Origin: Gammaproteobacteria bacterium
Lineage (GTDB): Bacteria > Pseudomonadota > Gammaproteobacteria > Steroidobacterales > GCA-2729495
Length of the DNA stretch: 64,000 bases
Assembly (NCBI GenBank): GCA_014337915.1
Contig: QUBU01000012.1
Location: 5,001-69,000, forward strand
Direction: 5' to 3'
The translations under genes were made by a program, and so were the position numbers. The notes below the pieces were generated by a model. It saw only the letters and a program-made list of their open reading frames with translations. It was not told where the DNA came from and searched no databases. Shown in pieces: positions 1-64,000 of this stretch (positions are counted from its first letter, which is position 1; the number at the start of each line of letters is the position of its first letter).

Positions 1-509
1 GGGTAGAGGAACTCGTGCACCGCGATCGCCTTGCCAGCCTTGTAGCGCTTGTGGAAGTCATCGCGCTCCAGCATGCGCGCCACCGTATGGCGGGCGGCGA
101 GGCCGATCAGGTCGGCTGCCGACATGCGGCCCATCCAGGTCGAGTTGAACTCGACCCGGGTGCGATCCCGATCCAGGATCGTGAAGATCTGGCTCGCGTA
201 GGTCTCGGCGTTGCGCCTTACGTCCTCGGCGGTCAGCGGCGGCCGGGTGGCATTGCGGCCGGTCGGGTCGCCGATCATGCCCGTGAAGTCCCCGATCAGG
301 AAAATGACTTCGTGGCCCAGCTCCTGGAACAGGCGCATCTTGTTGATGAGCACCGTGTGGCCCAGGTGAAGGTCGGGCGCCGTAGGGTCGAAGCCGGCCT
401 TGACGCGCAGCGGGCGCCCCTCGCGCAGCTTTGCGAGCAGGTCCTCCTCGACCAGGATGTCCTGGACGCCGCGGCGAATCTCGGTCAGCTGCTTTTCGGC
501 GGACAACAT
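1..509 (-). CDS. tyrS: tyrosyl-tRNA synthetase, N-terminal part
   Basis: Class I aminoacyl-tRNA synthetase that charges tRNA-Tyr in the cytoplasm. The reverse-strand frame runs open to the window edge, so only about the first 169 residues are present. They include the ATP-binding HIGH-type motif in the context [12 protein letters not shown], followed by [13 protein letters not shown] and [15 protein letters not shown], all characteristic of bacterial TyrRS. The KMSKS loop and the RNA-binding C-terminus lie outside the window. The ATG at 509 was chosen; the frame stays open upstream, with a TTG at 521, so a slightly longer start is possible. The gene is divergent from an M23 peptidase gene, a common gammaproteobacterial neighbourhood. 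Confidence 0.93.
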
Positions 510-646
510 GAGCGTGGCCAAGGCGGCCCGGCGGCGAATTGCGGGCGCCGAGCATAACGAATTCGCCCGGCAGGGTCACCACGGCCGACGTGGCCGGCCG
601 TTTAACCGGCGATTACGTGGAACGGCTCACAAATCCGGAACGTTTA

Positions 647-676
647 TTGACCAGGCCGCGCAACGGCGTTGATAAT
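647..676 (+). promoter_or_regulatory. sigma-70-type promoter for the M23 peptidase gene
   Basis: TTGACC (647-652) and GATAAT (671-676) are separated by 18 nt in the 307-bp gap between divergent tyrS and the M23 peptidase gene. Transcription would begin near 683, giving a leader of about 130 nt. The rest of the gap shows no gene and no clear structured RNA. Confidence 0.5.
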
Positions 677-816
677 TCCGACCCGAGAACAGGGCCACCC
701 GCCCCCACGAGGCCGGGCATGGATGGCCAGGGCGCCCGGCTAGCCAGCCCGGGCGACGGGCCGATGCCCGGGGCCGCGGAGTACCCCCGGGCCGGCTGAG
801 CGGTAGCGGAGGCGAA

Positions 817-2217
817 GTGACCAGATCAAGAGGGTTCCTGCGCGGGGCTACGGCCAACGCGATCAGCAGCAGTGGCCGTTCCCGCCGCCTGCCGTGGTTT
901 GCCACCGGCCTCGGCCTGCCGCTGTTGTCCATGGGCTTCCTGCTGCCGGATGCCGGCTACCAGGATGCGCTGCGGCTCGACCTGGCACTGACCGAAGTCA
1001 AGCCGGTGTTCACCCTGCCGCTGCTGTTCAATTCCTCCGATCTGGTCAAAGCCGGTGAATTCGGCAATCCGGACATCACCGCAGATGGCAACCGCGCCGT
1101 CACCGTGAAGGTACGCCGCGGGGACACGCTGGACCGCATTTTCCGGCGCGAGAACCTCGACCCCGGCCAGCTCGTCGCCGTCATGGCCCTGGCCCCCGCC
1201 CGCGACGGGCTGCGCATCCTGCGCCCGGGAGACGAACTCTACGTGCGCCATGATGGCGCGACGCTGCTCGAGATCAGCCGCAAGCTCGACACCTTCCACA
1301 CCCTGAACATCACCCGCGTCGGCGATGCCTTCGAAGCCAGGGTCGCCACGCTCGAGTACCAGACACGCACGGCACGGGCCACCGGCGACATCCGCAGCTC
1401 GCTGTTCGAGGCCGCCGCCCGGGCCGGGGTATCCGACTCGACCATCATGAAGCTGGCCGCCATCTTCGCCTCCCAGATCGATTTCGTGCTCGACCTGCGC
1501 GACGGCGATCGCTTCGCCGTCGTGTTCGAGGAAATGTGGCACGACGGTGACAAGCTCGATGAAGGCGACGTGCTGGCCGCCGAGTTCGTCAGCCAGGGGA
1601 AGACCTACCGGGCCGTGCGGTACCAGGCAGCCGATGGCCGAGTGAGCTATTACACGCCCGAGGGCCGCAGCCTGCGCAAGGCCTTCGTGCGTGCCCCGCT
1701 CGCCTTCACCCGCGTCAGTTCGGACTTCAATCCCCGGCGCATGCATCCGATCCTCAATAAGATGCGCGGCCACACGGGCGTTGACTACGCCGCCCCGTCG
1801 GGCACGCCGGTTCGGGCCCCGGGCGACGGCCGGGTCACCTTCGCCGGCCGCAAGGGTGGCTACGGCAACGCCATCATCCTCGAGCACGGCAATGGCGTGA
1901 CCACCCTCTATGGCCACCTGTCGCGCTTCGCCCAGGCGACCGCCGTGGGTCGTCGCGTGCAACAGGGCGATGTCATCGGCTATGTCGGCGCCACCGGCCT
2001 CGCCACCGGCCCGCATCTGCACTATGAATATCGCGTCAACGGCAAGTACATGAATCCGCGGACCGTCAAACTGCCCGAGGGCTCGACGGCCATCGACGCC
2101 CGCGAGCGGCCGCGCTTTGTCCAGGCCGTCGCTCCGCTGCTCGAGCGCCTGGACGCCGGCCACAGCATGCTGGCCGACGGCAAGGCGCCCGCTACCGCTT
2201 CCGACCAGACCACCTGA
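817..2217 (+). CDS. M23 family murein endopeptidase (MepM/YebA-like)
   Basis: Predicted periplasmic zinc metallopeptidase that cleaves peptidoglycan cross-links, 466 aa. The start is GTG 817. A hydrophobic N-terminal segment (about residues 28-46) looks like an uncleaved membrane anchor or signal peptide. Residues about 92-145 form a LysM/OapA-like region (VRRGDTLDRIF...LRPGDELYV). A Csd3-like middle domain follows, and then the LytM/M23 domain (about 300-420) with ligand motifs GHTGVD, LYGHLS and GPHLHYEY, so both HxH-type ligands are intact. It is monocistronic and divergent from tyrS, an arrangement seen in many Gammaproteobacteria. Whether it acts as a MepM-type space-making endopeptidase is inferred from domain order only. 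Confidence 0.88.
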   Translation: MTRSRGFLRGATANAISSSGRSRRLPWFATGLGLPLLSMGFLLPDAGYQDALRLDLALTEVKPVFTLPLLFNSSDLVKAGEFGNPDITADGNRAVTVKVRRGDTLDRIFRRENLDPGQLVAVMALAPARDGLRILRPGDELYVRHDGATLLEISRKLDTFHTLNITRVGDAFEARVATLEYQTRTARATGDIRSSLFEAAARAGVSDSTIMKLAAIFASQIDFVLDLRDGDRFAVVFEEMWHDGDKLDEGDVLAAEFVSQGKTYRAVRYQAADGRVSYYTPEGRSLRKAFVRAPLAFTRVSSDFNPRRMHPILNKMRGHTGVDYAAPSGTPVRAPGDGRVTFAGRKGGYGNAIILEHGNGVTTLYGHLSRFAQATAVGRRVQQGDVIGYVGATGLATGPHLHYEYRVNGKYMNPRTVKLPEGSTAIDARERPRFVQAVAPLLERLDAGHSMLADGKAPATASDQTT

Positions 2218-2411
2218 TCCGGGCGCGCGCACCCGGGTCCCGTACCTCGCGTGACAGCTGACGCTGCCACTGCGAACCAGCCGGATTATGGCAACTGTGA
2301 CCGGCTCGGCATTGCCGCCGGTAGCGGCTGCTATAGTGGCTTGCGGGCGGACGGAGCATCCCGGGACCGCACTGCCGACGGCCTGCCCGGCCGTCCCTGC
2401 AAGGGCGCCGC

Positions 2412-4523
2412 GTGGACATCGTCAACCTCAAGCTTCCCGACTATTACATCAACCGCGAACTGAGCGCGCTGGAGTTCAGCAGGCGCGTCCTGCACCAGGC
2501 CAAGGACCCCTCGGTCCCGCTCCTCGAGCGGCTGAAGTTCCTCTGCATCGTTTCCGCCAACCTCGACGAGTTTTTCGAGATCCGGGTCAGCGGCCTGCAG
2601 CAGCGGGCGGAGATCGCCGGCGCGACCGGCGGTGCGGCTGGCCCGGACATGCTCACTGCCAGCGAACTGCTCCACGAGATCGGCCTGCGCGCCCATGAAC
2701 TCGTCGCCGAACAGTACCGGCTGCTCAACGACGAGCTGGTTCCCGCGCTGGCCGTGGAAGGCATCCGCTTCATAGCTGAGGACGCCTGGTCACGGCCGCA
2801 GCGGGAGTGGCTCCACGACTACTTTCACCGCGAGATCGAGCCAATCCTGAGCCCGGTCTCGCTGGACTCCGCCCGGCCCTTCCCGCGGATCCTGAACAAG
2901 AGCCTCAACTTCGTCGTCGGCCTGGAGGGCACCCACGCCTTCGGCCGGCCGGTGCAGCGGGCCATCGTGCAGGCGCCGCGCTCCCTGCCCCGGCTCATCC
3001 GCCTGAGCCCGGAGCTGCCGGATACCGGACCGGCTGATTTCGTGTATCTCGCATCGGTGATCTCCGCCTTCGTCGGCGAACTCTTCGTCGGCATGGAGAT
3101 CAAGGGCTGCTACCAGTTCCGTGCCACCCGCAACAGCGACCTGTACGTCGACGACGAGGAAGTGGACGACCTGCTGCGCGCGCTCCAGGGCGAGCTGATC
3201 GCCAGCCGATACGGTGCCGCGGTACGGCTCGAGATCGCCCATGACTGCCCGGCCGAGCTGACCAGCTACCTGCTGGAGATGTTCGGCCTGGACGCCGGCG
3301 ACGTGTATCACGTGGATGGGCCGGTCAACCTCAACCGGCTGATGATCATCTACGACCTGGCGGGACGGCAGGGCCTGAGGTTCCCGCCATTTACCGCCAG
3401 CGTGCCGCAGGAGATCAGCGACGCGGACAACATCTTCGCCGCCATCCGCCGCAAGGACATCCTGCTGCACCATCCCTACGAGTCCTTCGCCCCGGTCATG
3501 GACTTCATCAGTCGCAGCGGCCAGGATCCCGATGTCCTGTCCATCAAGCTGACGCTGTACCGCACCGGCCACCAGTCGCCGATCGTCGACAGTCTGGTCG
3601 CAGCCGCCCAGGCCGGCAAGGAAGTAACGGTCATCGTCGAACTGCGCGCGCGCTTCGACGAGGCGGAGAACATCAACCTCGCCAACCGCCTGCAGGAAGC
3701 GGGCGCCCACGTTATCTACGGCGTCGTCGGCTTCAAGACGCACTGCAAGATGGCGCTGGTGGTACGCCGCGAGGCCGGGCACCTGCAGCGTTACGTGCAC
3801 CTGGGCACCGGCAACTACCATCCCGGCACCGCCCGCATGTATACGGACTATGGCCTGCTCAGCGCCGACCCGGCCCTCGCCGAGGACGTGCACCAGGTGT
3901 TCCTGCAGCTCACCAGCCTGATGCGCACGCCGCCGCTGAGCCGGCTGCACCAGTCACCGTTCACCCTGCACCGGGAGATACTCGACCTCATCGACCAGGA
4001 AGTGGCCAACGTCGCCGCGGGAGGCAACGGCCACATCATTGCCAAGCTCAACGCCCTGGTGGAGCCCGAGGTGATCCGCGCCCTGTACCGCGCCTCCGGC
4101 GCCGGTGTGGTGATCGACCTGGTGGTCCGTGGCCTGTGCTGCCTGCGTCCCGGCATCCCCGGCGTCTCCGACAACATCCGGGTCCGCTCGATCGTTGGTC
4201 GCTTCCTCGAGCACTCGCGGGTCTATTACTTCCACGCCAATGGTGCCGAGAAGATCTACCTCTCCAGCGCCGACTGGATGGACCGCAACTTCTTCCGTCG
4301 CGTCGAGATCTGCTTCAGTATCGAGCACGAAGACCTCAAGGCGCGGCTGCTCGCCGACCTGGATACCTGCCTGAGCGACAACTGCCAGGCCTGGGAGTTG
4401 CGCCCTGACGGGCACTACGACCTGCTGCAACCGGAGGGGAGCGATGCGCCGCTACCGGCCCAGGCCGTGCTGCTGCGCCAGCTGGCTGCCGACTTCAGCG
4501 CTGCCGCCGGACGACCTTCATGA
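2412..4523 (+). CDS. ppk1: polyphosphate kinase 1
   Basis: Reversibly polymerises the ATP gamma-phosphate into polyphosphate. At 703 aa it matches the usual PPK1 length. Start GTG 2412. The N-terminal domain signature (RELSALEFSRRVL, IVSANLDEFFEIR) is at residues about 15-60. The autophosphorylated histidine of the family is His463 in HLGTGNYH, followed by TARMYTDYGLLSAD. The second conserved histidine is about residue 601 in RFLEHSRVYYFHANG. The 3' end overlaps the 3' end of the convergent exopolyphosphatase gene by 29 bp, so synthesis and degradation enzymes are encoded tail to tail. Confidence 0.96.
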   Translation: MDIVNLKLPDYYINRELSALEFSRRVLHQAKDPSVPLLERLKFLCIVSANLDEFFEIRVSGLQQRAEIAGATGGAAGPDMLTASELLHEIGLRAHELVAEQYRLLNDELVPALAVEGIRFIAEDAWSRPQREWLHDYFHREIEPILSPVSLDSARPFPRILNKSLNFVVGLEGTHAFGRPVQRAIVQAPRSLPRLIRLSPELPDTGPADFVYLASVISAFVGELFVGMEIKGCYQFRATRNSDLYVDDEEVDDLLRALQGELIASRYGAAVRLEIAHDCPAELTSYLLEMFGLDAGDVYHVDGPVNLNRLMIIYDLAGRQGLRFPPFTASVPQEISDADNIFAAIRRKDILLHHPYESFAPVMDFISRSGQDPDVLSIKLTLYRTGHQSPIVDSLVAAAQAGKEVTVIVELRARFDEAENINLANRLQEAGAHVIYGVVGFKTHCKMALVVRREAGHLQRYVHLGTGNYHPGTARMYTDYGLLSADPALAEDVHQVFLQLTSLMRTPPLSRLHQSPFTLHREILDLIDQEVANVAAGGNGHIIAKLNALVEPEVIRALYRASGAGVVIDLVVRGLCCLRPGIPGVSDNIRVRSIVGRFLEHSRVYYFHANGAEKIYLSSADWMDRNFFRRVEICFSIEHEDLKARLLADLDTCLSDNCQAWELRPDGHYDLLQPEGSDAPLPAQAVLLRQLAADFSAAAGRPS

Positions 4524-6027
4524 CGAGGCCGGCAGCAGCCAGGTGACGGCGCTCCTGGGTGAGATCAGCCTCGGTCAGCGGATTCGCGGCGAGCCAGCGG
4601 GCCGGCAGTGCCAGCGCCAGCGTCGAACCCCGGGCCACCAGCTCCGGCGCCGCACCGGCCTTTGATGTGCGCCCGCGATTGAAGAGCACCGCGAGGCGCA
4701 GCAGGGCAATCAGGCGCAGCGCCCGGCGACGCTGTTCCGGAGGCGCACCGTGCAACTGCTCGCGGTTCAGGCGGCGGCGATGGCAGCTCACCAGGCAGGC
4801 GAGCAGCCGCTGTTCGTCCCGCGCGAAACCTGGCATGTCGGCATGCTGTAGCAGGTAGCCACCATGCTGGTGGTAGTGCGTGTGGGCGATATCGAGGCCC
4901 AGTTCGTGGAGTGCCGCCGCCCAGGCCAGCAGGTTGCGATCCGCGTCCCTCCCCAGGTCCCAGGACTCGGCCACCTGCCGCAGCATGGCCAGCGCCAACG
5001 TTGCCACGCGCCGTGCCTGTGCCTGGTCGACCCGGAAGCGGCGTTGCAATGCCTTGACCGTGCGGACACGGGCGTCCTCGTTGGTGAGACGCCCGACCAT
5101 GTCGTAGAGGATGCCCTCGCGCAGCGCGCCTTCCGCCACCACCATGCGGCGCAGTCCCAGGGAGCGCATCACCTCGACGAGGATGGCGATACCGCCCGGG
5201 AAGATGGCCGCCCGGTCGGCTGACAGCCCGGGCAGGTCCAGCCGCCGCACATGGCCGGCGGCGATCATCCGCTCGACCAGGAACTCCAGGTCCTTCACCG
5301 TGATGCCCTTGCGTGCACGGCCCAGCGCCAGCAGCACGTCGTTGGCGGCGCGAATTGTGCCGGCCGTACCCGCCACCCGCGCTGGCGGCGTTTGCAGGAA
5401 CCTCGCTCGCACCGGCTCGAGTTCGATTCGCACGGCCTGGCGTGCCTGGCGGAAGTTGCGGGCGCTGAGCTTGCCGCCGGGAAACGCGGACTCGCTGAGG
5501 CTGATGCAGCCGATGTAGAGGCTTTCCATGCGCAGCGGCTCGAAGCCGCGGCCCTGGATGATCTCGGTGCTGCCCCCGCCGATGTCGATGGCCATCTGGG
5601 TGGCGCGCAGGTTGGGCAGGCTGTGGCTGACACCGAGGTAGATGAGCCGTGCCTCCTCGATGCCGGATATGACTTCCACCGGGTGGCCAAGCGCCTGCCG
5701 TGCCTGCTCCCGGAAGCGGTCGGCGCTGCGGCCGCGGGCCTGGCGCAGGGTACTGGTGCCGACCACGCGCACGCGGCCCGCGCGCAGGTTGCGCAGCCGC
5801 TCGCCGAACCGCGCCAGGCAGGCGAGCGCGCGGCGCTGGCTGGCGGCATCGAGGTGGTGGTGGCGATCCAGGCCCGAGGCGAGGCGCACGCTCTCGCGCA
5901 GGCGGTCCATCACCACCAGCTGGCCATGCGAAAAGCGGCCGATGACCATGTGGAAGCTGTTGGAACCGAGATCGACGGCCCCGAGGATTTCGGTGGCGCC
6001 GCGTGGCCGTGCCCGGCGCCGGCTCAT
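4495..6027 (-). CDS. ppx: exopolyphosphatase / Ppx-GppA phosphatase
   Basis: Hydrolyses terminal phosphates of polyphosphate (and/or pppGpp). 510 aa, typical of long proteobacterial Ppx. ASKHA-fold phosphate loops are visible: AVDLGSNSFHMV near residue 18, IDIGGGSTEII near 150 and AGTAGTIRAA near 215. A C-terminal HD-like helical domain (LHELGLDIAHTHYHQHGGY, about 385-410) follows. The ATG at 6027 overlaps the TGA of the upstream gene (ATGA), so it is the third gene of an rppH-DUF6776-ppx operon and probably translationally coupled. It converges with ppk1 over 29 bp. Ppx and GppA specificity cannot be separated by eye; the ppk1 neighbour favours Ppx. Confidence 0.93.
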   Translation of the reverse strand: MSRRRARPRGATEILGAVDLGSNSFHMVIGRFSHGQLVVMDRLRESVRLASGLDRHHHLDAASQRRALACLARFGERLRNLRAGRVRVVGTSTLRQARGRSADRFREQARQALGHPVEVISGIEEARLIYLGVSHSLPNLRATQMAIDIGGGSTEIIQGRGFEPLRMESLYIGCISLSESAFPGGKLSARNFRQARQAVRIELEPVRARFLQTPPARVAGTAGTIRAANDVLLALGRARKGITVKDLEFLVERMIAAGHVRRLDLPGLSADRAAIFPGGIAILVEVMRSLGLRRMVVAEGALREGILYDMVGRLTNEDARVRTVKALQRRFRVDQAQARRVATLALAMLRQVAESWDLGRDADRNLLAWAAALHELGLDIAHTHYHQHGGYLLQHADMPGFARDEQRLLACLVSCHRRRLNREQLHGAPPEQRRRALRLIALLRLAVLFNRGRTSKAGAAPELVARGSTLALALPARWLAANPLTEADLTQERRHLAAAGLVMKVVRRQR

Positions 6028-6749
6028 GGATGGACCCCGGTTCGGGCGCTCCAGGGAAACGATTCCACGCTGGGTTGCACCCCTGCAGTTGATGGCAGGC
6101 TGCGGATCACCACGCGCTCCGGCACGAAGTCCGCGGGCAGACGGATGGCCGCGCTGATCTCCTGGAAGTAACGGAAGTCGAAGTCCCGCGGTGTCGAGCC
6201 CGGTGCCGTGCCGAGGCTGCCGAGGTCGAGGCTGGTGATGCGCCCGGCGCGCGTGCCCTCGAGCCGAACCTGCAACCTGCCGCGCACCTGGCGCTCCGCG
6301 TGCTCGACCTGCGCGAGGACGAAGCGGACATGCGTGGTGCCATCCGCAGCCGTCGCCTGGGAGAACTCCTGCACCTTGAGCCCGCCCTGGCCCGGCCCGC
6401 CGACGATCCCACGATAGAACGCGAGTTCCTCCTGCTGCTCGAGGATCTTGTCCTGCAGGCCAGCCAGCTGCGCCTCGACCTGTGCGTAGGACTCGCGATC
6501 CACCTTGCCATCGGTTTCCAGGCGGGCGAGCGCCTGCCGGGCATCACGGTTTTCTGCCTCCAGGCCGGCAACCTGCGCCTGCAGGCGCTGCTCGGTGGCC
6601 TGCGCGGCGAGCGCGTTGTAACCGGCGCGCAGCTGGCCGAGGTGGAACGCCGCGGCCAGGCTTGCCAGCACCGCTAGCACGGCGCCCGCCACCAGCAACT
6701 GCCGGCGACGCCCGTCCGCCGGGAGCATCGCGCGCAGTAGGCCGGTCAC
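6024..6749 (-). CDS. DUF6776-like membrane-anchored coiled-coil protein
   Basis: 241 aa from GTG 6749, whose GTGA overlaps the stop codon of the Nudix gene. A longer open frame upstream is only the shadow of that gene. A single transmembrane segment (about residues 15-37, [18 protein letters not shown]) is followed by a heptad-rich coiled coil (about 40-110) and a C-terminal beta-rich domain, which suggests an inner-membrane protein with a periplasmic domain. The layout resembles the gammaproteobacterial family I recall as DUF6776; function is unknown. It is bracketed by 4-bp overlaps on both sides in the rppH-ppx operon, so the three products are made together. Confidence 0.7.
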
Positions 6750-7318
6750 GGCAAGGCAGCCAGGCGCCATTCGGCCGGCCAGGCCGGCGGTGCCGGAACC
6801 TCGAGCGGTGCCAGCAGCGGCGCGAGTTCGGTCAGCGCGTGCACGTACACCTGCCGCTTGAAGTGGATCACCTCCTCGACCGGCTGCCACCAGGATACCC
6901 AGCGCCAGCGGTCGAACTCGGGGCGCGCGGTGGTGTCCGGCCGCAGGCGGCTCTTGGCGGCACGCAGCCGGAGCAGGAACCAGCGCTGCTTCTGGCCGAT
7001 GCACAGTGGCAGGGCATCGCGGCGCACGTAGCGCTCGGGCAGGCGGTAGCGGAGCCAGCCGCGTGTGGAGCCGACGACCTCGACGTCATCCGCCTCGAGG
7101 CCAATCTCTTCCCTGAGCTCGCGGAACATGGCGCGCTTTGGGGTTTCCCGCAGGCCGATCCCGCCCTGCGGGAACTGCCAGCCCGACTGGCCTATTCTTC
7201 CGCCGAGCAACACCAGGCCGGACTCATCGCTGAGGATGATGCCAACGTTTGCCCTGTAGCCTTGCGAATCGATGCGGTCCAAGTGCAGCCCAGCCCCGAT
7301 TTTCCGGGCGAGGGGCAT
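6746..7318 (-). CDS. rppH: RNA pyrophosphohydrolase (Nudix)
   Basis: Removes pyrophosphate from mRNA 5' ends to trigger decay. The Nudix box [20 protein letters not shown] is complete, and the RppH signature [11 protein letters not shown] and [16 protein letters not shown] is present. The ATG at 7318 gives 190 aa; a TTG at 7282 would give a 178-aa protein starting just before [13 protein letters not shown], closer to the family's usual N-terminus, so the start is unsettled. The C-terminus is extended after the Nudix fold by a Pro/Ala-rich tail. It is the first gene of a three-gene operon and divergent from btuC. Confidence 0.88.
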
Positions 7319-7416
7319 TGTTCCACAAAGGACCCTGCACACAAAGCCGCGCCGGGGCATCGCTGCGATTCGGTACACTGCGACCGCCGGCATGCATCCG
7401 GCCAACGAAAGGGCCG

Positions 7417-8406
7417 ATGCCGAACATGCGAATGCGCCCGTCCAGCCTGATCGCCATCCTCGGCCTGCTGGCCGTGCTCGGCCTGCTGGTCGCCATCGGC
7501 TACGGCAGCGGCGCGGTCGGGCCGCGGCAGGTCGTCGTGTTGCTCACGGGCGAGGCCGATGCCGCGGTACGCCAGGTGGTCCTGGACCTGCGCCTGCCCC
7601 GCGCGCTCGCCGCGTTCGGCACCGGCGCCGCGTTGGCACTGGCGGGTGCGCTGATGCAGGTGCTGCTGCGCAATCCGCTGGCCGATCCCTACATCCTCGG
7701 CACCTCGGGCGGTGCTGCCGCGTTCGCCCTGACCGCCATGCTGGCAGGCGCCACGGGTGCCATCGTCGATGCCAGTGCCTTCGCCGGCGCCCTGGCAAGC
7801 ACGCTACTGGTGTTCATGATCGCGCGCCGCGGCCGGTGGGCCCCGGCACGCCTGCTGCTCACCGGCGTCGTGGTGGCCGCGGGCTGGAGTGCGCTGGTGA
7901 GCCTGCTGCTGGCAATCACGCCGGAACGCAACCTGCGCGGTGCGCTGTTCTGGCTCATGGGCGACTTCGCCTTCGCCGACAATCCGCTGCCCTGCCTGCT
8001 GGTGGCCGGCGCCGGCACCGCAGCCTGCTTCGCCCTCGGCCGCTCGCTCAACGTGCTGGCTACTGGTGACCAGCAGGCAGCCCTGCTCGGGCTGCCGGTG
8101 CGGGGCATGCGCGTCGGCATCTATGTGCTGACAGCGGTACTGACCTCGACCGCGGTGACCACCGCCGGCACCGTGGGTTTCGTCGGCCTAGTGGTACCGC
8201 ACCTGGTGCGCCAGCTGGCCGGTGCCGACCATCGCGCCGTGGTGCCGGGCGCAGCGCTCGCCGGCGGCACGCTGCTGGTACTGGCCGATACCGTGGCGCG
8301 CACCGCCCTTGCGCCCCGGCAACTGCCGGTGGGTGCGATTACTGCACTGGTGGGCGTGCCGCTGTTCCTGTTCCTGCTCGGCCGCGGACAGCGCGACGCC
8401 ACCTAG
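7417..8406 (+). CDS. btuC: cobalamin ABC transporter permease (FecCD family)
   Basis: Inner-membrane permease subunit of the vitamin B12 importer BtuCDF. 329 aa with many hydrophobic helices. FecCD hallmarks are seen in [37 protein letters not shown] and [15 protein letters not shown], the last containing the cytoplasmic coupling-helix region. The ATG at 7417 follows a GAAAGGG element by only 3 nt; in-frame ATGs at 7426 and 7432 have better spacing. Assignment to B12 rather than siderophore rests on btuD, riboswitch-btuB, adenosyltransferase and btuF nearby. It is separated from btuD by tyrA and two other loci, and no riboswitch precedes it. Confidence 0.85.
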
Positions 8407-8428
8407 CCGCCGCGACCGGCAGCGATCC

Positions 8429-9517
8429 TCAGGCGCGCTGCGCCAGGTAACGTCGCCCCTGCTCCATCAGCGCCACGAAGGCCGGCTCGTCTCCGGCGCG
8501 CACGATGGCCGCCAGGCGCGTGACCGCCTTGAGCAGGTCTTCCAGCGCATGGATGCCCTGCGGGTTCAGGCTCTGGATCTCGAAGTACAGGTGCGGATTC
8601 TCGCTGGCCACCCGCGCCGCCACGTCGAGCTGGGCGTCGAAGGTGGTGCTCGACAGCTTGGCGAGCCGCGGCGCGGTTTCGCCGCTCTCGGCCAGCGCCG
8701 TGAAGAACGCGATGTTCAGCGCATGCGACAGGCCCAGCACGTAGGCGATCAGCCGGTCATGGTCGTCAAGCGGCATCTCGATCTGCTGCACCATGGTGGA
8801 GGCGAAGAGCTGGCGCACCTCGGCCACCGCCGCCGGCTGGCCGGCATCCATGAAGATCACGTGGCGCCCGGACAGCAGCTCCGTATCGGGCCCGAACATC
8901 GGGTGCACGGAAGCCACGCGGCAGCCGTGCGCTGCGAGCCTGCGCAGCGCCGCGGCGAGCGGCGCCTTCAGCGAGCCGATGTCGAAGATCAGTCCCTGAT
9001 GCCCACGGGCCGCGAGGGCGTCGAGGATTTCCGCGGTGATGCCGAGCGGCGTTGCCACCACGGTCACCGCGAAGTCGCCGGATGCCGTCTGCCAGTCGGC
9101 GAGGTGCCTGAAACCCGGGGCGGGCCCCGCCGGATCCGCGATGGTGACGTCGAAGCCCTGCGAATCCAGGAACTCGGCGAACCACAGGCCCATCTTGCCG
9201 CGGCCGCCGATGACCAGCGCGCGCTGGCCGTGGCCGGTGCCCTCGGCGCGCACCCTGGCCTGCTCCTGGGTGGTCAGCGAGGAGCGGATCAGCAGGCTCA
9301 TCAGCTCGGCGGCAACACCCGGCGACACGCCGACCTCGCCGGCGCGCGTGCGCGCCGCATCGATGACCTGCTTCTCGCGACCGAAATCGCGGGTGGCGCG
9401 CCCCTCGGCGCGCTTCAGCGCACCGATCTCGCGGCTCAGTGCCTGACGCTCCGCAACCAGACCGATGATCTGGCGATCGATGGCGGCGAGGCGTGCGCGA
9501 AGCTGCTCGAGTGTCAT
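8429..9517 (-). CDS. tyrA: bifunctional chorismate mutase / prephenate dehydrogenase (T-protein)
   Basis: Converts chorismate to prephenate and then to 4-hydroxyphenylpyruvate in tyrosine synthesis. 362 aa, against about 373 in E. coli. Residues 1-90 are an AroQ-class chorismate mutase ([19 protein letters not shown]...IGALK). About 97-360 is a prephenate dehydrogenase with the nucleotide motif [15 protein letters not shown] and the catalytic-region SVHPMFGPD. The ATG at 9517 starts the first helix of the mutase domain. It lies alone, convergent with btuC and divergent from the TolB-type gene, and has no visible link to B12. Confidence 0.95.
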
Positions 9518-9658
9518 GGCAACGAGGGATAGACGGCTGGTGGCGGTGTTTTACCGGCCAGCGCCGGCACGTGCAAGCCGCTGCTGGTCGCCCGCGGCCA
9601 TGGTCACTACAATCCGGGCCCGCCAGCACGATCCTGGCAGCGGCGGAGACGGCGAAGG

Positions 9659-12625
9659 ATGAGGCGCGTGGCGATCATGGCGACGGCTGCAGCAGCCTGG
9701 GTGCTGGCGGCGGTGGCAGCGGCCGCACCGGCCGGCCTGTCGCTGGAACTGCGCCAGGGCACGGACCTGAGCATCAGCGCCGCGCCCGCCGATGTGCGCG
9801 TCATCGGCCTCGCCGGGCGGCTCTGGCGCCTGCCTGCCGCGGGTGGCGATGCCGTGGCGATCACGCCCGCCGGCGAGTATGCAAGGCGCCCCGCACTGTC
9901 ACCCGATGGCCGCCTGCTGGCCTACGAGGCGCTGCGCGACGGTCACTTCCAGCTGATGCTCGCCAACGCCGACGGCAGCGAGCCGCAGCAGCTGACCAGC
10001 GGCCCCTGGCACCACCTCGCGCCAGCCTGGTCGCCCGACGGGCTGCGGCTGGCCATGGCAGCCAACCGCAGCGGCGACTTCAGCATCTGGCTGTTCCAGC
10101 GCGACAGCGGTGCCCTCGCCCAGATCAGCTTCGACCGTGGAGATGAACTCGACCCGGCCTGGGATCCCGTGGGCGAGGGCCTTGCCTATGTCAGCGATGC
10201 CGGCGGACGCAGCGCCCTGGTACTGCGCACGCCCACACAGCCCCGCCGGGTGCTGGTCGATGGCAGCCAGCGCCTGCGTGCACCGGCGTGGCGGCCCGAT
10301 GGCAGTGTCATCAGCTACGTCGCCGCCGACAGCCAGGGCGGGCGTCTCAACATGGTGATCCTCTCCGCGCCACCGGTGATCAAGCCGATGGTACGCGGCG
10401 AGAACGCCTTCGCGACGCCGATCGCCTGGATCGATCGCAGCCATTTCCTCTACGCCGCCAACGGCCAGCTGCGCCAGCGGGTCTTCGGCGCGCTGGGCGT
10501 CACCGACCTGCCGTTCCGCGCCAGCATCGAGGTCCGCAAGGCGCCGGAGCCGCTGCCAAGGCGGCTGCCCGATGGTGGCGAGAACCGGCCAGTGCGCGGC
10601 CTCGGGGGGCTGGCGACGCTGCCGGATGGGCACCTGGTCGTCTCCGCCCTCGGTGACCTCTGGGAGCTCGATCGGGACGGTGGCCTGGTGCGCGCCATCA
10701 CGCAGGACGTGTTCGCCGACAGCGACCCGGCCACCAGCCGGGACGGCCGCTGGCTGGCCTTCACCTCGGACCGCAGCGGCAGCCCGCAGGTCTGGCTGAT
10801 GGACCTCGCGAACCGCAGCTCGCGGGTTCTCACAGCAGAGGCGGGCGGTGCGAGCGAGCCAGCGCCCGATGCCACCGCCGGCAGGATTGCCTACCTCGCC
10901 GGCGAACCTGGCAGCGCCCGGCGCAGCCTGAAGCTGCTCACGCTCGCCGATGGCAAGGTGGCGGAGATCGCCACCGGCCTGGTCGCCGCGGGCACACCGG
11001 CCTGGTCGCCCGATGACGGCCAGCTCGCCCTGGTCCAGGACGACGGCGGCATTCGCCGGCTGCTGCTGTTTGCGCCGGTGGCCGGCAGCACGGTGCGGCG
11101 CGTAACCTTGCCGGAACCGGCCGCTGCGGCAGGCCGCAATGAACTCGCCTGGTCACCGGACGGCAAGTCCATCGCGATCGCCTCTGCTGCGGGCATCCGC
11201 GAGTTGCCGGTACTCGCCAACGGCCTGGTCGGGGCGGACTGGCGCCCACGCCACGATGGGCCGGTGCAGCTGCTGCGCTGGGCATCCAGCCCTGGCGAAC
11301 TGCTGTTCGCCGATGCGCAGGGCCTCGCGAGCAGTACGCCGGATACGGCCACGCGCCGCCTGCCGGTCGCCCTCAGCTGGCGGGCGGCACAGGGCAGCGG
11401 CCGTACCGTGATCCGCGCCGGGCGGCTGTTCGATGGCATCGGCGACGGTTACCGCTTCGACCAGCAGATCGTCATCGAGGGCAATCGCATCACCGCGGTC
11501 GGACCCTGGGCCGATGCCGATGCCGCCACCGCAGGCGCAACGGTTATCGACGCCCGCAATCAGACCGTGGTCCCGGGCCTGATCGATCTCGCCCTGCAAC
11601 TCCCCGACAGCGCAGGCGCGAGTACCGGGCGGCGGCTGCTGGCCTTCGGCATCACCACGGCGCAGGTCGTCGCGGCATCGGGCACGGAACTGGCCGGGCT
11701 CACCGAACGCTGGCAGGCGCACGTGGCCGGGCCTCGCCTGCTGCGCAGTCCCGAGCGGTGCAACGACACCACAGCGACGGCCGGCAGCGGCGAGGACGGG
11801 ATGGATGGCGCACAGCGGCTCTGTCCCGCGCTGGTCATGCCGGATGGCGCAGCGCCCCTGGCCGCGGCGCCAGCCCTGCCGGTCTGGTCCTCCAGCTGGC
11901 TCGCTGCCGCCTCGGGGCAGGTTACGGCCATCAGCCCCTTCCGTGCCAATGGCCAGCGTCCTGACACGGTGTTCCCGGTGCTGCTGAGCCCCTACCAGGA
12001 CGCCATCGACGTCATGCTCCGCTCCGGCACGGCACTGGTGCCGGACCTGGCCGGCCGCGGCCTGCCGGTTCTGGCCGAGGACCAGCCGGGGCTATTCATG
12101 GCGCCGCAGTACCTGGCGCTCGCCGGAGCCGGGGAGCGGCAGGCCCTGGCCGGGCGCTGGCAGGCGCTGATGGCCGCTGAGGGACAGTCGCGACGGGCCT
12201 GGCTGCGCGATGCGCAGAGGCTGCTCGGCCGCTACGTGGCCGGCGGGGGTCGCATTGGCGCCGCGAGTGGCTCACCCGCCGTGCCCTACGGGCTCGGCCT
12301 GCACGCCGAGCTGAGGCTGATGGCCGGCGCTGGGCTACCTGCTGCCGCGGTACTGCGCGCCGCCACTGGCGACGCCGCCCGGATGCTCGGCCTCCAGGAG
12401 GAGATCGGGAGCCTGGCCGCGGGCAGGCGCGCGGACCTGCTGGTCGTCGATGGCGATCCACTGGCGAGCCTGGACCAGTTGCTGGCGATTCGAACCATCA
12501 TGCTCGATGGCGCGCTGCGCCCGGCGGCGACGCTGCTGCCGGAGGCCGGGCCGGCGGTGGCGTTGGAGAAATTTACACCTGCACCCGCTCCCGCAAAGAC
12601 AAAACGCCGCAACCCGGCCCGATAG
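9659..12625 (+). CDS. TolB-type beta-propeller fused to a degenerate amidohydrolase domain
   Basis: 988-aa exported protein. A signal peptide (MRRVAIMATAAAAWVLAAVAAAAP) precedes a propeller of PD40/TolB-like blades (repeats such as RRPALSPDGRLLAYEA, HLAPAWSPDGLRLAM, SDPATSRDGRWLAFTSDRSG) to about residue 570. An amidohydrolase-like fold follows from TVIRAGRLFDGIGDGY (about 580) to the end. The usual metal-ligand motif HxH after PGLID is ALQ here (VVPGLIDLALQLP), and the late GTD-type aspartate is absent (GAASGSPAVPYGLGLH). The conserved C-terminal ATGDAARMLGL...GSLAAGRRADLLVVDGDPL is intact. It is therefore probably non-catalytic; substrate unknown. Start choice: ATG 9659 overlaps the GAAGGA element, and GTG 9668 or ATG 9677 are alternatives. 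A -10-like TACAAT lies at 9608. Confidence 0.8.
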   Translation: MRRVAIMATAAAAWVLAAVAAAAPAGLSLELRQGTDLSISAAPADVRVIGLAGRLWRLPAAGGDAVAITPAGEYARRPALSPDGRLLAYEALRDGHFQLMLANADGSEPQQLTSGPWHHLAPAWSPDGLRLAMAANRSGDFSIWLFQRDSGALAQISFDRGDELDPAWDPVGEGLAYVSDAGGRSALVLRTPTQPRRVLVDGSQRLRAPAWRPDGSVISYVAADSQGGRLNMVILSAPPVIKPMVRGENAFATPIAWIDRSHFLYAANGQLRQRVFGALGVTDLPFRASIEVRKAPEPLPRRLPDGGENRPVRGLGGLATLPDGHLVVSALGDLWELDRDGGLVRAITQDVFADSDPATSRDGRWLAFTSDRSGSPQVWLMDLANRSSRVLTAEAGGASEPAPDATAGRIAYLAGEPGSARRSLKLLTLADGKVAEIATGLVAAGTPAWSPDDGQLALVQDDGGIRRLLLFAPVAGSTVRRVTLPEPAAAAGRNELAWSPDGKSIAIASAAGIRELPVLANGLVGADWRPRHDGPVQLLRWASSPGELLFADAQGLASSTPDTATRRLPVALSWRAAQGSGRTVIRAGRLFDGIGDGYRFDQQIVIEGNRITAVGPWADADAATAGATVIDARNQTVVPGLIDLALQLPDSAGASTGRRLLAFGITTAQVVAASGTELAGLTERWQAHVAGPRLLRSPERCNDTTATAGSGEDGMDGAQRLCPALVMPDGAAPLAAAPALPVWSSSWLAAASGQVTAISPFRANGQRPDTVFPVLLSPYQDAIDVMLRSGTALVPDLAGRGLPVLAEDQPGLFMAPQYLALAGAGERQALAGRWQALMAAEGQSRRAWLRDAQRLLGRYVAGGGRIGAASGSPAVPYGLGLHAELRLMAGAGLPAAAVLRAATGDAARMLGLQEEIGSLAAGRRADLLVVDGDPLASLDQLLAIRTIMLDGALRPAATLLPEAGPAVALEKFTPAPAPAKTKRRNPAR

Positions 12626-12849
12626 TGCTGGTGGCGCTGCGCCACCTCAGGGCCCGGCCTGCGCGCCGGCCTGCCTGGCCTGGTACATCTGCCCAGTAAA
12701 ATCAGGCCGTTGAAGCCAGCCATGGACGCTCCTGCGGGCGACGGCAGGATCCGAAGGCGTCGGTTTTTCTTACAGAATCGCCGCCACTCTGCCTGCCGCA
12801 ACCCACAAAGAAACTGCAACGCCATGTTTCCCAAGTTGATTCACGGCTG

Positions 12850-12865
12850 TGGCACGGGTCTTGCT
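12850..12865 (+). promoter_or_regulatory. sigma-54 (RpoN) promoter
   Basis: TGGCACGGGTCTTGCT matches the RpoN consensus TGGCACG-N4-TTGCW. GG at 12851-12852 and GC at 12863-12864 have the required 10-nt spacing. Transcription would start near 12876. No ORF with a plausible ribosome-binding site begins before the intrinsic terminator at 13075, so the promoter appears to serve a non-coding RNA. A dyad GAAAC-N11-GTTTC at 12810-12830 lies upstream. Confidence 0.75.
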
Positions 12866-12875
12866 TCGAAACTGT

Positions 12876-13100
12876 TGCGCACAAAAAAGGGTTTCTACCA
12901 GCGGTAGCAGTGTTCGACATCTGAAACCAGACATCGAAGCCAGAAGACGCACACAAGAAGAAGAACAACAAGCAGAAGTAGAAGCAGCGCACGACAAGAA
13001 GAAAAACAAGAACCACCACGGCGCCGCTGAAACAGAAACCGGATTCGCGACAACAACAATAACCCGTGTAAAGACCCCGCTACCCAGCGGGGTTTTTTTT
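12876..13100 (+). ncRNA. candidate sigma-54-dependent Hfq-binding sRNA (CrcZ-like)
   Basis: About 225 nt between a consensus RpoN promoter and a strong intrinsic terminator, in a 515-bp gap. Sequence is A-rich, unlike the GC-rich surroundings. It has AAN-triplet runs: six triplets at 12955-12972 (AAGAAGAAGAACAACAAG), six at 12996-13013 (AAGAAGAAAAACAAGAAC) and four at 13052-13063 (AACAACAATAAC). Such A-A-N repeats bind the distal face of the Hfq hexamer, and six triplets would span all six subunits. Small hairpins occur near the 5' end (CTACC-AGC-GGTAG at 12895-12907). In Pseudomonas, CrcZ/CrcY are RpoN/CbrB-driven RNAs with AANAANAA motifs that titrate Hfq during catabolite repression. Homology is not shown; the analogy is architectural. 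RNA boundaries are estimated. Confidence 0.65.
13075..13100 (+). terminator. intrinsic terminator of the sRNA-like locus
   Basis: A perfect 7-bp stem CCCCGCT (13075-13081) / AGCGGGG (13086-13092) with a 4-nt loop is followed at once by eight T (13093-13100). It is the clearest Rho-independent terminator in the window, and is 41 bp before the btuD start. Confidence 0.93.
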
Positions 13101-13140
13101 GCCCGCATCCCGGCGCGCGACCTGCGAGAATCAGCGCCCG

Positions 13141-13953
13141 ATGCCCGCCCTGCTCGACATCCACGGCCTCGACGTCGTCGTCGCCGGCCGCACGCTGGTC
13201 CGCGACCTGTCCCTGGCCGTACAGCCCGGCGAGCGCGTCGCGGTACTCGGACAGAACGGCGCCGGAAAGTCGCTGACACTGCACACGCTGGCCGGCCTGC
13301 GCCCGCCGGCGCGGGGCACCATATCCGTGGGCGGCGTGGAGCTACGCCTGCTCGGCCACCGCGAGCGCGCCCTGCGCCTGGGCCTGCTGCTGCAGGAACA
13401 GGATGATCCGTTCCCCACCAGCGCCATGGAGACGGCGTTGATGGGCCGGCATGCACGCCTCGGCATCTGGCAGTGGGAGACCGCCGAGGACCACGCGCTC
13501 GCGCGCAACGCACTGGCGGCCATGGACCTTGCCGGCATGGAACAGCGACTCTGCGCCACGCTGTCGGGCGGCGAGCGCCGCCGCCTCGGTGTCGCCGCAT
13601 TGCTGGTGCAGGACCCCGAGCTGTGGCTGCTCGATGAACCGCTCAATCACCTCGACCCACGCCACCAGTTCACGGTGCTCGGCGCGCTGCAGCGCCTGGC
13701 CGGCGAGGGCAAGGCGGTGATGGCCAGCCTGCACGATCCGATCCTGGCGGCGCGCCACTTCGACAGCGCACTGCTCCTGCATGGCGACGGCCGCTGGCAG
13801 CATGGCCCAGTATCGACGCTGCTCGACGCGCAGACACTCGCTGGCCTGTACGGCGTCGACTTCGAGGCCTACCAGGGTTCTTCCGGCGCGATCATGCTGC
13901 CGGTGCCGCAGCTGCCCGGCACTCGCCTTGACGCAGCACCGCACGATCGCTAA
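13141..13953 (+). CDS. btuD: cobalamin ABC transporter ATP-binding protein
   Basis: Cytoplasmic ATPase energising B12 import with BtuC. 270 aa from ATG 13141, just downstream of the sRNA terminator. Walker A GQNGAGKS (about residue 39), signature LSGGERRRLG (about 141), Walker B LWLLDEPLNHLD (about 163) and the switch histidine in ASLHDP (about 197) are all present. An open frame extends upstream, but it would cross the terminator. The FecE/BtuD-type subfamily and the following riboswitch-btuB support the assignment; the cognate btuC is 4.7 kb upstream. Confidence 0.88.
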   Translation: MPALLDIHGLDVVVAGRTLVRDLSLAVQPGERVAVLGQNGAGKSLTLHTLAGLRPPARGTISVGGVELRLLGHRERALRLGLLLQEQDDPFPTSAMETALMGRHARLGIWQWETAEDHALARNALAAMDLAGMEQRLCATLSGGERRRLGVAALLVQDPELWLLDEPLNHLDPRHQFTVLGALQRLAGEGKAVMASLHDPILAARHFDSALLLHGDGRWQHGPVSTLLDAQTLAGLYGVDFEAYQGSSGAIMLPVPQLPGTRLDAAPHDR

Positions 13954-13956
13954 GGT
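13928..13956 (+). promoter_or_regulatory. possible promoter for the cobalamin riboswitch-btuB unit
   Basis: TTGACG (13928-13933) and TAAGGT (13951-13956) with a 17-nt spacer overlap the 3' end of btuD. The predicted start, near 13963, lies just before the riboswitch P1 strand. The -10 element is weak, so readthrough from btuD remains possible. Confidence 0.4.
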
Positions 13957-13962
13957 TCGCGG

Positions 13963-14175
13963 CGGTCCTGCAGGTGCCTGGCGGCAGTCCACTGCCACCG
14001 GGTTCAACGGGAAGACGGTGCGCCGGTGATTCCGGCAAGGCCGTCGCTGCCCCCGCAACGGTAGGCGAAGGAAAGGGTGGTCACGCTGGCCACTGTGCGG
14101 CAACGCATGGGAAGGCGATCACCCCGGAGCATGCCCAACGCTCCCCTCGCGAGCCCGTATACCGGCCTGCAGTGT
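13963..14175 (+). promoter_or_regulatory. cobalamin (AdoCbl-class) riboswitch
   Basis: This leader element senses adenosylcobalamin and lowers btuB expression. Conserved elements appear in order: AGGTGCCTGG after the P1 strand CTGCAG (13968-13973), GGTTCAACGGGAAGACGGTGC near 14000, the core GCTGCCCCCGCAACGGTAGGC near 14048-14068, GGCCACTGTGCGGCAACGCA, and the B12-box GAGCCCGTATACCGGCC (about 14151-14167), closing with CTGCAG (14167-14172). A 7-bp hairpin (GGACAGC/GCTGTCC, 14249-14267) follows without a U-tract. With a hairpin next to the btuB ribosome-binding site, this suggests translational rather than intrinsic-termination control. Confidence 0.93.
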
Positions 14176-14352
14176 TTGTATCGCGTCAGGTCTCGGCGGG
14201 AGACAGCGTGACGGCTCGCAAGGCCATCGCTCATCCTCTCATCCAGGCGGACAGCCACGCGCTGTCCTGACGGCGTCGCCACGCGCGGCATCCCGGTCCA
14301 CGGGAGCCGCGGGCTGCATGCTGCCGCCTGCCGGAATCCGGCGCGCATTGAC

Positions 14353-14370
14353 GGGCTCGGGTGTGAGCCC
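14353..14370 (+). promoter_or_regulatory. hairpin adjacent to the btuB ribosome-binding site
   Basis: GGGCTC (14353-14358) and GAGCCC (14365-14370) form a perfect 6-bp stem with a 6-nt loop, ending 3 nt before the Shine-Dalgarno GAGGAAA (14374-14380) of btuB. It may be part of the riboswitch expression platform. Confidence 0.5.
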
Positions 14371-14382
14371 AGCGAGGAAACG

Positions 14383-16404
14383 ATGCGCACGAAAACTACC
14401 TGGGCAGCGCTGCTCCTGCCCGCACTGGCTTCGGCAGCAACCACCACCGGCGCGCCTGCCGGCCCGGCCAACGACACCATCGTCGTCACGGCCACGCGCC
14501 AGCCTCAACCCCTCGACCGGGTGGGTAGCGCCATCAGCCTGGTCACGCGCCAGGACATCCTGGATCGCCAGGCGACTACCGCGGCCGATATCCTGCGCGA
14601 CCTGCCCGGCATCGCCGTCGCGCGCAGCGGCCCGGTCGGCTCCCAGACGCAGATCCGCATGCGCGGCGCCGAGGCCAACCAGCTGCTGGTACTCATCGAC
14701 GGTGTGGAGGCCAATGACCTGGCGGGCGCCGACGAGTTCGCCTTCGAGCACCTGAGCAGCTACGACATCGAGCGCATCGAAGTGGTGCGTGGGCCCCAGA
14801 GCGCGCTCTGGGGCAGCGAAGCGCTGGCCGGCGTGATCAATGTGGTGACGCGGCGCCCCACAGCCGGCCTGCAGGCGGACGCGTTCCTGGAAGGCGGTGC
14901 CTACGGCACCCTGAACGGTGGTGCCTACGCCGGCGGCCGTGCCGGGCGCGGTTACGCCAGCCTGTCGGCCTCCCGCTTCGACAGCGACGGCAACAACGCC
15001 GCGCGCAGCGGTGAGGAGGATGACGGCTACGACAACAGCACCGCCTCCCTGGCCGCGGGCTTCGAGTTCAGCCCGACGCTGAAGTTCGACGCCAGCTACC
15101 GCCACACCAGCACCGGCAAGGCATACGACGTCGAGTCGCTCGCCACCGGCCTGCCGGCCGACGACGCCAATGGCGACGGCCGCGACGACGTCTTCCACAG
15201 CGACACGCGCCAGGACTACCTGCGACTCGGCGCCCACTGGGATACGTTTGCCGGCCGCTGGAACCACCAGTTCCGCTATGGACTGACGGATACCAGCATC
15301 GACACCCAGGCCGAGGACCTCTACTCCGCCGGCACCATCGACCGCACGAGCCAGGATGGCCGCAAGTCGACCCTGTCGTACCAGACGTCGATCGGCGTCA
15401 CCACCGACGCGCCGGGCAATCCTGCCGACGTGCTGACGCTGGCCATCGACCACGAGCGCGAGGAGTTCGACCAGCGCGGCAAGGTCAGCAGCTACGACTT
15501 CGACGGCGACGGTATACCCGATCTGGTCTACGACCCCAACCAGAGCCCGTCCATGCACCGCATGGGCTATGTCGCCGAGTACATCGCCACGGTCAGCGAC
15601 GAGCTGACGCTGGCGGCCAGTATCCGCCATGACGATTACTCGGACTTCGAGGATGCGGACACCTGGCGCGGCACCGCCAGCTGGCGCCCGGCCGGCGGCC
15701 CGACCCGCCTGCATGCCAGCATCGGCACCGGCGTGAAGGCGCCAACCTTCACCGAGCGCTTTGGCTACTACCCGCAGCAGTTCGCCGGCAACCCGTCGCT
15801 GAAGCCGGAGGAGTCCACGGGCTGGGATATCGGTGTCGAGCAGCGCCTGGCCGACGGCCGCATCGTCGCCGATGTCACCTACTTCCGTGCCGACCTCGAG
15901 GATGAGATCAACGGTACCTACTGCTGTGCCGCTGGCCTGTACACCGCCATCAACATGGACGGAAAGAGCGAGCGCCGTGGCGTGGAGCTATCCGGCAGCG
16001 CACGGCTCTCGCAGGCCCTGACGCTCGACGCCAGCTACACCTACACCGACGCCACCGAACCCGCGCCCGGCGGCGGCGACCGGCACGAGGTGCGCCGGCC
16101 CTGGCACACGGCGGCGCTGAACCTCGACGGCAAGTGGCTGTCCGGGCGCCTGGGACTTAACCTCGGCATCGCCTATACCGGCGATCGCGAGGACGTCTAC
16201 TTCGACGGCAGCTTCACGCCGCACCGCGTGGAACTCGACAACTACACGCTGGTGACCGTCGCGGCCAGCTACGACATCACCCAGCGGATCAGCGTCTACG
16301 GCCGCGTGGAGAACGCCCTCGACAGCGACTACGAGGATGTCTACGGCTTCAACACGCCGGGTGCCGCCGCCTACCTCGGCCTGCGCCTCGCCATGGACCG
16401 CTGA
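14383..16404 (+). CDS. btuB: TonB-dependent vitamin B12 outer-membrane receptor
   Basis: Imports cobalamin across the outer membrane using TonB energy. 673 aa: signal peptide (to about residue 25), TonB box NDTIVVTATR (about 28-37), plug domain with RMRGAEANQLLVLIDGVEAND and IEVVRGPQSALWGSEALAGVI, then a 22-strand-type barrel. Two barrel loops carry EF-hand-like acidic motifs (DDANGDGRDD near residue 260 and DFDGDGIPD near 373), reminiscent of the calcium loops of E. coli BtuB. The C-terminus ends in AMDR rather than the usual aromatic residue. It has a strong Shine-Dalgarno (GAGGAAA). The cobalamin riboswitch upstream makes the substrate assignment firm. Confidence 0.94.
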   Translation: MRTKTTWAALLLPALASAATTTGAPAGPANDTIVVTATRQPQPLDRVGSAISLVTRQDILDRQATTAADILRDLPGIAVARSGPVGSQTQIRMRGAEANQLLVLIDGVEANDLAGADEFAFEHLSSYDIERIEVVRGPQSALWGSEALAGVINVVTRRPTAGLQADAFLEGGAYGTLNGGAYAGGRAGRGYASLSASRFDSDGNNAARSGEEDDGYDNSTASLAAGFEFSPTLKFDASYRHTSTGKAYDVESLATGLPADDANGDGRDDVFHSDTRQDYLRLGAHWDTFAGRWNHQFRYGLTDTSIDTQAEDLYSAGTIDRTSQDGRKSTLSYQTSIGVTTDAPGNPADVLTLAIDHEREEFDQRGKVSSYDFDGDGIPDLVYDPNQSPSMHRMGYVAEYIATVSDELTLAASIRHDDYSDFEDADTWRGTASWRPAGGPTRLHASIGTGVKAPTFTERFGYYPQQFAGNPSLKPEESTGWDIGVEQRLADGRIVADVTYFRADLEDEINGTYCCAAGLYTAINMDGKSERRGVELSGSARLSQALTLDASYTYTDATEPAPGGGDRHEVRRPWHTAALNLDGKWLSGRLGLNLGIAYTGDREDVYFDGSFTPHRVELDNYTLVTVAASYDITQRISVYGRVENALDSDYEDVYGFNTPGAAAYLGLRLAMDR

Positions 16405-16474
16405 CATTGCGGGCGAATCCGCTACCATGCAGGCACACCCGGCAGATGCCCCGGGTGTGCCTGCGAGGGCCAGC

Positions 16475-17035
16475 ATGGGCAAGCGCCTGACGAAGATCTA
16501 CACGCGTACTGGTGATGACGGCAACACCGGGCTCGGCACCGGGGAACGGGTGCCGAAGGACAGCCTGCGCATGGTGGCCATCGGCACCGTGGATGAACTG
16601 AACAGCGCGATCGGCATGACCATCGCAACCACCGGCACGGGTGCCGACATCGCCGCCTGCCTCGGCATCATCCAGCACGAACTGTTCGACCTCGGTGGCG
16701 AGCTGTCAGTGCCGGGCCGTGCGGTCATCGACGATGCGGCCGTTACCCAGCTGGAAACGACGCTCGACCGGTTCAATGCCGAACTGCCGCCGCTGCGTGA
16801 CTTCATTCTGCCGGGCGGCAACGCCGCGGCCGCAGCCTGCCATGTCGCCCGCAGCCTGTGCCGGCGCGCCGAGCGGCGCGCCTGGGCCCTGGCGCGCACC
16901 GAAGCGGTCAACCCGATCTCGCTGCGCTACCTCAACCGCCTGTCGGACCTGCTGTTCGTGCTGGCCCGCGTGCTGGCCCGCCAGGATGGCGGCAGCGAAG
17001 TGCTCTGGCACCCACGCCGCGCGCCCTCCGCCTAG
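16475..17035 (+). CDS. cob(I)yrinic acid a,c-diamide / cobalamin adenosyltransferase (PduO type)
   Basis: Transfers adenosyl from ATP to cob(I)alamin to make adenosylcobalamin. 186 aa, typical for PduO/MMAB. The ATP-binding N-terminus KIYTRTGDDGNTGL, the helix motifs LRDFILPGG, RSLCRRAERRAW and LNRLSDLLFVLAR are present. ATG 16475 follows GAGGG (16464-16468); upstream in-frame ATGs overlap btuB. It is 70 bp after btuB and probably cotranscribed with it under the riboswitch, so imported B12 is converted to cofactor. Its TAG shares the palindrome CTAG with the convergent btuF stop. Confidence 0.93.
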   Translation: MGKRLTKIYTRTGDDGNTGLGTGERVPKDSLRMVAIGTVDELNSAIGMTIATTGTGADIAACLGIIQHELFDLGGELSVPGRAVIDDAAVTQLETTLDRFNAELPPLRDFILPGGNAAAAACHVARSLCRRAERRAWALARTEAVNPISLRYLNRLSDLLFVLARVLARQDGGSEVLWHPRRAPSA

Positions 17036-17916
17036 CCCCCCGGCCGCCGGCGGCCGCGCGCCTCATCCAGCCGCGCGCACATCAGCTCGATACCGTCGAG
17101 CAGGCGTGGGCCCGGGCGGCTCAGCAGGTCGGCGTCGACGAGGAACAGGTTGCCGTCGCGAACGGCCGGAAGGCCTGGCCATGCCTGCCAGCCCGCCAGC
17201 GCGTCGCTGCCGCTGATGTCGCTGGCGATGATCACCTCCGGTGCGGCATCGAGCACCGCTTCCGCCTCGACGATGGCCGTAAGCCCCGGCAAGTCACCAA
17301 AAACGTTGTCGCCGGCGCACAGGCGCAGGCCCTGCCCGAGGAAGTGCCGGTCGGTGACCGTGTAGTAGGGCCGCGCAGCGAGTTGCAGGAACACGCTGAT
17401 CCGGGTGGCATGCGCGGCGCGGCTGCCGAGTGCATCGAGCCGCGCCTGGAAGGCCGCCGCCGCAGGCTCGGCTACTGCGAGCGTGCCGGCCAGCGCGCCG
17501 ATGCGGCTGATCTGCCTGCCGATATCGGCGAGTTCGGTGGGCTCCAGGGCCACGACGTAGAAGCCGAGTTCGCGCAGCCTGGCCAGCGTCTCGGGGGGAT
17601 TGCCCGAGGTCCAGCCGAGGATCAGGTCGGGATCCAGCGCCGCGACCGCCTCGTAGTCCACACGGAAGGCATCGCCGACCCGCGGTACGCGACTCGCGGC
17701 CGGCGGATAGTCGCTGAACGCCACCGCACCGACCAGGTGATCACCCGCCCCCGCCGCGAAGGCGAGCTCGGTGAGATGGGGTGACAGCGTGATGATGCGC
17801 TGCGCGGCGACTGGCGCCGGCGCGCGCGCTGCCGGCGGCATCGGCGGGCTGCAGGCGCAGAGCAGCAGTCCGGCGAGCCACGCCCCGAGCCGCGAGCGGC
17901 ACATGACCGGCCGCAT
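17032..17916 (-). CDS. btuF: cobalamin-binding lipoprotein / periplasmic binding protein
   Basis: Captures B12 in the periplasm for BtuCD. 294 aa from ATG 17916, which overlaps the ampD stop (TGATG), so translation is probably coupled. A lipobox LLLCAC within the first 25 residues suggests membrane anchoring. The TroA/BtuF fold is seen in RIITLSPHLTELAFAAGAG, VGAVAFSDYPPAA, RVGDAFRVDYEAVAALDPDLIL and ISGSDALAGWQAWPGLPAV. Its stop TAG overlaps the stop of the convergent adenosyltransferase gene by 4 bp. Oddly, it is paired with ampD on the opposite strand to btuC, btuD and btuB. Confidence 0.88.
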   Translation of the reverse strand: MRPVMCRSRLGAWLAGLLLCACSPPMPPAARAPAPVAAQRIITLSPHLTELAFAAGAGDHLVGAVAFSDYPPAASRVPRVGDAFRVDYEAVAALDPDLILGWTSGNPPETLARLRELGFYVVALEPTELADIGRQISRIGALAGTLAVAEPAAAAFQARLDALGSRAAHATRISVFLQLAARPYYTVTDRHFLGQGLRLCAGDNVFGDLPGLTAIVEAEAVLDAAPEVIIASDISGSDALAGWQAWPGLPAVRDGNLFLVDADLLSRPGPRLLDGIELMCARLDEARGRRRPGG

Positions 17917-18494
17917 CAACCCGCGCGCCGCGCGCGCTCGAGCAGGCCCGCCAGCCGGCCCCAGTCGAAGGCAGGCCCCGGGTCGGTCTTGCGGCCCGGG
18001 GCGATGTCGCTGTGGCCGACCACCGGGGCCCGCTGCAGCGAGGGCCAGGCCCGGCGCAGCGCCTGGATGAGCCTGGCCAGGACTTCGTACTGCACCGCTT
18101 CGTAAGGCTGATCATCGGTGCCTTCCAGCTCGATGCCGATCGAGAAATCGTTGCAGCGCTCGCGCCCGCAGTGGCGCGACTCCCCGGCATGCCAGGCGCG
18201 GCGGCCGAGCGGTACGTACTGCACCAGCACGCCGTCGCGGCGCACTAGCAGGTGCGAGGACACCCGCAGGGAGGCGATGGCCGCGAAGGATGGATGGGCT
18301 GCCGGGTCCAGGCTGTTGGTGAACAGCGCATCGATCCAGGGGCCGCCGAACTGCCCGGCAGGAAGTGAGATGCCATGCACCACGATCAGCTCGGGCTGGC
18401 AGTCCGCCGGGCGTTCGTCCTGGTTGGGCGACGCCACCTGACGTGCTCCACCCACCAGGCCCGTCGCCGCATCGACCACGAAATCCGCCACCAT
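17916..18494 (-). CDS. ampD: 1,6-anhydro-N-acetylmuramyl-L-alanine amidase
   Basis: Cytoplasmic zinc amidase that recycles anhydro-muropeptides. 192 aa from ATG 18494. The N-acetylmuramoyl amidase type 2 fold shows zinc-ligand contexts IVVHGISLPAGQFGG, HAGES and GHSDIAPGRKTDPG, and IGIELEGTD, as in E. coli AmpD. A much longer frame continues upstream, but that part is antisense to rsmE. It is the first gene of an ampD-btuF pair and divergent from rsmE. Confidence 0.93.
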   Translation of the reverse strand: MVADFVVDAATGLVGGARQVASPNQDERPADCQPELIVVHGISLPAGQFGGPWIDALFTNSLDPAAHPSFAAIASLRVSSHLLVRRDGVLVQYVPLGRRAWHAGESRHCGRERCNDFSIGIELEGTDDQPYEAVQYEVLARLIQALRRAWPSLQRAPVVGHSDIAPGRKTDPGPAFDWGRLAGLLERARRAG

Positions 18495-18534
18495 GCGCGT
18501 GATTCTACACAGCGCCTGCCGGCCGGTTCCGGCA

Positions 18535-18552
18535 GTTGAGTAAACTGTCCCC
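18535..18552 (+). repeat. solo copy of the 18-bp repeat core
   Basis: GTTGAGTAAACTGTCCCC is identical to the core of the three repeat units at 38201-38321. It ends 5 bp before the rsmE start codon, so it would be in the rsmE leader. Confidence 0.8.
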
Positions 18553-18557
18553 GAAAT

Positions 18558-19283
18558 ATGCGCCGTATCTACTCCGAGAAACGCCTGGGCCCTGGCACCA
18601 CGGCTACGCTGGGCGGCGATGCTGCCAACCACGTGCTGCGCGTCCTCAGGCTGCGCCGGGGCGACCGCCTGCTGGTGTTCGATGGCTCGGGCATGGATTT
18701 CGAAGCCGAGGTCAGCGGCCTCCAGCGCGACGCGGTGGAGCTGCGGATCGGGGCGGGCCATGCGGTCGACGTCGAATCGCCGCTGGCGGTCACGCTGTTC
18801 CAGGGCATTTCCCGCGGGCCGCGCATGGACACCGTGATCCAGAAGGCCACCGAACTGGGCGTGGCGCGCATCCAGCCCCTGCTGGCGTCGCGCAGCGTGG
18901 TGCGCCTCGACGAGCCCGGGGCGCAGCGCAAGCGCGAGCACTGGCAACGCGTCGCCGTGGCGGCGGCCGAACAGAGCGGCCGCAGCCGTATCCCCGAGGT
19001 TGCCGAACCCGGGACGCTGGAAATGCTGGTGCCGGCGATTTCCGGCTATGCGACCTGCCTGCAACTGGATCCCGGCGGTGAGTCCTTCGCGGCCTTGGGG
19101 CAGCCCGTGGGACCGGTGGCGCTGCTGGTGGGCCCCGAGGGCGGCCTCACCGAGGCAGAAGTCCGGCTCGCCGCGGATTTCGGCTTCCGCCGCCTGCGGC
19201 TGGGGCCACGCATCCTGCGTACCGAGACCGCACCGCTGGCGGCGCTGGCGGTGCTGCAGCTCCTGGCGGGCGATCTCGGCTGA
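18558..19283 (+). CDS. rsmE: 16S rRNA (uracil-1498-N3)-methyltransferase
   Basis: SPOUT-class methyltransferase that modifies U1498 of 16S rRNA. 241 aa, normal length. N-terminal PUA-like part (MRRIYSEKRL...HVLRVLRLRRGDRLLVFDG), then the knot motifs LLVGPEGGLTEAEV and RLGPRILRTETAPLAAL. ATG 18558 has no strong Shine-Dalgarno; the sequence just upstream is the 18-bp repeat copy. It is divergent from ampD. Confidence 0.95.
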   Translation: MRRIYSEKRLGPGTTATLGGDAANHVLRVLRLRRGDRLLVFDGSGMDFEAEVSGLQRDAVELRIGAGHAVDVESPLAVTLFQGISRGPRMDTVIQKATELGVARIQPLLASRSVVRLDEPGAQRKREHWQRVAVAAAEQSGRSRIPEVAEPGTLEMLVPAISGYATCLQLDPGGESFAALGQPVGPVALLVGPEGGLTEAEVRLAADFGFRRLRLGPRILRTETAPLAALAVLQLLAGDLG

Positions 19284-19336
19284 GGCTCCCTGCTGCTCCG
19301 GTCGCAGTCGCAGGCCTGGCCGAGGTGGCCCGGCCG

Positions 19337-20584
19337 TCAGGGACGGCGTAGCGCCTGCAGCTGCACCACTACCGGGATGGCGGCCGAAACATAGGCGGCA
19401 GCGGGGTCGGACTCCATGCCGAGGTCGGCATCGCGGCGCAGGATCGTGACGCTGCCGGTGATCGTCAGCCGCCCGCCGTCCACCGCGAGCGTCAGCGGCT
19501 CCAGCACCAGCTCCCGATCCTTGATGGTCAGTGTGCCGGCGAGTTCGAACCGCCCGTCGCCGCGCGGCTGGATGCCAGTGCTGCGAAACCTGGCCAGCGG
19601 ATGCCTCCCGGCATCGAACCACTCGGGCTGCGGCAGCGTTTCCTCATGCAGCGGGTTGCCGTCGCGCGCGGAGGCCGTCTCGATCTCGGCGGTCACGCTC
19701 GCACTGGCCAGGTCCGCGGGATCGAAGCGGATGCCGGCACGCCAGCGCGTGAAGCGGCCGTCGAACGGCATGCCGGCATGGGCTCCGGAGAAGCGGATCT
19801 CGCTGCCCGGATCGACCGACCAGTTGCCGCCCGGCAGGTCGCCGATTGCGCTCGCTTCCGCGGGTACCGCCGCCGGCGGCTTCACCACGGCCCAGCCGAC
19901 GGCAACCGCGGCCAGGACGATGGCAGCGCTGCCCAGCCAGAGCGCGATGCTGCGCGGCCACTCGCGCGGCTGCGGCCGGCCACCGGGAGCGGGGGCCAGC
20001 GGCAGCATACGCGACAGCACGACATCGCGATCGCCCAGCTGGTGCTTCAGGGCGGCACCCACGTGCAGCGCCAGCAGCGCAATGGCGCCCCAGGCCAGCC
20101 ATTCGTGCGTTTCCAGGGTGATTCCCGCGACCGCGGCGCGTGTGCCCTGCGCTGCCTGGTCGAGACCGAACAGGTGCGGCACCTGGAACAGGCCGAACCA
20201 CAGCGTCGGCACGTTGAGCGGTGCCGTCCCGCGCCATTGCGCCGAGGCGTACAGCCAGCCGCTGAACGGAATCGCCAGCATCAGGACATAGAACGCAGCA
20301 TGCGTCAGCCGGGCCGCGACCCGCTCCCAGGCCGGCGCCGCCATCGGCATGGGCGGCGGCGGGTGCCGCAGGCGCCAGGCGAGTCGCAGCAGGCTCAGCG
20401 CCAGCACGGTCAGCCCCAGCGACTTGTGGACCTGGAACACGGCGATGGCGCGCGCTGCCGTCTCCGGTACGTCGATGCCCCGGTGCATCCACCAGCCGAG
20501 CGCCACATTGCCGACGATGGCGGCAGCGATCGCCCAGTGCAGCAGGATGGCGACGGCGGAGTATTGCGCCGCGCGCGCGTTCAT
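19337..20584 (-). CDS. cytochrome b561 - YceI fusion protein
   Basis: 415 aa. Residues about 1-190 are a four-helix cytochrome b561 domain (ILLHWAIAAAIVGNVALGWWMH, FQVHKSLGL, histidines HAAFY and LALHVGAALKH as heme ligand candidates). A further transmembrane helix (about 213-235) is followed by a periplasmic YceI-like lipocalin domain (WSVDPGSEIRFSGAHAGMPFDG to the end). The ATG overlaps the stop of the upstream YceI gene (ATGA). The family suggests isoprenoid quinone binding coupled to membrane redox; the actual partner is unknown. Confidence 0.88.
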   Translation of the reverse strand: MNARAAQYSAVAILLHWAIAAAIVGNVALGWWMHRGIDVPETAARAIAVFQVHKSLGLTVLALSLLRLAWRLRHPPPPMPMAAPAWERVAARLTHAAFYVLMLAIPFSGWLYASAQWRGTAPLNVPTLWFGLFQVPHLFGLDQAAQGTRAAVAGITLETHEWLAWGAIALLALHVGAALKHQLGDRDVVLSRMLPLAPAPGGRPQPREWPRSIALWLGSAAIVLAAVAVGWAVVKPPAAVPAEASAIGDLPGGNWSVDPGSEIRFSGAHAGMPFDGRFTRWRAGIRFDPADLASASVTAEIETASARDGNPLHEETLPQPEWFDAGRHPLARFRSTGIQPRGDGRFELAGTLTIKDRELVLEPLTLAVDGGRLTITGSVTILRRDADLGMESDPAAAYVSAAIPVVVQLQALRRP

Positions 20585-21321
20585 GGCGCCGCTGCGACTT
20601 CCTGGTGGAACTCGCCGTCGAACCGGACTGCCACCGCGTCAGCGACCAGCGGCGGTTTCAGCAGCTCGGTCATGCCGAAGGCCGAACGGTCGAAGCCGCC
20701 CGTGACCGAGAAGCCGATCGCGCCGCGCCCGAGGAATGGATGCTGGGCCGCGGATCCGGTCACGACCGCCTCGAGTGTGACCGGCAGGGTCTTGCCGAGC
20801 ATGCTCAGGTCACCGCTCACGCGCAGCTGGCCCGGCGCGGTTTCCTCGACCCTGGTGGACCTGAAGCTGATCTGCGGGTACTGGCCGGCATTGAAGTACT
20901 TGGGACTCTGCGCCAGCGCTTCGTCGAAGCTCTTATAGGGCGAACCCGGCACGGCGGCCTGGTAGTCACCGGCATAGTCGGTGCGTATCGAGACCGGGTC
21001 GACCGTCAGCTCGATCGAGGACGCCGCCAGGTTTGCCGGATCGAGCTGCAGGCTGGCCTGGATGCGCGTGAAGCGGGCCACGTAGTCGGCCAGGCCGAGG
21101 TGACGGACGCGGAACTCCAGCGTGGCATGGTCCGGATCCAGTGCGTAGCGGCCTGCGGGGGCAGCAATCGGCGCGGCAGCTGCCTGTTCGCCGGCAGATT
21201 TTGCGTCCGGCGGCGGCGCAGGCGGTGCGCAGGCAGCGAGCACCGCGGCTGCCAGCAAACCCGCTACCACCGACTGGCAGCGCCGATGCAGAAGACCAGG
21301 CAACAATGTGGAAAGGCTCAT
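20581..21321 (-). CDS. YceI family lipoprotein
   Basis: 246 aa. The signal sequence ends in a lipobox (LAAAVLAAC), then a Pro/Ala linker and a YceI domain (YALDPDHATLEFRVRHLGLADYVARF..., ITVDP-type strands, LKPPLVADAVAVRFDGEF). YceI proteins bind polyprenyl or quinone-like lipids in the periplasm. It is translationally coupled to the cytochrome b561-YceI fusion, so the two probably pass a lipid or electrons between them (inference). Confidence 0.88.
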   Translation of the reverse strand: MSLSTLLPGLLHRRCQSVVAGLLAAAVLAACAPPAPPPDAKSAGEQAAAAPIAAPAGRYALDPDHATLEFRVRHLGLADYVARFTRIQASLQLDPANLAASSIELTVDPVSIRTDYAGDYQAAVPGSPYKSFDEALAQSPKYFNAGQYPQISFRSTRVEETAPGQLRVSGDLSMLGKTLPVTLEAVVTGSAAQHPFLGRGAIGFSVTGGFDRSAFGMTELLKPPLVADAVAVRFDGEFHQEVAAAP

Positions 21322-21348
21322 GGACCAGCTCCCTTGTTGACAGCAGGA

Positions 21349-22353
21349 CTAGATGATGAAGCGTCCCAGCCACCAGGCAATGGCCGCGATCAGCGCCGAG
21401 GCCGGGATGGTGAGCACCCAGGCGATGACGATGTTGCCCGCCACGCCCCAGCGCACCGCGGAAAATCCGCGCTGCGCCGAACCGACGCCAATGATGGCAC
21501 CGGTGATGGTATGCGTAGTGGATACCGGGATGCCAAAGCCGGAGGCGAGGAACAACGCCATGGCGCCACCGGTCTCGGCGGAGAAGCCGCCCACCGGCTT
21601 GATCTTGGTGATGCGCTGGCCCATGGTCTTGACGATGCGCCAACCGCCGAAGAGCGTGCCGGTGCCGATGGTCAGGTAGCAGCTGACGATCACCCACATC
21701 GGCAGGTGGTCACGGGTGGCATCGCCAGCGGCAATCAGCAGCAGCCAGATGATACCCATGGTCTTCTGCGCGTCGTTGCTGCCGTGGCCCAGGCTGTAGA
21801 GGGCCGACGACACCAGCTGCAGGCGGCGGAAAATGCGGTCCACGCGGTGCGGCGCCGAGCGGAAGCATATCCAGGAGACCACCGTGATGAGCAGCGCGCT
21901 CCAGACGAAGCCGATGAGCGGCGCGGCAAGAATGAAAATGCCGACCTTGAGGATGCCCGGCAGCAGCAGCGCCTCGACACCGGCCTTGCTGACCACGGCG
22001 CCGATCATGCCGCCGATCAGCGCGTGGGAGGAACTCGACGGAATGCCGTAGTACCAGGTGATGACGCTCCAGCTGATCGCGCCCACCAGCGCGCCGAAGA
22101 TCACGTGGTAGTCGACGAAGCCGGGCTCGACGATGCCCTTGCCCACCATGGCCGCCACCTTCAGCTCGAAGATGGCAATAGCGAGGAAATTGAACAGCGC
22201 CGCCCAGGCCACCGCCTGGTGCGGCTTCAGCACGCCGGTGGACACCACCGTGGCAATGGAGTTAGCGGCATCGTGGAAGCCGTTCATGAAGTCGAAGACC
22301 AGCGCGATGGCGACCAGCATCGCCAGGGTGTTGAACGTGATCTGGACTTCCAC
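21349..22353 (-). CDS. pit: low-affinity inorganic phosphate transporter, Pit family
   Basis: 334-aa membrane protein with duplicated PHO-4 signatures: FDFMNGFHDAANSIATV near the N-terminus, GIPSSSSHALIGGMIGAVV, LGHGSNDAQKTMGII and GIPVSTTHTITGAIIGVG. It starts with GTG 22353, 2 nt after the DUF47 stop, so the genes form a coupled pair. This pairing marks phosphate (or metal-phosphate) uptake regulated by the PhoU-like partner. Confidence 0.93.
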   Translation of the reverse strand: MEVQITFNTLAMLVAIALVFDFMNGFHDAANSIATVVSTGVLKPHQAVAWAALFNFLAIAIFELKVAAMVGKGIVEPGFVDYHVIFGALVGAISWSVITWYYGIPSSSSHALIGGMIGAVVSKAGVEALLLPGILKVGIFILAAPLIGFVWSALLITVVSWICFRSAPHRVDRIFRRLQLVSSALYSLGHGSNDAQKTMGIIWLLLIAAGDATRDHLPMWVIVSCYLTIGTGTLFGGWRIVKTMGQRITKIKPVGGFSAETGGAMALFLASGFGIPVSTTHTITGAIIGVGSAQRGFSAVRWGVAGNIVIAWVLTIPASALIAAIAWWLGRFII

Positions 22354-22355
22354 GG

Positions 22356-22997
22356 TCAGCCGTTCTCGAGAACCACGCCCTCGATGATGTCGGCGACATC
22401 CTGGCAGCGGTCCGTCGCCGTCTCCAGCAGTTCGTAGACCGCCTGCAGCTTGATGACCTGGCGCACGTCGGGCTCCTCGCGGAACAGCCTGGAGATGGCA
22501 CCGCGCATGACCCGGTCGGCGTCGGACTCCAGCCCGTCGATCTCCTGGCAGAGCATGAGGATGGACGGGGCGTTCTCCATCGAGGACATCAGGCGCACGG
22601 CGGCCTGCACGCGCTCGCAGCAGATCTTCACCAGGTCCGCCAGGTGCGCCGCCTCGGGTGGCAGCTGCTTGACGTCGTAGAGCATGAGCGATTCGGCCGC
22701 GTCCTGGATCAGGTCGAGGATGTCGTCCATGCGCGAGATCAGGCGGTGGATGTCGTCGCGGTCGAAGGGCGTGACGAAGGTCTTGTGCAGCAGCGCGGTG
22801 GTTTCGCGGGTCACGCGGTCAGCCGCATGCTCGATCTCGCCGATGCGCGTGATGCGCCCATTGCAGCCCTGGGCGTCGCTGAATCCCTGCAGCAGCTCGG
22901 AGACCGCGGCGCCGCCCTCGGCCACGAGAGCCGCGTGCTGGTTGAACAGGTCGAAGAAGCGCCCCTCATGGGGCATGAGGCGCGAGAAGATCTGCAT
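22356..22997 (-). CDS. DUF47 family PhoU-like regulator of Pit
   Basis: 213 aa from ATG 22997. All-helical protein with the DUF47/PhoU three-helix pattern (RITRIGEIEHAADRVTRETT, DRDDIHRLISRMDDILDLIQDAAES, EIDGLESDADRVMRGAI, VIKLQAVYELLETATDRCQDVADIIEGV). Such proteins accompany Pit transporters and are thought to modulate their activity. The gene is immediately upstream of pit. Confidence 0.92.
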   Translation of the reverse strand: MQIFSRLMPHEGRFFDLFNQHAALVAEGGAAVSELLQGFSDAQGCNGRITRIGEIEHAADRVTRETTALLHKTFVTPFDRDDIHRLISRMDDILDLIQDAAESLMLYDVKQLPPEAAHLADLVKICCERVQAAVRLMSSMENAPSILMLCQEIDGLESDADRVMRGAISRLFREEPDVRQVIKLQAVYELLETATDRCQDVADIIEGVVLENG

Positions 22998-23094
22998 GGG
23001 TCGCCCGGCTCTTGCCGTCTGGTTAGCGCGCAGCCTACCAGAAAGCACCCGGCGAGCGGTTGCGAATTGCCGCTGGCCGCCGGCGGCCGCAGCC

Positions 23095-23598
23095 TCAGGA
23101 CAGCCGGCGGGCCGAGCGATCCAGGCAGGCGTGCAGCAGTTCCTCGACGCGCTCCAGGTCAGGGATCAGCGGATACTCGTTGATCATGCGGATCTGGCAG
23201 ACCACCGGCCCCTCGGCCGGCCAGGCCTGGCGCTCGTCCGGTTGCATCACCTCACGATTGACGCGCACCAGCTGCGGGAAGCCCTCGGTGAGGATGCCGT
23301 AGTAGCCGGTATCGAGGCGGCCGGACATGGCATTGACGATGGCGATGCGGGTGCGGCCGCCCGGCTCGCCAGCCTCCCGCCCGCAGAGCTCCTCGAACGA
23401 GACCACCGGTACGCGCAGCGTCGTCCACGGCACCAGCCCGCGGAACCAGCCGGGTGCCTGGGCCTCGCGCACGGGCGGCGCATAGCGGATCACCTCGGCG
23501 ATGCAGCTGCGCGGAACGATGAGGCGCAGCTGGCGCAGCGGGATCAGCTGGCAGTAGATCTCGTCGATGGCGCTGCGCGGGGCCGTCTGGCTGTTCAT
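23095..23598 (-). CDS. chpC: CheW-like coupling protein of the Chp system (ChpC-like)
   Basis: 167-aa CheW domain protein (CQLIPLRQLRLIVPRSCIAEVIRYAPP, GWFRGLVPWTTLRVPVVSFEELCG). The ATG at 23598 is 1 bp from the chpA stop, so it is the last gene of the pil-chp operon. In P. aeruginosa, ChpC is a second CheW-type adaptor linking receptors to ChpA. The symbol rests on position and size. Confidence 0.8.
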   Translation of the reverse strand: MNSQTAPRSAIDEIYCQLIPLRQLRLIVPRSCIAEVIRYAPPVREAQAPGWFRGLVPWTTLRVPVVSFEELCGREAGEPGGRTRIAIVNAMSGRLDTGYYGILTEGFPQLVRVNREVMQPDERQAWPAEGPVVCQIRMINEYPLIPDLERVEELLHACLDRSARRLS

Positions 23599-23599
23599 G

Positions 23600-26500
23600 T
23601 CAGGCCTGCTGCAACTGGTGGCGCACCGCTTCCAGCAGCGCGCGCTCCTGATAGGGCTTGCCGAGGTAGTCGTTGACGCCCACCTCGATGGCGCGTGCCT
23701 TGTGCTTGTCGCTCACCCGCGAGGTGATCATCACGATGGGCACGGTGGCGGTGTCGGCGTTGTTGCGCACATGCTTCGCGAATTCGTAGCCGTCCATGCG
23801 CGGCATCTCGACATCGAGCAGGATGATGTCGGGCCGGTGGTCCTGCAGCACGCCGATGGCCTCCAGACCGTCCTTTGCGGTGACCACGCGGAAACCGTTG
23901 CGCTCCAGCAGCCGCTGGGTCACGCGGCGCATGGTGATGGAGTCGTCCACCACCAGCGCGAGTGGCCCCCGTGCGGGAGCCTCCACTACCGGCGCCCGCA
24001 GCGTGGCGCCGGGGCGCAGGGTGCGCACCAGGATGCCCATGTCGAGGATCACGGCGATGCGGCCATCGCCGAGGATGGTGGCGCCGGCAATACCACGGAT
24101 GGTGGCGAGCTGCGGTCCCACCGGCTTGACGACGATTTCGCGGCTGTCGAGCATCTCGTCGGCGATGAGCGCCGTGGAATGCTCCGCGGCCCGCACCAGG
24201 ATCACCGATACCCGACTCTGCTCCTCCGGGATGCGTGCCGGCCCGAGGCCGAGGAACTCGCCCAGGTGGCGGAACTGGTAGGACTGGCCGCCGTAGTCGA
24301 TGACCGGCTGCGGGGTGCCGAGCCGCGCCAGCAGCTCGCTGCGTGACAGGCGAATGACGCCTTCCACGGTGGGCAGCGGCATGGCATAGAGCTCGGCGCC
24401 GCAGCGCACGATCAATGCCTGGGTGACCGCGAGCGTGAATGGCAGGCGGATGGTGAAGGTCGTGCCGCGGCCCGCCACCGAGCCGATGCGCAGCGAGCCG
24501 CCGAGCTTGGCCACCTCGCTGGTGACCACGTCCATGCCGATGCCGCGGCCCGCCGCCTGGGTCAGCCGGTCAGCGGTGCTGAAGCCAGGGCGCAGGATGA
24601 ACTGCATGGCCTCCTCGTCGCTCACCGCGGTACCAGGCTCGATGAAACCCAGGTCCGCAGCCTTGCGGCGCACGGCGGCGACGTCGATGCCGCGGCCATC
24701 GTCGGCGATCTCCACCACGGCCTCGGAGCCGTCGCGGCGCAGGTTGATGAAGATGCTGCCGGTCGCTGGCTTGCCGGCCGCCTCGCGCTCCGCGGGCAAC
24801 TCGATGCCGTGCACCACCGCATTGCGCAGCATGTGCTCGAACGGCCCAAGCATGCGCTCCAGCACCTGGCGGTCCAGCTCGCCGCCGCCCTGCATCTGCA
24901 GCTCGGCACGTTTGCCGACCTCCATGGCGGTCTGGCGCACCAGGCGCGCCAGGCGCGGGCCGTGCTGGTGGAACGGCACCATGCGGGTGCGCATCAGGCC
25001 ATCCTGCAACTCGGTCGCCGTGCGCGCCTGCTGCACCAGCAGTGCTTCGGTGTCCCGCGCCATGTTCTGCAGCAGGTCCTTGAGGCTGTTCACGTCGGTG
25101 GTCGTTTCCGCCAGGCTGCGCGACAGCTGCTGGATGGTCGAATAGCGGTCGAGTTCCAGCGGGTCGAAGTCACCGCGGCCGCCGCCGTCGTCCTGGTGGC
25201 GGAAGAGGATCTGCGCCTCGGTCTCCAGCTCCAGCTTGCGCAGCTGCTCGCGCAGGCGCACCACGGTCGCACCGAGCTCCTCGAGGTTGAACTGGATCAG
25301 GTTCACCTGCTGGCTGAGCCGCGACTGGAAGATGCTGATCTCGCCCGCATTGTTGAGCAGCTGGTCGAGCAGCAGCGAATCCACGCGTGCGGTCTCGCGG
25401 CGCTCGGCGGCCGGCAGGCGCGCCGCCGTGGATTCCGCCGCCTCCGCGGCCAGCGGGACCCGGCCGGCCTGCGCGGCGGCGGGCTGCTCGAGCTCGCGCG
25501 CCAGCTCGCTGATACGCTCGAGGGCCGGCAGACTGATTTCGGGCAGTGCCGGCGCGGGCACCGGCTCCGGTTCCGGCGCAACCAGTGGCACGACCGGGGC
25601 GGGCTCGGGTTCCGGCTCGACCGGCGGCGCTGCCGCAGCTGCGGGCGGTACCTCCGCCAGCGCCTCGGGATGCGCTGCTTCCGGCAGGACCGGCGCAGCC
25701 GGCGTGGCCGGCGCCATCTCCGCTGGAGGTGGCGGCACAGGCATGCTCGGCGCCGGCACCACGGATGGGGCCTCTTCCGCGGACAGCGCTGCGCGCACCC
25801 GCGCTGCCAGCTGCGGGGCCAGCCGCTGCTGCTCGCCCGTCATGACATCCTCGCGCAGGCGATGCAGTTCGTCGAGGCTCGCCTGCAGCAGCTCGCTGAA
25901 CGCCGGGCTGCGCGGGATCAGGCCTTCCCCGACCCGGATAAGCAGCGTCTCCAGGTCGTGGCTGAAGGCGCCCATGATGCCGAGTCCGGCCATGCGGGCG
26001 CCGCCCTTCAGCGTGTGCAGGTAACGCTGCAGGTCGGCCATCGCCTGCTCGTCGCCGGCCCCGCCGCGGTTCTCTGCCAGGCGGGCGACGGCGGCATCGG
26101 CGGACTCCAGCAACTCGGCCGCCTCCTCGGCGAAGATCGCCGCGATCTCGGGGTCATAGGGCAACGCGGGAGCTGCGGATGCAGGCGCGGCGGTCGCAGG
26201 GGGTTCGACCGGCTCGACTGGCTCGATTGGCTCGATCGGTTCGACTGGCTCGATCGGTTCGACTGGCTCGATCGGTTCGACTGGCTCGTTGGAATCACCA
26301 GGCTCGACCGGTTCGACGAACTCGGCCAGTTCGCTGGCGGCGGGCAGTTCAGCCGTGAGCTCGATGACCTCCGGCAGCGGCAGCTCCTCGACGATGATGG
26401 AATCATCGGCCGGGGGTGCCATGGACTCGGGTTCGGGTTGCACCCCGGTCAGTTCACCGGTGCGCTCCAGCGGTTCCTGTGGCGGATGTTCGAGCGCTGC

Positions 26501-29353
26501 AATGTGATCGCTCAGCCGCTGCTCGAGGTCCGCGGTTTCCGGGGCCGGTCGCCAGGGCTCGGCGAGGTAGGCCAGCAGTGCCTCGATGCGGGAGGCCGCA
26601 TCGCGCAGCGTCACCACCGCCCCTGCCGGCAGGCGTGCCGGGCGCCGGTAGGCCATGCTCACCAGCGCATTCAGCGCCTCGGTCAGCGGCTGGCCCAGGC
26701 CCACGCGCGCCATGGCAAAGCTGCCATCCAGCGTGTGGCAGGAGCGATGTAGTTCCTCGGTCACGGCATAGGGCGGTGCGGCCTCGTCGCAGTGGGCGAC
26801 GAACCGGCGCAGCATTGCCAGGTGTCCACCGACTTCCCGGGTGAAGATGTCCAGCAGGACCGGATCCATGCCACCTGCTGTGGCCGTCGCGGCCACCGGT
26901 TCCGGTTCCGGCTCCGGCTCCGGCTCCAGTTCCGGGGCGGCCGGCGCCGTGGACTCCGGCTGCAAGGGCGCTGCCGGCTGCTGGATATCGGTTCCGGCAA
27001 CGGCGACCAGCCGCGGCGGCTGCGCGGGTTGCGCGGCAACCGCAGCAGCTCCCGTGCCCTCCTCGGCGTCACCGGTCGCTGCCGCCTGCGGTTCAGCCAG
27101 GGCCTGGACACGGGCGAGCAGCGGCTTGAGGTCCGTGGCCGGCGCGGCCCCGACCTCCAGCTGCTCGAGCAGCGATGGCAACAGGCTGACGCAGTCCTGC
27201 AGGGTGCCCATCAGCTGCGGGCTGCGCTGGACGGTGCCATTGATGACGCGGTTGAGGAGCAGTTCGACCTTCCAGCAGAACTCGCCGATCAGGTCGGCGC
27301 CGACCATCCGGCCACTGCCCTTCAGCGTGTGGAAGGCGCGCCGCAGGGATGCCAGCGAATTGCCATCGGCATCGTCGCGTTCCCAGGCCGCGAACGCCCG
27401 GGCGATGCCGCTGATCTCCTCGCGCGCCTCCTCGATGAACAGCTCCAGCAGCTCCGGGTCGAGGCGTTCCGGCCCGCCGCTGAAAACCACCGTCGGCGCC
27501 GGTGGCGGCCGGGTTGCGGCCGGCGGGAGCATGGCGGGACCCGGAATGACCTGCGTGGCCTCGTGCCCGGCAGGTGCCGCGGCCACCGTTTCGGCGGCAT
27601 CCAGCCCCGCTGCATGCTCCAGCGCCGCCTCGGCTCCCTCGACGGGCGCGGCCTGCGCGAGGCCCTCGAGGCAGCGCTCGGCGTTGTCGAGCATGTAGTG
27701 CGGTTCGCTGCGCCCGGCCTGCAGGGTTTCCAGGTAGTACTCCAGGGCCACGGTTGCATCGGCCAGCCGGTCCAGGCGTACACGCTCCGCGCGTCCCTGC
27801 CCCTGGCCGAGTACGCCGCGGATGGCGCGTTGCAGGCCGCCGACCACGCCGGCAGCCCGCTCCTTGCCGAGCATCAGCAAGCCGGCGGTGATGCCCTGGA
27901 GCTGCTCCGGCACGGCGTCCATCGCCGCAGCGTCGCCACCCCGGTCGGTGATCTGGGTGATGGCTTCCTTCACACGCGCGAGATTCACCAGGCACTCGCG
28001 CATGACGGCCGGGGTCACCTGGCTGAGGTCGGCGCCGGTTTCCCGCGGCGTATCCGCGGCGGCGGCCACCGGCTCGCCGGCGCGTGGCGCGATCATGCCG
28101 ATGAGGTCGGCCTCGAGCCGATCCTCGACGCCGAGCAGTGCGGCGGCAATGCCCACGAGGGCGGACTCCTGCGGCCGGCGGCCGTGGGAGATCAGCTCCT
28201 GCAGTTCCTCGCGGCGCGTCTGCACCGCTTCGCGCAGGTCACCGAGGCCAAGCACCCCCAGGGTATCGCCGATCTTCTTCAGCAGCTCCAGCTGCGGCGC
28301 GAGTTCTTCGACCCGCTCCATGCCGGTGCGCACGAAGATGTCCAGTACGTCCTTCACGCGCCCAAGATCCTCGCGGATCGCCTGGGCCACGGTCTGCATC
28401 AGCTTGACGCTGGGCGCCGACAGGCTCTGGCGCGCCTCTTCGACCTGCGCATCGCCCGGCACCAGCTCGGAGAGATTGAAGGCGGCGCGGATGGCAGTGG
28501 CGCGGGGGCCGCTGCTGCGGGACCGTGCCACGTAATAAAGCAGGTTGTTGACGAGCTCCGTCGGCGGCACCTTGGCGAACTGGGCCTCGCCCAGCGTGCG
28601 CAGGCGCTTCATCTCCCGGTCTACCTGGCCCATCAGGCGCTTGAGCGAAACGCTGGTCTCCAGTCCCCCGTCCAGCAGGACCTCGATGATGCCGGCAGCC
28701 ACCCACCAGAGGTGATGGACCTGCTCGGTGGCGGCGGCACTCTCCAGGCGCTCCACGACGCCGGCCATCTGGCGCAGGCTGGCCTCCGGCTCATCACCAC
28801 GGATCCACCCGAGCAGTGCCAGCTGGAAACGCGGGCGCAGCTCGCCCGCCAGGCGCATGAGATCCTCGCCGTCGGGCCGGGCGCGGGGCAGCTGGCTGGT
28901 CGCCCGCGGGTCGCCACCGACGTTGAGGAGCAGCAGCGTGCTCTCCGAAAGCAGTGGCCGCCCCCGGGCGGCACGCAGGTCGTTGAGCAGCGGCAGCAGC
29001 ACCAGCGGGATATCGCGGCCGCCATTGAGCACCCGCTCCACGTAGGCCGGCAGCTGCACGGCGGAGCGCATCAGCGCCTCGAGCGGTTCCTCGGCGCCAC
29101 CATCGCGGCGCTTCAGTCTGGCCAGGTAGGCACAGGTCTGCTCCATCTCCTCGGCCAGCAGGCTGGCGCCGTGGGTCTCCGTCATGCGCAGCACACCGCG
29201 CGCGGTGTGCAGCAGGGAGGCCACGCGCTCCAGTGCCTGGGAGCCGCCGTCGCCCTCGGCGAACTGCTCGAGCACCACGCGCGCATCGTTGAGCGTGACC
29301 GCCAGCTCGTCGCTGACGATCTGCAGCGATGCCTGTGGAATCGCGGTGTTCAT
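23600..29353 (-). CDS. chpA: chemosensory pili hybrid histidine kinase (CheA-like)
   Basis: 1917-aa sensor kinase at the core of twitching-motility chemotaxis (also called PilL). Domains: PilL-type N-terminus; Hpt with HTLKGSGRMVG (about residue 676); a second Hpt-like module CHTLDGSFAMA (about 872), where the usual Lys is Asp; a Pro/Glu repeat linker (about 1020-1050); a third Hpt HTLKGGARMAG (about 1112); dimerisation; HATPase (LRNAVVHGIE, DDGRGID, GRGIGMDVV, about 1510-1610); CheW-like P5 (about 1650-1780); and a C-terminal receiver (LVVDDSITMRR, ILLDVEMPRMDG, LGKPY). P. aeruginosa ChpA is larger and has more Xpt domains. Phosphate should flow to PilG and PilH. No pilK gene lies between it and pilJ. 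Confidence 0.93.
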   Translation of the reverse strand: MNTAIPQASLQIVSDELAVTLNDARVVLEQFAEGDGGSQALERVASLLHTARGVLRMTETHGASLLAEEMEQTCAYLARLKRRDGGAEEPLEALMRSAVQLPAYVERVLNGGRDIPLVLLPLLNDLRAARGRPLLSESTLLLLNVGGDPRATSQLPRARPDGEDLMRLAGELRPRFQLALLGWIRGDEPEASLRQMAGVVERLESAAATEQVHHLWWVAAGIIEVLLDGGLETSVSLKRLMGQVDREMKRLRTLGEAQFAKVPPTELVNNLLYYVARSRSSGPRATAIRAAFNLSELVPGDAQVEEARQSLSAPSVKLMQTVAQAIREDLGRVKDVLDIFVRTGMERVEELAPQLELLKKIGDTLGVLGLGDLREAVQTRREELQELISHGRRPQESALVGIAAALLGVEDRLEADLIGMIAPRAGEPVAAAADTPRETGADLSQVTPAVMRECLVNLARVKEAITQITDRGGDAAAMDAVPEQLQGITAGLLMLGKERAAGVVGGLQRAIRGVLGQGQGRAERVRLDRLADATVALEYYLETLQAGRSEPHYMLDNAERCLEGLAQAAPVEGAEAALEHAAGLDAAETVAAAPAGHEATQVIPGPAMLPPAATRPPPAPTVVFSGGPERLDPELLELFIEEAREEISGIARAFAAWERDDADGNSLASLRRAFHTLKGSGRMVGADLIGEFCWKVELLLNRVINGTVQRSPQLMGTLQDCVSLLPSLLEQLEVGAAPATDLKPLLARVQALAEPQAAATGDAEEGTGAAAVAAQPAQPPRLVAVAGTDIQQPAAPLQPESTAPAAPELEPEPEPEPEPVAATATAGGMDPVLLDIFTREVGGHLAMLRRFVAHCDEAAPPYAVTEELHRSCHTLDGSFAMARVGLGQPLTEALNALVSMAYRRPARLPAGAVVTLRDAASRIEALLAYLAEPWRPAPETADLEQRLSDHIAALEHPPQEPLERTGELTGVQPEPESMAPPADDSIIVEELPLPEVIELTAELPAASELAEFVEPVEPGDSNEPVEPIEPVEPIEPVEPIEPIEPVEPVEPPATAAPASAAPALPYDPEIAAIFAEEAAELLESADAAVARLAENRGGAGDEQAMADLQRYLHTLKGGARMAGLGIMGAFSHDLETLLIRVGEGLIPRSPAFSELLQASLDELHRLREDVMTGEQQRLAPQLAARVRAALSAEEAPSVVPAPSMPVPPPPAEMAPATPAAPVLPEAAHPEALAEVPPAAAAAPPVEPEPEPAPVVPLVAPEPEPVPAPALPEISLPALERISELARELEQPAAAQAGRVPLAAEAAESTAARLPAAERRETARVDSLLLDQLLNNAGEISIFQSRLSQQVNLIQFNLEELGATVVRLREQLRKLELETEAQILFRHQDDGGGRGDFDPLELDRYSTIQQLSRSLAETTTDVNSLKDLLQNMARDTEALLVQQARTATELQDGLMRTRMVPFHQHGPRLARLVRQTAMEVGKRAELQMQGGGELDRQVLERMLGPFEHMLRNAVVHGIELPAEREAAGKPATGSIFINLRRDGSEAVVEIADDGRGIDVAAVRRKAADLGFIEPGTAVSDEEAMQFILRPGFSTADRLTQAAGRGIGMDVVTSEVAKLGGSLRIGSVAGRGTTFTIRLPFTLAVTQALIVRCGAELYAMPLPTVEGVIRLSRSELLARLGTPQPVIDYGGQSYQFRHLGEFLGLGPARIPEEQSRVSVILVRAAEHSTALIADEMLDSREIVVKPVGPQLATIRGIAGATILGDGRIAVILDMGILVRTLRPGATLRAPVVEAPARGPLALVVDDSITMRRVTQRLLERNGFRVVTAKDGLEAIGVLQDHRPDIILLDVEMPRMDGYEFAKHVRNNADTATVPIVMITSRVSDKHKARAIEVGVNDYLGKPYQERALLEAVRHQLQQA
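26205..26294 (-). repeat. in-frame 18-bp tandem repeats encoding an EPV/EPI linker in chpA
   Basis: The unit TCGATCGGTTCGACTGGC occurs three times exactly at 26232-26285 with degenerate copies on both sides. On the coding strand it gives alternating EPI and EPV steps, a rigid acidic Pro/Glu linker between Hpt-like modules. The 18-bp length keeps the frame if copy number changes. Confidence 0.85.
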
Positions 29354-29382
29354 GGCGGGGCGGGGTGCCGCGGAGCCTGCCG

Positions 29383-31398
29383 TCAGGCCGTGCGCTTGCC
29401 GATGACGCGCAGCCCCCGTTCACCGTAAGCACCGGCCTCGGCGCCGGGCGCCGCCGGGCGCGGTTCCGGCCCGCGGCCACGACGTGCATCCAGCGCCCCG
29501 GCCGGCAGCCGGAAGCCGGCCACCGAGCGGCGCAGCTGCGCTGCCAGCGCGGCCAGCTTGCTGATCGACTCGCGGGTGTTGCTGGTGCCGGACGCCGTCT
29601 GCGAGTTGATCTGCTGCAGCAGCTCGACGATGCGGATCACCGCGGCCGCGGCACCCGCCTGTTCCCGCGCCGAATTGGAAATGTTCTGCACCAGGCTGGC
29701 AATCTGGCTGGAGACCTGCTCGATCTCCTCCAGCGCGGCTCCGGCATTCTCGGCAAGCAGCGCACCGCCCACTACATCGGTGGTGCTGCGCTCCATGGAG
29801 ACGATCGCTTCGTTGGTATCGGCCTGGATGGTGCGCACCAGCACTTCGATCTGCTTGGTCGCGTTGGCTGAGCGCTCCGCCAGGCGCTGGACCTCGTCGG
29901 CCACTACCGCGAAGCCACGGCCAGCCTCGCCGGCCATCGAGGCCTGGATGGAGGCGTTCAGTGCCAGGATGTTGGTCTGGTCGGCGATGTCATTGATGAG
30001 CTCGACGATGTTGCCGATCTCCTGCGAGCTCTCGCCGAGCCGCTTGATGCGCTTGGAGGTGTCCTGGATGGTCTCGCGGATGGCGTTCATGCCCTCGATG
30101 GTACGGCGCACCGCCTCGCCGCCCTTGTGGGCGACATCCACCGAGTGCCGCGCCACGTCGGAGGAGCGCTCGGCGTCGCCAGAGACCTCCTCGATGGAGC
30201 CGACCATGCGGCTGATCGCCTGCGAGGCGGAGTCCACCTGCTTGGACTGTGCCTCGCTGGCCTGCCCCAGCTGTGCCGCGGTGCTTTCCGCGCTACGCGC
30301 CGCCCCGTCCAGCAGGATGGCACTCTCGTTGATGGTGGTGACCAGCTCGCGCAGCGCCTCCACCGCATAGTTGATGGAATCGGCGATAGCGCCGGTGATG
30401 TCCTCGGTCACCGTGGCCTGCACGGTCAGGTCACCGTCGGCAAGGCTCGACAGCTCGTCGAGCAGGCGCAGGATCGCCTGCTGGTTACGGTCCGCCTGGT
30501 CGCTGGCCAGCTGCACCGCTGCGGCGGGTGGCGCCTGGAAGGCCACCCAGGCCAGCATCACGAGGATCACCGCGGCCAGCACCAGCAGCCCGATCACCAG
30601 CACCTGGCGGGCCGGCACCCCGGCGGCGCCCGCCTCGGCGGCCGGTACGCCCACCAGGCGCAGGGCAACCTGGTCCAGCTGGCGAGAAGCCTGCGCGATC
30701 AGGTCGAGCCGGTCACCGAGGGCGCGGGCATCGCGCACGCGGGTAAACACTTTGTCGCGCGCGCTGGCCAGGCGCCCCAGCGCTTCCACGGCCCGCGACC
30801 CGCCCACTGCCTTGAGGTTGAGATCCGGGTCACCGTTCTGCAGGCCGAGGATGATCTGCGCCACGTCGATCTCGGTCTGGCCGAGCGCATTGGCGATGTC
30901 GGTCGGCTTGCCGGGGCCGCCCACCAGCGCCCGTACCTGCGGCACGATGCCTGCGACGATGGTCTCGAGCCGCTGCAGTTGCGCAGCAGTGGCTGCCTGG
31001 CCGCTGGCGGCGAGCTGCAGCTCCCCGACTTCGCGGCGCAGCGCTGGCATGAGTTTCTCCAGATCCGCCACCACGGCGTAGGCGCCGAGGATTTCCGGCC
31101 GTCCCTTGCTGATGATGGCGGCATTGGCCCGCACCTGGCCCGCCAGCGGATCGGCATCGTTCGCGCCCGCGGCGCCGAGCTGCGCCACGCTGCGCGCCAG
31201 TGCGTCGAAGGCCTGCGGCATGCCGCGCATGGCCTCGCGCGCCTGCAGGACAGCCGCCTGGAGCTCGGCATCGGCACCCGCCGCTGCACCCGGGACTCCC
31301 GGTCCCTTGAGCACCAGCGCCATGGCGCCCACCAGCGACAGGAACAGGCACAGAGCGAGGATGACCAGATTCCGGGAGCGGTTGCTGCTGTTGAACAT
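29383..31398 (-). CDS. pilJ: methyl-accepting chemotaxis protein of type IV pili
   Basis: 671-aa membrane receptor. TM1 at about residues 10-30 (LVILALCLFLSLVGAMALVL), a periplasmic PilJ-type helical sensor with two repeats (about 40-255), TM2 about 267-288 (VLVIGLLVLAAVILVML), HAMP, then the MCP signalling tip INDIADQTNILALNASIQAS near 480. ATG 31398 is preceded by GGAGGA at proper spacing; an upstream TTG would overlap that site. It starts 88 bp after pilI and ends 29 bp before chpA. It should couple surface or pilin signals to ChpA through PilI. Confidence 0.94.
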   Translation of the reverse strand: MFNSSNRSRNLVILALCLFLSLVGAMALVLKGPGVPGAAAGADAELQAAVLQAREAMRGMPQAFDALARSVAQLGAAGANDADPLAGQVRANAAIISKGRPEILGAYAVVADLEKLMPALRREVGELQLAASGQAATAAQLQRLETIVAGIVPQVRALVGGPGKPTDIANALGQTEIDVAQIILGLQNGDPDLNLKAVGGSRAVEALGRLASARDKVFTRVRDARALGDRLDLIAQASRQLDQVALRLVGVPAAEAGAAGVPARQVLVIGLLVLAAVILVMLAWVAFQAPPAAAVQLASDQADRNQQAILRLLDELSSLADGDLTVQATVTEDITGAIADSINYAVEALRELVTTINESAILLDGAARSAESTAAQLGQASEAQSKQVDSASQAISRMVGSIEEVSGDAERSSDVARHSVDVAHKGGEAVRRTIEGMNAIRETIQDTSKRIKRLGESSQEIGNIVELINDIADQTNILALNASIQASMAGEAGRGFAVVADEVQRLAERSANATKQIEVLVRTIQADTNEAIVSMERSTTDVVGGALLAENAGAALEEIEQVSSQIASLVQNISNSAREQAGAAAAVIRIVELLQQINSQTASGTSNTRESISKLAALAAQLRRSVAGFRLPAGALDARRGRGPEPRPAAPGAEAGAYGERGLRVIGKRTA

Positions 31399-31486
31399 GT
31401 CTGCTGCGTCCTCCAAACGGGGCGCGGCCAGCGCGCCACTCCTGTCGTCTTTTTATATATGCCGCGGGTTGCGCCTGCAGCCCCGG

Positions 31487-32059
31487 CTAGTCCTCTGCGG
31501 CCCTCTGGAACTCGCGGCTCTGCAGGAGCTTCTCCACCCGCAGCACCGGCCAGACCTCGAGGCCGCGGCGATAGGCACCGTCCAGGTAGCGGTCCGCACG
31601 GATCGCGGTCTGCGGCGTTTCGCTGACATGCTCGCGCTGCAGGAACCGGCGAAAGCCATACACTTCATCCACCACCAGGCCCACCGGGAACTCGTTGCTG
31701 TTGGCCACCAGCACGCGCGCGGCGCGCTCGCCCGTGATCGCGCCGGCACCGAGGAAGCCCCGCAGATCGGCCACCGGCAGCAGGTGGCCACGGACGTTCG
31801 CCAGGCCGCGCACCCAGGACCTGGCCCCGGGCACCCGGGTCAGCGCTGGCGGCAGCATCAGTACTTCGCGGACTTCCTCCCGCGCGACGACAAAGCGTTC
31901 GTTGCCGAGCCGCAGGCCGATCCCTACCCACTCCTCACCGCTGACATCATCGCCGGGACCGCCGGTCAGTGCCACCCGTGAGCGCCGCTCGATCTCACGC
32001 AGCAGCTCGAAGGGATGTTCCCTGAGGGTCCGCAGCCCGGTGCCCGCCGACGTCGTCAC
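31487..32059 (-). CDS. pilI: CheW-like coupling protein
   Basis: 190 aa with a CheW domain (IGLRLGNERFVVAREEVREVL, VRGLANVRGHLLPVADLRGFLG, FPVGLVVDEVYGFRRFL). Starts with GTG 32059, 10 bp after pilH. It bridges PilJ and ChpA. Confidence 0.93.
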   Translation of the reverse strand: MTTSAGTGLRTLREHPFELLREIERRSRVALTGGPGDDVSGEEWVGIGLRLGNERFVVAREEVREVLMLPPALTRVPGARSWVRGLANVRGHLLPVADLRGFLGAGAITGERAARVLVANSNEFPVGLVVDEVYGFRRFLQREHVSETPQTAIRADRYLDGAYRRGLEVWPVLRVEKLLQSREFQRAAED

Positions 32060-32069
32060 GATGGCCGGA

Positions 32070-32435
32070 TCACGACTTGATGTTGGCCCTTACTGCCGCC
32101 ACCAGTTCGTCGTCCCCCACAGGCTTGGTGATGAAACTGACCGCGCCCTGGCGCAGTCCCCAGATCCGGTCCGTCTCCTGGTGCTTGGAGGTCACGATCA
32201 CCACCGGGATGGAGGCCGTGGCCGGATTCTTCGTCAGCTGTCGCGTGGCCTGGAAACCGTTCATGCCCGGCATGACGATGTCCATCAGGATCACGTCCGG
32301 GTGCTCGCGCTCGGCCAGCGAAATCGCCTCCTCGCCCTCGCTGGCCACCAGCGTGTCGAACCCATGGCGCTGCAGCGCCTGGGAGATCACGTGCTGATCG
32401 GTCGGCGAGTCATCAACGATGAGTACCAGCGTCAT
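32070..32435 (-). CDS. pilH: twitching motility response regulator
   Basis: 121-aa single receiver domain: acidic pocket IVDDS, phospho-acceptor Asp in VILMDIVMPGMNGFQ, conserved Thr/Ser in VIVTSK, Lys in FITKPVGDDE. No output domain. PilH is CheY-like and in Pseudomonas affects retraction; it is the second gene after pilG. Confidence 0.94.
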   Translation of the reverse strand: MTLVLIVDDSPTDQHVISQALQRHGFDTLVASEGEEAISLAEREHPDVILMDIVMPGMNGFQATRQLTKNPATASIPVVIVTSKHQETDRIWGLRQGAVSFITKPVGDDELVAAVRANIKS

Positions 32436-32459
32436 GGCTACGTCCTCCGGGGCTGCGCC

Positions 32460-32897
32460 TCAGCGCGCCACATGGCCCCTGATGGCCCCCAGCAGTTCGT
32501 CCTTGGTGAATGGCTTCGTCAGGTAGTGCTCCGAGCCGACGATGCGGCCACGCGCACGGTCGAACAGCCCGTCCTTCGAGGACAGCATGATCACCGGCGT
32601 ATCCTTGAAGGTGCGGTTGTTCTTGATCAGCGCGCAGGTCTGGTAGCCGTCGAGGCGGGGCATCATGATGTCCACGAAGATGATGTCGGGGCGGTGGTCG
32701 GCGATCTTGGCCAGCGCATCGAAGCCGTCCACGGCCGTGTACACCTGGCAGCCTTCCTTGGAGAGCAAGGTCTCGGCCGTGCGGCGGATGGTCTTGCTGT
32801 CGTCGATGACCAGGATCTTCAGCCCGTTCAGGTCGCCGGAACCTTCCGCAGCCACCGAGCCCTCCATGCGGGGAATCTGCTTTTGCCCTTTTAACAT
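32460..32897 (-). CDS. pilG: twitching motility response regulator
   Basis: CheY-like regulator, 145 aa from ATG 32897, or 135 aa from ATG 32867, which fits the usual PilG N-terminus better; neither has a clear Shine-Dalgarno. The PilG signature LVIDDSKTIRRTAETLL, the acceptor Asp in FVDIMMPRLDGYQT and LTKPFTKDELL are complete. It is first in the pilGHIJ-chpA-chpC operon and divergent from gshB, as in Pseudomonas and Xanthomonas. It should promote pilus extension. Confidence 0.94.
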   Translation of the reverse strand: MLKGQKQIPRMEGSVAAEGSGDLNGLKILVIDDSKTIRRTAETLLSKEGCQVYTAVDGFDALAKIADHRPDIIFVDIMMPRLDGYQTCALIKNNRTFKDTPVIMLSSKDGLFDRARGRIVGSEHYLTKPFTKDELLGAIRGHVAR

Positions 32898-33137
32898 AAC
32901 GGTTTAGGCTCATCCATGCCTGGCGCCGGGGCGACTCCCAGTCGCAGGCCGGCAGGCAGATACGACACACCCGGACGGGCATCCCGGACCCGCGCAACAG
33001 CGACCTGGTCCGGGTCCGAAAAACCCCACGCACGCACCGCCCGGATCATAACGCCGCGCTGGTGATATTTCAGCAACCGTAGGGGAGAATTGCGTTTTTG
33101 CCGCCTGCGTCACAATTCAGGGCGAGGAGCAATCGCG

Positions 33138-34097
33138 TTGGCCAGCACCGTTCGACTCGGGATCGTCATGGATCCCATCAGCGCCATTCATCCGGCCAAG
33201 GACAGCAGCCTCGCCATGCTGCTCGAGGCCCAGTTCCGCGGGATGGACCTGTTCTACTTTGAACAGAATGACCTGCGCATCCGCAACGGCAAGGCGCTGG
33301 GCCGCGCCCGTCGCCTGCGAGTCCATGACCGCGGCGAGCACTGGTTCGATTTCCTGGGCAACGAGGATGTCGAGCTCGGCAGCCTCGATGTGATCCTGAT
33401 GCGCAAGGATCCGCCCTTCGACACCGAGTACATTTACACCACCTACATCCTCGAGCGCGCCGCGGAGGACGGCGTCCTGGTGCTCAACCGCCCGGCGGCC
33501 CTGCGCGACATCAACGAAAAGGCCTTCACCGCCTGGTTCCCGCAGTGCTGCCCCGACACGCTGATCACCCGCTCCATGGCCGAGATGCGCAGCTTCATGG
33601 CGGAACACGAGGCCATCGTCGTCAAGCCGCTCCACGGCATGGGTGGACGTTCGATCTTCGTGGTACGCCGGGGCGACCTCAACGCCAACGTCATCTTCGA
33701 GACCCTGACAGCCTACGAGACCCGCCATGCCATGGCCCAGCGCTACATCCCAGAGATCCGCCAGGGTGACAAGCGCATCCTGCTGGTCGACGGCGCGGCT
33801 CCCGCGCAGGTGCTGGCGCGGGTACCGGCCGCAGACGACAACCGCGGCAACCTGGTCATGGGCGCTGCCCCCGAAGTGCGCCCACTCACCGAACGCGACC
33901 GCTGGATCGTCGCCCAGGTCGGCCCGGTGCTGCGCGAGCGCGGCGTGCTCTTCGCCGGCATCGACGTGATCGGCGACTACCTCACCGAGGTCAACGTCAC
34001 GAGCCCCACCGGCATCCGCGAACTGAAGAAGTACGGCAAGGTGGATCTGGCGGCGAGGTTCCTCGATGTTGTGGTGGAGCGGCTCGCTGCGCGCTGA
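33138..34097 (+). CDS. gshB: glutathione synthetase
   Basis: ATP-grasp ligase joining gamma-glutamylcysteine and glycine. 319 aa from TTG 33138, placed 8 nt after GAGGAG (33124-33129); E. coli GshB is 316 aa. Motifs: LGIVMDPISAIHPAKDSSLAM, LMRKDPPFDTEYIYTTYILE, the glycine-rich loop KPLHGMGGRSIFVV, AQRYIPEIRQGDKRI and LTEVNVTSPTGIREL. The 3' end overlaps apbE by 32 bp. It begins a rightward cluster gshB-apbE-tonB-yqgE-ruvX. Confidence 0.96.
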   Translation: MASTVRLGIVMDPISAIHPAKDSSLAMLLEAQFRGMDLFYFEQNDLRIRNGKALGRARRLRVHDRGEHWFDFLGNEDVELGSLDVILMRKDPPFDTEYIYTTYILERAAEDGVLVLNRPAALRDINEKAFTAWFPQCCPDTLITRSMAEMRSFMAEHEAIVVKPLHGMGGRSIFVVRRGDLNANVIFETLTAYETRHAMAQRYIPEIRQGDKRILLVDGAAPAQVLARVPAADDNRGNLVMGAAPEVRPLTERDRWIVAQVGPVLRERGVLFAGIDVIGDYLTEVNVTSPTGIRELKKYGKVDLAARFLDVVVERLAAR

Positions 34098-35085
34098 AGC
34101 AGCTGCTGCGGCAGCCATCGCCCTGCTGTGCCTCGGCGCCTGCGGCCGCGAGCCACCGGTCGTGGAGCGGGTCATGCCGGTGTTCGGCACGCTGGTGCGC
34201 GTGGAGATTGCCGGCGGGAATCCGGCCGCCGCGCATGCGGCCCTCGACCAGCTGGAAGCGCTCTACCGCCGCATCGACGTCGACTGGCGCGCCTTCGGCC
34301 CCGGCGAACTGGGGCGGGTCAATGCACGGCTCGCCGCCGGGCAGGCGGCGACGCTGTCGCCGGAGCTGGCCCGCATGGTCGCCCGCAGCCTGGAGATCCG
34401 CGAGCGCTCAGGCGGGCTGTTCGACCCGCGCGTCGGCCCGCTGCTGCACCTCTGGGGGTTCGACGACCTCGCGCACCGGACTCCCGCCACCATTCCGGAC
34501 GACGCCAGCATCGACACGCTGCGCGCCACCGCGCTCGGCGCGGCCGAGCTGCGCCTCGACGGGCTGCAGCTCAGCACCACGGCAGCGGTGACGCTCGACC
34601 TCGCCAGCGTGGCCAAGGGCAGTGCCCTGGTGGCGGGAGCCGCGGCCCTGCGTACCGCCGGCATCCGCGATGCGCTGATCGTCGCCGGCGGCGACGTGCT
34701 GGCGCTCGGCAGCCGCGGCCAGCGGCCATGGCGCGTTGGCGTACGCGACCCGCTGGGCCCGGGCCTGCTCGGCCACGTCGACCTCGCCGACGGTGAGGCG
34801 GCGGTGTCCTCCGGAACCTACGAGCGCCATTTCGATGCCGGCGGGCGGAGGTTCCACCACATCATCGATCCGCGCAGCGGCCGGCCGGCGCAGGGCGCGG
34901 CCGGCAGCACCGTCATTGGCCGTGATCCGGAACTGGCGAATGCCGCGGCAACCACGCTGCTGGTGGGCGGCCCCGAGGCCTTCGATGACCTGACCCGGCG
35001 CCTCGGGCTGAGCTGTGCGCTGCTGGTCGCCACCGATGGCCGCCGCCTGCTGACCCCCTGCATGCAGCAGCGCCTGAGGCCCTGA
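34066..35085 (+). CDS. apbE: FAD:protein FMN transferase
   Basis: Attaches FMN covalently to flavoproteins such as Nqr/Rnf subunits in the periplasm. 339 aa; lipoprotein signal with lipobox CLGAC near residue 26. Family motifs MPVFGTLVRVEI, LDLASVAKG (Thr/Ser-rich active region), VAGGDVLALGSRG and HHIIDPRSGRPA with the metal-binding aspartate. ATG 34066 follows GCGAGG and overlaps gshB by 32 bp. No Nqr/Rnf substrate is encoded in this window. Confidence 0.93.
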   Translation: MLWWSGSLRAEAAAAAAIALLCLGACGREPPVVERVMPVFGTLVRVEIAGGNPAAAHAALDQLEALYRRIDVDWRAFGPGELGRVNARLAAGQAATLSPELARMVARSLEIRERSGGLFDPRVGPLLHLWGFDDLAHRTPATIPDDASIDTLRATALGAAELRLDGLQLSTTAAVTLDLASVAKGSALVAGAAALRTAGIRDALIVAGGDVLALGSRGQRPWRVGVRDPLGPGLLGHVDLADGEAAVSSGTYERHFDAGGRRFHHIIDPRSGRPAQGAAGSTVIGRDPELANAAATTLLVGGPEAFDDLTRRLGLSCALLVATDGRRLLTPCMQQRLRP

Positions 35086-35148
35086 ACCGGCAGGCGCCGG
35101 GACTACCGGAATCCGTGATGCAATGCCGACCACTGCTGTTGACCCACG

Positions 35149-35154
35149 TATAAT
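35149..35154 (+). promoter_or_regulatory. -10 element upstream of the TonB-like gene
   Basis: A perfect TATAAT lies in the 144-bp gap after apbE. No good -35 is found at 16-18 nt (a TTGACC is only 4 nt upstream). Transcription near 35161 would exclude the in-frame GTG at 35161 as start and favours ATG 35230. Confidence 0.45.
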
Positions 35155-35229
35155 CAGCCAGTGCGCCGCGCGGGGCGCCCGGTCCCGGCGGAACTGCTGG
35201 CTGTTGATCCACGGCAGCGACGGACGGTG

Positions 35230-36171
35230 ATGCAAAGGCCCACGAGCAGACCGCTTGCAATCGCGCTGAGCCCGGCCGGCGGCTCCTGGTCGCCCGCGGC
35301 CACGCGTGACCGCCTCTCCTCCACGCTGTTCCTGGCCGCCCTGCTGCACGGGGTGGTCATCCTCGGCGTTACCTTCAGTGCCGCCCCGCCCGAGCGCAAT
35401 CCTGCCGCGACTTCGCTCGATGTCGTCATCGTTACCCGCGACTACGCCAGGGCGGCGGCGCCGCGCAATCCAGCGGCGCTGCTCGCACAGCAGAACCTGG
35501 TGGGCCGGGGCAATGCGCCGCTGGATGCGCGCCTGCGGACTGCCGTGATGACCGACCCCACGGAGGCAGCGTCAGGCCCGGACCAGGACGGCGACCTCGA
35601 CGGCGCGCAGCGCAGCGGCAGCGAGGCGCCCGCCGAGGCGCGCATCGCTGCCAGTCCGCGCGAGCGGCCGACGGTGCGCCCGGGCGAGACCGGTGCAGCG
35701 CGCCCGGCCCTGCAGCGTCAGCTGCAGATGCCAGCGACCGATGCCACCGACATCCTCGCCGAGCCCGATCGCGAGACGCGCATCCCCGACGCCAATCCCC
35801 GCGAGCTGCTGGTCAGCGCCAGCACCCGCGAGGCGCGCATCGCCAGCTACCTGAACAGCTGGAAGAACAAGGTGGAGCGCATCGGCACCCTGAACTTCCC
35901 CGGCGCCACCGAGCTTGCCCTGATCCGCAGCTACCCGGTACTGGAGGTGGCCATCACGGCCAACGGCGACCTCAAGGAGATTGTGGTCCGCAGCTCCTCC
36001 GGCTACCCCAACCTCGACCAGGCGGCCATGCAGATCCTGCGCATAGCGGCACCGTTCGAGCCATTCCCCAAGGTGCTGCGCGACGACTACGACGTGCTGC
36101 GCTTCGCCTACGAGTGGCATTTCGGTTCCGATGGCGGCACCGGCCGCATCCGTGCCGTCCACGGAGGCTGA
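35230..36171 (+). CDS. TonB C-terminal domain energy transducer
   Basis: 313 aa from ATG 35230. One N-terminal transmembrane helix (LFLAALLHGVVILGVTF, about residues 33-50), a long low-complexity periplasmic linker rich in Ala, Arg and Glu, and a C-terminal TonB-like domain (YPVLEVAITANGDLKEIVVRSSSG, LDQAAMQILRIAAPFEPFP). The genomic slot between gshB and yqgE is the standard site of this TonB paralogue in Gammaproteobacteria. No exbB/exbD is adjacent. It could energise BtuB, but that is not shown. Confidence 0.88.
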   Translation: MQRPTSRPLAIALSPAGGSWSPAATRDRLSSTLFLAALLHGVVILGVTFSAAPPERNPAATSLDVVIVTRDYARAAAPRNPAALLAQQNLVGRGNAPLDARLRTAVMTDPTEAASGPDQDGDLDGAQRSGSEAPAEARIAASPRERPTVRPGETGAARPALQRQLQMPATDATDILAEPDRETRIPDANPRELLVSASTREARIASYLNSWKNKVERIGTLNFPGATELALIRSYPVLEVAITANGDLKEIVVRSSSGYPNLDQAAMQILRIAAPFEPFPKVLRDDYDVLRFAYEWHFGSDGGTGRIRAVHGG

Positions 36172-36762
36172 ATGGCAGGGGCCACGGACAATGGATCCCT
36201 GGGCGAGGTCACCTACCTCACCGGCCATCTGCTCATCGCCATGCCGGCTATGGCAGATCCGAACTTCGTGCGCAGCGTCACCTACATCTGTGAGCACACC
36301 GACCAGGGTGCCCTCGGCATCGTCATCAACCGGCCGCTGGAAATGGCGCTCGGCGAAGTCTTCCAGCAATTGGCCCTGGAGGGTGCGCCAGCCGCCGTGG
36401 CGGACCAGCCGGTGCTGCGCGGCGGCCCGGTGCAGGGCGAACGCGGCTTCGTCCTGCACGAGCCGGCCGGCAAGTGGGACTCCACCGTGGAAGTCAGTGC
36501 GTTCGTCCACCTGACGACATCGCAGGACATCCTCGCTGCCCTGGCGCGGGGCACCGGCCCGAAGCGCGCGCTGATGGCGCTCGGCTACGCCGGCTGGGGC
36601 GCCGGGCAGCTCGAGATGGAAATCGGCGCCAATGCCTGGCTGAGCGTCCCGGCCACGGCCACGCTGCTGTTCGACACGCCCTTCGAGGCACGCTGGGCAG
36701 CGGCGGCCGGCCTGCTCGGCATCAACCTCGCCACGATGAGCCCCGAGGCGGGCCACGCCTGA
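36172..36762 (+). CDS. algH: YqgE/AlgH family protein
   Basis: 196 aa. Conserved blocks LTGHLLIAMPAMADPNFVRSV, GALGIVINRPLE, LRGGPVQGERGFVLH and ALGYAGWGAGQLEMEI. The ATG follows the upstream stop with no gap. The fold is known, but the biochemical role is not; Pseudomonas AlgH was linked to alginate regulation. Confidence 0.94.
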   Translation: MAGATDNGSLGEVTYLTGHLLIAMPAMADPNFVRSVTYICEHTDQGALGIVINRPLEMALGEVFQQLALEGAPAAVADQPVLRGGPVQGERGFVLHEPAGKWDSTVEVSAFVHLTTSQDILAALARGTGPKRALMALGYAGWGAGQLEMEIGANAWLSVPATATLLFDTPFEARWAAAAGLLGINLATMSPEAGHA

Positions 36763-36808
36763 AGCCAAGGCGCTCGCCGGCGCGGCCTCGAAAGCCCAGG
36801 TTCCCGCG

Positions 36809-37231
36809 ATGGCAGACCGCGCGCTCGTCTTCGACTTCGGTACCCGCAGGATCGGTGTCGCCAGCGCCAGCCGCCTGGCCGGAACGGTGACTGCACTGGC
36901 TACCCTGCCCGCCCACGACGGCGTGCCGGAATGGCAGGAGGTCGCGGCGCTGATCCGCGACTGGCAGCCGGAAGTCCTCGTGGTGGGGCTGCCCCGCAAC
37001 ACCGACGGCACGGATTCGGCCATGACCCGGCGCTCGCGCGCCTTCGGCCAGTGGCTGGCCGGGCGCAGCGGGCTGCTGGTCGAGGAGATCGACGAGCGCT
37101 ACACCTCGGCCGAGGCCGAAGCGGTGCTGCGCGAGCAGCGGCGCGACGGTAGCCGCCGCCGGCGCGTGCAGCCGGCAGACATCGACCTGATGGCCGCGAG
37201 GCTGATGGCCGAGACCTGGCTGCGCTCCTGA
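36809..37231 (+). CDS. ruvX: Holliday junction resolvase-like / 16S pre-rRNA nuclease YqgF
   Basis: 140-aa RNase H-like protein (VFDFGTRRIGVASAS, EVLVVGLPRNTDGTDS, VEEIDERYTSAEAE, DIDLMAARLMAETWL). In E. coli YqgF matures the 16S rRNA 5' end. It is 46 bp after yqgE, the conserved order. Confidence 0.95.
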   Translation: MADRALVFDFGTRRIGVASASRLAGTVTALATLPAHDGVPEWQEVAALIRDWQPEVLVVGLPRNTDGTDSAMTRRSRAFGQWLAGRSGLLVEEIDERYTSAEAEAVLREQRRDGSRRRRVQPADIDLMAARLMAETWLRS

Positions 37232-37309
37232 CGCCGCCTGCCGGGGCGACAGGGCTGTCGCGCTCTGCGAAAATGCGGCCCGCAATCCGCCAACGGACCG
37301 GCAGGAGCC

Positions 37310-38209
37310 ATGGACCGCCCGCATCGCCACACGATCTTCCTCGAGGAGGCACGCGTGCTCGCGCTGCAGGCATTCCCGGCGCAGCAGTTCGTCCTGCGGC
37401 TGGAGGCTCCGCAGTGCGCGGCCCGTGCGCAGCCCGGCAGTTTCGTCCACCTGCAATGCGCCGCCGACATTCCCATGCGCCGGCCGCTGTCGATCCGGCG
37501 CTGCGACCCGGCCGCCGGCTGGATCGAGGTCCTCTTCAAGATCGTCGGGCCCGGCCTGCGGGCACTCTCCGCCGCCAAGGCCGGGGACCGGATCAGCACG
37601 CTGGGTCCCATCGGCCAGGGTTTTGTCCCGGACCCCGGGCGCCCCATGGCGCTGCTGCTCGGCGGTGGTGTCGGCATGCCGCCGCTGGAGTTCCTCGCCA
37701 TGCGCCTGGCAGCCGATACGGCAACCACCTGGCGACCCGTGGCCTTCTTCGGCTCCGAGGTTCCTTTTCCGTTCAAGGCCGGACGCGGCGCCCTGCCGTT
37801 GCACGGCCTCGACCATCGCCTCGATGCCTGCCAACCTGACCTCGAGGCCCTGGGCGTGCCTTCGAGGCTCGCTTCGCTGGCGGGTTTCGATGGCTGCTAC
37901 CCGGGCTACGTCACGGCGCTGGCGGGCGACTGGCTAGCCGCGCTGCACGATGACGACCATGACCGCGTCGCGCTCTACGCCTGCGGGCCACATCCCATGC
38001 TGCGGGCGGTGGCGGGCCTGGCGCGCGACTTCGACCTGCCGGCCCAGCTCTGCCTCGAGGAATTCATGGCTTGCGGTGTCGGCGGCTGCGCCGGCTGCGC
38101 CGTGCCGGTGCAGACCGACGCCGGACCCGCGATGAAGCGCGTCTGTGTCGACGGCCCGGTGTTCGAGGCCCGCGCCGTCTACCCGGAGCTGTTCGGCCAA
38201 AATAGTTAA
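37310..38209 (+). CDS. pyrK: dihydroorotate dehydrogenase electron-transfer subunit-like protein
   Basis: 299-aa flavin reductase-type protein: FAD-binding RPLSIRRCD (about residue 61), NAD-binding LLGGGVGMPPLEFLAM (about 118), a CGP motif (ALYACGPHPML, about 224) and a C-terminal [2Fe-2S] cluster CGVGGCAGCAVPV (about 256-268) with its fourth Cys in KRVCVDGPVF. PyrK normally partners a class 1B PyrD, which is not in this window. The last three residues and the TAA stop lie inside the terminal 30-bp repeat of the adjacent element, so insertion reset the C-terminus without truncating the core. Confidence 0.85.
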   Translation: MDRPHRHTIFLEEARVLALQAFPAQQFVLRLEAPQCAARAQPGSFVHLQCAADIPMRRPLSIRRCDPAAGWIEVLFKIVGPGLRALSAAKAGDRISTLGPIGQGFVPDPGRPMALLLGGGVGMPPLEFLAMRLAADTATTWRPVAFFGSEVPFPFKAGRGALPLHGLDHRLDACQPDLEALGVPSRLASLAGFDGCYPGYVTALAGDWLAALHDDDHDRVALYACGPHPMLRAVAGLARDFDLPAQLCLEEFMACGVGGCAGCAVPVQTDAGPAMKRVCVDGPVFEARAVYPELFGQNS

Positions 38210-38321
38210 GGGGACAGTTTACTCAACTCGAATGTGGCATTGCGTGGTTCGCAACCTTGGCCATATCGAGTTGAGTAAACTGTCCCCTTAACGAGTTGAG
38301 TAAACTGTCCCCTTAACTATT
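38201..38321. repeat. 121-bp inverted-repeat element with three copies of an 18-bp core
   Basis: Outer arms 38201-38230 and 38292-38321 are exact 30-bp inverted repeats. A second direct copy (38267-38291) lies just inside the right arm, and a 36-bp spacer (38231-38266) contains a small TGCG-tggtt-CGCA hairpin. The shared core is GTTGAGTAAACTGTCCCC, also found alone at 18535. This resembles REP/BIME-type or small MITE-like elements. The long hairpin between converging pyrK and the pilU-like gene, with a T-rich right flank, may also stop transcription. Confidence 0.88.
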
Positions 38322-38335
38322 TTCCTTGATTCTTC

Positions 38336-39421
38336 CTAGCTGAAGTGGATCTTCGCTTCGAGGTTGGTGCGCGAGTCGGCGCTGGCCAGCGCTTCCTCCA
38401 TCGGCACCTTGCCTTCCTTGTAGAGCTTCAGCAGGGCGTCGTCGAAGGTCTGCATGCCCTGCTCCGACGAACTCTGGAACGCTTCCTTCACCTTGGCGAT
38501 GTCACCCACCTGGATCAGCTCGGCGATCCGCGGCGTGTTGAGCATGACCTCCACGGCGGCGACCCGTTCGCCCTTGGTGCCCCGCACCAGGCGCTGGGAA
38601 ATGATGCCACGCAGGTACTGTGACAGGTCCATGAACACCTGGCCGTGCTGGTCCTCGGGAAACAGGTTGATGATGCGATCCAGCGTCTCCGGCGCGTTGT
38701 TCGAATGCAGCGTGGCGATGGCCAGGTGGCCGGTGCCGGCCAGGTCGATGGCGGCCTGCATGGTCTCGCGGTCGCGGATCTCGCCGATCAGCACCACATC
38801 GGGTGCCTCGCGCATGGCGCTCTTCAGCGCCCTGCCGTAGGACTTGGTGTCGGTGCCGACTTCACGCTGGTTGATGATGGACTTCTTGTTCGCGTGCAGG
38901 AACTCGATCGGATCCTCGATGGTGATGATGTGCGAGGAAGTCTTCTCGTTGCGATGGTCGATCATCGCCGCCAGCGTCGTCGACTTGCCACAGCCGGTGG
39001 CCCCCACCATGAGCAGCAGCCCGCGCCGGAACATCACCAGGTCCTTGAGGATCGACGGCATGCAGAGCTGGTCAAGATTGGGTATCGCCGAGGTGATGTA
39101 GCGCATCACCATGGCGACGTTGCCGCGCTGGTGGAAGACGTTGACGCGGAACCGGCCGAGACCGGCCTTGGACACCGCGAAGTCGATCTCCAGCTCACGC
39201 GTGAATTCTTCGAGCTGCTGCTCGCTCATCAGCTCGATGGCCGCCTGCCGGATCATCTTCGGCGTCAGCTCGAGCTTGTTCACAGGCATGATCTTGCCGT
39301 CGATCTTGATCTTGACCGGGGCATGGGGCGTCAGGAACAGGTCGGAGGCCCGCTTCTCAACCATGAGGTTGAAGAGCGGCTGCACGTTCATGGTCGCCAG
39401 TTCAGTGATGTTGTCCGCCAA
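38336..39421 (-). CDS. third PilT/PilU-family type IV pilus ATPase
   Basis: 361-aa secretion-ATPase fold: N-terminal PAS-like part (NVQPLFNLMVEKRASDLFLTPHAPVKIKIDG), Walker A GATGCGKSTT (Cys where PilT/PilU have Ser), Asp box TIEDPIEFLH, Walker B DVVLIGEIRDRETM and His box LAIATLHSNNAPETLDRI. It resembles PilU more than PilT and lacks the PilT AIRNLIRE motif (TPRIAELIQVGDIAKV instead). It is 21 bp downstream of pilU on the same strand, ending beside the repeat element. It may be an accessory retraction ATPase; specific function unknown. Confidence 0.88.
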   Translation of the reverse strand: MADNITELATMNVQPLFNLMVEKRASDLFLTPHAPVKIKIDGKIMPVNKLELTPKMIRQAAIELMSEQQLEEFTRELEIDFAVSKAGLGRFRVNVFHQRGNVAMVMRYITSAIPNLDQLCMPSILKDLVMFRRGLLLMVGATGCGKSTTLAAMIDHRNEKTSSHIITIEDPIEFLHANKKSIINQREVGTDTKSYGRALKSAMREAPDVVLIGEIRDRETMQAAIDLAGTGHLAIATLHSNNAPETLDRIINLFPEDQHGQVFMDLSQYLRGIISQRLVRGTKGERVAAVEVMLNTPRIAELIQVGDIAKVKEAFQSSSEQGMQTFDDALLKLYKEGKVPMEEALASADSRTNLEAKIHFS

Positions 39422-39442
39422 GTCTGCTCTCCCGCCGGGCGC

Positions 39443-40606
39443 CTACATGCGGACGACGCCGCGGTCGCTGCCCTCGTCCTCGGCCAGCGCCAGCCCTTCC
39501 GTGTCGATGCCCTTGCGCTCGCGCTTGCTCTCCAGCTTGACGCGCAGGCGCAGCTCATTCTTCGAGTCGGCGTTGCGCATCGCCTCCTCGTAGGAAATGG
39601 CCCCGCGCTCGTAGAGCGCGAACAGATCCTGGTCGAAGGTCTGCATGCCCAGCCGGGTGGACTTGGCCATGATCTCCTTGATGCGCGCTACCTCGCCCTT
39701 GAAGATCAGGTCGGCGATCAGCGGTGAATGCAGCATGATCTCCATGGCGGCGATGCGGCCCTTGCCGCTCTCCCGCGGGATCAGCCGCTGGGAGACCATG
39801 GCGCGGATATTCAGCGACAGGTCCATGAGCAGCTGGCCGCGCTTGTCCTCGGGGAAAAAATTGATGATGCGGTCCAGCGCCTGGTTGGCGCTGTTGGCGT
39901 GCAGGGTCGCCAGGCAGAGATGGCCGGTTTCCGCGAACTGGATGGCGTACTCCATGGTGTCGCGGTCGCGAATCTCGCCGATCAGGATCACGTCCGGCGC
40001 CTGGCGCAGGGTGTTCTTCAGCGCCGCTCCCCAGCTGTCGGTATCGACGCCGACCTCGCGCTGCGTGACCACGCAGCGGCGGTGCGGGTGCACGAACTCG
40101 ACCGGATCCTCGATGGTAATGATGTGGCCGCGCGAGTTCTCGTTGCGGTGGCCGACCATGGCTGCCAGCGAGGTCGACTTGCCCGAGCCGGTTGCGCCGA
40201 CGACGATGACCAGGCCACGCTTGGTCATGACGATGTCCTTGAGCACCGGCGGCAGCTCCAGCTCCTCCAGCGTCGGGATCTTGCTGACGATGGTGCGCAG
40301 GACTGCGCCCACCTGGCCCTGCTGCACGAAGGCGCTGACGCGGAAACGGCCGATGCCCTGCGGGCTGATCGCGAAGTTGCACTCCCTGGTGGCGTCGAAC
40401 TCCTTCGCCTGACGGTCGTTCATGATGGAACGCACGATGATGGCGCTGTCGTCCGGCGACAGCAGCTGGTCGCCGGCGCGGTGCACCTCGCCGTTGACCT
40501 TGATGGCGGGCGGAAAGCCGGCGGTGATGAACAGGTCGGAGCCCTTGGCATCCACCAGCTTCTTCAGCAGTCCCTGCATCAGCCTCGTAGCCTGGTCGCG
40601 TTCCAT
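39443..40606 (-). CDS. pilU: type IV pilus retraction-associated ATPase
   Basis: 387 aa, near the length of Pseudomonas PilU. Walker A GATGSGKSTS, Asp box TIEDPVEFVHPHRR, Walker B DVILIGEIRDRDTMEYA, His box LCLATLHANSANQALDRIINFFP. The C-terminus has the PilU-type charged tail (KLESKRERKGID...). PilU supports high-force retraction with PilT. It starts 34 bp after pilT. Confidence 0.93.
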   Translation of the reverse strand: MERDQATRLMQGLLKKLVDAKGSDLFITAGFPPAIKVNGEVHRAGDQLLSPDDSAIIVRSIMNDRQAKEFDATRECNFAISPQGIGRFRVSAFVQQGQVGAVLRTIVSKIPTLEELELPPVLKDIVMTKRGLVIVVGATGSGKSTSLAAMVGHRNENSRGHIITIEDPVEFVHPHRRCVVTQREVGVDTDSWGAALKNTLRQAPDVILIGEIRDRDTMEYAIQFAETGHLCLATLHANSANQALDRIINFFPEDKRGQLLMDLSLNIRAMVSQRLIPRESGKGRIAAMEIMLHSPLIADLIFKGEVARIKEIMAKSTRLGMQTFDQDLFALYERGAISYEEAMRNADSKNELRLRVKLESKRERKGIDTEGLALAEDEGSDRGVVRM

Positions 40607-40639
40607 GGTGATCTCCCGGCGGCGCCCTGCGGCGACGGC

Positions 40640-41680
40640 CTAGAACTGGTCCTTGTTGGCGGCCTTGAAGCGCGCCTCTTCCTTGCTGACGACACCCTTC
40701 GCCAGCAGTTCCTGCAGGTTCTGGTCGAGGGTCTGCATGCCGGCCGCCTGGCCGGTCTGTATGGCGGAATACATCTGGGCGATCTTGCCCTCGCGGATCA
40801 GGTTCCTGATGGCAGGCGTACCGATCATGATCTCGTGGGCGGCAATGCGCCCGCCGCCGATCTTCTTCAGCAGCGATTGCGAGATGACCGCCCGCAGCGA
40901 CTCCGACAGCATGGTGCGGATCATCTCCTTCTCGGTGGCCGGGAAGACGTCGACGATGCGGTCGACCGTCTTGGCCGCCGAGCTGGTGTGCAGGGTGCCG
41001 AACACCAGGTGGCCGGTTTCCGAGGCCGTCATGGCCAGGCGGATGGTCTCCAGGTCACGCATCTCGCCCACCAGGATCACGTCCGGGTCCTCACGCAGGG
41101 CCGAGCGCAGCGCCTCGGAGAAGCCCAGCGTGTCCTTGTGCACCTCGCGCTGGTTGATCAGCGACTTCTTGCTCTCGTGCACGAACTCGATCGGGTCCTC
41201 GATGGTGATGATGTGGTCGGGCTTGTTGGTGTTGACGTAGTCGATCATCGCCGCCAGCGTCGTCGACTTGCCGGAACCGGTTGGCCCGGTGACCAGCACC
41301 AGGCCGCGGGGATACATGGCGATGTCGCGGAAGATCGCCGGTGCCTTCAGGTCTTCCAGCGTACGGATCTGTGACGGAATGGTGCGGAACACCGCGCCGG
41401 CACCGCGCGTCTGGTTGAAGGCATTGACGCGGAAGCGCGCCAGCTTCGGCACCTCGAACGAAAAGTCAGTCTCAAGGAACTCTTCGTAGTCCTTGCGCTG
41501 CTTGTCGCTCATGATGTCGTATATCATGCTGTGCACTTCTTTGTGCGTCAGCGCCGGCATGTTGATCCGCTTGACGTCGCCATCGACGCGGATCATCGGT
41601 GGCACACCGGCCGACAGGTGCAGGTCGGACGCGTTGTTTTTTACAGAGAATGCGAGCAACTGCGCTATGTCGACAGCCAT
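40640..41680 (-). CDS. pilT: type IV pilus twitching motility ATPase
   Basis: 346 aa from ATG 41680 (MAVDIAQLLAFSVKNNASDLHLSAG), a classic PilT start; longer frames upstream are spurious. Walker A GPTGSGKSTT, Asp box TIEDPIEFVH, Walker B DVILVGEMRDLETI, His box VFGTLHTSSAAKTVDRIVDVFP and the PilT-specific AIRNLIREGKIAQM. It powers pilus retraction and is divergent from yggS. First gene of a three-ATPase operon. Confidence 0.97.
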   Translation of the reverse strand: MAVDIAQLLAFSVKNNASDLHLSAGVPPMIRVDGDVKRINMPALTHKEVHSMIYDIMSDKQRKDYEEFLETDFSFEVPKLARFRVNAFNQTRGAGAVFRTIPSQIRTLEDLKAPAIFRDIAMYPRGLVLVTGPTGSGKSTTLAAMIDYVNTNKPDHIITIEDPIEFVHESKKSLINQREVHKDTLGFSEALRSALREDPDVILVGEMRDLETIRLAMTASETGHLVFGTLHTSSAAKTVDRIVDVFPATEKEMIRTMLSESLRAVISQSLLKKIGGGRIAAHEIMIGTPAIRNLIREGKIAQMYSAIQTGQAAGMQTLDQNLQELLAKGVVSKEEARFKAANKDQF

Positions 41681-41787
41681 TTCAGTCCCCAGCTCAATCC
41701 CTTGCCCCGATCTGCAGCGGAATCCGGACTTGCCATAAGCCCGGTGCACCAGTGGCGCAGAGTACAAGCAGCGACCCGGCAGCGGCC

Positions 41788-42480
41788 GTGACGGCAATCA
41801 CGGAAAAACTCGCGGCCCTGCGCGCCCGCGTGACCCAGGCCTCGCTGCGCGCCGGGCGTGACCCGGCCGGCATCAGCATCGTTGCCGTCAGCAAGACACA
41901 CCCGCCTGCCGCCATCCGCGCCGCGCAGGCTGCAGGCCTCGCCGATTTTGGCGAGAACTACGTGCAGGAAGCCGTGGCCAAGATCACGCAATTGCCAACC
42001 GGCCCGCGCTGGCATTTCATTGGCACGATGCAGGCCAACAAGACACGGGACGTGGCCGCGCACTTCGACTGGGTGCAGACCGTGGCCGGCGGCCAGGTGG
42101 CGCAGCGGCTGTCCCGCCAGCGCCCGTTCCATGCCGCCGAACTGCAGGTCTGCCTGCAGGTGCAGCCGGAGCCGGCGGCAGGCCGCGGTGGTGTGCCCGC
42201 GGCCGGGCTGGAAGCCCTGGCGGCAGAGGTCGCCGGCCTGCCGCGCCTGAAGCTGCGCGGCCTGATGTTCATGCCGCAGGCCGGGCTGGATGCCGCGGCG
42301 CTGCGCGCGGAGTTCCGGCGCGTACGCGCGCTTTTCGAGAGCCTGCGTACTGCAGGCCACGAGCTCGACACCCTGTCCATGGGCATGTCGGACGACCTCG
42401 AGATGGCCATCGCCGAAGGCAGTACGATGTTGCGGGTGGGAACGGCGCTGTTCGGCGCCCGTCCGGCCGCCGCGCCCTGA
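41788..42480 (+). CDS. yggS: PLP homeostasis protein YggS
   Basis: 230 aa from GTG 41788, matching the E. coli N-terminus (TAITEKLAALRARV). Alanine-racemase-like barrel binding PLP: the Lys in SIVAVSKTHPPAAIR, then FGENYVQEAVAK, WHFIGTMQANK, RGLMFMP, LSMGMSDDLEMAIAEGSTMLRVGTALFG. GTG 41752 upstream is an alternative. First gene of yggS-proC-yggT-DUF4426. Confidence 0.93.
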   Translation: MTAITEKLAALRARVTQASLRAGRDPAGISIVAVSKTHPPAAIRAAQAAGLADFGENYVQEAVAKITQLPTGPRWHFIGTMQANKTRDVAAHFDWVQTVAGGQVAQRLSRQRPFHAAELQVCLQVQPEPAAGRGGVPAAGLEALAAEVAGLPRLKLRGLMFMPQAGLDAAALRAEFRRVRALFESLRTAGHELDTLSMGMSDDLEMAIAEGSTMLRVGTALFGARPAAAP

Positions 42481-42517
42481 ACCGGGCGCAGCGGTGGTTT
42501 CGCCAGAGGTGGCAGCA

Positions 42518-43348
42518 GTGACGATCCGGGACCTCGATATCGGCTTCATCGGCGGCGGCAACATGGCGCAGGCCATCATCGGCGGCCTGCTGCGCGCGGG
42601 CCTGCCGGCCACGCGCCTCACCGTGGCCGAGCCCGACGCCGCAAGGCGCGGCCAGCTGGCGCAACTCGCCGCGGGCATCAGGACCTCGACAGCCAACACC
42701 GCCGTGGCCGCCGCGGCCGATGTGCTGGTGCTGGCGGTCAAGCCGCAGGTCATGCCGGCAGTGCTGGCGGAGCTGGCCGGCCAGCGGCGGCCAGCGGGCC
42801 AGCTCCTGCTATCGGTGGCGGCCGGCGTGCCGCTCGCCACCCTCGCCGGCGCCCTGGGCCCGGGCACGGCGCTCGTCAGGGTCATGCCGAACCAGCCGGC
42901 GCTGGTCGGTGCCGGTATGTCGGTGCTGGTGGCCGCCGCAGGCGTCAGCGCCAGCCAGCGGGCGCTGGCGCTGGAGATGCTGCAGACCACCGGCCGTGCC
43001 CTGTGGCTGGAGGACGAATCGCTGATGGACGCGGTCACCGCCGTTTCCGGCAGCGGCCCGGCCTACTTCTACCTGCTCATGGAACTCATGGAAGACAGCG
43101 CCACCCGCCTCGGCCTGCCGGCGGGCATCGCGCGCAGCCTGGTGCGCCAGACCGCGATGGGCGCGGCCTGCAGTGCGGCCGATGAGTCGCAGGACCTGGC
43201 GGCGCTGCGCGCGACCGTCACTTCACCGGGCGGCACCACAGCAGCTGCCGTGGCCGTCATGGAGCAGGCCGGCATCCGTGACACGGTAAGCCGGGCACTG
43301 ACCGCAGCCCGTGACCGCGGAGCCGAACTGGGACGCAGCAAGCGCTGA
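42518..43348 (+). CDS. proC: pyrroline-5-carboxylate reductase
   Basis: Last step of proline synthesis. 276 aa from GTG 42518, preceded by GAGGTGG. NAD(P) motif IGFIGGGNMAQAIIGGLL, then VLAVKPQVMPAVL, RVMPNQPALVGAGM, the signature AVSGSGPAYFYLLMELM and TVTSPGGTTAAAV. It is 37 bp after yggS. Confidence 0.96.
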   Translation: MTIRDLDIGFIGGGNMAQAIIGGLLRAGLPATRLTVAEPDAARRGQLAQLAAGIRTSTANTAVAAAADVLVLAVKPQVMPAVLAELAGQRRPAGQLLLSVAAGVPLATLAGALGPGTALVRVMPNQPALVGAGMSVLVAAAGVSASQRALALEMLQTTGRALWLEDESLMDAVTAVSGSGPAYFYLLMELMEDSATRLGLPAGIARSLVRQTAMGAACSAADESQDLAALRATVTSPGGTTAAAVAVMEQAGIRDTVSRALTAARDRGAELGRSKR

Positions 43349-43378
43349 GCGCCAGACGCAGCTACGGAGAAACACGGC

Positions 43379-43948
43379 ATGCAGGACGCCTTCACTTTCG
43401 TCATCTCGGCTTTGCTCGACCTGTACGTGATCGCGCTGGTGCTGCGGCTGGTCCTCGGGCTGCAGCGCGCCGATGCGCGCAACCCCCTTGTGCAGGCGAT
43501 CCTCAAGGTCACCGATCCGCTGGTCCTGCCGGCCCGCCGCTTCATTCCGGCGGCCGGGCGCCTCGATACCGCCACGGTGGTCATCCTGCTGCTGGTGCAG
43601 CTGCTGGGAACCGGCATGCTGGCATCCATCGCCTGCGCTGGGCACAGCACCCCCGGTCAGGTCATTGCGCTCGGGCTGCTGCGGCTGGTGCACCTGGTGC
43701 TGCGTACCTACTTCCTGCTCACCATCGTCTACGTGATCAGCAGCTGGTTCAGCCCGCGCGGCTACAATCCGGCGCTCGCCATGCTCGCCGCCATCGTCGA
43801 ACCGGTGCTGGCGCCCTTCCGCCGCTTCATCCCGGCGCTCGGCGGCCTCGACCTGTCGCCGATCTTTGCGCTGCTGGCCATCGAGTTCGTCAACCGCCTG
43901 GTGCCGAGTGGCTACGGCGTGGTGGGTATGGTCTGCATGCCCTTCTGA
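43379..43948 (+). CDS. yggT: YggT family membrane protein
   Basis: 189 aa with two YggT repeats, each with a hydrophobic pair and an RFIPA motif (LVLPARRFIPAAGRLD and VLAPFRRFIPALGGLDLSPI). Inner-membrane protein linked in other bacteria to osmotic tolerance or cell-division membranes; role uncertain. Conserved position after proC. Confidence 0.93.
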   Translation: MQDAFTFVISALLDLYVIALVLRLVLGLQRADARNPLVQAILKVTDPLVLPARRFIPAAGRLDTATVVILLLVQLLGTGMLASIACAGHSTPGQVIALGLLRLVHLVLRTYFLLTIVYVISSWFSPRGYNPALAMLAAIVEPVLAPFRRFIPALGGLDLSPIFALLAIEFVNRLVPSGYGVVGMVCMPF

Positions 43949-44032
43949 GGCACGGGCCGGAGACGTAAATAATGCTGTCCTGGCGTTTTGCCGGTGGTTT
44001 ATGATCTTTGCAGGCCAGCCGCAGGTGTTGCC

Positions 44033-44539
44033 ATGTCCATGAGCATCCGAACCGTCTGCATCAGCATCGCCGCCCTTGCCCTGATTTCCGGCTGCGGTGG
44101 GCCCGGCCCGGGCAGCGCGCCGTCAGCCACCGCACCTCAGACCGCAGCGGAACCGGCTGGCGCCAGTTCCAAGGACTTCGGCGACTACGTCGTGCATTTC
44201 TCGGCGCTGTCCACCGACCAGCTCACCCCGGAAGTCGCCAGCACCTACGGCATCACCCGCAGCAAGAACCGCGCACTGCTGAACGTATCGGTACTGAAGA
44301 AGGCCGAAGGTACGATCGGCATGCCGGTTACGGCCAGGGTCACGGCGCTGGTCGCCAACGACACCGGCCAGGTGAAGGACGCCACGGTACGCGAGATCCG
44401 CGAGGGCAATGCGGTGTACTACATCGCCGACTATGCGGTGACCAACGGCGAGACCCTGGTGTTCAATGTCGAGGTGGTCCCTGAGGGCGGGACCGTGGCG
44501 CTGCCGCTGCGTTTCACGCAGACGTTCTACGGGGAGTGA
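44033..44539 (+). CDS. DUF4426 family lipoprotein
   Basis: 168 aa from ATG 44033 (ATG 44039 is an alternative). Lipobox LISGC, then an Ala/Pro linker and the DUF4426 domain (DYVVHFSALSTDQLTPEVASTYGI, SKNRALLNVSVLKK, FTQTFYGE). Unknown function; regularly follows yggT in Gammaproteobacteria. Confidence 0.87.
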   Translation: MSMSIRTVCISIAALALISGCGGPGPGSAPSATAPQTAAEPAGASSKDFGDYVVHFSALSTDQLTPEVASTYGITRSKNRALLNVSVLKKAEGTIGMPVTARVTALVANDTGQVKDATVREIREGNAVYYIADYAVTNGETLVFNVEVVPEGGTVALPLRFTQTFYGE

Positions 44540-44555
44540 GGCGGCGCATCGTTGC

Positions 44556-45026
44556 TCAGTCGCCGCCGCTGGCGGCCGGCTGCAGCTGCTGTGCCTCGTG
44601 CTTCAGCCGCAGCACATCACCGCGTGAGACGTAGAGCAGCTCGGCCACCTTGCCGATGAGGTAGTCCTCGTACTTGTCCAGGCGCTGGTCGGCGAGCGCC
44701 ACCAGCCAGAGCATCCGCACCACCTCGGCCTTGCCGCGATAGTCCAGCGCCTCGTGCAGCGGCCGGGTGAACTCGTACAGGGAAACCGAATCCTCGACGG
44801 CGCTGCGCGCCCGTCGCACCAGGGCCTGCGCGGCAGCCGGATCCAGTTCCAGGCGCTGCGCCAGCAGGCCGGCGAGCCGGTCGAGTTCCGCCTGCTGCAC
44901 CTCGTCGTCGGCGCGCGCAGCCTCCACCAGCAGGGCTGCCATGGCAAGCGGCACCCGGTCGGGATCGGCCGCCGGGCCCGGCGTCTGCGCCAGCTCGTTC
45001 AGCAGCGATTTCAGGCGGGAAATCAT
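44556..45026 (-). CDS. TerB-like tellurite resistance family protein
   Basis: 156-aa all-helical protein with the TerB/DjlA-N pattern (ALLVEAARADDEVQQAELDRL, VVRMLWLVALADQRLDKYEDYLIGKVAELLYV). The acidic positions that can bind metal are present. The ATG overlaps the stop of the upstream hydrolase gene (ATGA). The role is not defined in the family. Confidence 0.82.
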   Translation of the reverse strand: MISRLKSLLNELAQTPGPAADPDRVPLAMAALLVEAARADDEVQQAELDRLAGLLAQRLELDPAAAQALVRRARSAVEDSVSLYEFTRPLHEALDYRGKAEVVRMLWLVALADQRLDKYEDYLIGKVAELLYVSRGDVLRLKHEAQQLQPAASGGD

Positions 45027-45673
45027 GCCGGCTGCACCGCGAGGTGGCTGAGCAGGGTCTGGCGCAGGCCGGTCAGGTGGCCGTGGAAAAAATGGTCCAC
45101 ACCGGGTAGCACGACCAGCGTCGGCGCCGGTTGCAGCGCGGCCACCCAGGCGGCCACCTCGCCGCTCGGCACCACGCCATCGGCCTCGCCCTGCACCACA
45201 AGCCAGGGGACCGACGGATGCCGGCCGGCAAGCAGCCGTTTGCTGCGTTCGACGGGCGGTGCGATCGTCACCAGCTGCGCGGGCCGCGCCTGCACGGCCG
45301 CCGCACAGGCCACCATGGCGCCAAAGGAAAAGCCGGCCAGCAGCAGCTCGCTGCCGGGAAAGCGCTCGCGCATCCAGGTGCAGGCGGCCAGCGCATCGTC
45401 TACCTCGCCGCTGCCGTCCGCATGGCGTCCCTCGCTGGCGCCGACCCCGCGGAAATTGAAACGTAGCGCCGGCACGCCGAGGTCGAGCATCGCCCGAGCG
45501 ATGGTGTGGACCACCTTGTTGAGCATCGTTCCCTGGTGCAGCGGATGCGGGTGGCAGATGACGGCGATACGCCCGGCGGCCGCGGTGTCCGGCTGCTCCA
45601 GTAATGCCTCGAGGGTACCGGCGGGGCCGGGAATCGTCAGTGCATCCCTTGCCGGCGCGTGATGGTGGACCAT
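45023..45673 (-). CDS. alpha/beta hydrolase
   Basis: 216 aa. Oxyanion-type strand ICHPHPLHQGTML, nucleophile elbow GFSFGA (Ser near residue 118), acid in VVQGEADGVVP and catalytic His in GVDHFFHG. This matches the COG2945-like small hydrolases found beside TerB genes. Substrate unknown. Confidence 0.85.
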   Translation of the reverse strand: MVHHHAPARDALTIPGPAGTLEALLEQPDTAAAGRIAVICHPHPLHQGTMLNKVVHTIARAMLDLGVPALRFNFRGVGASEGRHADGSGEVDDALAACTWMRERFPGSELLLAGFSFGAMVACAAAVQARPAQLVTIAPPVERSKRLLAGRHPSVPWLVVQGEADGVVPSGEVAAWVAALQPAPTLVVLPGVDHFFHGHLTGLRQTLLSHLAVQPA

Positions 45674-45702
45674 CCGCGGATTATAGAGGCCGGAGCGGAC
45701 GT

Positions 45703-46701
45703 TCAGCGCACGCTGGCGACCGAATCCAGCTGCACCTGCGGGGTGATGTAGCCGTCCTGCGGTGGCTCGGCGGCAGCCAGGGCCGTGGACAGGTACTTCT
45801 TGTTGGAGTCTGGCAGGATCGTAACCACGACGGCATCGGGCCCCATCTCCTCCACCAGCTTGATGGCACCGACGAGGTTGGCCCCCGATGAGATGCCGAG
45901 GCCCAGCCCGAGCCTGTGGCAGGTCGCCTGCGACATCAGGATGGCGTCGCCATCCCAGACATCCACGACCGGATCGAGTTCGGCGAGATTGACGATCGAC
46001 GGGATGAACTCGTCGCTGATGCCCTGGATGCGGTGCGAGCCGACCTTCTTGCCGGTGCGCAGCGTCGGCGAATTGGCGGGCTCCAGCGCGTGGACCCGCA
46101 CCGGGCGTCCCTTGCGACGCAGGTAACGGCCAACGCCCATCACGGTGCCACCGGTGCCGACACCCGCGACGAAGGCATCGGCCTCGACGCCGAAACGCGC
46201 CAGCTGCGCCTCGATTTCCGGCCCGGTCATCATTTCGTGGGCTTCGATGTTGTCCGGGTTGTCGAACTGGCGCGGCAGGAAGGAATTCGGGTTCTCGGCG
46301 GCAAAATCCCTGGTCAGCTGCACCGAGCCGACGAAGCCTCCCTGGGCCTTGGATACCGGCACCACCTCGGCACCCAGGTTGTGCATCAGCAGGACCCGCT
46401 CGTGGCTCATCCAGTCGGGCATGTAGATGCGCACGCGATGACCCAGGGCACGGCCGATGGCGGAGAACGAGATGCCGGTGTTGCCGCTGGTCGCCTCGAC
46501 GATGACGTCCCCCGGCCTGAGTTCGCCACGCTCGGCGGCGCGGCCGAGGATGTGCAGCGCCATGCGGTCCTTGACGCTGCCGGTCATGTTCATGCTTTCG
46601 TACTTCGCGAACAGCCGGCGCCGCTGGCCATTGAAGCGGTAGCTGATCTCGAGCAACGGCGTCTGGCCGACCAGAGCCGCGAGCGATGCGACGTATTTCA
46701 T
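45703..46701 (-). CDS. PLP-dependent cysteine synthase family protein
   Basis: 332 aa, fold type II. PLP Lys in MTGSVKDRMAL, substrate loop EATSGNTGISFSAIG, phosphate loop GVGTGGTVMGVGRYL and cofactor pocket ISSGANLVGA. It could be O-acetylserine sulfhydrylase or a cystathionine beta-synthase-like enzyme without a regulatory domain; the sequence alone does not decide. It lies 114 bp downstream of leuA on the same strand, separated by a strong hairpin. Confidence 0.88.
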   Translation of the reverse strand: MKYVASLAALVGQTPLLEISYRFNGQRRRLFAKYESMNMTGSVKDRMALHILGRAAERGELRPGDVIVEATSGNTGISFSAIGRALGHRVRIYMPDWMSHERVLLMHNLGAEVVPVSKAQGGFVGSVQLTRDFAAENPNSFLPRQFDNPDNIEAHEMMTGPEIEAQLARFGVEADAFVAGVGTGGTVMGVGRYLRRKGRPVRVHALEPANSPTLRTGKKVGSHRIQGISDEFIPSIVNLAELDPVVDVWDGDAILMSQATCHRLGLGLGISSGANLVGAIKLVEEMGPDAVVVTILPDSNKKYLSTALAAAEPPQDGYITPQVQLDSVASVR

Positions 46702-46780
46702 GCGTCCTGCAACCAGTTGTCAGTGCCGGAAAACGCCGCGCAGTTTAACCGCGTTCGGCAATGGCGGGCATTGCGGGATA

Positions 46781-46803
46781 CCCGGACGGCGGTGCCGTCC
46801 GGG
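46781..46803 (-). terminator. perfect 10-bp hairpin after leuA
   Basis: CCCGGACGGC (46781-46790) and GCCGTCCGGG (46794-46803) pair fully around a 3-nt loop, 13 bp past the leuA stop. There is no U-tract on the minus-strand transcript, so it may be a processing/stability hairpin or a weak terminator before the cysteine synthase family gene. Confidence 0.6.
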
Positions 46804-46815
46804 GATGGGGCTGCA

Positions 46816-48531
46816 TCAGGCGACCCGTTCGGAGGCCGGCGCTGCCGCTGCCAGCGCCGCCAGCGCCTCGCGGCGTCCGGCCTCGCCGAGCCGGGCGAGG
46901 ACCCGGTTGAGGCCGGCCACCAGGGCGCGGATCGAGGCAGTGACGATGTTCGGATCGATGCCGGCGCCGAAGGTGCTGCCGGCCACACCCTGCAGCGCCA
47001 GTTCGACGATCGCCAGCGCGCGGGAGTCGGCGCCCTGGTTCAGGGAACGCTCCTCGTAGGCCTGCACCTTCACCGGCACGCCCAGCGCGGCAATGACCGC
47101 ATCGATCGGGCCATTGCCGGTCCCCTCCAGCACCCGCTGCACACCGTCCACGGCCACCGTGAGCCGCACGCCCTGGCGCGAACCGCGCTCGAAGAGATGA
47201 TGCTCGACGTAGCGCACCGATTCCGCACACTCGAGATATTCAGCGGCGAACAGCCGCCAGATCTCGTCCGCCGTCACCTCGGAACCAGTGGCTTCGGCGA
47301 GCTTCTGCACCGCACCGCTGAACTCCACCTGCATCCGCCGCGGCATCACCACGCCGCGCGAGGCCTCGAGCAGGTAGGCCACGCCACCCTTGCCGGACTG
47401 GCTGTTGACACGCACCAGCGAATCATAGGTGCGCCCGAGATCCGCCGGGTCGATGGGCAGGTAGGGCACGTCCCAGGTCGTGCTGGCACGCTGCGCGGCC
47501 ATGCCCTTGCGGATGGCATCCTGGTGGGAGCCGGAAAAGGCGGTAAACACCAGGTCGCCCACGTAGGGATGCCGCGGGTGCACCGGCAGCGCCGTGCAGG
47601 CCTCGTAGGTGCGGGCAATGCTGTTGATGTCCGAAAAATCCAGGCCCGGCTCCACGCCCTGCGTCAGCAGGTTGAGCGCCAGTGTGACCAGGTCGACGTT
47701 GCCGGTGCGCTCACCGTTGCCGAAGAGGCAGCCCTCGACCCGCTCGGCGCCGGCCATGACGGCCAGTTCGGCAGCGGCCACCGCGCAGCCGCGGTCGTTG
47801 TGCGGATGCACGCTGATCACCACCGCATCGCGCCGCGCAAGGTTGCGGTGCATCCATTCCACCTGGTCGGCGTAGACGTTGGGCGTCGCCACCTCCACCG
47901 TCGCCGGCAGGTTGAGGATCACCTTGCGCTGTGGGGTCGCGCCCCAGGCCTCGACCACCGCATCGCAGATGTCACGAGAGAATTCCAGTTCGGTGGCCGA
48001 GAAGGTCTCGGGGCTGTACTCCAGCACCCATTCGGTCCCCGGCTGCTGCGCGCACAGCTCGCGGATCAGCCGCACGCTGGAAACCGCCATCTCCATCACC
48101 TCCGCCCGGCTCATGCCGAAGACGGTCTCGCGGAACAGGGGCGAGGTCGCGGTGTAGACATGGACGATGGCGCGGCGTGCACCGCGCAGCGACTCGATGC
48201 TGCGGCGGATGAGCGGCTCGCGCGCCTGAGTCAGTACGCCGATGCTGACGTCCGCGGGAATGTGACCACCCTCGATCAGGGTACGGACGAAGTCGAACTC
48301 GGTCTGCGAGGCTGACGGGAAGCCGACCTCGATCTCTTTGAAACCGATGTCGCAGAGCATGTGGAACATGCGCAGCTTGCGCTCCGCGCCCATGGGCTCG
48401 AACAGCGCCTGATTGCCATCGCGCAGGTCGGTGCTGAGCCAGGCGGGTGCCTTGCGGATGACCTGCCCGGGCCAGCGGCGGTCCGGGAGGTCGACGGGCG
48501 GGAACGGGCGATAACGGCTGGCACCAGGCAT
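46816..48531 (-). CDS. leuA: 2-isopropylmalate synthase
   Basis: First committed step of leucine synthesis (2-oxoisovalerate + acetyl-CoA). 571 aa: catalytic TIM barrel (STDLRDGNQALFEPM, FKEIEVGFPSASQTEFDF, metal-binding ISVHPHNDRGCAVAA, EGCLFGNGERTGNVD) to about residue 380, then linker and C-terminal LeuA regulatory domain (GVRLTVAVDGVQRVLEGTGNGPIDAVIAAL). This is the yeast-like long class of LeuA. Divergent from an Lrp-type regulator gene. Confidence 0.96.
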   Translation of the reverse strand: MPGASRYRPFPPVDLPDRRWPGQVIRKAPAWLSTDLRDGNQALFEPMGAERKLRMFHMLCDIGFKEIEVGFPSASQTEFDFVRTLIEGGHIPADVSIGVLTQAREPLIRRSIESLRGARRAIVHVYTATSPLFRETVFGMSRAEVMEMAVSSVRLIRELCAQQPGTEWVLEYSPETFSATELEFSRDICDAVVEAWGATPQRKVILNLPATVEVATPNVYADQVEWMHRNLARRDAVVISVHPHNDRGCAVAAAELAVMAGAERVEGCLFGNGERTGNVDLVTLALNLLTQGVEPGLDFSDINSIARTYEACTALPVHPRHPYVGDLVFTAFSGSHQDAIRKGMAAQRASTTWDVPYLPIDPADLGRTYDSLVRVNSQSGKGGVAYLLEASRGVVMPRRMQVEFSGAVQKLAEATGSEVTADEIWRLFAAEYLECAESVRYVEHHLFERGSRQGVRLTVAVDGVQRVLEGTGNGPIDAVIAALGVPVKVQAYEERSLNQGADSRALAIVELALQGVAGSTFGAGIDPNIVTASIRALVAGLNRVLARLGEAGRREALAALAAAAPASERVA

Positions 48532-48660
48532 GGCGGTACTCCTCGGGCATCCCGGGAAACGAATGCCGATACCTTAGCGGCCTGCCCGGGGCGCCGGATT
48601 GCGAAATCGTAGCCTGGAACGATCCCGTATAGCATGAAATTGCGAGTTTGTCTGAAAAAG

Positions 48661-48675
48661 TGGCATATTATGCCA
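48661..48675. promoter_or_regulatory. palindromic operator candidate between leuA and the Lrp-type gene
   Basis: TGGCATATTATGCCA is a perfect 7+1+7 palindrome 27 bp before the regulator start and in an AT-rich patch. It overlaps a -10-like CATATT that has TTGCGA (48640-48645) 18 nt upstream. It is a plausible autoregulatory site for the Lrp-type protein, possibly also acting on leuA. Confidence 0.5.
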
Positions 48676-48701
48676 ATCTGTCCCAGACCAGAAAGCACAC
48701 C

Positions 48702-49178
48702 ATGCAACTCGACCGCTATGACCGACAGATCCTGGAGGCCCTCCAGGAAAACTCGGCCCTGAGCAACCAGGAACTGGCCGATCGCATCGGCCTGTCGCCC
48801 TCACCTTGCCTGCGCCGGGTACGCGCCCTGGAGGACAGCGGCATCATCACCGGCTACCGCGCCCTGCTCGACGCCCGCAGCCTGGGCCTGGCATTGACCG
48901 CGCTGGTCCACATCGCGATGGATCGCCATACCCCGGATCGCTTCGCTCATTTCGAGAAGCAGGTCGCGCGGCTGCCGGAAGTCCTCGAGTGCCTGCTGAT
49001 CACCGGGCAGGACGCCGACTACCAGCTCAAGGTGCTGGTCACCGACATGGATGCCTACCAGTCGCTGCTGCTCAACAAGATCACGCGGATCGAAGGCGTC
49101 ACCGGCGTGCATTCCAGCTTCGTGCTGCGCACCGTCCTGGACCGGACCGCCCTGCCCTTGCCCGTCGCAATGCCGTGA
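48702..49178 (+). CDS. Lrp/AsnC family transcriptional regulator
   Basis: 158 aa from ATG 48702. N-terminal winged helix (LDRYDRQILEALQENSALSNQELADRIGLSPSPCLRRVRALE) and C-terminal RAM ligand-binding domain. Leucine-responsive-type regulators often control neighbouring amino-acid genes, and it is divergent from leuA. Effector not determinable by eye. Confidence 0.94.
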   Translation: MQLDRYDRQILEALQENSALSNQELADRIGLSPSPCLRRVRALEDSGIITGYRALLDARSLGLALTALVHIAMDRHTPDRFAHFEKQVARLPEVLECLLITGQDADYQLKVLVTDMDAYQSLLLNKITRIEGVTGVHSSFVLRTVLDRTALPLPVAMP

Positions 49179-49191
49179 TAATCTCCGCGGC

Positions 49192-50208
49192 ATGAGCGAC
49201 CACGACCATCAGCCGGCTGCGCAGCTACCCCATGAGCATGGGCACGATCATGACCATGGCCATGACCACGATGACGACCATGATCATGCGGGTGGCCACG
49301 GCCACCATCACCATCCGCCGCCGGAGCAGATGACCCGTGCCTTCGCCATCGGCATCTCGCTCAACCTGTTGTTCGTGGCGGTGGAGTTCGCCTTCGGGCT
49401 GGTCGCCGACTCGCTGGCGCTGATCGCCGATGCCGGGCACAACCTGAGCGACGTGCTGAGCCTGGTACTGGCCTGGGGCGCGATGCGGCTGGCCAGGCGC
49501 GATGCGACGCCGCGCCACACCTATGGCTTTCGCCGCGGCACCATCCTCTCCTCGCTGGTGAGTTCGATCCTGCTGCTGGTGGCGATGGGTGCGATCGGCT
49601 GGGAGGCGCTGCTGCGCCTGCAGACCCCGGCACCGGTGGCAGGCAACATCATGATCGTGGTGGCCGCGGCCGGGGTGGTCGTCAACGGCGTGACGGCCTG
49701 GCTGTTCGCCGCCGGCCGCCACCACGACATCAACATCCGCGCCGCCTTCCTGCACATGGCGGGCGACGCCGGGGTCTCGGTAGGCGTGGTGCTGGGCGGC
49801 GTTGGCGTGCTGCTGGCCGGGTGGCAGTGGCTGGATCCGGTCATCAGCCTGGTCATCGTCGGCATCATCGTCTGGAGCACCTGGGCGGTACTCACCGAGG
49901 CACTGGAGATGGCCTTCGATGCGGTGCCGCGCAGTGTGGATCCCCATGAAGTCCGCGCATACCTCGAAGGTCTGCCGGGAGTCGCCAGCATCCATGACCT
50001 GCACATCTGGGCCATGAGCACCACGGAAACGGCGCTGACTGCGCATCTGGTCATGCCCCGCGGCCAGGAGGATGATCATTTCCTCCGTGACATCGCCAAC
50101 GCCCTGAAGCAGCGCTTCCGCATCGCCCACTCTACGCTGCAGGTGGAACACGGCAGCGGGCCGGCCTGCGACCAGAGCTGCCAGGCCACGGCCGGCTCAG
50201 CCCGCTAG
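49192..50208 (+). CDS. cation diffusion facilitator (zinc/cobalt-type exporter)
   Basis: 338 aa. The N-terminal 45 residues are extremely His/Asp-rich ([19 protein letters not shown]...GHGHHHH). Six-helix CDF domain with the two HxxxD metal-site helices ([15 protein letters not shown] and [14 protein letters not shown]), then a cytoplasmic domain. Closest in layout to CzcD/ZitB. It starts 13 bp after the Lrp-type gene, so coexpression is possible. Its 3' end overlaps htpG by 12 bp. Confidence 0.93.
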
Positions 50209-52068
50209 CAAGCGGTTCAGCCGCCGCAGGAAGTCGCCGGGATCGGCCAGCGCCCGCCCTTCGGCCAGCGTAGCCTGGTCGAGCAGCACGCGGGCGATGT
50301 CGGCAAAGCGTGCCTGGTCCTGCTCGCCGGCCAGGCGCCGCACCAGCGGGTGCGTGGGGTTGACCTCGAGCACCGGACGGGAATGCGGCAGCTTCTGGCC
50401 CGAAGCCTCGAGAATGCGCCGCATCTGCGGCCCCATGTCGGCCTCGCCGAGCGCCAGGCAGGCCGGCGAGTCGGTCAGGCGCCCGGTGGTGCGCACGTCC
50501 TCGATCGCCTCGCCCAGCTCCGCCTTCAGCCGCTGCACCAGCTCGCCCTGGGCGCCCGCATCGGCAGGCGGTGGCGTGCCGGCATCGCTGCCGCCGATTT
50601 CCGCCGGGTCGAGTTCGCCGCGACGGACATCGCGGAATTCCATGCCCGCGAATTCACCGAGCTGGCCCACCAGCCACTCGTCGATGGGATCGGCCAGCAG
50701 CAGTACTTCGACGCCCCGCTGGCGGAAAATCTCCAGCTGCGGGCTGCTGCGCGCGGCGGCCAGGCTGTCAGCGGTAACATACCAGACCTGCTTCTGACCC
50801 TCCGCCTTGCCGGCGACGTAGTCGCCGAGGCTGCGATCGGCCTCTTCACCCGCGCTGCGGGTGCTGGTGAAACGCAGCAGCCTGGCGATGCGCTCGCGGT
50901 TGGCGAAATCCTCCGCCGGCCCTTCCTTGAGGACCCGCCCGAACTCCTTCCAGAAATCCCGGTAGCGGTCCGGCTCCTCCGTCGCCAGCCTGTCGAGCAT
51001 GTCGAGCACGCGGCGGGTCAGCCCGCTGCGGATCGCCTCGACTTCCGGATCCTGCTGCAGCATCTCGCGCGATACGTTGAGCGCCAGTCCGTCGGCATCC
51101 ACCACACCCCGCATGAAGCGCAGGTAAACGGGCAGGAACTGCGCGGCATCGTCGAGGATGAACACGCGGCGCACGTAGAGCTTCAGGCCCCGTGGCTTCT
51201 CGCGGTTCCACAGGTCGAAGGGCGCGCGGGCGGGCACGTAGAGCAGGCTGGTATAGACCCGCTTGCCCTCCACCCGGTTGTGGCTCCAGGCGAGCGGCGC
51301 CGTGAAGTCGTGGGCGATGTGGCGGTAGAACTCCTGGTATTCCTCATCCTTGATCTCGGCCTTCGGGCGGGTCCAGAGCGCCCTGGCGGTGTTGACGGCC
51401 TCCTCGGCAGGCTCTCCCTCGGCGGCTGCGGCCTTTTTCATCAGGACCGGAAAGGCTATGTGGTCGGAGTACTTGCGGATCAGGGCCCGCAACCGGAACT
51501 CATCGGCGAACTCCCGGGCGTCCGCGCGCAGCTGCAGGGTCACGCGGGTACCGCGCGGCGCATCGGCCACCGGCTCGATGCTGAACTCACCATCGCCGGA
51601 GGATTCCCAGCGCACGCCGGCGTCGGCCGGCAGGCCGGCGCGACGGGTGACCACCTCGACCCGGTCAGCAACGGTGAACGCCGAGTAGAAACCGACGCCA
51701 AACTGGCCGATGAGGTTCACATCCTGACGCTCGTCGCCGCTGAGGCGGCCGATGAACTCCGCGGTACCGGACCTGGCGATGGTGCCGAGCTGCTCGATCA
51801 CGTCCTCGCGGGACATGCCGATGCCGTTGTCGGTGATGGACAGGGTGCCGGCTTCCGGGTCGCAGGCAATGTGGATGGCGAGTTGCGCGCCTTCCGCCAG
51901 GTAACCGGGATGGGCGATGGCTTCGAAGCGCAGCTTGTCTGCCGCATCGGAGGCATTGGAAATCAGCTCCCGCAGGAAGATCTCGCGGTTGCTGTACAGG
52001 GAATGGATCATCAGGTGGAGCAGCTGCTTCACCTCGGCCTGGAAGCCATGGGTCTCGCGTGCGGTCAT
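50197..52068 (-). CDS. htpG: chaperone HtpG (Hsp90)
   Basis: 623-aa ATP-dependent chaperone. ATG 52068 follows GAGGAC at good spacing. GHKL ATPase motifs: [34 protein letters not shown] and [17 protein letters not shown]; middle domain and C-terminal dimerisation domain are complete. Convergent with the CDF gene over 12 bp. Confidence 0.97.
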
Positions 52069-52171
52069 TGCCTGGTCCTCTGTGGCGACTGGCCGCTGCG
52101 GTCGCCGCGGCACTGGCCCAGCCAAGGTGAGGGCCGCCGTTGCGCTTTTCAAGGCGCTGCCCGCGATCGCC

Positions 52172-52630
52172 CTAGACGTAGTCGAGCGGCAGCTCGGTCG
52201 TGGACTTGATGCACTCCAGGGCGAAGCTCGCGCTGACGTCGCTCAGGCCGCCGATGCCGATCAGCTGCTTGTAGACCCGGTCGTAGGCGTTGATGTCCGG
52301 GATCGCCAGCCGCAGCAGGTAGTCGACGTCACCGCTCATGCGATGGAACTCCACGACCTCGGGAATGGCGCGCACCCGCGTGGCAAACAGCTCGAACCAC
52401 TCGGCATCGTGGCGACTGGTCTTGAGGGTCACGAAGACCGTGGTGCCGACGTTGAGCTTCGCCGGGTCGAGGATGGCGACGCGGCGCCGGATGAAACCCG
52501 CCAGCTCCAGGGCGCGGATGCGGCGCCAGCAGGGTCCCGGCGAGAGGTGCACCTGTTCGGCGATGGCCGCCACCGCGAGGCTGGCATCACGCTGCAGGAG
52601 GGAGAGTATTTCCCGGTCTTTTTTATCCAT
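52172..52630 (-). CDS. Lrp/AsnC family transcriptional regulator
   Basis: 152 aa. HTH ([42 protein letters not shown]) and RAM domain ([28 protein letters not shown]). This subtype is close to BkdR/Lrp-like activators. Divergent from DUF6356-yeiH across a 113-bp AT-rich gap with palindromes, so it probably autoregulates and controls that pair. Confidence 0.94.
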
Positions 52631-52657
52631 GAAAATTCATATTCTCTAAGCTGCAAT

Positions 52658-52678
52658 ATGAGAAACATAATTTCTCAT
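52658..52678. promoter_or_regulatory. palindromic operator candidate for the second Lrp-type regulator
   Basis: ATGAGAAA-CATAA-TTTCTCAT is an 8-bp perfect inverted repeat with 5-nt spacer, 27 bp upstream of the regulator start. The gap is unusually AT-rich, as Lrp-family targets usually are. Confidence 0.5.
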
Positions 52679-52691
52679 AGCGGCGCTAAAT

Positions 52692-52705
52692 ATCAAAATT
52701 TTGAT
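52692..52705. promoter_or_regulatory. 14-bp palindrome before the DUF6356 gene
   Basis: ATCAAAATTTTGAT is perfectly symmetrical, 38 bp upstream of the DUF6356 start. It may be a second regulator-binding site in the same divergent gap. Confidence 0.4.
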
Positions 52706-52743
52706 CTGAAAATGCCCGCCGGGCCGGGATACCGTTTCCCGTC

Positions 52744-53034
52744 ATGCGGACCCTCTATCGCCTGTTCACTGAACACCCGGCCTCGGTCGGCGAGACCTAC
52801 CTCCAGCACCTCGGCCAGGCGATGGGCTTTGCCGTCCGCATGCTGGCCGGTGGACTGGCCTGCCTGATCCATGCCTTCCTGCCGTTCCTGTTCGTCCGCA
52901 CCGGCAGCCAGGCGATCACCGAGCTGCACCAGCGCATGGTCGTCAACCGCGACCGTCGCCTGGCCGCCCCGGCCGCCAGCAGCCCGGAGCTCCCGCTCGG
53001 CAGCTACACGCCACCGGCCGAACCCGCCAACTGA
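52744..53034 (+). CDS. DUF6356-like small membrane protein
   Basis: 96 aa. LFTEHPASVGETYLQHLGQAMGFAVRML, then a hydrophobic helix (LAGGLACLIHAFLPFLF) and a Pro/Ala-rich tail. The pattern matches short proteins I recall as DUF6356; no function known. Its stop is 2 bp before yeiH, so the two are cotranscribed. Confidence 0.75.
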   Translation: MRTLYRLFTEHPASVGETYLQHLGQAMGFAVRMLAGGLACLIHAFLPFLFVRTGSQAITELHQRMVVNRDRRLAAPAASSPELPLGSYTPPAEPAN

Positions 53035-53036
53035 GC

Positions 53037-54131
53037 ATGCCGGCCAGCGTCACCCTCGGCTCGCGCGCCGCGGCATTGCCCGGCCTTGCCGGTGCATTTG
53101 CACTGGCGATCCTCGCCCAGTACGCCTCCGGCTGGCTCGGCACGGCGCTGTTCCAGCTGGGCAAGAGCCCGGTCAGCCCGGTGATGCTCGCGGTGCTCAC
53201 CGGCGTCTGCGTGCGCTCGTTCATTGGCCTGGCACCACGCATGGAACAGGGCGTGGCGCTGGCATCCAGCGCCATCCTGCGCATCGGCCTGGCGCTGGTG
53301 GGCCTGCGGCTGACACTGGCCGGCATCGGTGAACTAGGGCTGCGCGCCCTGCCGGTGGTGGCCGGCTGCCTGGTCACCGCCTGGCTGGTGATTCCACGCC
53401 TCGCCAGGGCCTGGGGCCTCAGTGGCGCACTGGTGACGCTGCTGACCGTGGGCACCAGCATCTGCGGCTGCACGGCAGTCATGGCCGTAGCGCCGTCGAT
53501 CCGCGCCAGGGCCGAGGACACCGGCTACGCGGTCACGATCATCGTCATCGTCGGCCTCGTCGGCATGCTCAGCTACCCGGCGCTCGGCCACTGGCTGTTC
53601 GGCGCTGATCCGGAAGTGGCCGGCATCTTCCTCGGTTCATCCATCCACGACACCTCCCAGGTCATCGGCGCAGCCCTGCTCTACAGCGGCCAGTACGCCG
53701 CACCGGTTGCGCTCGACGCCGCGACGGTCACCAAGTTGCTGCGCAACCTGACGCTGGTGGTGGTGGTGCCGGCGCTGGCCGCCATGGCGGCATCGACGGC
53801 CGGCCAGCGCCAGACGCTCGGGCTGGCCGGCATCCGTCGCCTCGTGCCGGGCTTCGTGCTGGCGTTTGTCGGCTTTGCCGCCCTGCGCACCCTCGGCGAT
53901 GCGTTCGCGGGCCTGCAACCTGCGCTTGCTGCGGGCTTCTGGACCCCCGGACTGGCGCTGGCCAACCAGGCCTCGGAACTGTTGCTGACCGTGGGAATGG
54001 CCGCCGTCGGCCTGACGGTGGACGTGGGCCAGTTGCGCAGTGTTGGCTGGCGACCGTTGGCGGCCGGGGTCAGCGCCGCCCTGTTGATGGCGGCCGTCAG
54101 TGCCAGCCTGACCGCAGCGCTGCTGACCTGA
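53037..54131 (+). CDS. yeiH: YeiH/UPF0324 family putative sulfate exporter
   Basis: 364-aa membrane protein of about ten helices. Family motifs GKSPVSPVMLAVLTGV, ILRIGLALVGLRLTLAGI, LLTVGTSICGCTAVMAVAP, IIVIVGLVGMLSYPALG and GSSIHDTSQVIGAA. Annotated in databases as a putative sulfate exporter; substrate unproved. Probably controlled by the divergent Lrp-type gene. Confidence 0.9.
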   Translation: MPASVTLGSRAAALPGLAGAFALAILAQYASGWLGTALFQLGKSPVSPVMLAVLTGVCVRSFIGLAPRMEQGVALASSAILRIGLALVGLRLTLAGIGELGLRALPVVAGCLVTAWLVIPRLARAWGLSGALVTLLTVGTSICGCTAVMAVAPSIRARAEDTGYAVTIIVIVGLVGMLSYPALGHWLFGADPEVAGIFLGSSIHDTSQVIGAALLYSGQYAAPVALDAATVTKLLRNLTLVVVVPALAAMAASTAGQRQTLGLAGIRRLVPGFVLAFVGFAALRTLGDAFAGLQPALAAGFWTPGLALANQASELLLTVGMAAVGLTVDVGQLRSVGWRPLAAGVSAALLMAAVSASLTAALLT

Positions 54132-54179
54132 CAACGGCCAGCGCGGCGCGCTGCGCCGCCGGTTTGCCTTTTCGGGCGC

Positions 54180-54347
54180 TCAGAACAGCGCCAGGCGCCA
54201 GGCGACGGCTCCGAGCAGGAGGCCGGATGCCAGCGAGGCCACGCGCAGCCAGCTGCCCCAATGGCCGGCCCAGGCCAGGCGCAACACGCCACCCAGGCAG
54301 TCCAGCTGGTCCAGCAGGCGCAGTGCCCGCTCCGGATGCAATGCCAT
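54180..54347 (-). CDS. small putative membrane protein (55 aa)
   Basis: ATG 54347 to TGA 54180. An amphipathic N-terminus (MALHPERALRLLDQLDCLGG) is followed by a hydrophobic helix (LRVASLASGLLLGAVAWRLA). It starts 11 nt after the stop of the upstream small ORF. Similarity unknown; a chance ORF is possible at this GC content. Confidence 0.4.
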   Translation of the reverse strand: MALHPERALRLLDQLDCLGGVLRLAWAGHWGSWLRVASLASGLLLGAVAWRLALF

Positions 54348-54358
54348 GATGCCTGGCT

Positions 54359-54556
54359 TCAGCGCTTGCGGCCCGAGGGCACGACGGACAACCGGGGCTT
54401 CGGCGGCGCCCCCGGCGTATCACCGGGTCCCGGCTGCAACTCGCCGCTGGCCAGCCGCTCACGCACGCCCTGCAGGGCACGCTCCACCCAGGCCCGGCGG
54501 CTGCGGGTCTCTGGATTCCTGATGCTGAAGTCGCTGGTCTGTTCCCTGTCTGACAT
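54359..54556 (-). CDS. small hypothetical protein (65 aa)
   Basis: From ATG 54556. Basic, with one likely helix (RSRRAWVERALQGVRERLASGEL) and a Pro-rich tail ending PSGRKR. Lies between two other small leftward ORFs. I do not recognise it. Confidence 0.45.
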   Translation of the reverse strand: MSDREQTSDFSIRNPETRSRRAWVERALQGVRERLASGELQPGPGDTPGAPPKPRLSVVPSGRKR

Positions 54557-54652
54557 GTAACTGGTCTGTGGTCCGCGGGCTGCCTGGCCTGCTTCTTGTT
54601 GGGGTTGGCTACGGGGCTGGCGCGGCCTCGCTGTTGTCATGGAGGCCGTGGC

Positions 54653-54940
54653 CTACTCGTCCTGCTTCCAGTCGCGGCGCACCTTCTCCGACCAGTTCCG
54701 GTATCCCTTCCAGGTGTACAGCGCCGGATCTACCACCGAGCGGCGCTTGTCTGGAGACTGGACGCGGTTGAGCCAGCGGCGGTAGGAGTCCCAGCCGCTC
54801 ATGTCCTTGCCCTCGTGGTTGACGAGGTTGCGCACCCGGCCACCGCGCAGGGTGGATTCGTATCCAGGCTTGCCGGCGACGGCGTCGGCGACCTCAGGGT
54901 CTGCACCAGGGGAGAGACTATTGTTCTTGTAGTTGCTCAT
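54653..54940 (-). CDS. small hypothetical protein (95 aa)
   Basis: From ATG 54940. Charged, aromatic-rich sequence (SGWDSYRRWLNRVQSPDKRR, YTWKGYRNWSEKVRRDWKQD) with repeated YRxW motifs. The composition looks like a real, conserved small protein rather than a shadow frame. No family recognised. Confidence 0.6.
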   Translation of the reverse strand: MSNYKNNSLSPGADPEVADAVAGKPGYESTLRGGRVRNLVNHEGKDMSGWDSYRRWLNRVQSPDKRRSVVDPALYTWKGYRNWSEKVRRDWKQDE

Positions 54941-55093
54941 GGCGGTTGTCCCCGTTCCTCCACATTGCGGCCAGCTTATGGAGCAGCCCTGCCGCTCACG
55001 AGGAACTGAGTCACAGGCAACCTGATTTAACAGCGCCGTTATGCGAGGCACTGCCACCCTGGCGAGAAATTGACCAGCGCCGCGACAGCGGCT

Positions 55094-56470
55094 TCAGACC
55101 ACCAGGCGATAGCAGGGCTGGTAGGCGCGACCGGGCAGTTTCATCCGGTTCTGGGCGACGAAAGCGCCGAGCAGCCGGTCGAGCCGCGACATGATGTCGC
55201 GGTCCCCGGAGAGTTCGAAGGGGCCGCGGCTCTCGATGGCACGGATGCCCTCGTCCTTGACGTTGCCCGCCACCATGCCGGAGAACGCCTTGCGCAGGCT
55301 GGCTGCCAGCCGCGCTGGCTCCTGGCCACGGTGCAGGACCAGCCCGGCCATGTTCTCGTGCGTCGCATGGAAGGGCTGCTGGAAATCCATGTCGAGGTGC
55401 AGCCGCCAGTTGAAATAATAGGCATCGTTCTTGGAGTGCCGGAAATCGCGCACCTGGCGCATGCCCTCGCGCAGCGTCGCCGCCACATTGGCCGGATTGC
55501 CGATGCAGATGCGATAGCGTTGCTGCGCCTCGCGGCCCAGCGTGGCGCCGATGAACTCGTGGATCTGGGAGAAATACGCTTCGCTGGACGCCGGGCCGGT
55601 CAGCACCACCGGCAGCGGCAGCTCGCGGTTGCGCTCGTGCAGCAGTATCCCGAGCAGGAACAGGAACTCCTCGGCCGTGCCCACCCCGCCCGGAAAGATG
55701 ACGATGGCATGCGCGATGCGCACAAACGCCTCCAGCCGCTTCTCCATGTCGGGCATGATGACCAGCTGGTTGACGATGGGATTGGGCGACTCGGCGGCGA
55801 TGATGCCGGGCTCGGTGACGCCGATGTAGCGGCCGTCACCGATGCGCTGCTTGGCATGGCCCACCGCCGCGCCTTTCATCGGCCCCTTCATGGCGCCACC
55901 GCCGCAGCCGGTGCAGACGTTCATCTCCCGGAGGCCAATCTCATAGCCGACCTTCTTGGAGTAGTCGTACTCCTCGCGGCTGATCGCGTGCCCGCCCCAG
56001 CAGACCACGAGATCGGGCTCACCGGCGCGCAGGGTGCCGGAGTTGCGCAGGATGTGGAACACGGCGTTGGTGATGCCATCGCTGCGCCCGAGGTCGAACT
56101 GGCCGCCGCCCGCCACCTCGTTGTTGATGAACACCACGTCGCGCAGCACCGCGAACAGCAGCTCGCGGATGCCGCGGATCATCTTGCCGTCGACGAAGGC
56201 CTCGGGCGGCGCGTTGCGCAGCGCGAGCTTCACGCCACGGTCCTGCTGCACGATGAAGACCTCGAAGTCGCGGTACTTTTCCAGCACTTCGCGGGTGTCG
56301 TCGGTCTGGCCGCCGACATTGAGCACCGCCAGTGCGCAGCGCCTGAGCACCTCGTGCTGGCCGCCCTCGCCGGTGCTGCGCAGCCGGTTGACCTCATGCT
56401 GGGACAGCAGTTCCAGGCTGCCCTCGGGCATGACCTCCACGAGTGTTTCGTTGCCGTTGCGGGCAGGCAT
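55094..56470 (-). CDS. ppnN: pyrimidine/purine nucleotide 5'-monophosphate nucleosidase
   Basis: 458 aa, E. coli PpnN (YgdH) is 454. LOG-type Rossmann core with CTGCGGGAMKGPMKGA and IVIFPGGVGTAEEFLFLLG; N-terminal and C-terminal PpnN-specific extensions (MPARNGNETLVEVMPEGSLELLS..., RAYQPCYRLVV). It cleaves nucleotide monophosphates to ribose-5-phosphate and base, and in E. coli is tuned by (p)ppGpp. ATG 56470 is 8 bp past the L,D-transpeptidase stop. Confidence 0.95.
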   Translation of the reverse strand: MPARNGNETLVEVMPEGSLELLSQHEVNRLRSTGEGGQHEVLRRCALAVLNVGGQTDDTREVLEKYRDFEVFIVQQDRGVKLALRNAPPEAFVDGKMIRGIRELLFAVLRDVVFINNEVAGGGQFDLGRSDGITNAVFHILRNSGTLRAGEPDLVVCWGGHAISREEYDYSKKVGYEIGLREMNVCTGCGGGAMKGPMKGAAVGHAKQRIGDGRYIGVTEPGIIAAESPNPIVNQLVIMPDMEKRLEAFVRIAHAIVIFPGGVGTAEEFLFLLGILLHERNRELPLPVVLTGPASSEAYFSQIHEFIGATLGREAQQRYRICIGNPANVAATLREGMRQVRDFRHSKNDAYYFNWRLHLDMDFQQPFHATHENMAGLVLHRGQEPARLAASLRKAFSGMVAGNVKDEGIRAIESRGPFELSGDRDIMSRLDRLLGAFVAQNRMKLPGRAYQPCYRLVV

Positions 56471-56478
56471 GGGGCGGT

Positions 56479-56988
56479 TCACGGCAGGATGTCGATCGGC
56501 GTGTTGCGTGCCGTCATCAGCCAGATGTCGATCATGTCGGCGTTGGACACGGCGATACAGCCGTTGGTCCAGTCCATGGTCCGGTAATACTCGGCGGAAT
56601 AGCGTGGCTCGTTGGGCATGCCGTGGATCATGATCAGCCCGCCCGGGGCATGGCCCCTGGCACGGGCCGCGCGCTGGTGGCGCTCGTCCGGGTAGGAGAT
56701 GCGGATGGAGAGGAAATAATCGCTGTCCGGGTTGCGGTCCAGCAGCAGGTAGCGCCCCTCGGGCGTGCGGAAATCCCCCTCGCGCAGCTTGTCGCCCTCG
56801 GGCGCCAGGCCGAGTGCGACCCGAAAGCTGCGCAGCACCTTGCCGTTCTTCAGCAGTTCGAGGCGGCGCTCGGACTTGTGCACCACCACTTTGTCGGCCT
56901 GCTCGAAGCTCGCCGCCTGCACCTTGGGCACCAGGCCCAGCAGGACCAGCGCCGCGATGCAGGCCGTGCGCCTGGTTACCGCCGCCAT
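56479..56988 (-). CDS. L,D-transpeptidase (YkuD family)
   Basis: 169 aa from ATG 56988, overlapping the mltD stop (TGATG). Signal peptide to AQA (about residue 24). Catalytic motif GGLIMIHGMPN...MDWTNGCIAVSN with His and the nucleophilic Cys. It links or attaches peptidoglycan peptides in the periplasm. Coupled to the lytic transglycosylase. Confidence 0.93.
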   Translation of the reverse strand: MAAVTRRTACIAALVLLGLVPKVQAASFEQADKVVVHKSERRLELLKNGKVLRSFRVALGLAPEGDKLREGDFRTPEGRYLLLDRNPDSDYFLSIRISYPDERHQRAARARGHAPGGLIMIHGMPNEPRYSAEYYRTMDWTNGCIAVSNADMIDIWLMTARNTPIDILP

Positions 56989-59171
56989 CAGGCCAGCTCC
57001 GCCGCGGCCGGCTGCGCCGGAACCGCCGCCACGCGCACCAGCTTCGGGAATACCACACGGGTGCCCGGGCGCACATGGTCGAGGTCGAGCGTGGGGTTGT
57101 ACTGGCGCAGCAGCCACACCGGCACCTTGTACTTCTGGGATGCGAGGATCCAGACCGATTCACCCCGGCGCAGCAGGTGCTCAGTGGTGTCGGTGATCCG
57201 GTAGCGGCTGAAGAAGTCCTCCTGCAAATCGTGGTGGTAGGCCACGCGTCGCGCCAGGAATGTTTCCCGGCTGACATTCGTGAACACCAGCCGCACCGAC
57301 TCGCCGATCACCAGTGCCCGCTTGGCCTGCCAGCCGTTGGCCCTGCGCAGCGCATCCGGGCTCACCTCCAGCCAGCCGGCATAATGGCTGAGCGTCTCGG
57401 CGGCCTGTACCTCGACCTTGTCGTTGGCCGCGACCAGGTAGTTGCTCGGATCGGCCAGCGAGGCGGAGATCCCGCCGGCATCGCCGGTGGGCTGCCTGGC
57501 CTGGGCAGGGGTTTCCAGCGCTGGCAGGTCCGGAGCGACGGCCGCTGGCCTGGCGGCCGCCACGGCCGGGGGAGACGCAGAGGCAACAGTCGCCGTCGGC
57601 GGGGACGCAGCGTCGCTGCTGGCCTGCGCGGGCACCAGGCGCAGTCGCGAACCGCTGCGCACGAGGTTGGCGTCGGTCAGGTTGTTGAACGCCAGCAGGT
57701 CGCGCTGGCTCACGCCGGTACGCCGCGCGATGACCGCGAGCGAATCGCCGGGTTGCACCAGGTAGCTGTCGGCCGCCGGTGCCGGGCGGATCGCGGCCGC
57801 CGCCTGCGGGGCGGGCTCGCGTGGCGCGGGAGCGCTGGCCACTGCCGCCACGCGACCCGGCAGTTTCAGTGACTGGCCGACGCGGATGCGCGCCCCGGGC
57901 TTCAGGCCGTTCGCCTGGGCGAGCTTGCTGACCGTGGTGCCGTAGTGCGCGGCGATGCGTCCCAGCGTATCGCCACGCTTTACCCTGTGCGTCTTGTCCG
58001 GAACCTGGCTGTCGAAGCGCTGCGCGGAGGGAATCGACGCCAGCAGCTGCTGCGGCGGCGCGTCGATGACCTGGCCGGCAGGCAGCCGCAGGCGGAAACC
58101 CCGCGGCACGTACTTGGCGCCCTCCCAGACCGGGGGCAGGAGCGCGGGGTTGTAGGCCTGCAGCGTGGAACGTGGTACGCCGAAAGCCTTTTCCAGCGCC
58201 TCGATACGCATGTAGTCCGGCACCTCGACCACCAGCTCCTTGCGTGGCGCCTGGCGCTGCACCGGCCCGAAGAATCGCTCCGGATCCTGCTCGATCGCCA
58301 GCGCGGCCAGGAACGACACGTAGAAATTGCGCGAGGCAAAGCCGAAGGCGGGGCCGTCGTAGCGGCGGATGATGGCCTCGATGTCGGAGGTGCCGACGCT
58401 GTTCACGGCCCGGCGCATCCCGGCGGCCCCGTGGTTGTACGCCGTGATGGCCAGCGGCCAGGTTCCCAGCAGGTCGTAGTTGTAGCGCAGCAGCCGGGCC
58501 GCGGCCTCGCTCGACTCGTATGGATCGCGGCGCTCGTCGACGGCCTGGTCGATGCGCATGTAGCGCCTGCCGGTGTCGCCGGTGAACTGCCAGAGGCCGG
58601 CCGCACCGACAAAGGAGCGCGCATTGGGGTCAAACGAGGACTCCACGTGCGGCAGTGCCGCCACCCCCTCCGGTACGCCGTGCTCGCGCAGGCTTTCGCG
58701 GATGTGGTCGCGCCACTGGCCAGAGCGCAGCAGCCCGGCATGGAAGCGTTCGGCCAGTCCCTGCTGGAAGCGCACCCGGTCGGCCGCGGCGCGCAGTTCC
58801 GCATTGCTGACGTTGGCTGGCCACAGGGCCAGGACCCGTGCCGATTCGGCGTCGAGGCCGCTGCGCTGGCCTGATGCCAGCGTGCGCAGGATGCGCTCGT
58901 AGCGGGCGCGGGCGCTGTCGGCCAGGCGCTGCAGGCGGGCCTGGCTGCCCTCGCCCGTCGCATCGATCTTCTCGTAGACGATGCCGAGGTGGCGGTTGTC
59001 GTGGACGAGGCCCTGCTCCGAGCTGCACTCGGCGAAGATCCGCTGCCAGAAGCCGACCTCCGCCACCAGGCCCGGCGGGCGTGGCAAGGCGTCGTCGGCT
59101 GCCGGTGCCGCAGCGGAAAACAGCAAAAGCGCGGCCGCGAGGGCCGGCAGCACCCTGGTCACGACGAACAT
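56988..59171 (-). CDS. mltD: membrane-bound lytic murein transglycosylase D with LysM domains
   Basis: 727 aa from ATG 59171 (a TTG at 59210 is less likely). Signal sequence, then a transglycosylase domain (about 145-330) with catalytic Glu in ALPHVESSFDPNARSFVGAAGLWQF and TGRRYMRIDQAVDERRDPYES, AITAYNHGAAGMRRA. C-terminal LysM repeats: HRVKRGDTLGRIAAHYGTT, YLVQPGDSLAVIARRTGVS and HLLRRGESVWILASQKYKVP. First gene of mltD-ldt-ppnN. Confidence 0.94.
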   Translation of the reverse strand: MFVVTRVLPALAAALLLFSAAAPAADDALPRPPGLVAEVGFWQRIFAECSSEQGLVHDNRHLGIVYEKIDATGEGSQARLQRLADSARARYERILRTLASGQRSGLDAESARVLALWPANVSNAELRAAADRVRFQQGLAERFHAGLLRSGQWRDHIRESLREHGVPEGVAALPHVESSFDPNARSFVGAAGLWQFTGDTGRRYMRIDQAVDERRDPYESSEAAARLLRYNYDLLGTWPLAITAYNHGAAGMRRAVNSVGTSDIEAIIRRYDGPAFGFASRNFYVSFLAALAIEQDPERFFGPVQRQAPRKELVVEVPDYMRIEALEKAFGVPRSTLQAYNPALLPPVWEGAKYVPRGFRLRLPAGQVIDAPPQQLLASIPSAQRFDSQVPDKTHRVKRGDTLGRIAAHYGTTVSKLAQANGLKPGARIRVGQSLKLPGRVAAVASAPAPREPAPQAAAAIRPAPAADSYLVQPGDSLAVIARRTGVSQRDLLAFNNLTDANLVRSGSRLRLVPAQASSDAASPPTATVASASPPAVAAARPAAVAPDLPALETPAQARQPTGDAGGISASLADPSNYLVAANDKVEVQAAETLSHYAGWLEVSPDALRRANGWQAKRALVIGESVRLVFTNVSRETFLARRVAYHHDLQEDFFSRYRITDTTEHLLRRGESVWILASQKYKVPVWLLRQYNPTLDLDHVRPGTRVVFPKLVRVAAVPAQPAAAELA

Positions 59172-59288
59172 TGACAACCCAAACCGTGTTACGGGGCGAT
59201 ACTTAGCCAATCAGCCCCTGAAAGCAAGCCGCCCGGCCGCGGGCAGGATGTGCCCGCGCACGAGCCAGCACCACGTCCGGGAGGGTAG

Positions 59289-59310
59289 CCCCGGCCGCTG
59301 GTGGCCGGGG
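59289..59310 (-). terminator. GC hairpin after htpX
   Basis: CCCCGGCC (59289-59296) pairs with GGCCGGGG (59303-59310) around GCTGGT, between the htpX stop and mltD start. No U-tract on either side, so it is a weak terminator candidate. Confidence 0.45.
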
Positions 59311-59356
59311 GCGAACCCATTCACATAATCGGCAACCGGTGTCGCAGGCGCGGCGA

Positions 59357-60250
59357 TCAGCCGAACTTCGGCTGGCCGGCGCTGCGCAGCGCAGCGATGC
59401 GCTCGTCGAGCGGCGGATGGGACATGAAGAGCCGCGAGATGCCGCCGCCACCGGAGATGCCGAAGGCCTTCATGGAATCCGGCAACGCGGCCGGCCCATG
59501 CGCGGTCTTCAGGCGCTCCAGCGCCGCGATCATGCCATCCCGGCCGGCCAGGCCGGCACCGCCGGCATCGGCACGGAACTCACGCTGGCGGGAGAACCAG
59601 GCGACGATCATGCTGGCGAGGATACCGAGCAGGACCTGGGCCACGAGGCTGGTGAGGAAGAAACCCGCGCCATTCCCGCGCTCCGAGCGGAACACCACCT
59701 TGTCGACCACGTAGCCGATCACCCGCGAGAGGAACAGCACGAAGGTGTTCACGACGCCCTGGATCAACGTGAGGGTCACCATGTCGCCATTGGCCACGTG
59801 GGTGATTTCGTGGCCCAGCACCGCCTCGACCTCGTCGCGGTGCATGCGCTGGAGCAGGCCGGTGCTGACCGCCACCAGGGCGCTGTCACGCCGCGCGCCG
59901 GTGGCGAAGGCATTCATGTCCGGGGAGTCGTAGACCGCGACCTCCGGCATGCCGATACCGGCCTGGCGCGCCTGGCGCTGCACGGTCTCGTACAGCCAGG
60001 CCTCGGTGGCATCGCGCGGCTGGGTGATGACCCGCGCCCCGGTGCTGCGCTTGGCCACCCACTTCGACATCGCCAGCGAAACCAGCGCGCCGCCAAAGCC
60101 GAACAGGGCACAGAAGGCCAGCAGGCCCGTAAAATTCATCCCACCCTGCTGGTCGAAGACGCGATCGAGCCCGAGCAGCCGGGCGACCACCGACAGGACC
60201 ACCAGGACGGCGATATTGGTGGCTATGAGCAGGAAGACACGTTTGATCAC
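59357..60250 (-). CDS. htpX: membrane zinc metalloprotease HtpX
   Basis: 297 aa. Two N-terminal transmembrane helices ([43 protein letters not shown]), zinc site [13 protein letters not shown], two further helices, and the downstream [17 protein letters not shown] glutamate-region. Degrades misfolded inner-membrane proteins with FtsH. Divergent from the LpxL-type gene. Confidence 0.96.
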
Positions 60251-60384
60251 GATCCTGGCACTCCGGCATCGGGGATGGAGCGGTATTTAGTGGTGCCCGG
60301 CGGACGGTTTTCAAGCCCCCTTCCGGGCTGCCGGCGGGCCTTTCCCGGGCGGGCACCGGCCCCTAGCATGGGCGCCCTGCCCCC

Positions 60385-61365
60385 ATGAAACCCGATCCCG
60401 TCATCGACCCGCCCTCGCTGCTGCACTTCTGGCAACCGCGCTACTGGCCCACCTGGCTCGGATTCTGCCTGCTGCGGCTGCTGGTCCTGCTGCCCCTGCG
60501 CGCACAGCGCGGCGCCGCCGCCATCCTCGGCCGGCTCGGGCTCCTCTTCGCCCGGCGTCGGCGCAGCATCGCCGCCACCAACCTGCGGCTGTGTTTTCCC
60601 GAACTCGGGGAGCAGGCACGGCAGGATCTGCTGCGCCGCCACTTCGCCTCACTGGCCCAGCAGCTCATCGAGGCTGGCATGTCCGCCTGGGCCAGCGACG
60701 CACGGGTGCGCCGGCTCTGGCGGGTCGAGGGCATCGAGCACCTGCTGGGCGCCCTGGCCGCGGGCCGTGGCGTCATCCTGATGAGCGGACATTTCGCGGC
60801 GGTGGAATTCTCCGGCAGGCGGCTGTGCATGGACGCGCCGGGGATGGCGGCCATCTACCGCCCGAACCGCAATCCCCTGGTGGATGCCTTCCTGCTGCGG
60901 GTCCGCAGGCGCAGTGCCCCGAACCTGATTCCCAAGGACAGCATCCGCCGTTTCATCCGCCGGCTCGCCGCAGGCGATGTCGTCTGGTACGCGCCCGACC
61001 AGAGCTTCCGGCGCAAGGGCAGCATGCTGGTGCCCTTCCTCGGCGTACCGGCGATGACGAACACCGCCCTGTCCTCGCTGGCGCGGATCAGCGGTGCGCC
61101 CGTGGTGCCGTACTTCGCCGCCCGGCGCGCCGATGGCGATGGCTACGTGCTGCGCGTCGAGCCGCCGCTGGCGGACTTCCCGGGCGATGACCCGGCCGCC
61201 GACGCGCTGCGCGTCAACGCCATCCTTGAGCGCCACATCCGGCTGGTCCCGGAACAATATTTCTGGGTGCACCGGCGCTTCAAGGGACGGCCGGAACCGT
61301 TTGCCGATCCCTATGCGCGGCCTGGCGGAGATCCGCCACCCGGGTCACCGGCGACGTCAGCGTAG
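60385..61365 (+). CDS. LpxL/HtrB-family lysophospholipid acyltransferase
   Basis: 326-aa inner-membrane acyltransferase for lipid A secondary acylation. H(x4)E catalytic motif in LMSGHFAAVEFSG, then AIYRPNRNPLVDAFL, DVVWYAPDQSFRRKGSMLVPFLGVPA and EQYFWVHRRFKGRPE. It could be a LpxL or LpxM counterpart. The 3' end overlaps the convergent Kdo kinase gene by 55 bp. Confidence 0.93.
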   Translation: MKPDPVIDPPSLLHFWQPRYWPTWLGFCLLRLLVLLPLRAQRGAAAILGRLGLLFARRRRSIAATNLRLCFPELGEQARQDLLRRHFASLAQQLIEAGMSAWASDARVRRLWRVEGIEHLLGALAAGRGVILMSGHFAAVEFSGRRLCMDAPGMAAIYRPNRNPLVDAFLLRVRRRSAPNLIPKDSIRRFIRRLAAGDVVWYAPDQSFRRKGSMLVPFLGVPAMTNTALSSLARISGAPVVPYFAARRADGDGYVLRVEPPLADFPGDDPAADALRVNAILERHIRLVPEQYFWVHRRFKGRPEPFADPYARPGGDPPPGSPATSA

Positions 61366-62069
61366 CCCTCGAGCAGGCCGTTCCAGGCATCCGCACTGAA
61401 GCCGCTGGTGCCCGCGGCAGTGATCTTGGTGAACGAGCGGTGCAGCCGACCGAGGTTGCGCTGCCGCCAGGCGCCGGGCCCGGGCATGATGCGGCCGCGG
61501 TCGAAATCCAGCAGGAAGATCCGGTCCTGTGCATCGACCTGCAGGTTGTGTGCGGTCAGGTCCGCGTGGAAAACGTTGGCCGCATGGAAGCGGCCGATGC
61601 ATGCGCCGACACTGCGCCACAGTGCCGGCGGCAGCGGCCCGGCGGCCATGCGCGTCGACAGCGGTTCCACCCCCGGCAGGCGCAGCGTGATGAGGTCGGC
61701 GCGATAGACGATGCCGGAGCGCCGGTAGCGTGCCGCTACCGGGCGAGGCGCCGGCAGGCCGGCCTGTTGCAGCTGCGCCAGCAGGTGCCATTCGAGGAAG
61801 GAGCGCACCCGGCGTTCGCCAGTCCAGAGGAAGCCATCGCTGGCGACGCGGGCGATGCGGCCACCGCGATGATAGTGGCGCAGCACCCAGTCCTGCGCCT
61901 CGCAACGGATGAACAGCGTGGCGCCACGGCCGCCGGCATAACCCGGTGCCCGCGGCGCGTCGGGCCAGGTGGCCGGGTCGAACCAGGCCTCGCGCATGTG
62001 GTTGGCGAGCGAGCCATCGTATAGGATGACGCTCTCGCCGATTCGCTCTATCCGCTCCACCGCAAGCAT
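61311..62069 (-). CDS. kdkA: 3-deoxy-D-manno-octulosonic acid kinase
   Basis: Phosphorylates Kdo in the LPS inner core. 252 aa from ATG 62069, preceded by GAAGGTGG. Kinase-like motifs: GYAGGRGATLFI, VLRHYHRGGRIARV, the catalytic HADLTAHNLQVD and the metal-binding LLDFDRGRI. Convergent with the acyltransferase (55 bp overlap) and divergent from the heptosyltransferase, whose ATG shares CATG with its own. Confidence 0.9.
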   Translation of the reverse strand: MLAVERIERIGESVILYDGSLANHMREAWFDPATWPDAPRAPGYAGGRGATLFIRCEAQDWVLRHYHRGGRIARVASDGFLWTGERRVRSFLEWHLLAQLQQAGLPAPRPVAARYRRSGIVYRADLITLRLPGVEPLSTRMAAGPLPPALWRSVGACIGRFHAANVFHADLTAHNLQVDAQDRIFLLDFDRGRIMPGPGAWRQRNLGRLHRSFTKITAAGTSGFSADAWNGLLEGYADVAGDPGGGSPPGRA

Positions 62070-63138
62070 GCCACCTTCATCCGGTCGACCACCAGGGAAT
62101 GGGCCGGAATCGCTGTGCCTCGTGCGGCTCTCGGCCATCGGTGACTGCTGCCACACGCTCCCCATCGTCAGGACCCTCCAGGCCGCCTGGCCACGTACGC
62201 AACTCACCTGGCTGATCGGCAGGACCGAGCACGGTCTCATGAAGGGCGTGGACGGCGTCGAGTTTATCACCTTCGACAAGGCCCGGCCCCGGGCCAGCCT
62301 CGTCGACATTCGCCGGCAACTGCGCGGCCGCCATTTCCCGGTGCTGCTCCACATGCACGCCTCGATGCGCGCCAACCTCGCCAGCCGCATGGTGAGCGCG
62401 GGGCGGCGCATCGGCTTCGACCGCCGCCGTGCGCGTGATTACCAGTGGCTGTTCACCAACGAGCGGATCGCGGCACGGCCGGAACAGCATGTGATGGACG
62501 GGCTGTTCGGCTTCCTCGAGCACCTCGGCATCAACCAGCGCGAACTGCGCTGGGACATCCCGGTCAGCGTTGCCGACCGCGAGTTCGCCGCAGCGCAGAC
62601 GCCCGGCAGCGGACCGGTGGTGGTCATCAGCCCCTGCAGCAGCCAGCGCTTCCGCAACTACCGCAACTGGCGCGTGGAGCATTACGCCGAGGTGCTGGCC
62701 CACCTGCAGCGGGTGTACGGCGCCCAGGTGGTACTCACCGGCGCTGGCACCGCAACCGAGGCCGCATACGGCGCGGCGCTGGCCGGATCCGCCAGCCTTC
62801 CGGTAGCCAACCTGGTCGGTCGTAGCAGCCTGAAGCAGCTGCTCGCGATCATCGATCGCGCGGACCTCGTCATCTGCCCCGATTCGGGGCCGGCCCATAT
62901 GGCCACCGCCGTCCGCACGCCGGTGATTGGCCTGTACGCGACGTCGAACCGGTGGCGTACCGGCCCGTATTTCAGCCAGGACCTGGTGGTCGACCGTTAT
63001 CCCGAAGCCGTGCAGCGCGAGTTCGGCGTGCCGCCGGCGCAGCTGCGCTGGGGCCAGCGGGTGCGCGATCCCGCCGCCATGGACCTCATCAGCCCTGCCG
63101 ACGTGATCGCCAGGGCGGACAGCGTTCTGGGAAAATAG
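62068..63138 (+). CDS. LPS heptosyltransferase, GT family 9
   Basis: 356 aa from ATG 62068. GT9 pattern: LCLVRLSAIGDCCHTLPIVRTLQAAWP at the N-terminus, VISPCSSQRFRNYRNWRVEHYAEV, then ADLVICPDSGPAHMATAVRTPVIGLY. Resembles WaaC/WaaF-type inner-core heptosyltransferases; the acceptor cannot be decided. No Shine-Dalgarno is evident for the ATG that overlaps the kdkA start. Confidence 0.85.
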   Translation: MPPSSGRPPGNGPESLCLVRLSAIGDCCHTLPIVRTLQAAWPRTQLTWLIGRTEHGLMKGVDGVEFITFDKARPRASLVDIRRQLRGRHFPVLLHMHASMRANLASRMVSAGRRIGFDRRRARDYQWLFTNERIAARPEQHVMDGLFGFLEHLGINQRELRWDIPVSVADREFAAAQTPGSGPVVVISPCSSQRFRNYRNWRVEHYAEVLAHLQRVYGAQVVLTGAGTATEAAYGAALAGSASLPVANLVGRSSLKQLLAIIDRADLVICPDSGPAHMATAVRTPVIGLYATSNRWRTGPYFSQDLVVDRYPEAVQREFGVPPAQLRWGQRVRDPAAMDLISPADVIARADSVLGK

Positions 63139-63171
63139 GCAGGGTCTCGCCGCGCCCGCCGGCGCGATCCC

Positions 63172-64000
63172 ATGGCAGAGGTGACACCGATGCTCGAAAC
63201 CTTCGACGCAACACGCCTGGCCACGGCCGGGCCCCGCGACCTCAGCGACGTCCTCGAGCGCGGCGGCATCGTCTACCTGCCCAGCTGCCCGGTGGCGCTG
63301 CCGGCCGCAGCGGACCTCGACCTGCTGCGCAACGAGCTGCCGGCGCAGATGAAGCGCAAGAACGTCAGCTACCACCCGGAGGGTGACAGTGTCAGCGGCC
63401 TCAGCTCGTCGGCTGCCATCTACGCAACAACGCATCGGGTACTCACCCGGCTGCGCGAGGACATCGCCGCCTGGACCCGGCGTGCAATGCCGGAGCTCAT
63501 GGCCGGTGCGGACATCGGCACCTGCAGCTTCCGCCCCCTGGAGGAGGCGGGGCGGGCCATCGACGCGCACAAGGCCAGCGAACTGGTGCACATCGACGCC
63601 GGCGCCTACGGCGCCACCAATGGCGACCGTATCCTGCGCTTCCTCATCAACGCCAATCCGGAGCACGACCGCGTCTGGGCCAGCAAGGGCAGCTTCGCCA
63701 GCGTGTTCGAGCGCCATGCCGCCCGCGCCGGTTTCACCGGGCCCGGGGGCCGCATCGGCAGGCTCGACAAGAACTCCTTCGACCGGCTGCTCTCGGCGAC
63801 GATCCGTGCGCTGTCAGCCGCGGTGCCGCTGGCCAAGGTGCTCGACACCAGCCCCTACGACCGTGCCATGAAGCGCTTCCACGACTACCTCAAGGACAAC
63901 CCCGATTTCCAGGCTGAAATCGACACCCACGTGGAAATGCGCTTCGCCCCCGGCTCCGCCTGGATGGTGTTCGCCGATGGCGTCAGCCACGGCTGCCTCT
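63172..64000 (+). CDS. kdoO: Kdo hydroxylase (Fe(II)/2-oxoglutarate), partial
   Basis: First 276 residues of a protein that runs past the window. The facial triad start HxD is in ELVHIDAGAYGATNGDRILRFL, and a distal His in DGVSHGCL close to the edge. This matches the KdoO family, which hydroxylates Kdo C3 to Ko in Burkholderia and Yersinia. ATG 63172; ATG 63190 is possible. 33 bp after the heptosyltransferase. Confidence 0.82.
   Translation, partial: MAEVTPMLETFDATRLATAGPRDLSDVLERGGIVYLPSCPVALPAAADLDLLRNELPAQMKRKNVSYHPEGDSVSGLSSSAAIYATTHRVLTRLREDIAAWTRRAMPELMAGADIGTCSFRPLEEAGRAIDAHKASELVHIDAGAYGATNGDRILRFLINANPEHDRVWASKGSFASVFERHAARAGFTGPGGRIGRLDKNSFDRLLSATIRALSAAVPLAKVLDTSPYDRAMKRFHDYLKDNPDFQAEIDTHVEMRFAPGSAWMVFADGVSHGCL

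Follow-up and report, generated by a model that had tools for sequence, protein, structure and literature searches.

The window analysed here, a 64,000-nt stretch of contig QUBU01000012.1 from a gammaproteobacterium of the order Steroidobacterales, carries what comparative analysis identifies as a small-RNA (sRNA) gene. The locus is syntenic among relatives, with a TolB-like/amidohydrolase gene on one side and B12-related genes on the other. In the window, the latter form a B12 uptake cluster of an ABC ATPase, a cobalamin riboswitch (RF00174, 88.9 bits, 13955-14184), a TonB-dependent B12-receptor-like gene (14383-16401) and then a corrinoid adenosyltransferase-like gene. The elements of the RNA locus are as follows:

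12759-12774, + strand: upstream activator site GTCGGTTTTTCTTACA, predicted PrsR box (Haft motif 1), at a fixed position in homologs
12850-12865, + strand: sigma-54 -24/-12 promoter TGGCACG-GGTC-TTGCT (TGGCACG-N4-TTGCT), exact consensus by direct reading
12876-13100, + strand: sRNA gene, about 225 nt, conserved transcript block plus terminator
12877-12879, + strand: 5' arm of P0, GCG, pairing with CGC at 13046-13048; 95% of cells paired
12890-12896, + strand: 5' arm of the closing stem P1, GGUUUCU, pairing with 13034-13040
12913-12938, + strand: hairpin UUCGA-CA-UCUG...CAGA-CA-UCGAA with a symmetric internal loop; 93% of cells paired (28 homologs folded)
12939-12948, + strand: conserved unpaired segment around GCCAGAAGA, near-invariant in the family; candidate seed or start of an ARN run
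12955-12972, + strand: AAN block 1, six triplets; A at triplet positions 1/2/3 = 0.90/0.96/0.06 (27 homologs)
12996-13013, + strand: AAN block 2, six triplets; A at positions 1/2/3 = 0.79/0.99/0.18 (27 homologs)
13034-13040, + strand: 3' arm of P1, AGAAACC, partner of 12890-12896
13044-13066, + strand: most conserved block, TTCGCGACAACAACAATAACCCG, near-invariant, containing AAN block 3
13052-13063, + strand: AAN block 3, four triplets; A at positions 1/2/3 = 1.00/1.00/0.05 (27 homologs)
13075-13100, + strand: intrinsic terminator, 7-bp stem CCCCGCT (13075-13081)/AGCGGGG (13086-13092), then T8 (13093-13100)

The start near 12876 was inferred as the position 12 nt 3' of the -12 GC. A first-pass annotation of this DNA had placed the exact sigma-54 promoter and the AAN blocks of six, six and four triplets at these positions, correctly to the base, and direct reading also confirms its terminator of a 7-bp stem plus T8. 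Its statement that the interval holds no credible ORF stands as well, since this copy's transcript contains no ATG and the homologs have neither a conserved reading frame nor an AUG position in common. It did not note the activator (enhancer) site or the long-range stem, nor that the gene is conserved across the family.

If one mismatch is tolerated, chance alone would produce the sigma-54 pattern 1.3 times per window. The promoter alone therefore proves little, and the case for an RNA gene rests on conservation and on the excess of AAN motifs. Of 60 related genomes searched at the nucleotide level, 33 gave matches, a few of them short or confined to the terminator; most members of the family have a homolog at the syntenic place. 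The common architecture of 28 homologs comprises the promoter, GCGCACAAAAAAGGTTTCT, the hairpin, an A-rich loop, AGAAACC, TTCGCGACAACAACAATAACCCGT and the terminator with T8; the promoter pattern TGGCA[CT][GA]N4TTGC occurs in 28/28 of these oriented family loci, and T8 in the terminator of every aligned homolog. Because the 28 family homologs examined share the promoter site, the AAN blocks and the terminator, which is the comparison that the first-pass annotation had proposed, we regard the matter as settled: judged by its sequence conservation, the locus holds a genuine small-RNA gene whose conservation runs deep. Among 369 class-level genomes searched with a covariance model of the RNA (R1), only two family members matched strongly; weaker matches (21-36 bits) were mostly short stretches and were left out as homologs. 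A search of the region against Rfam returned no family beyond chance terminator-like matches, and in the open-access literature we found no earlier description of the RNA and no paper joining PEP-CTERM with a small RNA and Hfq.

This copy holds 10 AANAANAA motifs, compared with 0.8 in dinucleotide shuffles (0/300), and the homologs (n=28) hold 5-12 each, compared with 0.3-1.4 in shuffles. Averaged by block, A occupies the first two triplet positions in 79-100% of cases and the third in 5-18%, where several bases occur. The homologs thus keep the A-A-N phase but differ at the N position, a pattern indicating that the triplets are under selection. The distal face of Hfq binds ARN repeats, a rule that predicts such phasing (PMC6422490). 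Each six-triplet block is predicted to fit the distal face of one Hfq hexamer, and the T8 tract is also a potential U tail for the proximal face. The persistence of the AAN phase despite sequence drift offers a direct test of natural selection by the Hfq distal face.

When the homologs are folded one at a time, 11-26 long-range pairs join the 5' region to the stretch immediately preceding the last AAN block. In P1, 93% of cells are paired and both sides have changed in four of the seven pairs; P2, a more variable part of the stem, lies outside the fixed alignment and was seen in single folds only. The overall covariation score exceeds that of all 500 shuffles, a result that related sequences can also give without structure. 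In folds of the homologs, AAN bases are predicted to be unpaired with values of 0.79-1.00, typically about 0.97. According to these models, a covarying long-range stem is predicted to close the RNA and leave the AAN blocks about 97% unpaired. Two other unpaired stretches are conserved, namely CCACCAC and GCCAGAAGA, the latter being kept also in the divergent copies of G011 and G042 (L087, L106).

Upstream of the promoter, a GTCGN7TKAC (GTCG-N7-T[TG]AC) box lies 91(+-1) nt before the -24 box in 28/28 homologs. Haft et al. (2006) described a proteobacterial promoter of PEP-CTERM genes, in which motif 1, predicted to bind PrsR, ends in TTTACA/TTACA and lies about 63 nt before the sigma-54 motif 2, with a spacer of 32-92 nt (PMC1569441). 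GTCGGTTTTTCTTACA ends 75 nt before TGGCAC, which places the pair within the published motif 1/motif 2 promoter. For pepA in Aquincola, RpoN dependence has been shown and PrsR dependence was left open (PMC9850573). Box and sigma-54 promoter together occur at 66 sites in the 60 relatives, where the reversed pattern has 0 sites. Across the order, 180 of 396 genomes have such sites, with no reversed-pattern control among the matches listed. We fetched 80 distinct sites (L086-L163), of which 12, two of them weak, were set aside as sRNA-like; L102 and L103, with weak sRNA-like tails, were left out of the homolog count. A regular expression labelled 40 of the 68 non-sRNA sites as PEP-CTERM, and about 36 of the 68 were convincing on reading: a few labels were false or in wrong frames, with some such loci carrying the signal in another frame, and 13 further open frames run past the end of the fetched DNA. 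In the window's own genome, the second box site lies before the gene of a predicted secreted protein with VPAPGAAWLLGSGLMSLLGLARRRSK at its end, the only PEP-CTERM gene found there with the strict box. By its motifs and spacing, the box plus promoter of the sRNA is the published PEP-CTERM regulon promoter, and because of the upstream box, control of the sRNA by PrsR is strongly indicated.

Several other observations were made on these promoters. The box-to-promoter span at the 80 sites takes only the values 82-85, 92-98 and 104-107 nt, with nothing between, in a set that was fetched partly by span and from which no intermediate class was knowingly left out; the steps between the classes are close to one helical turn, which would follow if PrsR has to sit on one face of the DNA. 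A span of 104-107 nt was considered as a mark of the sRNA and dropped, as PEP-CTERM genes share it. The inverted repeat TGTC-N9-GACA, a weak lead from the commonest upstream inverted repeat, was superseded by the box read from the alignment. In one relative (G018:C28:17766-17858), the neighbourhood of the sRNA also includes a PEP-CTERM gene that has a box and promoter of its own, about 1.8 kb downstream of the box of the sRNA. At L152 (G272:C103:162582), a short ORF follows the box, and its terminus (VTRPTLYDLM) resembles the DNA-binding end of PrsR; it may be a piece of a regulator gene or a case of autoregulation. Similar predicted membrane-protein frames lacking a PEP-CTERM end follow the box in two families (L101, G051:C17; L117, G040:C26) and may represent a further regulon member. 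A palindrome around TGGTGCCTGACATATTTTC/GAAAATATGTCAGGCACCA lies just upstream of the box of a PEP-CTERM gene (L056, about 1612-1658); because its translation, CLTYFLENMSGT, is found again towards the end of that gene, it looks like a dispersed repeat.

In family f6, the box precedes AAN-rich terminated RNAs in six genomes. Four of these loci were compared by position, as was one in f7, and all five map to the genomic place of the window locus or close to it. Given this position, the f6/f7 copies are very probably orthologs of the window RNA in which most of the sequence has changed, while box, promoter, AAN runs and terminator remain. Within the window's own family, the G011 copy has diverged too and is also syntenic. 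AAN-rich terminated RNAs with the same box and sigma-54 promoter also stand at other loci in G039 (L100, C242), where the RNA precedes an aspartokinase-like gene, and in G057 (L108, C5); these possibly arose separately.

The protein partners are encoded in the window's genome: PrsR (716 bits), PrsK (527 bits), two exosortases (173 and 161 bits), EPS export genes, RpoN and Hfq. The Hfq keeps the SIYLVNGIKLQG and YKH motifs, which we take to be the residues of the distal and proximal faces, respectively, and for this reason the RNA is likely to bind it. At the threshold used, PrsR gave no match in four sRNA-bearing genomes, G015, G022, G025 and G033 (98%, 94%, 92% and 87% complete, respectively); there, another activator may serve, or the assemblies may be incomplete.

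These observations can be assembled into a putative pathway. The PrsK sensor kinase would activate PrsR, which would bind the box at 12759-12774 and trigger sigma-54 polymerase at 12850-12865, yielding an RNA of about 225 nt that ends at the terminator. The long-range stem would close the RNA and hold the two six-triplet blocks in an open loop, with the third AAN block and the U tail just outside. The RNA could then load several Hfq hexamers and, as CrcZ does, draw Hfq away from the A-rich translation start regions of other mRNAs, at the time when surface proteins and exopolysaccharide are produced. We favour, with modest confidence, a stand-alone PrsK/PrsR-RpoN-induced Hfq-binding RNA that is most likely an Hfq sponge; titration is the preferred mode of action because the RNA displays two complete six-triplet footprints and a partial third. 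Points that weigh against this reading are the four sRNA-bearing genomes with no PrsR match, the single PEP-CTERM gene that the strict box finds in the window's own genome, and a number of Hfq sites, three, that is lower than the six reported for CrcZ. The wider proposal, in which the PEP-CTERM/exosortase regulon has an RNA arm whose PrsK/PrsR-induced sponge relieves Hfq repression cell-wide together with the envelope and matrix programme, is more tentative, and we put it slightly below an even chance.

The main rival to the sponge reading is a class II base-pairing sRNA of the ChiX/MgrR type, Hfq-dependent and under the same PrsR/RpoN control, in which the AAN blocks and U tail would hold Hfq while GCCAGAAGA or CCACCAC pairs with mRNAs. 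Class II sRNAs do use AAN motifs, and sRNAs bound by Hfq typically end in a tail such as the T8 tract. In addition, the strong conservation of unpaired stretches other than AAN, with GCCAGAAGA persisting even in L087 and L106, speaks for this reading and remains unexplained by pure titration. However, 16 AAN units in three blocks, with two full footprints, exceed what one anchored sRNA would need, and both f6 and the g7 copies have lost the candidate seed but keep the AAN blocks. On balance we consider base pairing unlikely as the principal function, though a serious contender.

The remaining alternatives are much less probable. The first-pass annotation had read the locus as a CrcZ-like Hfq decoy, and part of this holds: a sigma-54-type promoter, a non-coding terminated AAN-rich RNA with triplets under selection, and a genome bearing Hfq and RpoN. 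The CrcZ-type CbrAB/Crc carbon-catabolite circuit is not supported. The CrcZ covariance model (RF01675) finds nothing in the region with a cutoff of E<=10, nor in the genome with one of E<=1, and the activator box is of the PEP-CTERM/PrsR kind. The proposed search for hfq, crc and cbrAB found hfq, no convincing Crc, and no EBP identified as CbrB by models that were not CbrB-specific. The closest Crc-like protein scores as an exodeoxyribonuclease III with its nuclease motifs kept, and since this best relative is catalytically intact by its motifs, the absence of Crc from the genome is only suggested. The annotation had itself remarked that the position differs from that of CrcZ beside cbrB, and indeed the neighbours in the synteny comparison are B12 and other genes, not cbrAB. 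A CbrB-driven catabolite-repression sponge is therefore very improbable. We give equally little credit to the idea that there is no separate RNA here, only an attenuated leader of the btuD-like ABC gene downstream, under sigma-54 control: the ABC ATPase does start about 40 nt after the terminator, but that gene was not found beside the RNA in G017 and the f6 genomes and lies about 0.8 kb further on in G033, the RNA being kept in each case; moreover, the terminator is conserved in all copies, and a separate riboswitch precedes the B12 receptor gene. Least credible of all is a short Lys/Gln/Asn-rich protein-coding gene mimicking AAN repeats. An open GTG frame crosses the region and AAN codons encode Lys and Asn, but the lack of an ATG here and of an AUG common to the homologs, indels between relatives of lengths not divisible by three, and selection acting on AAN triplets and base pairs all speak against it.

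The PEP-CTERM/exosortase system, which floc formation requires, is widespread among environmental bacteria, and the known members of its regulon are protein genes. If a conserved sRNA shares their promoter, it would add a post-transcriptional arm to the regulon and may link the building of the cell surface to cell-wide translation control. If the sponge reading is true, the CrcZ strategy reaches beyond carbon catabolite repression in pseudomonads, and Hfq titration would be a recurrent design, coupled in Pseudomonas to carbon status and in the present case to the assembly of the surface, where it has been kept at one locus over several families.

Compared with known systems, the RNA resembles CrcZ/CrcY/CrcX of Pseudomonas in its sigma-54-type promoter, its non-coding nature, its multiple A-rich ARN/AAN sites and its proposed action as an Hfq sponge. 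CrcZ binds Hfq via six A-rich stretches and acts as a sponge (PMC5501646); the present RNA has three predicted Hfq sites, is 225 nt long compared with about 400 nt, carries a predicted PrsR-type box in place of CbrB activation, is closed by a covarying long-range stem, and belongs to another locus and another lineage. With the PEP-CTERM regulon promoters it has the activator box, spacing class and sigma-54 promoter in common, whereas the promoter here drives a non-coding RNA. The AAN motifs and U-rich terminator tail recall the class II sRNAs ChiX and MgrR, from which it differs in its more numerous and longer AAN blocks and in its predicted sigma-54/PrsR control. Like CsrB/RsmZ, it presents repeated protein-binding motifs on a structured RNA under two-component control, which is predicted here; however, CsrB/RsmZ bind CsrA/RsmA through GGA loops, while the predicted ligand of this RNA is Hfq and its motifs are AAN triplets.
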